A stretch of 41,771 nt of DNA from Alphaproteobacteria bacterium. Lineage in GTDB: Bacteria; Pseudomonadota; Alphaproteobacteria; Rickettsiales; JABCZZ01. The position numbers and the translations under genes are program-made. The notes beneath the pieces are model-generated. The model was not told where the DNA came from. It saw only the letters and a list, made by a program, of their open reading frames with translations, and did not search any database. The DNA is taken from positions 1 to 41,771 of the forward strand of contig JABDAT010000012.1 in the NCBI GenBank assembly GCA_013288985.1. Reading direction: 5' to 3'. Positions 1 through 41,771 of this stretch are shown here, piece after piece; position 1 is the first letter of the stretch; the number at the start of each line of letters is the position of its first letter.

Positions 1-593
1 TTACGGACAACCGACCGCATAGACGCATCGTCTGTAATTTTTTGGCGCCATGCTGCATTACTGCGCTCCAGCACGCTATAAATATTATCATTCCCGTAGG
101 CTGGCCCATTTTCAACGGTATTTCCGGGTAGAATACCTACCTCTATGCCAGCAATACCGGCACAAGCGGCACGCCTTATTCGCCATTCATCTTCAGAAAT
201 CTGAACCGTATCGGCGTCTGCCCGGCGCGCGCCTATAAGAGCTAGGTTTAAAATTCTTGCCTGGCGTATTATGTCTTTGTCTGTGGCAGTATATTTGCTA
301 TTTACCACATTCGGCTGCAATTGCTCATACACTGCATAGAGTAATTTCTTTTTATCATCACCCGGAATAGTCGGATCGCCCAGGAAACTCGGTCCGCCTG
401 AGATAATTTCTTCTTCCAAAGCTTCACGAAAAGTCTTTCCTTGTTTTAGCTTTGCTTCCAAAACACCAAGCAAATGATTTATCAGATGGGTTTTGGCAGT
501 TGGAGAAGCCAGTATTTCGTCAGGAGATATTTCGGAGAGTTTTATTTTCAGTGCGCTGCTGATATCCGCTATAACTGGATCGCGTTCGTTCAT
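1..593 (-). CDS. Unrecognised protein, 3' end beyond the window edge
   Basis: An open frame of 197 codons runs leftward off the window edge without a stop. Its ATG overlaps the ilvN stop codon in an ATGA arrangement, so translation is probably coupled to ilvN. The visible part begins MNERDPVIADISSALKIKLS. It is soluble-looking, with no signal peptide or membrane segment, and has a charged helical first half (LEAKLKQGKTFREALEEEI) followed by a mixed region containing ACAGIAGIEVGILPGN. Its codon use looks AT-richer than ilvBN by eye. I recognise no family. The position suggests the tail of the ilvBN transcript, but ilvC would be the usual follower and this does not resemble it. The frame and coupling are seen directly; function is unknown. 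Confidence 0.7.
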   Translation of the reverse strand, partial: MNERDPVIADISSALKIKLSEISPDEILASPTAKTHLINHLLGVLEAKLKQGKTFREALEEEIISGGPSFLGDPTIPGDDKKKLLYAVYEQLQPNVVNSKYTATDKDIIRQARILNLALIGARRADADTVQISEDEWRIRRAACAGIAGIEVGILPGNTVENGPAYGNDNIYSVLERSNAAWRQKITDDASMRSVVR

Positions 594-1132
594 AGCGTTT
601 CCTTCTTCTTATCCCGCGCTATCGCCACCACGCCGGAACGAACGGTTTCCACCAACCCCAATGGGCGCATGCAGTCGATGAACTCATCGACTTCTTCGCT
701 GGTGCCGGTGACTTCAAAAATAAAGCTCTCGGCTGCGGCGTAAACGGTGCGGGCGTGAAAGGCTTCGCTGACTTTGAGGGTTTCCACGCGGGTTCTGCCC
801 GTGCCTTTTACTTTAACCAGCGCCAGTTCGCGCTCGACATGCGCGCCTTCGACGGTCAGGTCATTGACCTTATGCACCGGCACCATACGCTCAAGCAGGC
901 GTTTGATCTGCTCGATGACCATCTCGCTGCCCGACGTCACGATAGTGATGCGCGAGAGGTTTTTGTCATGCTCGACTTCGGCCACGGTTAAGCTTTCAAT
1001 ATTATAGCCGCGCCCGGAAAACAGGCCTATAACGCGCGCAAGCACGCCGAATTCGTTATCCACCAGCACGGCGAGCGTATGGCGCGCTTCGGTGACTTTG
1101 CCTTCGGGAATATCGTATACAATATCGACCAT
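590..1132 (-). CDS. ilvN: Acetolactate synthase, small regulatory subunit
   Basis: This is the regulatory subunit of acetohydroxyacid synthase, the first common enzyme of valine, leucine and isoleucine synthesis. At 180 residues it has the family's usual size. The N-terminal ACT domain (about residues 17-90) is clear: HTLAVLVDNEFGVLARVIGLF followed by GRGYNIESLTVAEVE, the valine-binding, dimer-forming part. The C-terminal domain (about 95-165) carries the family segments ELALVKVKG and FEVTGTSEEVDEFI. It starts 1 nt after the ilvB stop and overlaps the next gene by 4 nt, so the three genes are almost certainly co-transcribed. By family knowledge it stimulates the catalytic subunit and confers valine feedback inhibition. 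Confidence 0.96.
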   Translation of the reverse strand: MVDIVYDIPEGKVTEARHTLAVLVDNEFGVLARVIGLFSGRGYNIESLTVAEVEHDKNLSRITIVTSGSEMVIEQIKRLLERMVPVHKVNDLTVEGAHVERELALVKVKGTGRTRVETLKVSEAFHARTVYAAAESFIFEVTGTSEEVDEFIDCMRPLGLVETVRSGVVAIARDKKKETL

Positions 1133-1133
1133 G

Positions 1134-2933
1134 TTATATCTGGTTCTTGTCTAATTTGCCGTCATTGCGGCCAGCCGGGCTGAGCACGATTTCATTATGG
1201 GCGGCGCCTGCAGGAATCATCGGGTAGACGTTCTCGTTCTGGTCGACCATCATATCGACAATCACCGGGCCTTTATGGGCAAGCATTTCTTTGATGACGC
1301 TATCGACTTCGCTTACTTTGCTGGCGCGCAGGCCTTTGATGCCATGGGCTTCCGCGAGCTTCACGAAATCGGGCAAAGCGTCCATATAGGATTCAGAATA
1401 GCGGTTGCCATGGAACATTTCCTGCCATTGGCGCACCATGCCCATATAGCGGTTGTTGAGGATGAGCACCTTCACCGGCAGGCGGTACTGCTTGATGGTG
1501 GAGAGCTCCTGGATGTTCATGAGGATGGATGCTTCGCCGGTCACGCAGACAACCGGTTTGTCAGGATGGGCGATTTGCACGCCAACGGCGCAGGGCATGC
1601 CGTAGCCCATCGTGCCCAATCCCCCGGAGGTCATCCAGCGGTTGGGGCGGTCAAAAGAGAGATATTGCGCCGCCCACATCTGGTGCTGGCCGACATCGGT
1701 CGTGATGAAAAAATCCTGTTTCTTCAATGCCGCCTGCAGGCGCTCCAGCGCATATTGCGGTTTAATAACGGTTTTGCTGCTTCCGTAGCTGAAGCTTTTC
1801 TTGGCGCGCCAGCCGTCAATCTGCTTCCACCAATCGGCAATCGCCTTTTTATCGAGCTTGGGGTTTTTGGCTTTCCAGGCGGCGATGAGCTGTTTCACCA
1901 CGACACCGGCATCGCCGATAATGGACACGTCGACATGCACGGTTTTGTTGATGGAGGAGGCGTCGATATCGACATGGATTTTTTTGGATTTGGGCGAGAA
2001 GCCGTCAAGCTTGCCGGTGACGCGATCGTCAAATCGCGCGCCGATGCAGATCATCACGTCGCAGTCATGCATCGCCATATTGGCTTCCAGGCTTCCATGC
2101 ATGCCGAGCATTTTAAGGAATTGCGGGTCGGAGCCGGGAAATGAGCCAAGCCCCATGAGTGTATTGGTGATGGGGAAGCCGGTCATGCGCACGAATGCGG
2201 TAAGCGCCTCGCAGGCCATGACGCCCGCGTTTATCACGCCGCCGCCGACATAAAACACCGGGCGCTTGGCGTTTGCCATGAGCTCGATGGCCTTGGCAAT
2301 CTGGCGTTCGTCGCCGGTGCGCTGCGGGTTGTAGGAGGTGCGCTCGAAGCTGGTTTTGCCCTGATAGATGCCGGGCTGGTTAAGGATATTCTTGGGCACG
2401 TCAACCACGACGGGGCCGGGGCGACCGCTGCGGGCGATATGGAAGGCGTCATGCATAATGCGGCCGAGCTTGTTCACGTCGCGCACGAGGTAATTATATT
2501 TGGTGCAGGAGCGGGTGATGCCGGTTGTATCAGCTTCCTGGAAGGCGTCCGAGCCGATGAGATGGGACGGCACCTGGCCGGTGATGCAGACCATGGGGAT
2601 GGAATCCATCAGCGCGTCGGTGAGACCGGTGACGGCATTGGTGGCACCGGGGCCGGAGGTAACGATGACGGCGGCGACCTTGCCGGTGGAGCGGGCATAG
2701 CCTTCAGCGGCGTGGGTAGCGGCCTGTTCATGGCGCACGAGGATGTGGCGGAGCTGGTTTTGCTTGAAAAGCGCGTCGTAAATCGGCAGCACGGCGCCGC
2801 CGGGATAGCCAAACACTGTGTCGATGCCCTGATCAACTATAGCGCGCACTACCATTTCCGCCCCATTTATCGTTTGGGTGGCAGGGTTTGCGTCTATGTC
2901 GGTATTTTTATCGTTTTTAGTGTTGCGCGCCAT
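1134..2933 (-). CDS. ilvB: Acetolactate synthase, large catalytic subunit
   Basis: This thiamin-diphosphate enzyme makes 2-acetolactate from two pyruvates, or acetohydroxybutyrate from pyruvate and 2-oxobutyrate. The 599 residues have the standard three-domain order. The N-terminal PYR domain has FGYPGGAVLPIYDAL and the catalytic glutamate E69 in VRHEQAA. A central FAD/transhydrogenase-like domain follows, then the C-terminal PP domain. One oddity is that the metal-binding motif, normally GDG or GDA in this family, reads G466-E467-A468, with the second half (NN, 493-494) at the expected distance. An Asp-to-Glu change at a Mg2+ ligand is conservative but unusual. There is no obvious Shine-Dalgarno directly upstream of the chosen ATG. 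It is followed by ilvN after 1 nt. I saw no clear attenuator leader in the 155 nt upstream. Confidence 0.95.
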   Translation of the reverse strand: MARNTKNDKNTDIDANPATQTINGAEMVVRAIVDQGIDTVFGYPGGAVLPIYDALFKQNQLRHILVRHEQAATHAAEGYARSTGKVAAVIVTSGPGATNAVTGLTDALMDSIPMVCITGQVPSHLIGSDAFQEADTTGITRSCTKYNYLVRDVNKLGRIMHDAFHIARSGRPGPVVVDVPKNILNQPGIYQGKTSFERTSYNPQRTGDERQIAKAIELMANAKRPVFYVGGGVINAGVMACEALTAFVRMTGFPITNTLMGLGSFPGSDPQFLKMLGMHGSLEANMAMHDCDVMICIGARFDDRVTGKLDGFSPKSKKIHVDIDASSINKTVHVDVSIIGDAGVVVKQLIAAWKAKNPKLDKKAIADWWKQIDGWRAKKSFSYGSSKTVIKPQYALERLQAALKKQDFFITTDVGQHQMWAAQYLSFDRPNRWMTSGGLGTMGYGMPCAVGVQIAHPDKPVVCVTGEASILMNIQELSTIKQYRLPVKVLILNNRYMGMVRQWQEMFHGNRYSESYMDALPDFVKLAEAHGIKGLRASKVSEVDSVIKEMLAHKGPVIVDMMVDQNENVYPMIPAGAAHNEIVLSPAGRNDGKLDKNQI

Positions 2934-3088
2934 AAATTTTTCATCAAAAGGACAGAAAACCTAATGATTCCCGCCCCTTTGGTCAATGGTTTTTGCAGGT
3001 TTTTAGTGATTTTGCTGTTGAAATAGGCCCAATCCGTAGCCAAAAGCTCTTGCTGGACTATCAGTTATAGTAGAAACAATTGTGTAAA

Positions 3089-4651
3089 TTAATCCCCAAC
3101 CTGTATATCAGCTGGTTTAACACCGACTGCCCAACTGGCGTTTTTAACTGTAATTCCGGCAGTTTTTGCAATTGCAGTAACTTTTTCCATTCTAATATCG
3201 TTAGCAATCGGAAAAATAATAGAGTCATTATCAGTATCAATTGTTGCTATACCGCCATTAGGAAGTTTTGCATTCGGTGTTAATCGCAATAATTTGGTAA
3301 TGCTTTCACGAACTGCGTCTATTGTAGTAGAATTTTTACCAGTCATAGTTATCGTACCTACTCTTATATCGCCTTCTCCGTCAGGTTTTGTTTCTCCGCG
3401 TAGCAACACTTTTTCTCTTTCAGCTATGCTTCTTGTCTCAATTTCCGCTCCCTGAAGCAGTTCATTCATTTGAGGGAGCAAGGACGCTCTTTCAGAAGAA
3501 TCTGCTAAATTTTTGGTAACTTTATTTTTCCCAATACTCGCAATTATTGCATCATCCTGAGATGCGGCTTCCAGCCATTCCGGGCTAACATGCGCTCCTT
3601 GAGAAGAAAGAACCACGCGTGCTCCTTGTGTAGCGGTAACGCCTTTTAGGGTGTGTCTTACTGAGGCAGTAACTTCATGAGGCTCACCCCATAAAAGCGC
3701 TGCCGCAAGTTCTCCGTTTCTTTCGCCAGGAGGGAAAAAAGTGGTTCTATCTAGCGCTTTACCAATATTTTCACCTTCCGGGCGGGTTTTAGCTTCAGAT
3801 TTTGATAATATAGTATCCAATTCCGTGCCAATTTTATGTTGGTCAAGAAAATCACCCAAAGGTATTTTTTCGCCATTGGGCAATATAATCTTTATGGATT
3901 TTGAATTAGGATACATATCCGCGCCCGTATGAGCACCAAGTACATGTGCTTCCACCTGGGAAGATATAAGACGGACTCCCTCCACATTATTTCTTCTTAA
4001 GGCAGCATTAATCTCATCTGTTAGATGAACTCTATAGCGTGCTTCATCTAATGTTCCGCCCATGCCCACAGCAACAAATTCGGGGAGATCATCCGTATTG
4101 CCATGCATTTTCTCCCACACGTCTCTGGCGGTTTTTTCAGCAAGTTCTGTCATTTCTTCCAGAGGATTTGCACTGACAAGGATTTTGCTTGTTCTAAGAT
4201 CAAACCCGCTTTCCACAAGAGCAGTGACCATTTGTATGACCATTGGCGCATTCTCATCCACCAGATCGATGCGATCAGGAAAAGAACCGTCCTTTTGTTT
4301 CTTTCTTGGTGCGCCTCCTGCAATGACGGCTAGACTTCCCGTTTTTGCCTGTTCCTTAAATGTTGCGTTTGTATTTATCGTGTTAGGATCCCATGTAACC
4401 AGATTGGGCTCAACATCACCATTCTGATTGGTTCTCTCAAACACGGCAGCAACATCCATACTTTTATAGTTGACTGCCCCGCTTTTAAATTCATTTAAAG
4501 CAGAGTCTAAAGCCTCTCCTTTGCGCCCAAGCAAACACATATGGGCAAAATGACCATTGCTTTCCATTTCCTTAAGAATAGTTCGCACCGTTTCTCTTGG
4601 GATATTGCCGTTGACGGAGAAAACAAGAACATTGGGAATATTATTGGCCAT
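3089..4651 (-). CDS. Divergent, extended malate/lactate dehydrogenase-like protein
   Basis: This 520-residue protein shows the MDH/LDH layout in order. A Rossmann start (VLVFSVNGNIPRETV, 8-22) is followed by an active-site loop with both substrate arginines (APRKK, R116; PDRIDL, R127). Then come SANP (N162), the LDEAR pair (D202, R205, after GMGG) and the catalytic-histidine site LGAHTGADM (H241). A C-terminal RVGTITMTGKN matches the late VGVPVVLGKNG strand. Differences are large. The active-site loop is longer, the glycine-rich loop is degenerate (NGNIPR), and the acidic residue that normally binds NAD ribose is replaced (LLGRKG). About 200 residues beyond the usual length lie mostly after residue 290. 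It looks AT-richer than ilvBN by eye. It has its own Shine-Dalgarno (AGAGGAT) and a 102-nt upstream gap. Substrate and activity are unknown. The superfamily call is my motif reading, not a search result. Confidence 0.65.
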   Translation of the reverse strand: MANNIPNVLVFSVNGNIPRETVRTILKEMESNGHFAHMCLLGRKGEALDSALNEFKSGAVNYKSMDVAAVFERTNQNGDVEPNLVTWDPNTINTNATFKEQAKTGSLAVIAGGAPRKKQKDGSFPDRIDLVDENAPMVIQMVTALVESGFDLRTSKILVSANPLEEMTELAEKTARDVWEKMHGNTDDLPEFVAVGMGGTLDEARYRVHLTDEINAALRRNNVEGVRLISSQVEAHVLGAHTGADMYPNSKSIKIILPNGEKIPLGDFLDQHKIGTELDTILSKSEAKTRPEGENIGKALDRTTFFPPGERNGELAAALLWGEPHEVTASVRHTLKGVTATQGARVVLSSQGAHVSPEWLEAASQDDAIIASIGKNKVTKNLADSSERASLLPQMNELLQGAEIETRSIAEREKVLLRGETKPDGEGDIRVGTITMTGKNSTTIDAVRESITKLLRLTPNAKLPNGGIATIDTDNDSIIFPIANDIRMEKVTAIAKTAGITVKNASWAVGVKPADIQVGD

Positions 4652-4690
4652 AATGTGATCCTCTTCATCGATTGTAGTTCACAACTATGC

Positions 4691-4714
4691 CACAATAATT
4701 AACAAAATATTGTG
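4691..4714. promoter_or_regulatory. Inverted repeat upstream of the MDH-like gene
   Basis: CACAATA and TATTGTG form a 7-bp inverted repeat separated by 10 bp, about 40 nt upstream of the MDH-like start in an AT-rich gap. Further TTGTG-like half-sites lie on both sides. The dyad could be an operator, but in AT-rich DNA it could also be chance. No regulator is encoded next to it. Confidence 0.25.
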
Positions 4715-4753
4715 AAGATTGTGTTAAAAATTGGTAAAGATTGAGAGCAAAAT

Positions 4754-5233
4754 CTAGTGCTTATTAATATAAGCAGCAAACTCCCCCACCAGCGCCTGGT
4801 AAAGCTCGCGCTTGAAGGGGACGATGATGTCGGGCAGGGTTTCGGGCTTCACCCATTTCCACTCGGAAAATTCAGGGTGTTTGGTGGCGATGTTAATGTC
4901 GGTATCAGTGCCGTCAAAGCGCATGGCGTACCATTTCTGCTGCTGGCCGCGGTATTTGCCGCCCCAGATTTTAGGAATGAGCGTTTCCGGCAAGTCATAA
5001 GTATACCAGCCTTTGCTTTCGGCGAGTATGGCGGCTTTTTCGGTGCCGATTTCTTCGCCGAGCTCGCGCATGGCAGAGTCGCGCGGTTTTTCGCCTTCAT
5101 CAATGCCGCCCTGGGGCATCTGCCAGGCTTCCGATGTCATGTCGATGCGTTTGGCGACAAACACGTTTTTGTCTTTGTTTATAAGCATGATGCCTACGCC
5201 CTGGCGGTAGGGCAGTTCGTGATGTTTGCTCAT
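4754..5233 (-). CDS. rppH: RNA pyrophosphohydrolase (Nudix)
   Basis: RppH removes pyrophosphate from the 5' triphosphate of mRNAs, which starts RNase E-dependent decay. The Nudix box is complete at residues 42-64 (GGIDEGEKP through RELGEEIGT), including the REXXEE metal ligands. The upstream YRQGVGIMLIN and the WQMPQGG segment are typical of RppH/IalA proteins. I chose the ATG giving 159 residues (MSKHHELPYR), which has GAGGA 7 nt upstream and overlaps the preceding stop as ATGA. A start 24 codons earlier would add an unrelated, arginine- and glycine-rich stretch lying inside the upstream gene. The position after ctpA and the divergent deacetylase is the normal alphaproteobacterial context. 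Confidence 0.95.
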   Translation of the reverse strand: MSKHHELPYRQGVGIMLINKDKNVFVAKRIDMTSEAWQMPQGGIDEGEKPRDSAMRELGEEIGTEKAAILAESKGWYTYDLPETLIPKIWGGKYRGQQQKWYAMRFDGTDTDINIATKHPEFSEWKWVKPETLPDIIVPFKRELYQALVGEFAAYINKH

Positions 5234-6300
5234 GGGAATGTCCTCAATGCGACGGCAGAAACGGGCGCCAGTTCCACCCCTTGCGCCGCCAGGCTGCCAG
5301 ACCATTCGGCAAGCGCTTCAATAGTGGGCGGGTAGGAATGGGCGATGCCGATGGCGGTGCCCTGCTTCTTTGCCAGTTCCGTCAGATCTTGTAATTGCTT
5401 TTCGATTGCTGAAGTCGAAATTTCAGCATCAATCACGGTATCCACGCCCAGCGCATAAAGCGCATGCGATTTGATGAAATCGGCCAGCCCGGTATTTTTA
5501 GGCGTCTTGAGATAAAGAAATAACACGCCGCGCGCGGTAAGTTCCGTAAGTGCGGGGCGCATGGCGTTTACATTGGCGGTCAGTTTTTCATCCGCCGACC
5601 CCAGCACGCCCACATAGCCCGGAAACCGCGAAAGCACCCAGTGCAAACGCGCAGCCGTCTCGTTGGAACTTAAATCTTCAATCAAACCATAAGGTCCCGG
5701 ATCGGAGAGCGGATATTCTTCTGGCTCCAAAGGAATATCCACCAGTGATTCAAAGCCGGATTCGCGCGCTTTTCTTGTCCAGGCTTTGGCATCGCCTGCA
5801 TAAGGAGAAAATCCAAGCGTAAAATTATGCGGCAGTTTAAGCACATCTTCAGTAAGGGATTTGCTTAAGCCCAAATTGGTAAACACTATCGCTACCAGGG
5901 GCCGCTTCTCTTTTATATCGTAGGGTCGCGCATAATATTTCCAGGGCAGGGTGCCGTCTTTGGCGGCAACAGGCACTAATCCTTTATCCGATTGCTCGGT
6001 GATGCTGGAAAGCGGCGCCGGCGCCAATCCTTCCTTCCCTATGATAGGCGTTGCATCGGCGCTTTCCTCATTTTTAGTATGGCGGGGGTTGCCTTCCACT
6101 TCGCCGCTGCTTATGTGGATGATGATGCGCTGCCCGCTATCGAACGCCTGCTGGGCAAGAATATGGTTCGCAAAAAATATTTTACTCACAAACGAGAGAA
6201 TCAATAACCCGCAGGCAACCGTAGCCAGCGTCCATACGCATACCCCAACAGTGTATTTTTTCAGGTATTGTTTGAAAACAACTTTAACATCCACTGCCAC
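5230..6300 (-). CDS. Divergent polysaccharide deacetylase family protein (YibQ-like)
   Basis: This 356-residue protein has a single N-terminal membrane anchor (about 17-42), a low-complexity periplasmic linker, and a C-terminal domain (about 130-356) of the divergent polysaccharide deacetylase family. Typical segments are VAIVFTNLGLSKSLTEDVL, FTLGFSPYAGDAKAW, LVDIPLEPEEYP, the GYVGVLGS loop, and AIGIAHSYPPTIEALAEW near the end. The NodB-type fold acts on polysaccharide, but the substrate of this branch is not established. It lies 17 nt after ctpA and is coupled by a 4-nt overlap to rppH. In alphaproteobacteria the family sits with envC and ctpA, suggesting a role in peptidoglycan remodelling or division. 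Family membership is firm; the role is inferred. Confidence 0.9.
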   Translation of the reverse strand: MAVDVKVVFKQYLKKYTVGVCVWTLATVACGLLILSFVSKIFFANHILAQQAFDSGQRIIIHISSGEVEGNPRHTKNEESADATPIIGKEGLAPAPLSSITEQSDKGLVPVAAKDGTLPWKYYARPYDIKEKRPLVAIVFTNLGLSKSLTEDVLKLPHNFTLGFSPYAGDAKAWTRKARESGFESLVDIPLEPEEYPLSDPGPYGLIEDLSSNETAARLHWVLSRFPGYVGVLGSADEKLTANVNAMRPALTELTARGVLFLYLKTPKNTGLADFIKSHALYALGVDTVIDAEISTSAIEKQLQDLTELAKKQGTAIGIAHSYPPTIEALAEWSGSLAAQGVELAPVSAVALRTFP

Positions 6301-6317
6301 AGCCTTCTCAAGCTGAA

Positions 6318-7685
6318 TTAATTAAGGGTCTTGTAGATAGACAACGAGCGTAAGAGATCGAGTGCGCGCGACAATTGGAAATCCTCGCTCTCTGAGATAT
6401 CGCCTTCCAGCGTCCGGTCGGTGACATCATCAGGGTTCGCTGTTTTCTTCTTGCCGTCTTTCTTGAGCATTGCGGCGACATCCGATGTTTTGTCTTTATC
6501 TCCCTCACCGTTCTTTAACTCATCTTCACCCTTGAGGCGGCGCGGCAGGCTTGCTTCCAGACGCTGCAGGTTGGATTTCTTTATGGGTTCAATCTTGGCC
6601 TGCTCGACTACGATATCAGGAGAGATGCCTTTGGCCTGGATTGAATGTCCCGAAGGCGTGTAATACCTGGCAGTCGTAAGGCGCATTGCGCCATGACCGG
6701 GCAGCGGGATGATGGTTTGCACCGAACCTTTTCCGAACGATTTGGTGCCCATGATGATGGCGCGCTTGTGATCCTGCAGCGCCCCCGAAACAATCTCCGA
6801 AGCGGAAGCCGATCCGTTATTGATAAGCACTATCACGGGGATATTCTTGAACAACGTTGCCTCGCCGCCATGCGCCATATAACGCTTGGTGTTCTCCGGA
6901 TCGCGTCCGCGCGTGGAAACGATTTCACCTTCTTCAATGAAGGCATCGGAAACGGCGATGGCCTGATCAAGCAGCCCGCCGGGGTTATTGCGCAGATCAA
7001 GCACAATGCCTTTGACCTGGCCGATGGCTTTCTTCTGTTTTTCCCATTCCTGCTTAAGCTCGTCAATGGTCTGTTCATTAAACTGGGTGATACGCAGGTA
7101 AGCGATATCGCCTTCGGTGCGCGAACGGACGGAGCGCACTTTGATGATGGCGCGCGTTATATTGAACTCAAGCGGTTCCTTCTCGCCTTCGCGCAGCACC
7201 GTAATTTTGATTTTGGTATCCGGCGCGCCGCGCATTTTATCGACTGCGTCGGAAAGGCTTAAGCCCATCACCTGCTCGTCATTGATGGCGCTGATATAAT
7301 CTCCCGCATGCACGCCCGCTTTAAAGGCAGGAGTATCGTCAATCGGGGAAACCACTTTGATAAGACCGTTATCCATGGTGACTTCAATGCCAAGGCCGCC
7401 AAATTCGCCTTTGGTCTGCACCTGCATTTCCTTGAAGCTTTTTTCATTTAAGTAGCTCGAATGCGGATCAAGCGAAGACAGCATGCCGTTAATAGCCGCT
7501 TCAATGAGATCGGAATCCTTGACCGGTTCGACATAATCGGTGCGCACGCGCTGGAATACGTCGCTGAACAGATTGAGCATATCATAGATATCTCCCTTTT
7601 CGGCCCAGGTAACGCTTGCAATGCCTGCAAGGGATAAAGTTACAACAGAAAGAGCCAGAAAACGACGCGCAGAGAAACGACGCAT
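6318..7685 (-). CDS. ctpA: C-terminal processing protease (S41 family)
   Basis: This periplasmic serine protease of the CtpA/Prc type has 455 residues from the chosen ATG, which is preceded by AAGGA. It begins with a signal sequence (MRRFSARRFLALSVVTLSLA, cleavage probably after TWA). A PDZ domain (about 85-165) includes FGGLGIEVT and AGDYISAINDEQV. The S41 core contains LDLRNNPGG, the nucleophile serine in NNGSASASEIVSGAL and the general-base lysine in SFGKGSVQ. A charged lysine-rich tail follows. A longer frame starting 23 codons earlier would hide the signal peptide behind an unrelated stretch. It precedes the divergent deacetylase and rppH in the same direction. By family knowledge such proteases trim lipoproteins and peptidoglycan hydrolases; the target here is unknown. 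Confidence 0.95.
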   Translation of the reverse strand: MRRFSARRFLALSVVTLSLAGIASVTWAEKGDIYDMLNLFSDVFQRVRTDYVEPVKDSDLIEAAINGMLSSLDPHSSYLNEKSFKEMQVQTKGEFGGLGIEVTMDNGLIKVVSPIDDTPAFKAGVHAGDYISAINDEQVMGLSLSDAVDKMRGAPDTKIKITVLREGEKEPLEFNITRAIIKVRSVRSRTEGDIAYLRITQFNEQTIDELKQEWEKQKKAIGQVKGIVLDLRNNPGGLLDQAIAVSDAFIEEGEIVSTRGRDPENTKRYMAHGGEATLFKNIPVIVLINNGSASASEIVSGALQDHKRAIIMGTKSFGKGSVQTIIPLPGHGAMRLTTARYYTPSGHSIQAKGISPDIVVEQAKIEPIKKSNLQRLEASLPRRLKGEDELKNGEGDKDKTSDVAAMLKKDGKKKTANPDDVTDRTLEGDISESEDFQLSRALDLLRSLSIYKTLN

Positions 7686-7785
7686 TGGGAATATCCTTGA
7701 GAGTGAAATGAAAAACGCTCCGACTTTCTTATAGGAAAGCCAGCACAAGCACAAGAGGTGGATTTTTTAAATCGTCCCCGCTCAG

Positions 7786-7917
7786 CCTACTGGCTTCGCG
7801 ATGAATCTAACGTCTCTGACGACTAAAGGGCATGGCCTCCTGGCCATGCTTCTTTTTCACTGGTAAGTGTTCCAGTACGCGAGGAGGAGCGGCAGCGGGG
7901 GCAATTCTTTGCCCCCT
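7786..7917 (-). repeat. Dispersed palindromic repeat, copy A (3' of envC)
   Basis: Immediately 3' of the envC stop, a 20-nt hairpin (7897-7916, GGGGGCAA/TTGCCCCC, 4-nt loop) is followed by GCTGCCGCTC and CCTCCTCGCGTACTG when read in the direction of envC. A second hairpin with an 8-bp stem lies at 7830-7849 (GCATGGCC/GGCCATGC). The same first hairpin and the same CCTCCTCGCGTACTG block occur 3' of rsfS (copy B), again just after a stop codon and in the same orientation relative to the gene. Copy A lacks about 30 nt present between the blocks in copy B. No U-run follows the hairpin, so it is not a standard terminator. Confidence 0.75.
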
Positions 7918-7933
7918 AATAATATAATACATC

Positions 7934-9124
7934 CTACCTGAACCAACCCGTGGGATCGACGGGCTTGCCTTCTTTTCTCAGTTCAAAATAGAGGTGATTG
8001 CCGCTTGGTTTCTTACCCATGACGCCGATGGGTTCGCCCTCTAAAATAAATTGCCCCGGCGCGCAGTTAAGCTCCGCCATGCCGGAAAGGAGGGTATGGT
8101 AATCATTGCTGTAGCGGATGATAACCATGTACCCATAATCCCTGAATGGACCGGCAAAAACCACTTCGCCGTCAAAGGGTGCAACCACCCGCGCTTCTTC
8201 GCGCATTTCTATCATGATGCCTTTGGAGAAGGCACTGCCCTTGCTGGTATTGCCGTAATGGCTGATGATTTTTCCTGCCGGCATGCGTATATGGCCGTTG
8301 GCGCTTACAAATGAACGCATGCTGTGTTTGGCGTCATGTTTTTCATGTTTTTTTACGGCATTGGGCGCATTGCCTTTTTCCCAAATATTGTTGCGCTCAT
8401 TCTTTTCCAAAGACTCAAGCAGATCCTGAATATTTTGTGACTTTGCTGTAAGTTGGGCGGTGCGTTCTTTTTCCCGCTGTTCCTTGCCGCCCAGCACTGT
8501 TTCCAACTGCGTGCGTTCCTTGACTTTGGCAGCGAGCTGTTTTTGCTTTGTTTCAAGAGAATGTTTTTTGGTCGCAACGATTTGCTGATTTTTTCTGATT
8601 TTTTCTTCCAGCGCGTCGAGCTCATCCAGCTGCAGCTTTAGGCTTTTGGCTTCTTCCTCCACTGTCTTGGCAACAACACCAAGCGCGCGCGCGGTCGCCA
8701 AAGTTTCATCGAGCTTGCCCGGCATGGCAATGACTGCTTCCGGCGGCAGCTGCTGAAGTTTTAGCATGGCGGACACCATCGAAGATAATTCTGCTTTCCT
8801 GGCGTCAAGCAACGATGCTTTATCTTTTTTCTGCTCTTCAAGAATAGCAAGTTTTTCTTCGGAGGAAGATAACGCTTCTTCTTCGTTCACTGTATCATTG
8901 GCAAGCGACACCATATCCTGCTGCAGTTTTTTCAATTCATGCTCAAGATGCGTTCTTTTCTGCTCTATTGCTTTTTGGCGTTCGCCGGATGTTTTAAGCT
9001 CCGATAATGTGGCGGACAATTCCTTGCGCGCCTCATCGCTGGTTTGCGCGTCTGCGGACGGTCCAAATGAAAGAATGCAAAATAAAAAAAGTATAAAAAC
9101 AGGCATACTAAAGATGTCTGGCAT
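7934..9124 (-). CDS. envC: EnvC-like murein hydrolase activator (degenerate LytM domain)
   Basis: This exported 396-residue protein has a signal peptide (residues 1-26, ending ADA), a long Glu/Lys-rich coiled coil (about 28-265) and a C-terminal LytM/M23 domain (about 285-396). The M23 zinc ligands are lost. The position of the first histidine reads FSKGIMIEM, although the late motif keeps GNHLYFELR. This is the hallmark of EnvC-type proteins, which activate N-acetylmuramyl-L-alanine amidases at the septum rather than cutting peptidoglycan themselves. Its place near ctpA and opposite rsfS-rlmH-gpmI agrees with alphaproteobacterial gene order. A second Met at codon 7 (MPVFILFLF) could be the true start, since it gives a more compact signal peptide. 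Confidence 0.9.
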   Translation of the reverse strand: MPDIFSMPVFILFLFCILSFGPSADAQTSDEARKELSATLSELKTSGERQKAIEQKRTHLEHELKKLQQDMVSLANDTVNEEEALSSSEEKLAILEEQKKDKASLLDARKAELSSMVSAMLKLQQLPPEAVIAMPGKLDETLATARALGVVAKTVEEEAKSLKLQLDELDALEEKIRKNQQIVATKKHSLETKQKQLAAKVKERTQLETVLGGKEQREKERTAQLTAKSQNIQDLLESLEKNERNNIWEKGNAPNAVKKHEKHDAKHSMRSFVSANGHIRMPAGKIISHYGNTSKGSAFSKGIMIEMREEARVVAPFDGEVVFAGPFRDYGYMVIIRYSNDYHTLLSGMAELNCAPGQFILEGEPIGVMGKKPSGNHLYFELRKEGKPVDPTGWFR

Positions 9125-9213
9125 ATTTGCGCTATATGTAAAGTGATTCTTAACAGAAAATTATTATGCTAAATACCAAAAAACTCTTGGAAAAGGCCGC
9201 ATTTTAGGGCATA

Positions 9214-9627
9214 ATGAAGATGGTTAAACACTCGGGAACTTACAAGGAGGAAAAAACCATCACCAAGATCAAAACCACCTCTCAAGTGGCTAAACTGAAA
9301 CGCCTCATCGAAAAATCGCTCGATGCCGACAAAGCTGAAGATATTGTTGCCATCGACCTTGCCGGGAAAAGCAGCCTCGCTGATTACATGATTGTTGCTT
9401 CCGGAAATTCACAAAGACATATAACCACGCTCGCCGACCATCTCGCCGATAAGCTTAGAACCATTGGGTATGGCGCCGTGCCTACGGAAGGCAAGGAAAC
9501 AAGCGACTGGGTGGTGGTGGATGCGGGCGACATCATTGTCCATCTTTTTCACCCCGAAGCGCGCCGCCACTATAATCTGGAGAAGATGTGGGCTATGCCC
9601 ATGCCTGCGTTGGAAGCGGCGTTGTAG
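9214..9627 (+). CDS. rsfS: Ribosomal silencing factor RsfS (start uncertain)
   Basis: RsfS binds ribosomal protein uL14 and blocks subunit joining when nutrients fall. The family core is complete: DKAEDIVAIDLAGKSSLADYMIVASGNSQRHI, then GKETSDWVVVDAGDIIVHLFHPEAR and the terminal YNLEKMW. The first ATG gives 137 residues with only AGGG upstream. However, a perfect AAGGAGG lies at 9244-9250, inside this frame, with no ATG, GTG or TTG at the proper distance. The in-frame codon 8 nt after it is ATC (9259), which would give a 122-residue protein starting near the usual family start. Both options are open. It begins the plus-strand set rsfS-rlmH and diverges from envC. Confidence 0.93.
   Translation: MKMVKHSGTYKEEKTITKIKTTSQVAKLKRLIEKSLDADKAEDIVAIDLAGKSSLADYMIVASGNSQRHITTLADHLADKLRTIGYGAVPTEGKETSDWVVVDAGDIIVHLFHPEARRHYNLEKMWAMPMPALEAAL
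9244..9261 (+). promoter_or_regulatory. Strong Shine-Dalgarno followed by in-frame ATC in rsfS
   Basis: AAGGAGG (9244-9250) is a full anti-SD match. The spacer is 8 nt, and the next in-frame codon is ATC (codon 16 of the longer reading). No canonical start codon lies within reach in the rsfS frame. Initiation at ATC or ATT is rare but known, for example at infC. Confidence 0.5.
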
Positions 9628-9646
9628 GGAGTGGGTATGTTTTTTA

Positions 9647-9752
9647 AGGGGCAAAGGATTGCCCCCGCTGCCGCTCTCCCTCGGCTTTGCCGGGGTCGTC
9701 GTGAAGCACTCCTCCTCGCGTACTGATAGATTTTCACTTCGGCCTGCTGGCC
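9647..9752 (+). repeat. Dispersed palindromic repeat, copy B (3' of rsfS)
   Basis: About 20 nt after the rsfS stop, the hairpin GGGGCAA/TTGCCCC (9648-9665) is followed by CGCTGCCGCTC, a roughly 30-nt insert, CTCCTCCTCGCGTACTG (9709-9725) and a weaker GGCC/GGCC hairpin at 9741-9752. This is the inverted counterpart of copy A at 7786-7917 and sits in the same orientation relative to the gene it follows. A 29-nt block of the two copies is identical except for one base. Confidence 0.75.
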
Positions 9753-9791
9753 ACTCAATGCACGTATCCATGCGAATATGATTTAAAAATT

Positions 9792-10250
9792 ATGCACATT
9801 TTATTAGCGGCAATCGGCAAGCTCAAATCGGGTCCTGAGTCGGCGTTATATGAGCATTATTGCAAACGCTTGCCGTGGAAGATAATGGTCAAGGAGTTTG
9901 AGATCAAAAAAACGCTGCCGTCCGTGCAGCGCAAAGAACAGGAAGCGGAATTGTTGTTATCGGCGGTTGCCGCCGCGCAGCATGTCATTGCTCTGGATGA
10001 AAAAGGCAAAGAATTTACCAGCAAACTGTTTGCGGCGCACCTGCAGAAACAACAAGATCAGGGCGCGCGCACGATTGCATTTGTAATCGGTGGCGCTGAT
10101 GGGCTGCATGATAACATTCTAAAGCGCGCCCATGCGACTCTCTCGTTAGGACGGCTCACCTGGCCGCATATGTTGGTGCGGGGATTATTAGCCGAGCAAC
10201 TCTACCGCGCCCACACTATTTTGAATCACCATCCCTATCATCGCGAATAG
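9792..10250 (+). CDS. rlmH: 23S rRNA pseudouridine-1915 N3-methyltransferase
   Basis: RlmH methylates pseudouridine 1915 in helix 69 of 23S rRNA on the assembled ribosome. The 152 residues match the usual length. Family marks of the SPOUT fold are the N-terminal HILLAAIGKLKSGPE, the internal ALDEKGKEFTSKLFA, the trefoil-knot SAM site AFVIGGADGL and the C-terminal LSLGRLTWPHMLVR ... EQLYRAHTILNHHPYHRE. It follows rsfS as in most proteobacteria, although here a repeat element of about 100 nt separates them. Confidence 0.96.
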   Translation: MHILLAAIGKLKSGPESALYEHYCKRLPWKIMVKEFEIKKTLPSVQRKEQEAELLLSAVAAAQHVIALDEKGKEFTSKLFAAHLQKQQDQGARTIAFVIGGADGLHDNILKRAHATLSLGRLTWPHMLVRGLLAEQLYRAHTILNHHPYHRE

Positions 10251-10266
10251 GCATCATCAGTAGAAC

Positions 10267-10304
10267 TTGCATATGATGCGCAGGAGCGTATACTATATAT
10301 AGTA
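10267..10304 (+). promoter_or_regulatory. Candidate promoter with a 14-bp palindrome upstream of phoU
   Basis: TTGCAT (10267-10272), an 18-nt spacer and TACTAT (10291-10296) fit a sigma-70-type promoter. The -10 region is embedded in a perfect palindrome, TACTATATATAGTA (10291-10304). The 12-mer ATATATAGTAAA at its right edge also occurs upstream of fliX (18007-18018) at nearly the same distance from the start codon. Confidence 0.4.
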
Positions 10305-10347
10305 AAGACATTGGGATTTAATTTCTAAATCTGGGTTTGGAACACAC

Positions 10348-11040
10348 GTGAATAATGCTCCTTTTCAATCCTATAACGAACAGTTGCAGCAGCTGACAGG
10401 CTCCATTCTCACCATGGGCAATCTGGTGAAAGAGATGATCACCACGGCGCTTACGTCGCTTACCGAAAAAGACGACGTGCTCAAAGAGCAGGTGCGCGAG
10501 CTGGACCGGCAGGTCAATGCGCTTGACCGCAGCGTAAGCGAACAGGCGACCATGATGCTGGCATTTAGAAGCCCGATGGGGGATGATTTGCGCTTTGTCA
10601 CATCGGCACTGCGCATCGCAAGCGATTTAGAGCGCGCAGGCGATCTGGCCAAAAACACCACCAAGCGTTCGATGAAGCTTGGCGATTATGCGCCGGCTAC
10701 GGTGCTTGGCAAGCTTCACAGTATGGTGGAGATTGTAGCGTCCATGCTGGGAGATGCATTGACGGCGATTGAAACGCGCAATCCCGAGCAGGCCATTGCC
10801 GTCTGGAAACGCGACAAACAGGTGGACGATCTCTATCATGAAATCCTGCGCACTTTGCAGGAAGAGATGCAGAAACATCCTGAATCCATTGAATCGGCCA
10901 CCCATTTTGTTTTTGCCACCAAGAATTTTGAGCGCATCGCCGATTATGCTACCAGCCTGGCGCGCACTGTCCATTACGTAACAACGGGGACATTGGCTGA
11001 TAAAGGCGTGCTAAAAGCCGCCAAAGAAGAAACCCATTAA
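10348..11040 (+). CDS. phoU: PhoU-family phosphate signalling protein
   Basis: The 230-residue all-helical protein has two PhoU three-helix repeats. Each carries the metal-binding type motif: VTSALRIASDLERAGDLAKN (about 84-103) and FVFATKNFERIADYATSLA (about 188-206). PhoU normally links the PstSCAB transporter to the PhoR kinase and dampens phosphate-starvation signalling. No pst or pho gene is near, so it stands alone between rlmH and gpmI, which usually adjoin. The frame opens with GTG; the only nearby ATG is out of frame. A plausible promoter with a palindromic -10 region precedes it. Confidence 0.9.
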   Translation: MNNAPFQSYNEQLQQLTGSILTMGNLVKEMITTALTSLTEKDDVLKEQVRELDRQVNALDRSVSEQATMMLAFRSPMGDDLRFVTSALRIASDLERAGDLAKNTTKRSMKLGDYAPATVLGKLHSMVEIVASMLGDALTAIETRNPEQAIAVWKRDKQVDDLYHEILRTLQEEMQKHPESIESATHFVFATKNFERIADYATSLARTVHYVTTGTLADKGVLKAAKEETH

Positions 11041-11120
11041 GTAGCGATATTTAGGGACTAGGCAGCTTCTTTAAGAGATTGTATAAGTCCTTTCGCTTAA
11101 CCCTATTTCCTCTGTAGCGT

Positions 11121-12656
11121 ATGTCTGAAATTCCTATTCCGCGCCCCGTTGTTTTGGCCATTCTTGACGGTTTTGGCGAAAATCATGATACCGCCCACAA
11201 TGCCGTGGCGGCGGCGCGCACGCCTGCATTGGATGCATTAAAGGCGCAGTTTCCTTACGGGCTTATCAACGCATCGGAACTGCATGTTGGTTTGCCTGAG
11301 GGGCAGATGGGCAATTCGGAAGTGGGGCATATGAATATCGGCAGCGGGCGGGTGCTGATGCAGGATCTGCCGCGCATTGACCAAGCCATTGAGAACGGAT
11401 CACTTTTTAGAAATCCCTTGCTTGCCGAATTTATTGAAACGCTCAAAGTAGCGGGTGGCACCTGTCATATCATGGGATTATTATCTCCGGGCGGGGTGCA
11501 TTCCCATCAACATCATATGGCGGCGCTTGCCAGGATTATCGCCCATCAGGGGGTGGAAGTAAAAATACATGCGTTTCTCGATGGGCGCGATACGCCGCCG
11601 CAAAGCGCGCTGGAGTACATCGCGCAGTTCAAACAGGATTTTCCGCAAGCTGTGTTTGCAACGGTGTCTGGCCGCTATTATGCCATGGATCGTGACAAGC
11701 GCTGGGACAGGGTGGCGCTTGCGTACCGCGCCATTGCTGAGGCGGACGGTCCGCGTTACACCGCTATTGAAGATGCCATAAAAGCAAGTTATGAGGCGGG
11801 CAAGACCGATGAATTTGTTCTTCCCACCATCATTGATAGCAGCTATCGCGGCATAAAAGGCAATGACGGCCTGCTCATGATCAATTTCCGTGCTGACCGC
11901 GCGCGCGAAATTTTACAGGCATTGGCCGCGCCGGATTTCAAAGAATTCCCACGCAAACACGCCATACAGTTTGCAGGCCTATTGGGCATGAATGAATATT
12001 CGGTTGAGCTGAATAAATATATAAAGCCGTTATTCTCTCCGGCGCCGCTTAAAAATATCCTGGGTGAAATACTGGCAGAGCGGAAATTGACACAGCTTCG
12101 CATTGCCGAGACCGAAAAATACGCGCATGTAACGTTCTTTTTCAATGGCGGGCGCGAAGAGCCGTTTGAAGGAGAATCACGCATATTAGTGCCATCCCCC
12201 AAAGTGGCGACGTATGATTTGCAGCCGGAAATGTCGGCGGTAGAAGTAACCGATAAATTGGTTGAAGCCATTGAGAGCAAGACGTTTGATTTTATCGCGG
12301 TCAATTATGCCAATACCGATATGGTTGGGCATACTGGTAATCTCGCTGCAGCCACAAAGGCGGTAGAAACGGTGGATGCCTGTTTGGGACGTGTATGGAA
12401 GGCGTTAGAGCGGGCAGGGGGGGCAATGATTGTGACGGCCGATCATGGCAATGCCGAACAGATGCATGACGTGGAAACGCATCAGCCGCATACTGCCCAT
12501 ACGCTTAATTTGGTGCCGGTCATTCTTGCCGTTCCATTTCTTGCCGGGAAGACGCTTGCGGTTCAAGAAGGAAAATTGGCCGATATCGCTCCGACTATAT
12601 TGAAGCTGATGCGCATACCCCAGCCTGCGGAAATGACGGGAAAAACATTACTGTAA
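11121..12656 (+). CDS. gpmI: 2,3-bisphosphoglycerate-independent phosphoglycerate mutase
   Basis: GpmI interconverts 3- and 2-phosphoglycerate in glycolysis and gluconeogenesis, using two Mn2+ ions and a phosphoserine intermediate. The 511 residues have the family length. The metal ligand D16 lies in AILDGFGE, the catalytic serine S66 in GNSEVGHMNIGSGR, and the transferase domain has HIMGLLSPGGVHSH, AFLDGRDTPPQSA and GRYYAMDRDKRWDR. The late metal site is seen as ANTDMVGHTGN and VTADHGNAEQM. No Shine-Dalgarno is evident before the ATG. It converges on the small minus-strand gene with a 17-nt gap and no visible terminator. Confidence 0.97.
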   Translation: MSEIPIPRPVVLAILDGFGENHDTAHNAVAAARTPALDALKAQFPYGLINASELHVGLPEGQMGNSEVGHMNIGSGRVLMQDLPRIDQAIENGSLFRNPLLAEFIETLKVAGGTCHIMGLLSPGGVHSHQHHMAALARIIAHQGVEVKIHAFLDGRDTPPQSALEYIAQFKQDFPQAVFATVSGRYYAMDRDKRWDRVALAYRAIAEADGPRYTAIEDAIKASYEAGKTDEFVLPTIIDSSYRGIKGNDGLLMINFRADRAREILQALAAPDFKEFPRKHAIQFAGLLGMNEYSVELNKYIKPLFSPAPLKNILGEILAERKLTQLRIAETEKYAHVTFFFNGGREEPFEGESRILVPSPKVATYDLQPEMSAVEVTDKLVEAIESKTFDFIAVNYANTDMVGHTGNLAAATKAVETVDACLGRVWKALERAGGAMIVTADHGNAEQMHDVETHQPHTAHTLNLVPVILAVPFLAGKTLAVQEGKLADIAPTILKLMRIPQPAEMTGKTLL

Positions 12657-12673
12657 AAGAATGCGCGGCGCCG

Positions 12674-12862
12674 TTATTCGGTGGCTGTAATTTTAGCCAG
12701 AACTTCTTCGGGAGTGCTCTTTACTATTATCCCGTCCTCTTTACCAAATATGATGCGGGTTTCATTGGCGGTTCCCGTGCTGGAGACATATCTGATCTGC
12801 CGGATATTGATAAATACTTCTTTATTATTGAGATCACGAAATACGAGGAAATTAATGCTCAT
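12674..12862 (-). CDS. Small beta-rich hypothetical protein
   Basis: The 62-residue product begins MSINFLVFRDLNNKEVFINI and ends with TPEEVLAKITATE. It alternates short predicted strands with a final helix and has no signal peptide or membrane segment. The ATG is preceded by AAGGG. It lies 53 nt downstream of der on the same strand, so it may share its transcript. The layout (strands with 'keV.iN...I' and 'ii...sveEV') is loosely like FlbD/SwrD-type small proteins, but the match is too weak to name. The RBS and the use of most of the gap make it a likely real gene. Confidence 0.6.
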   Translation of the reverse strand: MSINFLVFRDLNNKEVFINIRQIRYVSSTGTANETRIIFGKEDGIIVKSTPEEVLAKITATE

Positions 12863-12915
12863 AAAAAGACCCTTTGATATTTAAACGCCGCTTAAATATA
12901 CGCCAGTCAACTTTC

Positions 12916-14271
12916 TTACTCAACATAAGGATTTTTATTCTTTTTCAGGACAATGCGTATGGGTATGCCGGGCATGTCAAATATATCGCGCAAACTGTTT
13001 ATCAGATAGCGCTGATAGCTGTCGGCAAGCTTTTCGGCCTTGCTGGCAAAGATAGCGAATGTGGGCGGTCGGCTTTTAATCTGGGTAATGTAGCGGATTT
13101 TGATGCGCCGTCCGTTGACGATGGGAGGAGAGTGGCGGATAAGCGCTTCTTCCAGCCATTGGTTAAGCTTGTTGGTGGAGATGCGCCGGTTCCAGGTTTC
13201 ATACGCGGCAAACACCGCCTGCATCAGCTTGTCGATATGGGTGCCGCGCTCGGCGGAGATGGGCTGCACTATCACCCCTTTTATTTGCGGCATAACGTCT
13301 TCAAGCCGTCCGTGCAGATCTTTGAGATAGGTTTGCTTGTCGGCTACTTTATCCCATTTGTTAAGTGCAATCACGACCGCGCGGCCTTCCTTTTCAATAT
13401 GGTCGGCAATGGTGAGATCCTGCTTTTCAAGCGCCTGTTCCGCGTCCAGAACCAATATGACGACATTGGCATATTGAATAGTGCGCTGGCTGTCTTCCAC
13501 GGCGAGCTTTTCCACCTTGCCATGAACATTGCTGCGTCGGCGCATACCCGCCGTATCGATTAGTTTAAGCGTTCTGTTGTCATAAGTAAGATCGACAGCA
13601 ATGGAATCGCGTGTGATACCAGCTTCGGGTCCTGTCAATACACGCTCATACCCTAGCAGCCTGTTAAAGAGGGTGGACTTGCCCGCATTCGGACGGCCAA
13701 CAATGGCAATGTTAATGACAGCATGTATAGCCGTCTCATCTTCAGATATAGAAGGTGCGTTTGATATTTTTTGTAAATTTTTTTCTGCGTAAGGCGCCAG
13801 CGCATCATAGAGATCGGCTAATCCCTCCCCATGTTCTGCGGAAATGGCGACAGGCTGCCCTAGTCCCAGGCTGTAAGCTTCCGAGGTGGAATCTTTGGCT
13901 TTACCGCCTTCGCATTTGTTGACCACTAACACCACAGGCTTGCCGCTTTTGCGGATGAGTTTGGCAAAATGGCGGTCTTCAGGTGTCACGCCGGCGCGGC
14001 CGTCCACCACTAAAAATGCCACATCCGCGCCGTGAAGCGCTTGCTCTGACTGATCGCTCATGCGCGCTGCTAATGAACCTTTAGGGGCCTGCTCAAGTCC
14101 GGCAGTATCAAATACGTTGAATTCAAGCGGTCCGATGTTGCCTTTGCCTTCGCGCCGGTCGCGGGTAACCCCCGGAGTGTTGTCCACAAGGGCAAACCGC
14201 GTGCCCGTCAGGCGGTTAAAGAGCGTCGATTTGCCGACATTGGGACGGCCGAGTATGGCAACAGTGAGCAT
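12916..14271 (-). CDS. der: Ribosome-associated GTPase Der (EngA)
   Basis: Der is the double-GTPase needed for 50S subunit assembly. Two complete G domains are visible. The first has GRPNVGKST (8-16), DTAGLE and NKCEG. The second has GRPNAGKST, DTAGMRRR and NKWDK. A KH-like C-terminal domain follows with HSPPIVNGRRIKIRYITQ, RPPTFAIFASKAEKL and the terminal GIPIRIVLKKNKNPY. Its 451 residues fit the family. It follows bamB in the same direction at 12 nt; the order yfgM-bamB-der is conserved across proteobacteria. Confidence 0.97.
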   Translation of the reverse strand: MLTVAILGRPNVGKSTLFNRLTGTRFALVDNTPGVTRDRREGKGNIGPLEFNVFDTAGLEQAPKGSLAARMSDQSEQALHGADVAFLVVDGRAGVTPEDRHFAKLIRKSGKPVVLVVNKCEGGKAKDSTSEAYSLGLGQPVAISAEHGEGLADLYDALAPYAEKNLQKISNAPSISEDETAIHAVINIAIVGRPNAGKSTLFNRLLGYERVLTGPEAGITRDSIAVDLTYDNRTLKLIDTAGMRRRSNVHGKVEKLAVEDSQRTIQYANVVILVLDAEQALEKQDLTIADHIEKEGRAVVIALNKWDKVADKQTYLKDLHGRLEDVMPQIKGVIVQPISAERGTHIDKLMQAVFAAYETWNRRISTNKLNQWLEEALIRHSPPIVNGRRIKIRYITQIKSRPPTFAIFASKAEKLADSYQRYLINSLRDIFDMPGIPIRIVLKKNKNPYVE

Positions 14272-14283
14272 AAAATATCTTAA

Positions 14284-15636
14284 TTAATACAGTACGTGCA
14301 GCTTCGCGTCTTGCGTCAGCATATATAACCGGCCACCAGCGATAACCGGCATATCGGTGATATTTTCAGGAATCTCGACAGTGGAAAGCGTGGTTCCATC
14401 TTTAGGCGCAATCGCCAGCATTTGTCCATGCTGGCCTGCAACAAGCAATTGTCCGCCAGCCATAATAGGCCCGCGCCATACAAAAGGATTTTTGCGTTTC
14501 TTTTCGTCTTCATAACGCGGCAGTTGGCGGATCCATTTAATACGGCCGTCTGCGCGCGTCATGCATAGTAATTCATTTTCATTGGACAGCAGGTAGACAA
14601 AATCACCGGCGATCCAGGGTGTATTAAGAGAGGAAACATCCTGTTCCCATAAACGCCTGCCGCTTAAGAGCGATAGGGCGGCAAAGAATCCATTGCTGCC
14701 GGCGGCATATACAATGTCATCCTTAACAATGGGATTGCCGCCAATGCCGGAAAAAACACCGGTAGCTAAGGTGCGATGGGTGCGTATGAGAACATCATTC
14801 CAGATATCCTGGCCGCTGACATTGTCGAGCGCATGTATTTCACCCGAAGAATAAGGCGCTATGACAATGCTCTCGGTTACGGCAGGAGAAATATCGGCAA
14901 GAAATCCTGCGTTTTCGTTAATGCCGCGATGGCTCCAGATTTGTATTCCGTTTTCGCTGTCGAGTGCAAAAAGCTGATTGTCGACGGAGAGCACATAGAC
15001 TTTGCTGCCTCCCACCTTGGGAGCTGCGCGCAGCGGCACGCCAATGGCCTGTTTCCAGATCTCCTTGCCGGTGGTTGCGTCAAGGGCAACCACTTTACCG
15101 CGCCCGCTGGTGGCATAGATGCGCCCATTGTCATAGGCCAGGCCGCCGCCCAGCAAATCCGGTTCGTGTTTGCTCACGGCGCTTTTATTGGTCCAGCGGA
15201 CCTTGTCTATATTCATGGCGTCATGCGCTGTGATATAGCCCTTCGCGTCCATTGCAAACACAGTGCCTGCTGCAATCACGGGGCTGGTATAAAACGGTTC
15301 TTCCCATGCATTGCCATCGCCTATACGGGTGCTGTCGTGATGGGTGAAGCCGGAGATTTGCAGATTTCCGGTAACGCCTTGCGGTCCTCCGCCGGCCTGA
15401 CGCCAATTATCATTGGTTTTGATATCCGGTATAGTGACATTAGTGCCCTGAAGAGAATCGTCGGGCTTTACAAGTGATATTTCGCTCAACACGTCAATGC
15501 GCTTGCCAGGAAGCGGTTCTTTATCTTTGCTGCCGGTGAACCAGTCCGGTAAATAATCGCATCCGGCAAGCAGCAACATGGCCAGAGCGCAGGCGCCAAC
15601 GATGCGTAATCTGCAACCTATTGTTACAGATGTCAT
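14284..15636 (-). CDS. bamB: Outer-membrane assembly lipoprotein BamB
   Basis: BamB is the beta-propeller lipoprotein of the BAM complex that inserts outer-membrane proteins. The 450-residue product has a lipoprotein signal (AMLLLAGC, lipidated cysteine at about position 26). PQQ-like propeller blades are recognisable by repeats such as VFAMDAKGYITAHDA, GRIYATSGRGKVVALDATTGKEIW and VYVLSVDNQLFALDSENGIQIW. It overlaps the upstream TPR gene by 4 nt and is followed by der, so the three form one unit. The call rests on the fold, the lipobox and gene order. Confidence 0.93.
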   Translation of the reverse strand: MTSVTIGCRLRIVGACALAMLLLAGCDYLPDWFTGSKDKEPLPGKRIDVLSEISLVKPDDSLQGTNVTIPDIKTNDNWRQAGGGPQGVTGNLQISGFTHHDSTRIGDGNAWEEPFYTSPVIAAGTVFAMDAKGYITAHDAMNIDKVRWTNKSAVSKHEPDLLGGGLAYDNGRIYATSGRGKVVALDATTGKEIWKQAIGVPLRAAPKVGGSKVYVLSVDNQLFALDSENGIQIWSHRGINENAGFLADISPAVTESIVIAPYSSGEIHALDNVSGQDIWNDVLIRTHRTLATGVFSGIGGNPIVKDDIVYAAGSNGFFAALSLLSGRRLWEQDVSSLNTPWIAGDFVYLLSNENELLCMTRADGRIKWIRQLPRYEDEKKRKNPFVWRGPIMAGGQLLVAGQHGQMLAIAPKDGTTLSTVEIPENITDMPVIAGGRLYMLTQDAKLHVLY

Positions 15637-16286
15637 TTTGCATCTCCGCCAACGGCATCAAGCAATTCCATGGCATATCCACGTTCGGCTACCGGCAGAT
15701 TGGCATTATCAGCGATGGGTTTTAGCAGCAAAACCGCCTCTTTGTTTTTGCCTTCTTTCATTAAGCGGGCAGCCTCTGTTTCTGCGATCAGATTAGTAAA
15801 GGGCCGTCCCGTTTCAGAAGCATGGCCGGCATCAAAAGCAGTATGTTGGTTGCCAGAAAGAATGCTGGCCTGCAGTACGGCAAAATCATGCAATGCGATA
15901 TCGTCTTTATTGCGGCTTTCGGCGGCTATTTCAGTATATAATGCAAGCGCCTTGTCTTTCTGATTTGCTTTAATCCATGCGTTTGCCTGCCAGAGTTTTG
16001 CAAGTACCGCAAGCCCATGAGCGCCGTCGCCAGCCTGACCAAAAAGCGCTGCCACATCCTTATCATTTCCTGACTCTGCCAGATCGCGCGCCTGCAGCAG
16101 AAAGCCCGTCTGCTGCATATGGACTTTCACCAAATGTTCTTTCCATAAAACTGAAGCGGCAGTAAGCGCTATAACACCGATGCAGCCGGCTATGACTAAT
16201 TTGCCGGAACGCTGCCAGAATTGCTGCAGCCTTTCGACGCGCAACGCTTCGTCAATTTCATGAAAAATACTGGTGTCATCGGACAT
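15633..16286 (-). CDS. YfgM-like membrane-anchored TPR protein
   Basis: The 217-residue protein starts with a cytosolic helix (FHEIDEALRVERLQQFWQRSG), then one membrane helix (about 30-48) and a periplasmic helical-repeat region including GHGLAVLAKL-like and DKALALYTEIAAE segments. The order short N-tail, single TM, TPR and the place directly before bamB identify the YfgM/TPR_21 family. In E. coli YfgM is an ancillary protein of the SecYEG-PpiD complex; the same role here is inferred. It begins 3 nt after the guaA stop and couples to bamB through an ATGA overlap. Confidence 0.85.
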   Translation of the reverse strand: MSDDTSIFHEIDEALRVERLQQFWQRSGKLVIAGCIGVIALTAASVLWKEHLVKVHMQQTGFLLQARDLAESGNDKDVAALFGQAGDGAHGLAVLAKLWQANAWIKANQKDKALALYTEIAAESRNKDDIALHDFAVLQASILSGNQHTAFDAGHASETGRPFTNLIAETEAARLMKEGKNKEAVLLLKPIADNANLPVAERGYAMELLDAVGGDAK

Positions 16287-16289
16287 GCG

Positions 16290-17837
16290 CTACTCCCATT
16301 CAATCGTTCCTGGCGGTTTACTTGTGACATCGTACACGATGCGGTTGATGCCGCGTACTTCATTGATAATGCGCGTAGATACGTGTGCAAGAAAAGCATG
16401 TTCAAAGGGATAATAATCAGCCGTCATACCGTCTGTGGACGTTACCGCCCTGAGTGCGCATACAAATTCGTAGGTGCGGGCATCGCCCATAACGCCTACG
16501 GTGCGCACAGGCAGAAGCACTGCGAATGCCTGCCAGATTTTATCGTATAAGCCCGCTTTACGGATTTCCTCAATATAGATGGCGTCCGCTTTACGCAGGA
16601 TAGCAAGCTTTTCTTCGGTGATTTCGCCGGGGATGCGTATGGCGAGGCCGGGTCCCGGAAAGGGATGGCGACCCACCATGTCAGAAGGCATGCCCAGTTC
16701 AATACCCAATCTGCGCACCTCATCTTTGAACAATTCGCGCACCGGTTCCACGAGCGCCATATTCATGCGCTCAGGAAGGCCGCCGACATTATGGTGTGAT
16801 TTGATAGTTGCCGAAGGCCCACCAGTGAAGGATATCGACTCTATGACGTCCGGGTAGAGCGTGCCCTGGGCGAGGAAATCCGCTCCGCCCACCATTTTCG
16901 CTTCATGCTCAAACAGTTCAATAAACGTCTCACCGATGATTTTGCGTTTTTTCTCAGGATCGCGAACGCCTGAGAGGCGTTCCAGAAACACTTTGCTGGC
17001 ATCGACATAGGTCAGTGGAATATGAAAATGCGATTTAAATAAAAGTTTGACCTGTTCGCCTTCATTTTCGCGCAGCAAGCCGGTATTGACAAAAATACAG
17101 GTAAGCTGGTCACCGATGGCCTGATGCAGGAGTGCGGCGACGACGGAAGAATCCACCCCGCCGCTTACGGCGCAGATGACACGTTTCTTGCCCACCTGTT
17201 TGCGAATAACATCGATGGCGTGGGAACAAAAAGACTGCATGCTCCAGTCGCCATTGCAGCCGGCTATGGCATGGGTAAAGTTTTTCAGTAATTGCGCGCC
17301 GTCAGGCGTATGTGCCACTTCAGGATGAAACTGCACCCCGTAATAACGGCGCTTTTCATCCATAATGGCGGCAAAGGGAGCCGAAGGCGTGGTGGCAATG
17401 ACTTTGAATCCGGGGGGAATGGCAGTAACTCTATCGCCATGGCTCATCCATACCGGATAACGATTGCCTGATTGCCACACGTTCTTGAATAAGGCGCAGT
17501 CTTCCACCACTTCAATTTCCGCGCGGCCGAATTCACGGTGATCGGACATTTCCACTTTGCCACCCAATTGCTGGCACAATAACTGCTCGCCGTAACAAAT
17601 GCCAAGCACCGGCACACCTAATGCAAATACCGCATCCGGCGCTTTAGGTGAAAAATTGGCATGCACGGAGGCAGGGCCACCGGACAGGATGATGGCTTTG
17701 GCGCCAAAAGAGCGGATATTGGCTTCTTCCGTGGTGCAGGGTAAAATTTCTGCATACACGCCATTCTCGCGCACACGCCGTGCAATCAGCTGTGTTACCT
17801 GAGAGCCGAAATCAAGGATAAGAATACGATCTGTCAT
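16290..17837 (-). CDS. guaA: GMP synthase (glutamine-hydrolysing)
   Basis: GuaA converts XMP to GMP using glutamine and ATP. The 515 residues show a class I glutamine amidotransferase domain with C81 in GICYGEQ and H171/E173 in VQFHPEV. The ATP pyrophosphatase domain follows with the P-loop SGGVDSS (225-231), and the dimerisation domain ends with the family's [13 protein letters not shown]. The ATG is preceded by AAGGAT. It heads the run guaA-yfgM-bamB-der on the minus strand. The 221-nt gap to divergent fliX should hold both promoters. Confidence 0.97.
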
Positions 17838-18058
17838 GATGACTATCCTTTTGCACAGGCAGCAGGGGAAGTCAAAAGAATCGGCATAATTTTATTGTAA
17901 AACAATAAAGCAATGCGAAGGCCGCAAGAATTTAGAGGAAGATGAATGTTTTTTCTGTTCAATCAATAATTTGCTATTATTAGTAGTTTATGTTACTCTT
18001 TACACAATATATAGTAAATTAGGCTTGCAGATTCTTTCGTTGTCAAAAGGCTTGTGCG
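17838..18058. promoter_or_regulatory. Divergent guaA-fliX intergenic region
   Basis: The 221 nt are AT-rich. The 12-mer ATATATAGTAAA at 18007-18018 repeats a sequence at the palindromic promoter of phoU and lies 40 nt before the fliX ATG, a position that would suit a -10 element. TTGCTA and TACTCT (around 17971-17999) with about 17 nt between are another candidate. I see no convincing CtrA box. An imperfect dyad (ATTTTATTGTAAAACAATAA) lies near the guaA side. Confidence 0.3.
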
Positions 18059-18508
18059 ATGAAAATCAGTGATTACGCTCCTGTAAATAAAGCGAGTGCC
18101 GCCAGCAAGAAGAAAGCATCGTCTTCTGTTTCGGGGACAAGCGGCGATTTCCTCGGATTGCTTGCCGCTGATGAGGCCGATGCTGTGTCCACTGTATCTT
18201 CACCGTCCGATCTCCAGCCCGTTACCTCTATGGACGCGCTGCTTTCCTTACAGGAGATGCCGGATGAAGAAATCCGTAAACGTAAAGCCGTAGAGGAAAG
18301 CAAGGGAACGCTGGAGGCGCTGGAGACCTTAAGAATTGCGCTGCTTACAGGCAGTATTCCGGAGCATCTCTTGCATACGCTTAATCACGTTGTGGCTGTG
18401 CAGAAACAGCGTGTCGATGATCCGCGCCTGATGAGCATTATCGAAGATATTGAGCTGCGCGCGGCTGTTGAACTTGCAAAACTCGAACGTGCAACTCAGC
18501 ATAGTTAG
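18059..18508 (+). CDS. fliX: Flagellar assembly regulator FliX
   Basis: In alphaproteobacteria FliX couples basal-body assembly to late flagellar gene transcription through FlbD. The 149-residue protein has the family layout: a low-complexity, Ser/Ala-rich N-terminal half, then MDALLSLQEMPDEEIRKRKAVEE, a helical middle with LRIALLTGSIPEHLL, and the strongly conserved RVDDPRLMSIIEDIELRAAVELAKLE at the C-terminus. It is the only flagellar gene visible in the window, whereas elsewhere fliX usually adjoins flgI. AAAAGG lies upstream of the ATG. It is followed after 5 nt by a small unknown gene. Confidence 0.92.
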   Translation: MKISDYAPVNKASAASKKKASSSVSGTSGDFLGLLAADEADAVSTVSSPSDLQPVTSMDALLSLQEMPDEEIRKRKAVEESKGTLEALETLRIALLTGSIPEHLLHTLNHVVAVQKQRVDDPRLMSIIEDIELRAAVELAKLERATQHS

Positions 18509-18513
18509 CATTT

Positions 18514-18891
18514 GTGCAGCGAATTTCCGGCAGGCAATGCAAAGCATCACGCTCCCTTCTTAAGTGGAACATACATGATCTCGTCAACCGGCTTAAAGAC
18601 ATTGAGGCGAGGCGCATAGAGGGATTTGAAAGAAATACGCTCCAGTTGCTGGAGTGGGAGAATCAAGAAATCCTTACAGTACTCAAAAAACACGGCATCA
18701 TATTTACTAACGATTCAGAGGTAATACTCGATAAAACGGCGGATAACAGTGAAGCCGTCAATATGACGCATGGCGAAGGCGCCCGCATAATATTAAACAA
18801 TGATCTCACTATTGTATCTGACAGCACAATATTAGAGGAAAAGAAAAGGCTGTTTCCGATAGCAGAAGAAAAAAAAGACGAGGAAGAATAA
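18514..18891 (+). CDS. Hypothetical coiled-coil protein downstream of fliX
   Basis: The frame opens with GTG 5 nt after the fliX stop and encodes up to 125 residues. The likely structured part is HDLVNRLKDIEARRIEGFERNTLQLLEWENQEILTVL (about 20-60), an amphipathic helix. A short beta-like region follows, and the tail is acidic and lysine-rich (EEKKDEEE). There is no signal peptide. The first about 17 residues are Arg/Ser-rich and may not be translated, since no Shine-Dalgarno fixes the start. Proximity to fliX suggests co-transcription and perhaps a flagellar role, but I recognise no family. Confidence 0.55.
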   Translation: MQRISGRQCKASRSLLKWNIHDLVNRLKDIEARRIEGFERNTLQLLEWENQEILTVLKKHGIIFTNDSEVILDKTADNSEAVNMTHGEGARIILNNDLTIVSDSTILEEKKRLFPIAEEKKDEEE

Positions 18892-18961
18892 TATTTGAGA
18901 GAATGTGCGCGGATTACTTTTTAATTGGACAATATAACTTTCCCCATTAAAGCTTCTTGTC

Positions 18962-20194
18962 ATGTCAACCTCTTATAGAATTTATAACGCATTAAGAAAT
19001 AAAATGCGCGGCGCTTTTGTGAGGTTACGGTATCCGTTCTCTCCTTCTTCGTTTAAACAAAAGCCGCTATGGGAAATTGGAGAGGGTAAAGGCGCATTCC
19101 ATAAAATAAGCGAAGAACGGCAATTGGAAATTAAGCCTTCACGTTATTTTGGCCGTTCGACTACTGCCACAGCAAAATTCCGTTATATTCCGTTTCAATG
19201 GTATGCCGTTATCCGTGATGCCATAGTGTATAATCCTTCCTTGGCCATTACCAGCGGCGGTATATTATGGCAGCAGGAAACAGTTACTGAGTTGCCTTAT
19301 ATATCGGCCGGTTACAGCAATTATTTCTCTATAAAGAATGATATTGTCATATTTAATGTAAAATACACTCTTCATTCTGCATTGAAAACGGGAGCGCTAA
19401 TCGCCCATCGCACCGGCTTTAATTATTTACATGCTTTTTGCGATGTATTGTCGAAGATAACGATGCTGGATGCAATCGATCCGGATAAAAAAATTCCAGC
19501 AATTATCGATACTAGTGTATCGCCCAGCATAGCAGGACTAGTAATTGATTTTTTAGGCGGAAGAAAATACATTACTTTGCCAGCCAATTGTAAAATGGCG
19601 GTAGAAGAACTGTATGTTTTTTCTATTCCCGCCTATATGCCCGACGATCATCATTTTGACGTCACGGCGGCTATCATTAGCCCCGATTGCATACGACAAC
19701 TTGCGGAGCGATTGAAAATAATTCCCAATCAAACGATTCCGCTGCTTTTTGTTTCGCGAACAAAATACGCACAAATGCATGCGGCCAATTATAACGTGCG
19801 CAATGTCATTAACCATAACCTGTTGGATGACGCCCTTGGGAAGCTCAATGCTGAGGTGCTTTATCCTGAAGAACATGGTTGGCGGGAGCAGTGCGAGAAA
19901 TTCGCTGCGGCGGATAGAATCGTGCTCGTGGCGGGTGCCGCTTGCGCGAATCTGATTTTCTGCCGCCCCGGCACCAAAGTTTTAATATTAGCCAGAAATG
20001 ATAATCAGAATTATGGCTTCTTTTCACTTATGATGGATGCTCTGGGGCTTGATTACGCGTGGCTTCTAGGGAAGGTTATCAATCATGAGGAGCTGCATTC
20101 CAGCTATACGATTGAGCCGGAAGATTTATCCAAAGGCCTTCATTGGCTCATGACCGGCGCCGCAAATTGGGATGGCATGATTGAGGTCAAATAA
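18962..20194 (+). CDS. GT61-type glycosyltransferase (DUF563)
   Basis: The 410-residue protein matches the GT61/DUF563 family. A central H-F-D motif region (NYLHAFCDVLSKI) corresponds to the family's NYFHWLLD-type segment. A later LLFVSRTKYAQMHAANYNVRNV corresponds to the R-rich strand, and the C-terminal end has FAAADRIVLVAGAACANLIFCRPGTKVLIL, the typical acceptor/donor-site ending. No membrane segment is present, so it is likely cytosolic or peripheral and may act on a surface glycan. Acceptor and sugar are unknown. It converges on a polytopic membrane protein with an 7-nt gap. Confidence 0.8.
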   Translation: MSTSYRIYNALRNKMRGAFVRLRYPFSPSSFKQKPLWEIGEGKGAFHKISEERQLEIKPSRYFGRSTTATAKFRYIPFQWYAVIRDAIVYNPSLAITSGGILWQQETVTELPYISAGYSNYFSIKNDIVIFNVKYTLHSALKTGALIAHRTGFNYLHAFCDVLSKITMLDAIDPDKKIPAIIDTSVSPSIAGLVIDFLGGRKYITLPANCKMAVEELYVFSIPAYMPDDHHFDVTAAIISPDCIRQLAERLKIIPNQTIPLLFVSRTKYAQMHAANYNVRNVINHNLLDDALGKLNAEVLYPEEHGWREQCEKFAAADRIVLVAGAACANLIFCRPGTKVLILARNDNQNYGFFSLMMDALGLDYAWLLGKVINHEELHSSYTIEPEDLSKGLHWLMTGAANWDGMIEVK

Positions 20195-20201
20195 AAAACG
20201 G

Positions 20202-21578
20202 TTATTTTTCCTCATGTAATTTTAGACTCATTGCCATGATAGCGGAATAGATAATGGACATTCTCAGAAGCAGAATATAACGCGGTTCAATATGCACTAA
20301 TAAAAAAGGCGCGGTGACGCCAATGATAGTACTGAGGAGAAAGAATTTCAGCAGCGCATGGCAATCGTCCCTTCTTTGCACGAAAACACCTAGCAGCGCT
20401 AACAGCATCACGCTTACCACTATGGACAGGGGAGAGCCATCGAACCAGGATTTTAGGAATATTCTGCTTTTCGCATTGAGCCAGCGCAATGGATGATGCA
20501 GGAAAGAGGTAATGGTAAACCGCATTAATTGTTTGCTTGAAAACACTTCGCCGCCAGCTGCCGCGCGGCGCGCATAAATATAATCGCATAGTTCTGGATC
20601 GAGCTCGCAGCCCACGACGCCCCCGTCCGCTACGACATATTGAAGCTCAGGGGAAACATTTTCTTTTTTTTGCCACACAAGCGTCCATACTGGATTGTTG
20701 GGGGAATCCACCCAGTGCCCATGATTGGCAATGCGGTAGGGAAAAGTAGCGCCGTGATAGGCCAGGAGACAGCAAGCAATCGCTGCGAGCCAAGGCGATG
20801 TTGTAAGAGCGTGTTTTGCGGCAGAGAAGGAAAACCTGTAAGTCTGACGAGACATTCTCCATATAAAATAAAGTAAAAACAATAGGGCAACCACACTCAT
20901 TACAAAATCGGTTTGATCACGTATATATGCGGATAAAGCAAACAGCACGCCAGCCACTGCCGCCAAACGGTAACGGGTCCGGGAAACAGCAGAATACAGG
21001 CTGCCCAAACCCAGCAGGAAAAATGAAATCTGAAGCGGCTCCGTGTTAAGAATGCCAATGCGGGTCAGCCAATTGAACTCTTCAATCGGCAGCAAAAAGA
21101 GCGGTATGACAAATGCGAGTAATGATGTCGCGCGGCTCGGTGAAACTATCCATGCTATTTGAGTAAATACGGATGCCCAGAGGGCGGTGGTTATCAGCGC
21201 CATAATTCCGGCAATGGGCAAGGTGGGCGATATCCAGTAAAAGAACACCTGAATTGCCTGCATTCCCGGAGGCGACTGCATTTTTACCCATTGTCCGCTT
21301 TCCACCGTTTGCTTGACTGCCCTGGCGACGCTTGCCTGATCATTAAGCTGATAAATGCGGATAATATCGGCATTCGTCGATTCAGGCAGCAGAGGAACTG
21401 GTGACTGGCAGGGAAAATGGGATTGGGTAAGTTCAGGCGTGCAGGCGAGATTTCCCTTGGAATAGGAAAGCGGTGTTTTTAATCCATGCGGCAATACGGC
21501 GCATGCAATGATAATGAAATAAATTATCCAGAGAAAAATGGTTCGTGAAGAGCAATTCTCAAATATAAAATAACGCAT
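20202..21578 (-). CDS. Polytopic membrane protein, possibly GT-C glycosyltransferase-like
   Basis: The 458-residue product begins with a membrane helix (about 12-30), then a loop of about 100 residues (35-130) and eight or more further hydrophobic helices. A second soluble loop lies at about 290-370, with VVGCELDPELCDYIYARRAAAGG. Long N-terminal extracytoplasmic loops and many helices are like GT-C enzymes (PMT/ArnT type), but I see no clear catalytic Asp-Glu motif in the first loop. The pairing with a convergent GT61 glycosyltransferase supports a glycan role only weakly. Function is unassigned. Confidence 0.65.
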   Translation of the reverse strand: MRYFIFENCSSRTIFLWIIYFIIIACAVLPHGLKTPLSYSKGNLACTPELTQSHFPCQSPVPLLPESTNADIIRIYQLNDQASVARAVKQTVESGQWVKMQSPPGMQAIQVFFYWISPTLPIAGIMALITTALWASVFTQIAWIVSPSRATSLLAFVIPLFLLPIEEFNWLTRIGILNTEPLQISFFLLGLGSLYSAVSRTRYRLAAVAGVLFALSAYIRDQTDFVMSVVALLFLLYFIWRMSRQTYRFSFSAAKHALTTSPWLAAIACCLLAYHGATFPYRIANHGHWVDSPNNPVWTLVWQKKENVSPELQYVVADGGVVGCELDPELCDYIYARRAAAGGEVFSSKQLMRFTITSFLHHPLRWLNAKSRIFLKSWFDGSPLSIVVSVMLLALLGVFVQRRDDCHALLKFFLLSTIIGVTAPFLLVHIEPRYILLLRMSIIYSAIMAMSLKLHEEK

Positions 21579-21617
21579 TCTACTGCTAAATGAAGGTTCG
21601 GGCGCCTAAAGAGAATA

Positions 21618-21692
21618 TGGTGCCGCTTGTCTGGCTTGAACAGACGACCTACCGCTTACAAGGCGGTTGCTCTACCACTGAGCTAAAGCGGC
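21618..21692 (-). tRNA. tRNA-Thr (anticodon TGT)
   Basis: The complete 75-nt cloverleaf on the minus strand has acceptor GCCGCTT pairing with AAGCGGC, a D arm TAGCTCAGTGGTAGAGC, anticodon stem ACCGC/GCGGT around loop CTTGTAA, a T arm with GTTCAAG, discriminator A and encoded CCA. The anticodon TGT reads ACN threonine codons. It stands between the membrane protein start and the trxB stop. Confidence 0.97.
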
Positions 21693-21754
21693 ACTTGGGG
21701 GAAGGTATGCACCAATTCACATGGGTTTTGCAAGGACAAATGCTAGTCAAGGTA

Positions 21755-22699
21755 TTAATGCCCTGCAGCAAGCAAGAATCTCTCTGCTTCGAGCGCCGCC
21801 ATGCATCCCGTGCCTGCGGCGGTAACGGCCTGGCGGAAGATTTTATCCTGCACGTCGCCTGCGGCAAAAACGCCGGGAATATTGGTAGTGGTGGAGCCTG
21901 GCCTGGTCACAATATATTTATCATCATCCAACGTTACCTGCGCAGTAAATAGCTGCGTATTGGGAGTATGGCCTATCGCTACGAATGCACCGTCAGCCTT
22001 ATATTCGCTCACGGCATCCGTCTTAAGGTTTTTAAGGCGCACGCCTGTAAGATTGGTGGGGTTCTCGGTGCCTAGGAATTCTTCCACGGCGCTATCCCAT
22101 ATGACAGAGACTTTTGGATGTTTAAATAAACGCTCCTGACCGATTTTTTCGGCGCGCAGACTGTCGCGGCGATGGATGAGCGTCACTTTGCTTGCGAGGT
22201 TGGTCAGGTATAGCGCTTCTTCGACCGCGCTGTTGCCGCCGCCGATAACCACCACTTCTTTGTTCTTAAAAAAGAATCCGTCACAGGTGGCGCATGCCGA
22301 GACACCAAAGCCCTGGAACGTTTTTTCGCTGGGAATGCCCAGCCATCGTGCTGATGCGCCGGTGGCGATAATGAGCGTATCACCGGTATAGATGTCGCCG
22401 CCATCACCCGTGCAGGTGAAGGGACGTTTGGACAGATCCACTTTGACAATCGTGTCATGGAATATTTTAGTGCCCACATGCGCGGCCTGCTTTTCCATCT
22501 GCTCCATAAGCCACGGGCCTTGGACGGCATGTTCAAACCCAGGAAAATTTTCCACATCGCTAGTGATGGTAAGCTGCCCGCCGGGCTGCATGCCGTGCAC
22601 CATGATAGGCTCAAGGCTTGCGCGCGCAGCATATATAGCGGCGGTGCAGCCCGCTGCGCCGGAGCCAAGAATAAGAGCTTTAGTGTGGTATGTGGCCAT
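21755..22699 (-). CDS. trxB: Thioredoxin reductase
   Basis: This FAD-dependent enzyme passes NADPH electrons to thioredoxin. The 314 residues show the FAD-binding GSGAAGCTAAIYAARA (12-27), PGGQLTITSDVENFPGF, the redox pair CATC (C136, C139), the NADPH-binding GGGNSAVEEALYL, and the closing GVFAAGDVQDKIFRQAVTAAGTGCMAALEAERFL. It lies downstream of a 2-Cys peroxiredoxin on the same strand with a hairpin-forming repeat in the 77-nt gap. Together they suggest a peroxide-reducing pair, with trxB regenerating the thioredoxin that reduces the peroxiredoxin. Confidence 0.96.
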   Translation of the reverse strand: MATYHTKALILGSGAAGCTAAIYAARASLEPIMVHGMQPGGQLTITSDVENFPGFEHAVQGPWLMEQMEKQAAHVGTKIFHDTIVKVDLSKRPFTCTGDGGDIYTGDTLIIATGASARWLGIPSEKTFQGFGVSACATCDGFFFKNKEVVVIGGGNSAVEEALYLTNLASKVTLIHRRDSLRAEKIGQERLFKHPKVSVIWDSAVEEFLGTENPTNLTGVRLKNLKTDAVSEYKADGAFVAIGHTPNTQLFTAQVTLDDDKYIVTRPGSTTTNIPGVFAAGDVQDKIFRQAVTAAGTGCMAALEAERFLLAAGH

Positions 22700-22702
22700 A
22701 TC

Positions 22703-22761
22703 AGGTGCTAGGTACTAGGGGCTAGGGGCTAGGAAAAACAAGAACCTAGTCCCTGGCACCT
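22703..22761. repeat. Heptad tandem repeat within an imperfect inverted repeat
   Basis: Four consecutive 7-nt units (GTGCTAG, GTACTAG, GGGCTAG, GGGCTAG; 22705-22732) form a short tandem repeat. The 17-nt stretch starting at 22703 is complementary at 14 of 17 positions to 22745-22761, giving a long hairpin in the peroxiredoxin-trxB gap. It may act as a transcript-stability or partial-termination element between the two genes. Confidence 0.7.
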
Positions 22762-22776
22762 TGAACCTAATCTTTC

Positions 22777-23415
22777 TTAGATTTTTGCCGCATGTTTCTT
22801 GAGGTATTTGGCAACGCCTTCTGCGGAAGCCTTCATGCCTTCATCACCACGGTTCCAGTTAGCGGGGCAGACTTCGCCATGTTCTTCATGGAAGTTAAGC
22901 GCATCAACCATGCGGATGGCGTCATCGACATTGCGGCCCAACGGCAGATCGTTTACGATCTGATGGCGCACAACGCCATTGCCGTCGATGAGGAATGTGC
23001 CGCGGAAAGCCACAGCGTCGTTCAGCAATACATCGTAATTGCGGGCGATGGATTTGGTAAGGTCCGCCACGAGCGGGAACTGGATATTGCCGATGCCGCC
23101 TTTTTCAACCGGCATCTGCTTCCAGGCAAAATGGCTGAAATGTGAATCGACGGAAACGCCGATGACTTCTGCGCCGCGCGCTTTGAATTCCTTCACGCGG
23201 TTACCGAAGGCGATGATTTCGGAAGGGCAGACGAAAGTGAAATCGAGAGGATAAAAGAACAAAATGCCCTTTTTGCCTTTCTTGGTCACTTTGCCATTAG
23301 CGTCGCGTTTAATGCCAAGATGTTCAAATAAATTGAATTTTTCATTGAAAGAATTATCTGCCAATACTGCAGTTGCAGTAAAGTCGGGTGCAGTTTTGCC
23401 AACAAGAACAGCCAT
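22777..23415 (-). CDS. 2-Cys peroxiredoxin (AhpC/Prx1 type)
   Basis: This thiol peroxidase reduces H2O2 and organic peroxides. The peroxidatic cysteine is C63 in PLDFTFVCPSEIIAF, and the resolving cysteine is C183 in GEVCPANW, both typical of the Prx1/AhpC branch. The 212 residues are slightly longer than the family because of a lysine-rich insert (KRDANGKVTKKGKKG) at about 36-50. Its start is well supported by AGGAGG upstream of the ATG. It is followed by trxB, so thioredoxin is the likely reductant rather than AhpF. Confidence 0.95.
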   Translation of the reverse strand: MAVLVGKTAPDFTATAVLADNSFNEKFNLFEHLGIKRDANGKVTKKGKKGILFFYPLDFTFVCPSEIIAFGNRVKEFKARGAEVIGVSVDSHFSHFAWKQMPVEKGGIGNIQFPLVADLTKSIARNYDVLLNDAVAFRGTFLIDGNGVVRHQIVNDLPLGRNVDDAIRMVDALNFHEEHGEVCPANWNRGDEGMKASAEGVAKYLKKHAAKI

Positions 23416-23509
23416 GGAAACCTCCTGGAGTGATTAAAATAAAGAGAAATCTAGTTTAGAATGATTCTAAAATAAAGAATAAGCCGACTTGAAGCCTCTG
23501 TCAAGTAAA

Positions 23510-23932
23510 CTAGCCGACGATTTCCATATCGCTAAAAAAGAAGCGTATTTCATTTTTAGCGTTTTCCAGGGAATCGGAGCCATGGGCAGAATTGCGCTCA
23601 ATGGATTCGCCAAAATCCTTGCGTATTGTGCCAGGTGTTGCCTTGGCAGGATCGGTTGCACCCATGATTTCGCGGTTGCGAAGAACGGCGTTTTCGCCTT
23701 CAAGCACCTGAACGCTTACGGGGCCTGAAACCATATATTCGACCAATTCATCATAAAAAGGGCGGGCTTTATGGACTATATAAAACTCACGTGCTTGGCG
23801 ACGGCTCAGCTGAAGGCGTTTTTGCGCTATTACCCGCAGATTCTGCTGTTCAAAATAGGCAATAATTTTACCCGTCAGATTGCGCGCCGTGGCATCAGGT
23901 TTAATGATAGAGAGTGTACGCTCAGTAGCCAT
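23510..23932 (-). CDS. ndk: Nucleoside diphosphate kinase
   Basis: Ndk equalises nucleoside triphosphate pools by phosphate transfer through a histidine. The 140-residue protein has the N-terminal [11 protein letters not shown], the [18 protein letters not shown] loop, [14 protein letters not shown], and the active-site H117 in NSAHGSDS. These marks are complete and unambiguous. It stands alone upstream of the peroxiredoxin with a 94-nt gap. Confidence 0.97.
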
Positions 23933-24252
23933 ATTAAAGCATCCTTTGAAGAATTTGCGCTACCCTATACGCATTTCCGGCGCCCTGCGCAAGCGGTTAT
24001 TGCAGTGCGCCAGCCTTTATAACTTCATAATAATGTTTAAGTGTTACCGCCGGGTGTCACTTTGATTAACATTACGCATACCCTTGATGCGCCCTCATAA
24101 CACATTATGTAGGGCTATCGCGAATAACCTCTAGGCAATTTTTGCCGTTAGCTGGCATTCATTTGATTATTATTAAATAAAAATAACATATTAGAGAAGT
24201 TGGCATAGTAAATGCATTGTAATGGGAAGTTTGTTAACCGAAGGAGACTTCC
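23933..24252. other. Intergenic region between ndk and the TPR-sulfotransferase
   Basis: The divergent gap of 320 nt has no convincing gene. Short frames at its left end are continuations antisense to ndk. The right end holds a sigma-54-like promoter and an AAGGAG Shine-Dalgarno for the downstream gene. The middle (24160-24190) is strongly AT-rich, a possible binding site for a DNA-bending protein. Confidence 0.6.
24201..24216 (+). promoter_or_regulatory. Sigma-54-like promoter (-24/-12)
   Basis: TTGGCATAGTAAATGCA (24200-24216) has GG (24202-24203) and GC (24214-24215) separated by exactly 10 nt, with TGGCA on the -24 side and TGCA on the -12 side, as in sigma-54 promoters. Transcription would start near 24227, leaving a short leader with AAGGAG 6 nt before the ATG at 24253. 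The last T-rich half of the -12 element is imperfect. Confidence 0.5.
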
Positions 24253-26553
24253 ATGGGACTTATCAATTCGCTCGCAAGTCCGTTTACTAATTTACTTGCT
24301 GGCTTGTCGGCGGTATCCGGCAACCAAGGAAAGAATGCTCAACAGGCAGGTTCACAACAGTTCCTGGATACAAATTTTGCGCTATACGATTCTGTAAATC
24401 CCATTAACAGAAAACAACGCCGTGTCATCCAATCCAAAGGCAAGCACAGGACAGGGATTCGCGTACGCGGCAAATTATGCACTATTGAAGAAGCCAGTGT
24501 ATTGGCAATAAAAGAACAGAATCTTGAAAATTTCCAGGCAGCAATAGACATTTACGATCTTATTCTCGCCAAAGTTCCGGATTATGTCGGAGTCTATAAT
24601 AACCGGGGCCTTGCTCTGCAGGCAATGAAGCGGTTTGATGAAGCGCTCATAAGCTACGATAAGGCCATAGCGCTCAGGCCCGATCATGTGATAATTCATT
24701 ACAACCGGGGAGTTACGCTCCAAGCAATGGGCCGGTTTGACGAGGCGCTCATGAGCTACGATGACGCGGTAGCGCTTAAGCCGGATTTTGCCGAGGCCTA
24801 TAGCAATCGCGGTAATATTTTGCAGGATATGCAGCGGTTTGACGATGCGCTTATCAGTTACAGCAAAGCTATAGAGATCAGGCCTGATTTTGCCGAAGCC
24901 TATAATAACCAGGGCAATATTCTGCAGGCAATGAAGCAGTTTGACGCGGCGCTTGCCAGTTATGAAAAAGCCATCATGTTCAAGCCTGATTATGCAGAGG
25001 CCTATTATAATCGGGGCAATACTTTACAGGACGTCAGGCGGTATAATAATGCGCTCATAAGCTACGACAAAGCTGTGGCGCTCAAATCTGACTATGCAGA
25101 AGCATATAACAGCCGCGGCAATGCCCTGCAGGAAATGGAACGATTTGGCGATGCACTTATCAGTTACGACAAGGCGATAACCCTTAAGCATGATTTCGCC
25201 GAAGCCTATAATAACCGCGGCAATAGTTTGCAGGAAATGAGGCGGTTTGATGATGCGCTGGCAAGCTACGACAAAGCCATCGCGCTCAAGCCTGATTTTG
25301 CCGAAGCGTATAATAATTACGGCGCCACTTTAGAGAAAATGAAGCTCTATGACGATGCGCTGGCAAATTACGACAAAGCCATAACGCTTAAGCCGGCTTA
25401 TGCGGATGCGTATAATAACCGGGGCAATACGCTGGTAAGCAAAGGCGATATGCAGTCTGCAGAAATCATGTTCCTGAAGGCGATTGATCTGAATCCGGCA
25501 TTTTCCAATCCCTTATTCAGCCTGTCCAATATCCGCAAATACCATGCTGCAGATCATGCGGATATACATAATATTCACACATTGCTGGGTAAACCCGATA
25601 CTTCATTGCGCGACAGGGAATATCTTTATTTTGCCCTGGGCAAAATCTATGATGATTGCGGTCTCTATGATGACGCGTTTGAATGTTATCGTCAGGCGAA
25701 CCGGATTCGTAATAGTACGGCTGCCTATAATCCCGGCAAGGTAACGGAAACTACCAATAGCATTATTGATGTTTTCACTAAGGAATTCCTGGCAGCGCCA
25801 TGCGCGTTTGCCTCCTCCAGCCGCTCGCCTTTATTCATCGTCGGCATGCCGAGGTCGGGCACGACGCTTATGGCCAATATATTATCCAACCACAGTTCCA
25901 TCGCAACGGCGGGGGAATTGCCTACCATTACAGAATTTACCCTGCGTCTGCCCGAGCTTATCCAAAACGGAGAGCTGTATCCGCAGGCGGTAAAACACAT
26001 TACTCCCGCCATTGCTTCCGGATTGATCCAGGATTATGAAAAACGCCTGAGGCGCGATATTGGCATGGCGGTTCCTCATGTCATTGATAAATATCCGCTG
26101 AATTTCAGGCATCTGGGATTCATCTCCATGCTGTTTCCCGAAGCCAAAATCATTCACTGTACGCGTCATCCCCTGGATACCGGGCTTTCCAATTATTTTC
26201 AGCGTTTTGCCCTTGATTACGATTACGCATTTGATCTGCAGAATATCGGCCATTTCTACGGAGAATATTCCAGGGTTATGCAGCATTGGCAGAAAGTGCT
26301 GCCTTTAAAAATGATCGAAGTCAGCTATGAAGACATGATCATGAATACCGAACCCATGGTGCGCAAAACATTGGACTTCCTGGGGCTCGAATGGGACGAG
26401 CGCTGCCTGGCTCCGCACACCAACCCTTGCGCGGTGGAAACGGCGAGCAACTGGCAGGTGCGCCAACCTATCTATAAGCAATCGGTGGAACGCTGGCGCC
26501 ATTATGAGAAGCACCTCGCGCCTTTGAGCGAAAGGCTAAGTAATAAAGTTTAG
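24253..26553 (+). CDS. TPR-repeat sulfotransferase fusion protein
   Basis: The 766-residue protein joins an N-terminal TPR array to a C-terminal sulfotransferase. Nine 34-residue TPR units run from residue 116 to about 421, of the form NNRGNxLQxMxRFDDALxSYDKAIxLKPDFAEAY, with a degenerate unit before them. The sulfotransferase domain (about 525-765) has the 5'-phosphosulfate loop GMPRSGTTLMANIL (about 530-543) and the 3'-phosphate-binding segment IIHCTRHPLDTGLSNYFQRF. The enzyme class uses PAPS. TPR-sulfotransferase fusions are common in alphaproteobacteria, but acceptors are mostly unknown. AAGGAG sets the start, and a sigma-54-like promoter precedes it. The nearby GT61 enzyme and acylation cluster suggest a surface-glycan or protein target. 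Confidence 0.88.
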   Translation: MGLINSLASPFTNLLAGLSAVSGNQGKNAQQAGSQQFLDTNFALYDSVNPINRKQRRVIQSKGKHRTGIRVRGKLCTIEEASVLAIKEQNLENFQAAIDIYDLILAKVPDYVGVYNNRGLALQAMKRFDEALISYDKAIALRPDHVIIHYNRGVTLQAMGRFDEALMSYDDAVALKPDFAEAYSNRGNILQDMQRFDDALISYSKAIEIRPDFAEAYNNQGNILQAMKQFDAALASYEKAIMFKPDYAEAYYNRGNTLQDVRRYNNALISYDKAVALKSDYAEAYNSRGNALQEMERFGDALISYDKAITLKHDFAEAYNNRGNSLQEMRRFDDALASYDKAIALKPDFAEAYNNYGATLEKMKLYDDALANYDKAITLKPAYADAYNNRGNTLVSKGDMQSAEIMFLKAIDLNPAFSNPLFSLSNIRKYHAADHADIHNIHTLLGKPDTSLRDREYLYFALGKIYDDCGLYDDAFECYRQANRIRNSTAAYNPGKVTETTNSIIDVFTKEFLAAPCAFASSSRSPLFIVGMPRSGTTLMANILSNHSSIATAGELPTITEFTLRLPELIQNGELYPQAVKHITPAIASGLIQDYEKRLRRDIGMAVPHVIDKYPLNFRHLGFISMLFPEAKIIHCTRHPLDTGLSNYFQRFALDYDYAFDLQNIGHFYGEYSRVMQHWQKVLPLKMIEVSYEDMIMNTEPMVRKTLDFLGLEWDERCLAPHTNPCAVETASNWQVRQPIYKQSVERWRHYEKHLAPLSERLSNKV
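24598..25515 (+). repeat. Nine tandem 102-nt coding repeats (TPR units)
   Basis: The DNA repeats with a 102-nt period. Phrases such as GCCGAAGCCTATAATAACC and GGCAATA recur in each unit with moderate base divergence. Units 3-7 are the most alike. The repeats stay in frame and encode TPR helices, so unequal crossing-over could change the number of units between strains. Confidence 0.85.
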
Positions 26554-26563
26554 TGGAAAAATC

Positions 26564-28207
26564 CTATACTTTCTTCCAGTCTGCTATTTTCCGCATAAGC
26601 AATCCCGATCCGTACAACACCACGCCTGTCAGCAATAAACATAAAATACGAACAATGGTGGGAACCGAGGCCGCGTCATAAAGCAATGCTTTTGCAGCGG
26701 CAAAGCTCAAAACAAGCAATGCGGATTTAGCCATCGCTTCATCTTTGCGTGCGAAGGCAAAAACCATAACGCCAACAGCATAGAATAACCATGAAGCCGA
26801 TACGGCAAGAGAGCCAGTGTCATGTGTTAAGCGGTATAATCCCAGTATTGCAAGTATATGTGCCGCGCCCAGTAATATGTTGCCATAGGTGTTTTTTGCA
26901 GCGAACGCAGAATTACCCGTTAGCAGCATAGTCCATAGGCTGGTTAACGCAGCAAAAGAAACAACAAGCCAGGAGAGTGTATCACCATCTATCAGATGAA
27001 ATACCATCTCTAAATATTCTATTACTAAAATGGCGAGGATAGCGAGCGCAGGAATAAAAAACACCCCCCTGCGTTTTTGCGCAGAAATTTGAAGCGGTGA
27101 GAACGCCGCGCCGAGCATAATTATAACAAACAGCCATGGCCTGGCGTTAGAGGGCAAAAGCTCAATATAGACGGAGTGAAAACAAACTATTGTTGCAAAG
27201 GCCAGAATTAATGTTTGGCTGCCAAGACCATCGGGGAAAAATCTTCTGGCTGAGAGATAAAATCCGATGAGCATGGCGGCAAATCCTAATGAAATCCAGG
27301 GAGCAGCGTCCGGATTAATGCGGTTAATGAAATAATATTCCATCGCATAAAATACAAATAATACAGGCAGGAAGCTGCGTGACTCATTTTCGCTAAGGGG
27401 CATATGATTCTTGGTGGTATAGAGATACGTGCCGGTGGAAAAAATTATAAAGTGACTAGCAAGAACGCCAGCTATGAGGCCATCTTTATCGATATCAAAT
27501 CCAACGAACGCAGTCATAAAAATAGCCAGATACGCTGATATCATCGTCAATAGGCGCGACTGTACGCCTACGGAGATAGCGGCAAACGAAAGAGAACAAA
27601 GCAGATAATAATACAGTGAAAATTCTGCTTCCGTATTTAATCCAAGAATTGCCGGTGCAATATAAGCACCCACTGCGGCAGTGATAGCATAGGCATCATG
27701 ACGGATTACTACATATAGCCTGATACACATGCCAGAAACCAAGGTGCTCAAGGCAAGTGCGCTTTCAAAAGAGATTAAGAAATAATAACGATGCGCTGCA
27801 AAAGCCGTGAGATAAAGCACAATAATGCCGGCACCCGGAAGCAACGCAGCGTAGTCGCGGTCTGATTTCATCAACATAAATCCGGCGCCAATCAGACTTA
27901 AGCCCAGTAATACAGCAAGGCCAATTTGCCGTGCAGGCGTCAACCACCCCGATTCAATGGAAAGCTTAATGATGAAACCGGCCGCCAATACAAAACAAAT
28001 AATAGAAATAATTCCAAGCCAGTTTCCGGGCTTCGTTTCATTGTAAGCTGGAGAGAATGTTTTTTGAGGGGAAGAAGGAGGGATTGCCTGTTGCCAGGGC
28101 CCGGTTGGCTGGCCTGCGGGTGGCGAAGATAATGTATGGTTACCCTCAATTCTGGAAAGACGCAGTTCAATGGATGCTAATCGTTCTTCAAGTTGCAATG
28201 AGTCCAT
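26564..28207 (-). CDS. DUF2339 polytopic membrane protein
   Basis: The 547-residue product begins with a short coiled coil (LEERLASIELRLSRIEG), a proline-rich linker (about 25-60) and then some 14-16 membrane helices with few soluble loops. The first hydrophobic block NWLGIISIICFVLAAGFIIKL followed by ARQIGLAVLLGLSLIGAGFML is typical of DUF2339 proteins, as is the motif LLPGAGIIVLYLTAFAAHRYY. The family's function is not established. AAGGAG lies before the ATG. It converges with the TPR-sulfotransferase gene across only 10 nt and no visible terminator. Confidence 0.85.
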   Translation of the reverse strand: MDSLQLEERLASIELRLSRIEGNHTLSSPPAGQPTGPWQQAIPPSSPQKTFSPAYNETKPGNWLGIISIICFVLAAGFIIKLSIESGWLTPARQIGLAVLLGLSLIGAGFMLMKSDRDYAALLPGAGIIVLYLTAFAAHRYYFLISFESALALSTLVSGMCIRLYVVIRHDAYAITAAVGAYIAPAILGLNTEAEFSLYYYLLCSLSFAAISVGVQSRLLTMISAYLAIFMTAFVGFDIDKDGLIAGVLASHFIIFSTGTYLYTTKNHMPLSENESRSFLPVLFVFYAMEYYFINRINPDAAPWISLGFAAMLIGFYLSARRFFPDGLGSQTLILAFATIVCFHSVYIELLPSNARPWLFVIIMLGAAFSPLQISAQKRRGVFFIPALAILAILVIEYLEMVFHLIDGDTLSWLVVSFAALTSLWTMLLTGNSAFAAKNTYGNILLGAAHILAILGLYRLTHDTGSLAVSASWLFYAVGVMVFAFARKDEAMAKSALLVLSFAAAKALLYDAASVPTIVRILCLLLTGVVLYGSGLLMRKIADWKKV

Positions 28208-28322
28208 ATATCCGTCTCCTTATGCACAAGTAATTGAGTGAATTAATCCAATAACATGATTGGTTATACGCGGCAATGGCAAGAAGGAGTTGTTTCTATG
28301 CCGATTCAGTATCAAAGAATAA

Positions 28323-28399
28323 TGGTGCACCCGGCGGGATTTGAACCCACAACCCTTGCCTTCGGAGGGCAATACTCTATCCAATTGAGCTACGGGTGC
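28323..28399 (-). tRNA. tRNA-Arg (anticodon CCG)
   Basis: The 77-nt cloverleaf on the minus strand has acceptor GCACCCG/CGGGTGC, a D arm AGCTCAATTGGATAGAGT, anticodon stem TTGCC/GGCAA around loop CTCCGAA, T arm GTGGG/CCCGC with TTCAAAT, discriminator A and encoded CCA. The anticodon CCG reads CGG arginine codons. Confidence 0.97.
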
Positions 28400-28471
28400 A
28401 TTGTAGCCGCAGTATTAGAACATGCGGGTTCGATTATCCAGCCTATTTTAGCTGACAGGCTGCTTAAGCGT

Positions 28472-28894
28472 CTATTTGGGTGGCAGCATGCCTGTGCGCA
28501 AAGTGCCTCTTACCACGGTTATATTATCTTGGTTAACTATTGTCGCTTTCGTTTCTATATAGCGCAAAAGACTGTGCACCGAGGTTATTTCACCCGTGAT
28601 GGTAAGCGTATCATTGGCAAATACAGGATGGTGAAAATGCATATCCACTCCTTGCGAGAGGGCATATTTCCCCGGCAGATAAAGCCCGGCAAGCTCAGAG
28701 AGAAAAGAACCCACCAGCAGGCCGTGGGCCAATTTGCCGGGATACCCTTGCTCGCGGGCGAAAGCATCATCGGTGTGAAGGGGGCTGACATCACCGCTTA
28801 GCTCTGCAAACTGCTTCATCATCGCCTCAGTGATGGTGCGCGTGAAGCGATGTGCCATACCTGCTTTAAGCTCTTCAATAGTATATGCGTGCAT
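28472..28894 (-). CDS. MaoC-like hot-dog dehydratase
   Basis: The 140-residue protein has the MaoC/R-specific enoyl-hydratase hot-dog fold. The hydratase motif with Asp and His is present in [17 protein letters not shown]. The next segment, [23 protein letters not shown], and the C-terminal strand [17 protein letters not shown] are typical. The enzyme class adds water to trans-2-enoyl thioesters or acts as a thioesterase-like relative. It follows the ACP gene after 5 nt as the last gene of the acylation cluster, so the substrate may be an ACP thioester rather than CoA; that is inference. tRNA-Arg(CCG) lies 73 nt downstream. Confidence 0.85.
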
Positions 28895-28899
28895 AAGTT

Positions 28900-29139
28900 C
28901 TAGGCCATTTTATCGGTTATGATATCCATGATGGCTCCTACATTGTGAAGCTGCGGATAGTGCGCAAGCGAAAAATGGAAATTAAATTCCTGCTCAATCG
29001 CCACTATAAGGCGGATATGGGTAAGCGAATCCCACTGCGCGATGTCATCGGCGGTCATTTCCCGCTTCAATACGATATCGCTGCGATCAAACACTTCATG
29101 AAAAATATGCGTGAGGCGCGTTTCCATGTTCATATTCAT
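28900..29139 (-). CDS. Dedicated acyl carrier protein
   Basis: The 79-residue protein is a stand-alone carrier domain. The phosphopantetheine serine is S38 in AQWDSLTHIRLIVAIEQEFNFHF, in place of the DSLxxVE motif of the fatty-acid ACP. The His at DSLTH and the sequence after it resemble carrier proteins of polyketide, capsule and dlt-like systems rather than AcpP. It overlaps the methyltransferase gene by 4 nt and precedes the MaoC gene by 5 nt. It therefore belongs to this operon and probably carries an acyl group to the MBOAT enzyme or a partner. Confidence 0.9.
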   Translation of the reverse strand: MNMNMETRLTHIFHEVFDRSDIVLKREMTADDIAQWDSLTHIRLIVAIEQEFNFHFSLAHYPQLHNVGAIMDIITDKMA

Positions 29140-30044
29140 GCTTTCTCAAGTAACGTTGCGTACAGTATATCGAGTTTATTTTTCTCTATATACTCTAACG
29201 GTTTATTCTCTGACGGCGCAATTAATTCCCGCAGGATGCGAAAGCCCGAATCATGAATAAGCGATCGAATGTCCTCTATAGTGTGAAACAGGTATACATG
29301 ATCAATGGCGGGGCAATTCGCGCAGGTAGAGAGATAAAGAAACCCGTCATCCGCCAGCAGCCCATGCAGAGTTTTTAAAATCTGCGAAGGGGATTCCACA
29401 TGTTCCAGCACCTCGCCCATGCCGATAAAATCATAAGGCTCTGCGGCAGCGTGGCAGGCAATATCGCTTTCGATAAAGCGCATCTGTTGCGTAGCGGGAC
29501 CATTTGTTGCAAGGAGCAGTTTTTGCGCAAATGCGATGGAAACAGGGCTGATATCGACAATATCAATCGTTGCTTTTGCTGTGATGTGGTTCGCTAAGAT
29601 ACTCGCAAAAATACCCAGCCCTGATCCCACTTCCAGAAACCGTCCGGAAGTGTTTTGCGCATTCACGCATTGTTTATAGAATTCCAGCAACTGATATTGT
29701 GCGGGCCAGAGGTAATGCGACACGGCCAGGCCCAGTATATGCGGCAGCATCTGCTGGCTATTGAGATAAATTTGTTCCTTCACTGCATTCTGGCTGGTGC
29801 AGGGATAACGGCCGGTGCGTGTGAATTGCACGCGGCAATAGGCCATTTCATCAAGCACGTGCAAATAGGCTGCTGCCAGTCCCGCAATCCCGCCAATCTC
29901 AGGTGTTTCCCATAAAAAATTATACGCAGTGAGAAAATTTCCTAATGCCGTGCGGGCCTCGGGAACGCGGGCAAAGAATGCGCCGATTTTTTTCTGCTGT
30001 CCAGGGTTTCTGGCATAAATATGAGAAAGAAATGTATCAATCAC
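29136..30044 (-). CDS. Class I SAM-dependent methyltransferase
   Basis: The 302-residue protein has a helical N-terminal half (about 1-125) and a Rossmann methyltransferase domain (about 130-290). Motif I is FLEVGSGLGIFASIL, followed by the acidic DIVDISPVSIAFAQK, motif II/III as YDFIGMGEVLEHVESP, and the late DDGFLYLSTCAN. The frame opens with GTG, preceded closely by AGG; a different start remains possible. Its 3' end overlaps the ACP start by 4 nt. The substrate cannot be told. In this operon it may methylate an acyl-ACP, a sugar or a peptide. Confidence 0.8.
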   Translation of the reverse strand: MIDTFLSHIYARNPGQQKKIGAFFARVPEARTALGNFLTAYNFLWETPEIGGIAGLAAAYLHVLDEMAYCRVQFTRTGRYPCTSQNAVKEQIYLNSQQMLPHILGLAVSHYLWPAQYQLLEFYKQCVNAQNTSGRFLEVGSGLGIFASILANHITAKATIDIVDISPVSIAFAQKLLLATNGPATQQMRFIESDIACHAAAEPYDFIGMGEVLEHVESPSQILKTLHGLLADDGFLYLSTCANCPAIDHVYLFHTIEDIRSLIHDSGFRILRELIAPSENKPLEYIEKNKLDILYATLLEKA

Positions 30045-30119
30045 CGCCTGTCATCCACACTATAATGCTGCGCGCTTAATGTATTCATTTTGGCGGGATA
30101 AAATATGATACGCATAATA

Positions 30120-31163
30120 CTAACGCAATATTTGCTGAATGACGATATCAGGCTTTTCCTGTGCGATAATATCCCAGTCTATGGTGTTGGCCCAGTGATA
30201 ATACGTGCGGCCAAAATGTTCCGCGACCCAAGGTTTCAATGGCTCAAACATAGACGATTGAAAGATAACAGCGTGTGGTAATGCACTATTGTCCTGCATG
30301 TAGATTTCATCGGCAGTATTATAATGCCACATCGGCAGAACAAGGTTTTTGTTGATGTCGATGCGTTGCGCCCGCTTAGAAGGCTTAAGGACATAAAAAG
30401 TATCTGTCTCCGTAAAAGGAAGCTTCTGTGTTATATTTTCAAGCGTAGGCGGTGCAGAGAATGTTCTTTCCTCCAACAAGAAATCTGACGCGTTTGATGC
30501 GTCTGGAATAGTCAATTTCTGGCTAAGCGCATGAATGAGCGTCTGGTACGCTGCAAAAGCGCCGGTATTATTCCAATGTATATCTGTAATGTAAAATGAA
30601 TGATGCTGCGCTTGTGAAAGGCGCATAGCGTTGAATAGATCGACAATCCATAGATCGGGAACCTGATGATGTAATGCGTCACTGTAATTATTGCGCACAA
30701 AAGCATTGCCGCATTTGAGGCTTTGCATGATTTCATTTTTGGTTGGAACAATCATCACCACATATTTTATATGCTGTTTGCCCAGCCGCGCCTGATTTTT
30801 GGCAAATTGCAATGCCTCCTGCGCAAAGTCATCCTTATAAAAGCCACTGTAATCACATAAAGGCGGCGGCTCTTTGGGCAGTATAAGCGAGGGGTGATGA
30901 GAATCCAGCCAATAGATGCGAATTGCAGTATCAATGGAAGCCAGCCAGTCACGCAATCCAAAATTCGTATCATAGTAATGCTGCAGCGCCAGCTTATATG
31001 CGTCAATATCTGTCGAAGCGCCGGAATAAACGGGCCATGATGCTTTTCCGCTCGGCATATGCAGTGATGCAGGGGGATGTATATCCGCCATCTGAACGGC
31101 AAGCGGCAGCCAGAGGCATAATAGAAACCCCACGAAAAAGATGATATTGCAGCGGGGCTTCAT
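30120..31163 (-). CDS. AlgX/AlgJ-like SGNH hydrolase-type acetyl/acyltransferase
   Basis: The 347-residue protein has an N-terminal membrane or signal anchor (about 5-24). An SGNH-like extracytoplasmic domain follows with the diagnostic YITDIHWNNTGAFAAY (D194, H196), the D-x-H site of AlgJ/AlgX/DHHW proteins. Other matches are YVVMIVPTKNEIM and an AVIFQSSMF strand near 305, where family members normally have GDS, so the serine context is altered. The gene starts 2 nt after the MBOAT gene. In alginate O-acetylation an MBOAT passes the acyl group across the membrane to such a protein, which suggests the same relay here. Confidence 0.78.
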   Translation of the reverse strand: MKPRCNIIFFVGFLLCLWLPLAVQMADIHPPASLHMPSGKASWPVYSGASTDIDAYKLALQHYYDTNFGLRDWLASIDTAIRIYWLDSHHPSLILPKEPPPLCDYSGFYKDDFAQEALQFAKNQARLGKQHIKYVVMIVPTKNEIMQSLKCGNAFVRNNYSDALHHQVPDLWIVDLFNAMRLSQAQHHSFYITDIHWNNTGAFAAYQTLIHALSQKLTIPDASNASDFLLEERTFSAPPTLENITQKLPFTETDTFYVLKPSKRAQRIDINKNLVLPMWHYNTADEIYMQDNSALPHAVIFQSSMFEPLKPWVAEHFGRTYYHWANTIDWDIIAQEKPDIVIQQILR

Positions 31164-31165
31164 AA

Positions 31166-32614
31166 TTAATATCGGAAATAAATAAAATTATCGATGGTTT
31201 GAGAAGCAATAGAAGCAGCGCTCAGAAAGAATATCAGCACCAATCCCGCATCACGGATAAAATGCAGCCGGCTTATGCATTGTGGATGCGCCCCATATTT
31301 TGCTTCGGCTTCCTTGAAGGCCAGCGTGAACAACGGGGTAGAAGCGAGAATGCCTGCAAAAAAACATAGATAAAGCTCTGCATCCGCAGGATAGGCAAAG
31401 ATATCCACATGATGCGACGAGCCCAGCATAATAGAGAGAAAACCCACTGCCTGCGCCATATTGTCTACACGGAACAGGACGCATAGCAGAATCCAGAGAA
31501 TTAGGGTGTAGAGATGCCTGAAGAAAATCGGGAGCCGTTTAATGGGGCTGCTGTAATAATTTTCTATAAAAACCACGCCGCCATTGATGATGCCAAAAAT
31601 AAGAAAATGCCATGCGGCGCCGTGCCATAATCCTATGGCCATAAATGTAAGAAATACAGGAAGTGCCTGTACCCAAATATGCAGATGTCCGCGGTGCGTA
31701 CGCATGCAATGCAGCGCCAGCGGTGTATAAAAATAGTCCCGCACCAGGCTGGTCAAACTGATATGCCAGCGCTTCCAGAGCTCTGTAAGAGAGGCGGCAA
31801 TATAAGGATAACGGAAATTTTCCTTGAAATGAAATCCGAATATGCGGGCGAGGCCAATGGCCATGTCGGAATATCCGGAAAAATCAAAATAAATTTGCAG
31901 GCTAAAGCAAACAGTTCCGAGCCATGCGGTATAGAAAGTGAGTGCTCCGGGAGGAAAGCGAAAAAGCAGATCCGTTACGAATCCGAACTGTTGTGCAAGT
32001 AATACTTTCTTGCCAAGCCCAATAATGAAACGGCGCGCGCCCTCTGCCACATCGCTGGCGCTAATGCTTCGGTGGTTAATCTGATCAATAATGTCTTCGT
32101 AACGGACAATAGGGCCCATAAGCAATTGAGGAAAAAAGCAGAAATACAGTGCCAATTTAAGAATATTTATCTGCGCGTTATTCTTGCGGGTATAAACATT
32201 GACGAGATAAATGATGGCATGAAAAGTAAAAAAAGATATTCCGAGAGGATAGTGTATCGGGGCAACAAAAATGCCTGCAGCACCCAGAAAATGAAGGACG
32301 ACATTAAGATTATCCGCCAGGAAATTAGTGTATTTGTACGCGGAAAGCATGAGAAGATTGCAGGCGACTCCTACAATAAATGCCGGTTTTCGTAAATGTT
32401 CCTGCAGGTGCTGTAATAACCGTCCGAGGAGATAATTAAACAGCACCGAGGCGAGTAACAGCAGAACATACAGTCCCTCTCCCCAGGCGTAAAATATCAG
32501 GCTTACGATTAATAAAAATACGTTTTGCAGGGTGGACGAACGCGGAAGCAGAAAGAAGCTTGTTAAAACCAGGGGCAGGAAGAAAAATAAAAAAAGGGGA
32601 GTGCTAAACAGCAT
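31166..32614 (-). CDS. MBOAT O-acyltransferase, AlgI/PatA-like
   Basis: The 482-residue integral membrane protein (from MLFSTPLFLFFFLPL) has the MBOAT marks. ALYFCFFPQLLMGPIVRYEDI is followed by the central YFDFSGYSDMAIGLARIFGFHFKENFRYPY, TELWKRWHISLTSLVRDYFY and the catalytic histidine in AIGLWHGAAWHFLIFG (H331). These are typical of AlgI, PatA and DltB-like enzymes that carry acyl groups through the membrane. A longer reading from a TTG 14 codons earlier adds unrelated residues and has no Shine-Dalgarno, so I use the ATG. The next gene is an SGNH protein, followed by a methyltransferase, an ACP and a MaoC protein. Confidence 0.93.
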   Translation of the reverse strand: MLFSTPLFLFFFLPLVLTSFFLLPRSSTLQNVFLLIVSLIFYAWGEGLYVLLLLASVLFNYLLGRLLQHLQEHLRKPAFIVGVACNLLMLSAYKYTNFLADNLNVVLHFLGAAGIFVAPIHYPLGISFFTFHAIIYLVNVYTRKNNAQINILKLALYFCFFPQLLMGPIVRYEDIIDQINHRSISASDVAEGARRFIIGLGKKVLLAQQFGFVTDLLFRFPPGALTFYTAWLGTVCFSLQIYFDFSGYSDMAIGLARIFGFHFKENFRYPYIAASLTELWKRWHISLTSLVRDYFYTPLALHCMRTHRGHLHIWVQALPVFLTFMAIGLWHGAAWHFLIFGIINGGVVFIENYYSSPIKRLPIFFRHLYTLILWILLCVLFRVDNMAQAVGFLSIMLGSSHHVDIFAYPADAELYLCFFAGILASTPLFTLAFKEAEAKYGAHPQCISRLHFIRDAGLVLIFFLSAASIASQTIDNFIYFRY

Positions 32615-32716
32615 ATATCGACAAACACCGCGTAGATGAAGGCCTAACCTAGCCAATAATATTGGATAACACTAGGGTTTGTTTTAATGGATTGCCGGTT
32701 AATATCAGTATTTTTA

Positions 32717-33577
32717 CTACTGAAATTTGAATGACAATGCGCAGGTTGTGGAAGAACCGCTTCTGTATCCAACACAGTAGCTCATAGGTGTTGTGGTAAA
32801 GTCAATGCATGTGCTGCTATTGCATGCGCCGCTGGTATAGGGAGAATTAATCAAGTTAGCGCCGGATATATAATAGGATATCACAGTGCCGGAAAATGGA
32901 AGCCCATCATCAATCTTTGCATCCATGTTATAGGCCTGCCTGACAGTGAGTGTGCTAGAGCTTGTGGACATTTGTCCGGAAGTTATTGAATTAACCGTTG
33001 CCAAACCAAAATAATTCCCACTCAGGCCCGCAATTCCAACACTTGCCGTCTGATTATATTCATATACATATATGTAAGCATTGGCGCCTACTTTTGCCGC
33101 AGGCATATAATTAGCAATCTGGGTTGAGCTGGCGGTTGTGGTACCCGCTTCTGTTGCTGTTATAAAACTGCCGTCGATTAAACCGCCGGCAACAGGGCTG
33201 CTTAGATCGACCCAGAACATTCCTGTCTCACCCTGGCCCTGCTGCAGTTTATGGGCTATGGTATCGGTGGCGCCGCCATCTAACACGCCATTGCTGTCAC
33301 CCTGGCCGCTCCCTCCGCGGGCCGTAGAGAAACCAAAGGTGGTGGCAGTGCTTGAATCCATATCTCCAGGCAATGCGTTATACTTCACGCGAAAGGTATT
33401 AACTGCTCTGTTGAATTTTTCAAGTTGAGTAATTTGAGCGCGAACAGCAGCGGCCTGAATGAGATCCTGACCAACCAGTATGCCGCCGACGATAAGCCCG
33501 ATGATTACCATCACAATCGAAAGTTCGATAAGGGTAAAACCACCTTGTTTAGTATTCCGATAGCTTTGTAATAACAT
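32717..33577 (-). CDS. Type IV pilin/pseudopilin-like prepilin
   Basis: The product carries the class III signal KQGGFTLIELSIVMVIIGLIVGGILVGQ, with the prepilin peptidase site between G and F and the N-methylated Phe and Glu5 in place. A helix follows (AAAVRAQITQLEKFNRAVNTF), then YNALPGDM and a Ser/Thr/Gly-rich C-terminal domain with two cysteine pairs (CNSSTC, then C...C near the end). I chose the ATG giving a 13-residue leader (MLLQSYRNTKQGG) because the upstream small ORF stops one nt before it. A start 8 codons earlier is also open. No other pilus gene is in view, so its machinery lies elsewhere. Confidence 0.85.
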   Translation of the reverse strand: MLLQSYRNTKQGGFTLIELSIVMVIIGLIVGGILVGQDLIQAAAVRAQITQLEKFNRAVNTFRVKYNALPGDMDSSTATTFGFSTARGGSGQGDSNGVLDGGATDTIAHKLQQGQGETGMFWVDLSSPVAGGLIDGSFITATEAGTTTASSTQIANYMPAAKVGANAYIYVYEYNQTASVGIAGLSGNYFGLATVNSITSGQMSTSSSTLTVRQAYNMDAKIDDGLPFSGTVISYYISGANLINSPYTSGACNSSTCIDFTTTPMSYCVGYRSGSSTTCALSFKFQ

Positions 33578-33578
33578 A

Positions 33579-33773
33579 CTATTTGCTGTTAACGGCTTCA
33601 TCTATAACGATACTTCTATCATGTTCAAATGCAAGCAATTTAAAATCATAATACATGGTGTTACTATCTTTACAGCCGCTCTGTACCATTTTTACAGCTT
33701 TTGCTGTAGCGAGATCGCATTCTTTGCCGCCATATTCGACAAAGAAACAGAAAGCTGTTGATTCATAGGGCAT
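33579..33773 (-). CDS. Small ORF coupled to the prepilin gene
   Basis: A 64-residue frame ends in TAG one nt before the prepilin ATG (TAG-T-ATG). The product begins [19 protein letters not shown] and contains three cysteines, with no signal peptide and no similarity I recognise. It has no clear Shine-Dalgarno. The near-perfect abutment with a gene that itself lacks a Shine-Dalgarno supports translational coupling. It starts 67 nt from the divergent sucB. It could be a real small protein or only a coupling leader. Confidence 0.45.
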
Positions 33774-33840
33774 TCACAGCGTAAATAGGGACGAGTTTCA
33801 TAGCGGTGATATTAACCTGGCCGCAAATATAGAGGAAGTT

Positions 33841-35079
33841 ATGGCACTGAAGGACATTCTTGTACCCACTATGGGCGAATCGGTTAGCGAAGCAACCATA
33901 TCTAAATGGTTCAAGAAAGTCGGCGATGCGGTAAAACAGGATGAGCCGGTGGCCGAGCTTGAAACGGATAAAGTGACGCTTGAAGTCAATGCGCCAGCAA
34001 ATGGCGTATTAAAAGAAATTAAAGCGGCGCAAGGCAGCACGGTTGGCGTGGGTGCTTTATTGGGTACTATTGAAGAAGGTGCCGCTGGCAAAGCCTCTGC
34101 TCCCGTTCCTGCGGCAAAAGCTGCAGTAGCAGCTCCTGCTCCCGCACCTGTACCTGCCGCAAAACCTGCTCCGGCTGCAGCTTCAGCCCCTGCGCCCGTA
34201 GCGCCGCCGCCTTCACCCGCTCCTGCTAATGCATCGGGCCCTGCCGCGCGTAAGATCGCTGTGGAATCGGGCATTGACCCGGCCGTTGTTCCAGGCACCG
34301 GCAAAGACGGGCGTGCTACTAAAGGTGATGTGCTTGGATTTAAAAATGCTTCTCCAGCTGCTTCTTCTGCATCTTCAGGTCCGCGTGAAGAACGCGTGAA
34401 GATGACCAAATTGCGCCAGACTATTGCCAAACGTTTGAAGGATTCGCAGAACACGGCGGCTATTCTTACGACTTTTAATGAAATCGATATGAGCAATGTC
34501 ATGGCATTGCGCAATGAGTATAAGGATGCGTTTGAGAAAAAACACGGGGTCCGCCTTGGGTTCATGTCCTTCTTTGTTAAGGCGGCGGTTAATGCGCTCA
34601 AGGAAATTCCCGAGGTCAACGCCCATATCGAAGGCGACGAAGTTGTCTATAAGCATTATTACGACATAGGTGTTGCTGTAGGCGGCGCGCAAGGGCTTGT
34701 GGTGCCGGTGGTGCGCAATGCCGACCAGTTATCGATTGCGGAAATTGAAACTGAAATAGCCCGTCTCGCCCAGAAAGCCAAAGACAGCACGCTTGCCATG
34801 AGTGACATGACCGGCGGCACTTTCACCGTATCTAATGGTGGGGTTTACGGGTCGCTCATGTCGACTCCGATTATCAACCCGCCGCAATCGGCGATTCTCG
34901 GCATGCATAAAACCGAAGAACGTCCGATTGCTGTGAAGGGGCAGGTGGTTATCCGCCCGATGATGTATGTGGCGGTTTCCTATGATCACCGCATTATCGA
35001 TGGACGTGAATCAGTCACTTTCCTTGTAAAAATCAAAGAAGCCGTCGAAGATCCCAGAAGACTACTGCTCGGCGTATAA
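33841..35079 (+). CDS. sucB: 2-oxoglutarate dehydrogenase E2 (dihydrolipoyl succinyltransferase)
   Basis: This E2 core of the 2-oxoglutarate dehydrogenase complex passes the succinyl group from lipoyl-lysine to CoA. Of its 412 residues, the lipoyl domain has the lipoylated K44 in ETDKVTLEV. An Ala-Pro rich linker (about 85-140) follows, then a peripheral-subunit-binding domain with [27 protein letters not shown]. The catalytic domain has H383 and D387 in [19 protein letters not shown] precedes the ATG. The usual neighbours sucA and lpd are not in the window, which is uncommon. A tRNA gene follows 22 nt after the stop. Confidence 0.95.
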
Positions 35080-35101
35080 TTTTGTCGTGAGTTCGTCCTT
35101 T

Positions 35102-35178
35102 GTGCCCGTAGCTCAGCTGGATAGAGCAACAGCCTTCTAAGCTGTAGGTCGTGGGTTCGAATCCCGCCGGGCACGCCA
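35102..35178 (+). tRNA. tRNA-Arg (anticodon TCT)
   Basis: The complete 77-nt cloverleaf has acceptor GTGCCCG/CGGGCAC, a D arm GCTCAGCTGGATAGAGC, anticodon stem ACAGC/GCTGT around loop CTTCTAA, a T arm with TTCGAAT, discriminator G and encoded CCA. The anticodon TCT reads AGA/AGG arginine codons. Its 3' end is duplicated at 37007-37026. Confidence 0.97.
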
Positions 35179-35179
35179 T
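35160..35179 (+). repeat. Left 20-bp direct repeat at the tRNA-Arg 3' end (att-like)
   Basis: AATCCCGCCGGGCACGCCAT here covers the T-stem, the acceptor 3' strand and CCA of tRNA-Arg(TCT), plus one more base. The identical 20 bases recur at 37007-37026 in the same direction. This is the usual arrangement left when an element integrates into a tRNA 3' end. Confidence 0.7.
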
Positions 35180-35264
35180 CAATGCGTTAGCCTATGTTTA
35201 GCTTAAGACATTGTGGATTTAGCCTAATCTAAACGCCAAAAGAAGCAGATAAAACTCTTCCTGG

Positions 35265-36860
35265 TCATTTGGATTTGGCGACAATTTCAAGCTTTGCTAC
35301 CTCTGTATTCAGATTCATATGTCGGGCTATCTTTTGTGATAACAATGCAGGCTCGAAAGGTTTAGGAATAAAATCGTCCATTCCAGCCTCGATACACCCC
35401 TCCTTATCTTGCTCTCTTACATGTGCCGTCATGGCGACTATAGGAGTACGGTTCAACGCTCTCTCCGCCTCTATTTTGCGGATTCGGCGGGTTGCTTCCA
35501 ACCCATCAAGCTCGTGCATCTGCACATCCATTAGAATCACGCCATAATGGCCATGCGCAAATTTCCTAAGCGCATCAAAGCCGTTATATGCCACGTCATA
35601 ATCATATCCCAACTGCTCCAACATAGTGCCGGCTACCATGATGTTTGGTTCATAATCCTCTACCAAAAGAACATTTTTATTATGCACGGGCGCTGTAGGA
35701 GCGTTATTGGCGGAGAAGCTCTCGATAGGGGAAACTCTCTGAGTGTTTTTAAGCGGAAGAATAACCGTAAATGTAGTTCCTACTCCCGGTTGGCTATCCA
35801 ACTTAATAGCGCCACCCATTTTCTCTATACATGCCTTGGAAATTGCCAATCCTAAACCCGATCCACCATACCTTCTGGTAATGGATGAATCAGCCTGCAT
35901 AAACTTGTCAAAGACAGTCTCAAGCTTGTCTTCTGGTATGCCAATGCCAGTATCCTGGACTTTAATGGCTACCCGTGTCGTGTCGCTATCTTTATCTACG
36001 GTGCCGGTTATATCGACTTCAATAGAACCATTATCCGTGAACTTAACGGCGTTGGAAAGGAGGTTCATCAGCACCTGATGGATACGTAACGGGTCCCCCA
36101 GGTAGTAGCGGTTAAGCGAAGGCGCGTAATTGACGTATAACGTGAGATTTTTCTCACTTGCTTTAACATTAGTAACACTAATTGCCTTTTCTACCTGTTC
36201 CGCCAGGTTGAACTCGACTGTTTCAACTTCAAAAGAATCTGATTCAATTTTGGCAAAATCGAGAAGATCATTAATGAGTTCCATTAAGTTATCGGCGCTG
36301 AGCTTGAGTGTTTCGATAAACTTCTTTGCTTGCTCCGGCAGCCCGTCCATGCGCTGGAGAAGGTGAGAAAGTCCGATAACCGCATTCATAGGCGTGCGCA
36401 GTTCATGGCTCATATTCGCCATAAATTCATCCTTTTTACGACTAACTTCCTTCAATGCCATTTCCGCCCGAATACGATCGCGAATATCACGCGAGACTTT
36501 CGATGCGCCGATAATATTTCCCATTCCATCACGAATAGGCGAGACGGTTAGCGATACGGGAATCAGGTGCCCGTCTTTATGACGACGCATCGTTTCAAAA
36601 TGATCAATTTTATCACCTGTTTTCAGCGTTGTTAAAATTTTATCCTCCTCATGGAGGCGGTCTGCCGGAATAATGAGGGTAATATGCTTTCCAAAGACCT
36701 CTTCCGCTGTATAACCGAATATGCGTTCAGCAGCAGGATTCCACGAGGTGATATTACCCTTTAAATCTTTACTGATAATCGCATCATCCGATGAAGTGAT
36801 AATGGCGGCAAGGTAGGCTTGCGTTTCTACATTATCAATTGAGGAGGGTGCTTTTATCAT
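35265..36860 (-). CDS. PAS-containing hybrid histidine kinase with receiver domain
   Basis: This cytosolic 531-residue sensor kinase has no membrane segment. The N-terminal PAS/PAC domain (about 15-130) has AIISKDLKGNITSWNPAAERIFGYTAEE. HisKA has the phosphorylated H152 in MANMSHELRTPMNAVIGL, and HATPase (about 255-372) has HQVLMNLLSNAVKFT, DTGIGIPE and YGGSGLGLAI. The C-terminal receiver domain (about 395-515) has D445 in ILMDVQM and the late VAMTAH. No partner regulator is adjacent. It is the only gene between the two 20-bp repeats derived from tRNA-Arg, so it could have arrived on an integrating element, although no integrase remains. Confidence 0.92.
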   Translation of the reverse strand: MIKAPSSIDNVETQAYLAAIITSSDDAIISKDLKGNITSWNPAAERIFGYTAEEVFGKHITLIIPADRLHEEDKILTTLKTGDKIDHFETMRRHKDGHLIPVSLTVSPIRDGMGNIIGASKVSRDIRDRIRAEMALKEVSRKKDEFMANMSHELRTPMNAVIGLSHLLQRMDGLPEQAKKFIETLKLSADNLMELINDLLDFAKIESDSFEVETVEFNLAEQVEKAISVTNVKASEKNLTLYVNYAPSLNRYYLGDPLRIHQVLMNLLSNAVKFTDNGSIEVDITGTVDKDSDTTRVAIKVQDTGIGIPEDKLETVFDKFMQADSSITRRYGGSGLGLAISKACIEKMGGAIKLDSQPGVGTTFTVILPLKNTQRVSPIESFSANNAPTAPVHNKNVLLVEDYEPNIMVAGTMLEQLGYDYDVAYNGFDALRKFAHGHYGVILMDVQMHELDGLEATRRIRKIEAERALNRTPIVAMTAHVREQDKEGCIEAGMDDFIPKPFEPALLSQKIARHMNLNTEVAKLEIVAKSK

Positions 36861-37180
36861 GATGCCTACTATTAAACCGCTTACACTTAACTATTCCTCA
36901 TCAAGAAACCATTGGGTATTAAATGTTCTGGTATGGGCCAAGCGTTAAAACGCCGCAGTAAAACGAGCCGGCTTTTAAGGCTGAATGGCCAGGAAGCCCA
37001 TTTATCAATCCCGCCGGGCACGCCATTTCTTTGATATAGGCATTTGGGCAAACAAGTCGAAGGGCTTGCGCATTGAATAGTTAATATTTTCCTTTCAGCG
37101 TTAATAATATGTGATATAATTTATGACGTTATAAGCAATATTATCAATACATTATCGAAATACATAAAAGGAATGCAGCA
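36861..37180. other. Intergenic region holding the right att-like site
   Basis: In 320 nt I see no gene. The left part is the upstream region of the histidine kinase, and 37007-37026 holds the second copy of the tRNA-Arg 3' end. The DNA just before it does not fold as a tRNA, so only the 3' end was copied. The remainder is AT-rich and ends with AAAGGA before the next gene. Confidence 0.6.
37007..37026 (+). repeat. Right 20-bp direct repeat of the tRNA-Arg 3' end (att-like)
   Basis: This copy is identical over 20 bases to 35160-35179. The sequence before it (GGAAGCCCATTTATC) is unrelated to the tRNA body, and the identity stops right after CCAT, so it is a boundary-like remnant rather than a second tRNA gene. 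Confidence 0.7.
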
Positions 37181-37555
37181 ATGGTTGAAACGCTTGATGA
37201 TCTAAAGAAAATAGCAAAGGGCATGACCGAGGCATATCTCACTCCACTTGCTAATGGCAATCCAATCCCCGGCAAAATACATACAGCAATGAATGAATTG
37301 ATCGATAAAATTCCTACTGCTAGGCCATCACCAGCTACATCATATCCTTATCTGTTCGGCCCTGTAGTTGCCCCAACCAGTGGCGTTACTAATAATGATA
37401 AGATGAAGATAGTAAACGAAGTACGCGGTTTTCTTGGAAACGGAAGATGTCCTGGTTCTAAGGAGATTGATGATGGGTTATTGAAACCTATTGAGGCAAG
37501 AGTGCGCCAAGGATTGGGAATGGCATCTTTACCAAGTGTTAAGAGCAGAAGCTGA
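37181..37555 (+). CDS. Hypothetical soluble protein
   Basis: The 124-residue product begins MVETLDDLKKIAKGMTEAY and appears helical at both ends, with a Pro/Ser/Thr-rich middle (ARPSPATSYPYLFGPVVAPTSG). There is no signal peptide or membrane helix. AAAGGA with suitable spacing precedes the ATG. The 3' end overlaps the convergent nitrilase-family gene by 27 nt. Base composition is AT-rich like the att-like region beside it, though it lies just outside the repeats. I recognise no family. Confidence 0.55.
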   Translation: MVETLDDLKKIAKGMTEAYLTPLANGNPIPGKIHTAMNELIDKIPTARPSPATSYPYLFGPVVAPTSGVTNNDKMKIVNEVRGFLGNGRCPGSKEIDDGLLKPIEARVRQGLGMASLPSVKSRS

Positions 37556-38386
37556 AAGCGTAAACACACGATCATGCTTGAGCGAAGGGATCATTGCTCT
37601 TGCTTCGGCAATTTTATCTGTGTCGATAGTGGCGGTAATGATGCCGGTTTTATCTGCGCTGGCTTCGGCAATGATTTCCCCCCATGGCGCTACGATGAGC
37701 GAATGGCCATAGGTATGCCGGTTGCCAGGATGGCTTCCGCATTGTGCGGGAGCGAATACATAACAGCCATTTTCAATCGCTCTTGTGCGTAATAGTACAT
37801 GCCAATGCGCTGTGCCGGTGGTGACGGTAAATGCGGCGGGCACACTTAAGAAATCGGCGCCTGCCTGTGCGAGAGTGCGGTAGAGATGCGGAAAACGCAC
37901 ATCATAACACACTGTCATACCGAGCTTTCCCCAGGGCATTTGCGCTATGACTGCTTTATCCCCGCCTGCGATGCGCGCCGACTCATGATAATGTTCGCCG
38001 TTTTTTAATGTGACATCAAACAGGTGGATTTTATCATAATGGGCAACGATATTGCCCTGATCGTCAATCAACAGGGAGCGGTTGCACGACTTATTTTCCG
38101 CTGCTGGCATCTGAACTGAGCCTATCAGCAGCCAGATTTTCAGTTCGCGTGCGAGTGCGGAGCATAGAGCAATTGCGGCGTCCGGCGAAGGCGGCGCGCC
38201 TTTGCCTGGTTCCTGCATGTAGAAAGCATTTTCAGGCAGGGTAATGAAATTAGCACCCTTGCTTACGGCTTCGCGCACATATTGCTGCGCCATCTCCATG
38301 CCGGCGTTAATATCGTCTTGTGCGTTAAGCTGTATACATGCGGCAATAAATTCCATATCTATTCCATCATTTGCTTGTGGTGACAT
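37529..38386 (-). CDS. Carbon-nitrogen hydrolase (nitrilase superfamily, Nit/omega-amidase-like)
   Basis: The 285-residue enzyme has the full Glu-Lys-Cys triad: E in ITLPENAFY, K in AHYDKIHLFDV and C in GMTVCYDVRFPHLYR. The flanking VPAAFTVTTGTAHWHVLLRTRAIENGCYVFAPAQCG is typical of the Nit1/Nit2 branch, which repairs deaminated glutathione or acts on omega-amides such as 2-oxoglutaramate. An omega-amidase role near the nitrogen regulator glnD would fit but is inference. Two starts are possible: the first ATG, or a Met at codon 11 (MEFIAACIQL), which has GGAA upstream and better matches the family start. It diverges from glnD. Confidence 0.9.
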   Translation of the reverse strand: MSPQANDGIDMEFIAACIQLNAQDDINAGMEMAQQYVREAVSKGANFITLPENAFYMQEPGKGAPPSPDAAIALCSALARELKIWLLIGSVQMPAAENKSCNRSLLIDDQGNIVAHYDKIHLFDVTLKNGEHYHESARIAGGDKAVIAQMPWGKLGMTVCYDVRFPHLYRTLAQAGADFLSVPAAFTVTTGTAHWHVLLRTRAIENGCYVFAPAQCGSHPGNRHTYGHSLIVAPWGEIIAEASADKTGIITATIDTDKIAEARAMIPSLKHDRVFTLSASALNTW

Positions 38387-38408
38387 CGACCCGATAACCT
38401 ATTATAGT
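38380..38408 (+). promoter_or_regulatory. Candidate sigma-70 promoter of glnD, giving a near-leaderless mRNA
   Basis: GTGACA (38380-38385), a 17-nt spacer and TATAGT (38403-38408) match the -35 and -10 consensus at five of six bases each. The glnD ATG begins at 38415, only 6 nt after the -10 box, so transcription would start at or next to the A of the ATG. No Shine-Dalgarno is present. Confidence 0.5.
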
Positions 38409-38414
38409 ATAGCC

Positions 38415-41135
38415 ATGTCCGCTATTAAATACGCCTACGAAATCATCGACATTCGCGTTGTGAAGGAACGTATCGGTAAAACGCCTTCGCTGGAGGCTTT
38501 GCGCGAGCGGGCAATGCCCATAATATGCGAGGCCTATACGCAAGGCAAAGAAGTTATCAGGCAGCGATTTTTATCCAGTTCGCGCGGCTGCGAGGCGATT
38601 GAAGAAGCCTCCTTCCTCATGGATAGCATCATTACCATTCTGCATGATGCAGCGCTTCCTCACTATGAGCCCAAAGAACATATGGCGGTCTTTGCAGTTG
38701 GGGGATATGGGCGCAGCGAACTATTTCCTTATTCCGATGTCGATTTGCTCTTTTTATATGATAAAAAGAACAAGGCCAAAGGCCTGTTCGCTGAGTGGCT
38801 TCTGTATTGCCTCTGGGATTTGGGGCTTACCGTAGGCCATGCAGTGCGCACTATTGAAGAAACGCTTGCCCATGCGGCGGAGGATACCACAATCCGCACC
38901 AATCTTCTTGATGCGCGCTTTATTTGCGGAGACAAGGCGCTCTACGGAACGTTTGAACATAAGTTCCAGGAGTATATTAAAAACGGCAGCGCTGTGGATT
39001 TTGTTGAAACCAAGCTGGCTGAACGAGATGCCCGCCATCTGCGCTGCGGCGATTCGCGCTATGTGCTTGAGCCCAACCTCAAGGAAGGCAAAGGGGGATT
39101 GCGCGATCTGCACACACTCTACTGGCTGGCAAAATATATTTACGGAATTACTTCGCTTGCCGATCTGGTGGGGTTGCGCATGCTCACGCAGGAAGAATAT
39201 AAATCCTTTACCATGGCGCGTGATTTTCTCTGGCGCGTGCGCATGCATATGCATCTTATTGCCGATCGCGGTGAAGAGCGCCTGACATTTGATATGCAGC
39301 GCGCCGTGGCGGAAGCCATGGGCTATTACGACGATGGCAATGCGCGGGCGGTCGAGCGCTTCATGAAGCAGTATTTCCTGGTTGTGCGCACAGTGGGAAA
39401 TCTCACGCGCAGCGTATGCGCCGTGCTGGAAGAAGATAAAAAACGCAAACCCCGCAAAGTATTGGGCGACCGGGTGCAGGAGGAAGCTAAGCTTGCGCCT
39501 TTCCATCTGGACGGCGAGCGTTTGACGGTGGACGATAAAAAGATATTCGGGAAAGATCCATTGCTGCTGATTACCCTGTTTAAGGTGGCGCATGACAATG
39601 CGCTCGACATCCATCCGCATGCATTGCAGATGGTGACACGCAGCCTGTCATACATCGACGCCAGTTTGCGTCGCAATGAGCAGGCGAACAAAGCGTTCAT
39701 GGATATTCTTCTTTCCAGGGATAATCCCGAACCCACCCTCAGGCGCATGAGCGAGGCGGGTGTTCTGGGAAGGTTCATTCCCGATTTTGGCCGTGTCATA
39801 GGCCAGATGCAGTTTGACATGTACCATGTGTTCACGGTGGATGAACATACGATCTTCGCCATCGGCATTCTCCATGGCATCATCATGAATAAGTACAAAG
39901 AGGAAATGCCCATTGCTTCGGAAGTGATACATCTGGTCAAATCGAGGCGCGTGCTGTTTTTATCATTATTTACCCATGATATTGCCAAGGGCAGGGGGGG
40001 CGATCACTCGGTATTGGGCGAGGTGATTATGCGCAAGCTGGCCCGGCGGTTTGGGCTGGATGCCCATGAAACGGAAACCTGCGCCTGGCTGGTGCGCCAC
40101 CATCTGCTCATGAGCCGCACTGCTTTCAAGCGTGATATAGATGATCCCAAAACGATTGAGGATTTTGTCGCCAAGGTGCAATCGCCTGAACGGTTGCGTT
40201 TATTGCTTATTCTTACCGTGGCCGATATCCGCGCGGTCGGGCCGACGGTATGGAACGGTTGGAAGGGAGCGCTGCTGCGAAAACTATATTACGCGGCAAG
40301 CGACATGATGGGGGCAAGCGACACGCAAACGCGCGGCGGGGAACAAAAAAGCCTGAATGAAGAATTGTCGCATCTGTTGGCCGATTGGAAACCGGATGCT
40401 ATCGAAGACTATCTTCAGCAGGGCGGGTCTTCCTTCTGGGCGAGTTGCGATGCGCTAACGCATGCGCGCATAGCACGGTTGTTAAAACAGGCGGAAGATA
40501 CGCAGGCCGCGCTGGTGCTTGATACGCATAGCGATCCATTCCACGCGATTACCGATATTGTGCTTTGCACCCCTGACCAGCAGGGATTATTCTCGAAAAT
40601 ATCAGGCGCGATGGCCCTGGCAAATGCCAATATTGTAAGCGCCAAGATTTTTACGCTTAAAAATGGCATGGCCGTTGAAATGTTCCATATCCAGGATATG
40701 GACGGCAAGGCTTTTGACAAACCCGACAAGCTGGCGCGGCTATCGGTATTGCTCAATAAGGCAGTTGCAGGCGAGCTTGATATGATAAAAGAAATTGCCG
40801 CCACCCATCTGCCTTATCCCAGCCGCATGGAGGTGTTTAAAGTGCCGCCGCGCGTATTTATTGAGAACAAGGCCAGCGCCAATCATAGCGTCATCGAAGT
40901 GGGCGGGCGTGATCGCATTGGGTTTTTGTATACTGTTACCAAAGTGCTCGCCGATTTAGGGCTTACGATTTCAACGGCGCATATTTCCACTTATGGCGAA
41001 CGTGCAGCCGACGTGTTTTATGTGAAGGATGTGTTTGGTATGAAAATTCACCACGAAAGCAAAATCCAGCAGATTTGCGCCAACATGATTGAAGCATTAT
41101 CCACTGCGCCCGAAAAAGCAAAGCGGGCAGGCTGA
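38415..41135 (+). CDS. glnD: Bifunctional uridylyltransferase/uridylyl-removing enzyme
   Basis: GlnD is the glutamine sensor that uridylylates PII proteins when nitrogen is short and removes the group when glutamine is high. The 906-residue protein has four domains in order: nucleotidyltransferase (GGYGRSELFPYSDVDLLFLYD), a helical domain, an HD hydrolase domain (VDEHTIFAIG, SLFTHDIAKGRGGDHSVLG, VRHHLLMS) and two C-terminal ACT domains (TDIVLCTPDQQGLFSKISGAMA; EVGGRDRIGFLYTVTKVL). I use the ATG at MSAIKYAYE. A longer frame reaching 57 codons further up runs into the antisense nitrilase-family gene and has no family character. It shares one base with the start of the CCA-adding enzyme gene. 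Confidence 0.96.
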   Translation: MSAIKYAYEIIDIRVVKERIGKTPSLEALRERAMPIICEAYTQGKEVIRQRFLSSSRGCEAIEEASFLMDSIITILHDAALPHYEPKEHMAVFAVGGYGRSELFPYSDVDLLFLYDKKNKAKGLFAEWLLYCLWDLGLTVGHAVRTIEETLAHAAEDTTIRTNLLDARFICGDKALYGTFEHKFQEYIKNGSAVDFVETKLAERDARHLRCGDSRYVLEPNLKEGKGGLRDLHTLYWLAKYIYGITSLADLVGLRMLTQEEYKSFTMARDFLWRVRMHMHLIADRGEERLTFDMQRAVAEAMGYYDDGNARAVERFMKQYFLVVRTVGNLTRSVCAVLEEDKKRKPRKVLGDRVQEEAKLAPFHLDGERLTVDDKKIFGKDPLLLITLFKVAHDNALDIHPHALQMVTRSLSYIDASLRRNEQANKAFMDILLSRDNPEPTLRRMSEAGVLGRFIPDFGRVIGQMQFDMYHVFTVDEHTIFAIGILHGIIMNKYKEEMPIASEVIHLVKSRRVLFLSLFTHDIAKGRGGDHSVLGEVIMRKLARRFGLDAHETETCAWLVRHHLLMSRTAFKRDIDDPKTIEDFVAKVQSPERLRLLLILTVADIRAVGPTVWNGWKGALLRKLYYAASDMMGASDTQTRGGEQKSLNEELSHLLADWKPDAIEDYLQQGGSSFWASCDALTHARIARLLKQAEDTQAALVLDTHSDPFHAITDIVLCTPDQQGLFSKISGAMALANANIVSAKIFTLKNGMAVEMFHIQDMDGKAFDKPDKLARLSVLLNKAVAGELDMIKEIAATHLPYPSRMEVFKVPPRVFIENKASANHSVIEVGGRDRIGFLYTVTKVLADLGLTISTAHISTYGERAADVFYVKDVFGMKIHHESKIQQICANMIEALSTAPEKAKRAG

Positions 41136-41771
41136 TGCAGATTCATCCCGCATGGCTTGACTGGCCGGAAACGCAAACGCTTATTAAAGCCTTCGGCGAA
41201 AAGCAACAGTTGCGTTTCGTTGGCGGCGCAGTGCGCGACGCAGTGCTTGACCGCCGCGTGCAGGATGTTGACGCGGCGACACCCTTGCGGCCCGAACAGG
41301 TTATGCAGATGCTGACGCAGGCAGGCATCAAGGTGGTGCCTACCGGCATTGATCATGGCACGGTTACGGCGGTCATTGGCAAGCATCATTTTGAAATTAC
41401 CACGCTTAGAAAAGATGTGGCGACGGATGGCAGGCATGCGAAAGTAGCCTATACGGATGACTGGCAAGAGGATGCCGCACGGCGCGATTTCACCATGAAT
41501 GCGCTTTACTGCGATGCTTCAGGTGCTGTCACCGATTATTTCCACGGTATTGAAGACGCAATTGCAGGGCATGTGCGTTTTATTGGTGATGCGGCAACCC
41601 GCATTGCGGAAGATGCGCTCAGGATTTTACGATTCTTCCGTTTCTTCGCTCATTACGGCAAAGCGGCCATCGATCAGCAGGGGCTGGCGGCTTGCGCAAA
41701 GGCGGCGGTGACTATCGATAATCTCTCCGGCGAACGCATCCAGCAGGAAATGATGAAACTGCTTGTTTCTG
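41135..41771 (+). CDS. cca: CCA tRNA nucleotidyltransferase, 3' end beyond the window
   Basis: The open frame runs off the right edge after 212 codons. Family marks are RFVGGAVRDAVLDRRVQDVDAA (nucleotidyltransferase GG and metal-site motif, about 27-48), HGTVTAVIGKHHFEITTLR, RRDFTMNAL and EDALRILRFFRFFA. They belong to the class II CCA-adding enzyme and poly(A) polymerase family. The ATG overlaps the glnD stop (TGATG), so translation is coupled. In this lineage it most likely completes or repairs tRNA 3' ends, though all three tRNAs in the window already encode CCA. Confidence 0.93.
   Translation, partial: MQIHPAWLDWPETQTLIKAFGEKQQLRFVGGAVRDAVLDRRVQDVDAATPLRPEQVMQMLTQAGIKVVPTGIDHGTVTAVIGKHHFEITTLRKDVATDGRHAKVAYTDDWQEDAARRDFTMNALYCDASGAVTDYFHGIEDAIAGHVRFIGDAATRIAEDALRILRFFRFFAHYGKAAIDQQGLAACAKAAVTIDNLSGERIQQEMMKLLVS

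What the first reader, a model, noticed from the sequence alone, without database searches (positions are those of the whole stretch)
28472..32614. Five-gene acylation cluster: MBOAT, SGNH, methyltransferase, ACP, MaoC
An AlgI/DltB-like MBOAT and an AlgX/AlgJ-like SGNH protein lie on one strand with a dedicated acyl carrier protein, a methyltransferase and a MaoC hot-dog protein. The genes are separated by -4 to 75 nt. MBOAT plus SGNH is the alginate-acetylation logic; MBOAT plus carrier protein is the dlt logic. The combination with a MaoC protein suggests a non-acetate acyl group built or modified on the ACP and moved to a surface glycan or protein. No adenylation enzyme is in view, so the acyl source is unexplained.
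Basis: partly seen in the sequence, partly recalled or inferred. Interest (0 to 1): 0.65.

Follow-up and report, generated by a model that had tools for sequence, protein, structure and literature searches.

The report
Carrier-bound acyl group surface-decoration cassette
The five genes are real and belong to a widespread, apparently undescribed cassette that probably builds a small methylated acid from a glycolysis intermediate on a dedicated carrier protein and passes it through the membrane onto a cell-surface sugar.

Summary
In detail: MBOAT, AlgX/AlgJ-like SGNH, methyltransferase (MT), acyl carrier protein (ACP) and MaoC lie on the minus strand, 28472-32614, with junctions of -4 to +75 nt. 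The 'unexplained acyl source' now has a strong candidate. Among 86 distinct loci with this MT family, 74 also carry FkbH (the glyceryl-ACP-forming enzyme of polyketide pathways) within 6 kb, 74 a dedicated ACP and 57 an MBOAT. In 356 genomes of the order, separate MT, FkbH and ACP searches hit exactly the same six, including this one. Here the only FkbH found is unlinked (contig 38) and 65% identical to a cassette FkbH.

MaoC is not random. It occupies a slot that in 65 loci holds a methylmalonyl-CoA-epimerase-like VOC protein. The two never co-occur (0 of 86), and the MT tree needs several independent changes, so they look like interchangeable tailoring enzymes on the ACP.

Best reading: FkbH makes glyceryl-ACP, MT and MaoC tailor it, and MBOAT plus SGNH move the acyl group to a surface acceptor. 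No step is shown biochemically. Main doubt: the window's MBOAT/SGNH resemble ACP-free pairs and might be an ordinary O-acetylation pair. Acyl structure and acceptor are unknown.

The parts
31166..32614 (-). MBOAT membrane O-acyltransferase (ATG start at 32614; an upstream TTG would extend it to 32656)
   Evidence: PF03062, 72 bits; best solved relatives DltB 6bug/8jem, E 8e-22, with both histidine motifs WxRWH and GxWHG aligned; the only MBOAT found in the genome
30120..31163 (-). AlgX/AlgJ/PatB-like SGNH acyltransferase partner, with an N-terminal membrane or signal segment
   Evidence: PF16822, 46 bits; a low-confidence model still retrieves PatB1, AlgJ and AlgX; D194, H196 (TDxHWN motif) and S304 are invariant against three relatives (positions there are one lower because the start Met was left out)
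29136..30044 (-). Class I SAM-dependent methyltransferase, the marker gene of the cassette
   Evidence: Methyltransf_23; AlphaFold pLDDT 96, Rossmann methyltransferase fold; 184 related loci in GTDB genomes
28900..29139 (-). Dedicated acyl carrier protein, phosphopantetheine site DSL (Ser38)
   Evidence: 2LML (GmACP3 type) E 4e-16; conserved next to MT and FkbH; distinct from the fatty-acid ACP
28472..28894 (-). MaoC/PhaJ-like hot-dog (de)hydratase in the cassette's VOC-or-MaoC slot
   Evidence: PF01575, 63 bits; closest solved relative (R)-specific enoyl-CoA hydratase 1IQ6 with the catalytic Asp (D35) and His (H40) kept

Best explanation
The window holds most of a cassette that makes a short hydroxy- or methoxy-acyl group on a dedicated ACP and attaches it to a surface molecule. 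Step 1 (inferred from family and co-occurrence): the unlinked FkbH on contig C38 takes 1,3-bisphosphoglycerate and loads a glyceryl group on the ACP at 28900-29139. Step 2 (inferred): the methyltransferase methylates the carrier-bound group, most simply on a hydroxyl. Step 3 (inferred): MaoC acts at the alpha/beta carbons of the thioester, in the slot where most relatives use an epimerase-like VOC protein. Step 4 (inferred): the MBOAT takes the finished acyl group from the ACP across the inner membrane, as DltB does from DltC. Step 5 (inferred): the SGNH protein transfers it to a hydroxyl of a surface glycan or protein. The gene set, its conservation, the FkbH link and the VOC/MaoC exchange are shown here; no enzymatic step is.
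For: FkbH lies within 6 kb of the MT in 74 of 86 distinct loci, ACP in 74, MBOAT in 57 (88 rows with two duplicate pairs). The MT search, the FkbH search and the ACP search each return exactly the same 6 of 356 genomes of the order (chance for one such coincidence about 4e-13). The window genome has one FkbH (283 bits, cut-off 147), 65% identical to the cassette FkbH of L059. MaoC and VOC are never together (0 of 86; hypergeometric 2e-5), and the MaoC label needs 6 changes on the MT tree, at least 4 forced by well-supported branches, so the exchange is recurrent. In 5 of 7 MaoC loci a FabG-like SDR is the direct neighbour of MaoC, which fits chemistry on an acyl thioester. FkbH enzymes forming glyceryl-ACP, followed by an O-methyltransferase, are described for polyketide extender units (PMC7489565). 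The ACP resembles GmACP3, whose published title proposes a role in lipopolysaccharide synthesis (cited in PMC4847154). MBOAT and SGNH catalytic motifs are intact.
Against: FkbH is not linked here; it sits on an 8-kb contig of a 61%-complete bin, so mis-binning is possible. The window's MBOAT and SGNH are closest to MBOAT/SGNH pairs in family f15 that have no ACP, MT or FkbH nearby. The window lacks the SDR that accompanies MaoC in 5 of the 6 other MaoC loci. The MT fold does not tell O- from C- or N-methylation. No acceptor glycan locus is visible.
Confidence: 0.6

Rival explanations
1. Two neighbouring but separate systems: MBOAT plus SGNH form an ordinary AlgI/AlgX- or PatA/PatB-type O-acetylation pair fed from acetyl-CoA, while MT, ACP and MaoC with FkbH make an acyl group that is used elsewhere.
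For: The window MBOAT groups with ACP-free MBOAT/AlgX-like pairs L033-L035 (8-row set at 96 support); the SGNH has its relatives in the same ACP-free family f15; the junction between SGNH and MT is the widest, 75 nt.
Against: MBOAT is a partner of this MT/ACP core in 57 of 86 loci, often with an SGNH-like gene next to it. Cassette MBOATs are themselves scattered over several clades, including the same superclade, so partner exchange is common. It is the only MBOAT found in this genome, and all five genes run in one direction.
Confidence: 0.25
2. MaoC is a hydratase that makes an (R)-3-hydroxyacyl group (for example 3-hydroxybutyryl) from the enoyl pool on the ACP; FkbH serves something else.
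For: The closest solved relative is the PhaJ-type (R)-specific enoyl-CoA hydratase with its catalytic pair kept. FkbH is unlinked here.
Against: FkbH, MT and ACP co-occur perfectly in the order, and six other MaoC loci have FkbH beside the same MT. The MaoC slot is filled by an epimerase-like VOC elsewhere, which has no place in a hydroxybutyryl route.
Confidence: 0.08
3. A lactyl variant: MaoC dehydrates glyceryl-ACP to pyruvyl-ACP, a reductase gives lactyl-ACP, and the exported group is lactyl or 2-methoxypropionyl. (This differs from the best explanation only in the acyl product, so the confidences overlap.)
For: Five of seven MaoC loci carry a FabG-like SDR directly beside MaoC; glyceryl thioester is a beta-hydroxyacyl thioester, the normal substrate class of MaoC dehydratases (established chemistry).
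Against: No SDR is linked in the window or L085; L085's MaoC lacks the catalytic Asp. Very similar MTs work with VOC and without an SDR, which suggests that the methylated substrate does not change.
Confidence: 0.2

Closest known systems
FkbH/ACP/O-methyltransferase modules for glyceryl- and methoxymalonyl-ACP in polyketide pathways (FK520, tetronates, tetromadurin; PMC7489565)
   Same: FkbH-family enzyme, stand-alone ACP and a methyltransferase in one gene group; glyceryl group taken from 1,3-bisphosphoglycerate
   Different: No polyketide synthase; the two dehydrogenases of the methoxymalonyl route do not appear among the recurrent neighbours; a VOC or MaoC protein, an MBOAT and often an SGNH-like protein are added
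Dlt system (DltA-DltB-DltC-DltD)
   Same: MBOAT partnered by a dedicated carrier protein and an extracytoplasmic SGNH-type protein; the MBOAT's best solved relative is DltB
   Different: No DltA-type adenylation gene in the cluster; carrier loading is assigned to FkbH; MT and MaoC tailor the group
AlgI/AlgJ/AlgX and PatA/PatB O-acetylation
   Same: MBOAT plus SGNH pair; the SGNH model retrieves PatB1, AlgJ and AlgX
   Different: Those systems have no ACP, MT or MaoC; no alginate or peptidoglycan-acetylation gene set lies in the window
GmACP3 (PDB 2LML), specialised ACP of Geobacter metallireducens with a proposed role in lipopolysaccharide synthesis
   Same: Closest solved relative of the ACP over 72 residues, E 4e-16
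   Different: Only the carrier protein was studied; its partners and acyl group were not available to check here
Campylobacter jejuni di-O-methylglyceric acid on flagellin pseudaminic acid (PMC3068675)
   Same: A methylated glyceric acid on a surface sugar is the kind of product this cassette could make
   Different: Genes for making that acid are not assigned in the papers read; my recollection that an ACP, a SAM-methyltransferase and a HAD-IIIC gene lie in that locus (Cj1299-Cj1302) was not tested

Membership tests
FkbH-MT-ACP acylation cassette (defined here) | Methyltransferase of this family | tested here: met
   57% and 52% identical to cassette MTs L073 and L050, 100-support clade
FkbH-MT-ACP acylation cassette (defined here) | Dedicated ACP with DSL serine next to the MT | tested here: met
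   Ser38; best matches are cassette ACPs
FkbH-MT-ACP acylation cassette (defined here) | FkbH enzyme | tested here: met
   Present in the genome over the TIGR01686 cut-off but on another contig
FkbH-MT-ACP acylation cassette (defined here) | VOC or MaoC protein in the core | tested here: met
   MaoC next to ACP, catalytic D35/H40 kept
FkbH-MT-ACP acylation cassette (defined here) | MBOAT with extracytoplasmic SGNH-like partner that uses the ACP | tested here: inconclusive
   Both genes are present and adjacent, but they are phylogenetically closest to ACP-free pairs; donor use not testable
Dlt D-alanylation | DltA adenylation enzyme in the cluster | tested here: not met
   No AMP-binding gene in the window's cluster; three AMP-binding genes lie on other contigs and were not typed
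Dlt D-alanylation | DltB equivalog score | tested here: not met
   144 bits against a cut-off of 375; ACP-free relatives score as high
Alginate O-acetylation (AlgI/J/F/X) | Alginate synthesis genes alongside | tested here: not met
   None among the window proteins scanned
Methoxymalonyl-ACP pathway | Two dehydrogenases plus polyketide synthase | tested here: not met
   Neither in the window nor among the recurrent neighbours of 88 loci
PhaJ (R)-specific hydratase | Catalytic Asp/His pair | tested here: met
   Aligned with 1IQ6
PhaJ (R)-specific hydratase | Enoyl-CoA substrate | not testable with these tools
   Needs an enzyme assay

The most novel reading that the evidence does not exclude
A widespread and undescribed pathway draws the glycolytic intermediate 1,3-bisphosphoglycerate, builds a methylated three-carbon acyl group on a dedicated ACP and exports it by MBOAT/SGNH onto surface glycans, with a VOC epimerase-like enzyme and a MaoC (de)hydratase as repeatedly exchanged, mutually exclusive tailoring enzymes.
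Probability: 0.5. Interest if true: 0.75.

Novelty: new variant of a known kind. Interest (0 to 1): 0.6.

Why it matters
Surface glycans carry many small acyl groups whose makers are unknown. This cassette joins the glyceryl-ACP chemistry of polyketide pathways to a Dlt/Alg-type membrane export pair in many phyla (among the loci: Pseudomonadota, Bacteroidota, Planctomycetota, Bacillota, Actinomycetota, Spirochaetota and others). It gives a gene set that can be knocked out or reconstituted to test where methylated glyceric-acid decorations come from. The repeated VOC/MaoC exchange is a natural experiment on how two unrelated folds can fill one slot in a pathway.

Tried and rejected
(1) 'The ACP is the cell's only one': rejected, a normal fatty-acid ACP exists. 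(2) 'The five-gene order is conserved': rejected; only the content is. (3) DltB score as a sign of ACP use: rejected, ACP-free MBOATs score equally. (4) Viral-contig search for the MT: nothing. (5) Plasmid records: only two, Tistrella and Paroceanicella, both with FkbH, ACP and MT. (6) The fold search with the MT model gave generic Rossmann methyltransferases, including O-, N- and C-methylating ones, so the methylated atom stays open; the N-terminal helical part is barely covered. (7) The SGNH model was poor (pLDDT 55, four sequences), though its matches were consistent. (8) Literature: no paper in the library joins FkbH or an ACP with an MBOAT/SGNH surface-acylation pair; this is absence from one open-access library only. 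(9) Shewanella sfmABCDE, considered as a parallel, has a methyltransferase and a reductase but no FkbH or ACP in the description read. (10) The L108 MaoC hit (23 bits, opposite strand) was discarded as noise.

Full report
Observation. The five ORFs exist as described: MBOAT 31166-32614, SGNH 30120-31163, MT 29136-30044, ACP 28900-29139, MaoC 28472-28894, all on the minus strand, with junctions of 2, 75, -4 and 5 nt. A prepilin-like gene lies about 100 nt upstream and a tRNA-Arg directly downstream. The window is a whole contig (C12) of a 1.3-Mb, 62-contig assembly estimated 61% complete.

The ACP is dedicated. An ordinary ACP lies between FabG- and FabF-like genes on contig C1; the two share only 26 aligned residues. 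The closest solved relative of the window ACP is 2LML, the specialised GmACP3 of Geobacter, whose structure paper (seen here only as a reference in PMC4847154) proposes a role in lipopolysaccharide synthesis.

The missing enzyme. Relatives in the same order that carry the MT showed a FkbH gene, with ACP and MBOAT, beside it. The window's own genome has one FkbH, on contig C38 (283 bits against a cut-off of 147), 65% identical over 628 residues to the cassette FkbH of L059. In 356 genomes of the order, the MT, FkbH and ACP searches each returned G000, G008, G011, G129, G137 and G142 and nothing else.

Breadth. A scan of GTDB genomes with an alignment of eight MTs found 184 related loci, of which the best 80 were kept. 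With eight further loci, including the window, that makes 88 rows and 86 distinct loci (L068 and L073 are the same contig; L059 and L128 match in contig length and content). Within 6 kb of the MT: ACP 74, FkbH 74, VOC 65, MBOAT 57, MaoC 7. Several loci stop at contig ends, so these are lower bounds. Twenty-four MBOAT loci of the same order without the MT held none of MT, ACP, FkbH, VOC or MaoC. Frequent cassettes read FkbH-MT-ACP-VOC-MBOAT or, in the MaoC form, FkbH-MT-ACP-MaoC-SDR-MBOAT followed by an SGNH-like gene (L101). Tistrella mobilis plasmid pTM1 and Paroceanicella profunda plasmid pD4M1C carry cassettes in annotated records.

The VOC/MaoC slot. The VOC proteins match Glyoxalase_4 and, below cut-off, methylmalonyl-CoA epimerase. 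MaoC-containing loci never contain the VOC: 0 of 86, hypergeometric 2e-5, which treats loci as independent and is therefore only a guide. On the MT tree the seven MaoC rows need six changes, at least four forced by well-supported branches; the window's MT sits in a fully supported three-row clade with one VOC locus and one locus with neither. The exchange has therefore happened repeatedly. Both folds can take a proton from the alpha carbon of an acyl thioester, so both plausibly act on the carrier-bound group; whether they give the same product is open. Five of the seven MaoC loci have a FabG-like SDR directly beside MaoC, the window and L085 do not. The window MaoC keeps the catalytic Asp and His of PhaJ-type hydratases; in L085 the Asp is replaced.

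Export pair. The MBOAT aligns with DltB over its catalytic half, both histidine motifs included; it is the only MBOAT found in this assembly. The SGNH protein matches PF16822; Asp, His and Ser of the expected triad are invariant in four sequences, and a low-confidence model still retrieves PatB1, AlgJ and AlgX. But on a quick tree the window MBOAT groups with MBOATs that pair with AlgX-like SGNH genes and have no ACP nearby, and the SGNH has its relatives in the same family. Cassette MBOATs fall in several clades, so partners are exchanged often. That this MBOAT accepts the acyl group from this ACP is likely from gene neighbourhood, not shown.

Methyltransferase. The AlphaFold model is confident (pLDDT 96) and is a class I Rossmann methyltransferase with about 80 N-terminal residues of helices that the matches hardly cover. 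The fold does not say which atom is methylated.

What is known. The parts belong to known families; the combination of glyceryl-ACP chemistry with an MBOAT/SGNH surface pair was not found in the searchable literature. Methylated glyceric acid is known on a bacterial surface sugar: di-O-methylglyceric acid on pseudaminic acid of Campylobacter jejuni flagellin (PMC3068675). That the C. jejuni locus carries an ACP, a methyltransferase and a HAD-IIIC gene is recollection and was not tested.

Verdict. The finding is real and better than described: a member of a broad cassette, in a rare MaoC form with FkbH unlinked. Mechanism confidence 0.6; the acyl structure and the acceptor remain unknown.

Noticed in passing
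28323-28399, minus strand: A tRNA-Arg (CCG) gene lies directly downstream of MaoC; tRNA genes are common integration sites, so the cassette may have been acquired as an island. No integrase was seen near it.
   Followed up: partly
24253-26553, plus strand: A 766-residue protein joins about ten TPR repeats to a C-terminal Sulfotransfer_3 domain, another possible surface- or protein-modifying enzyme.
   Followed up: no
32717-33601, minus strand: A prepilin-like protein (N_methyl motif) lies on the same strand about 100 nt upstream of the MBOAT; it could be an acceptor candidate, but nothing here tests this.
   Followed up: no
L085:13879-14283 and 9127-9561: One Bacteroidota locus has two MaoC genes; the one in the cassette has lost the catalytic Asp (DAHAAIH), the other keeps it.
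   Followed up: partly
L090:820-11741: A Saprospiraceae locus carries three MBOATs and two ACPs around one MT and one FkbH, which suggests duplicated export arms for one acyl group.
   Followed up: no
L076, L080, L117, L146, L148: Five cassettes have an AMP-ligase gene within 7 kb of the MT, so some relatives may use or add another acyl source.
   Followed up: no
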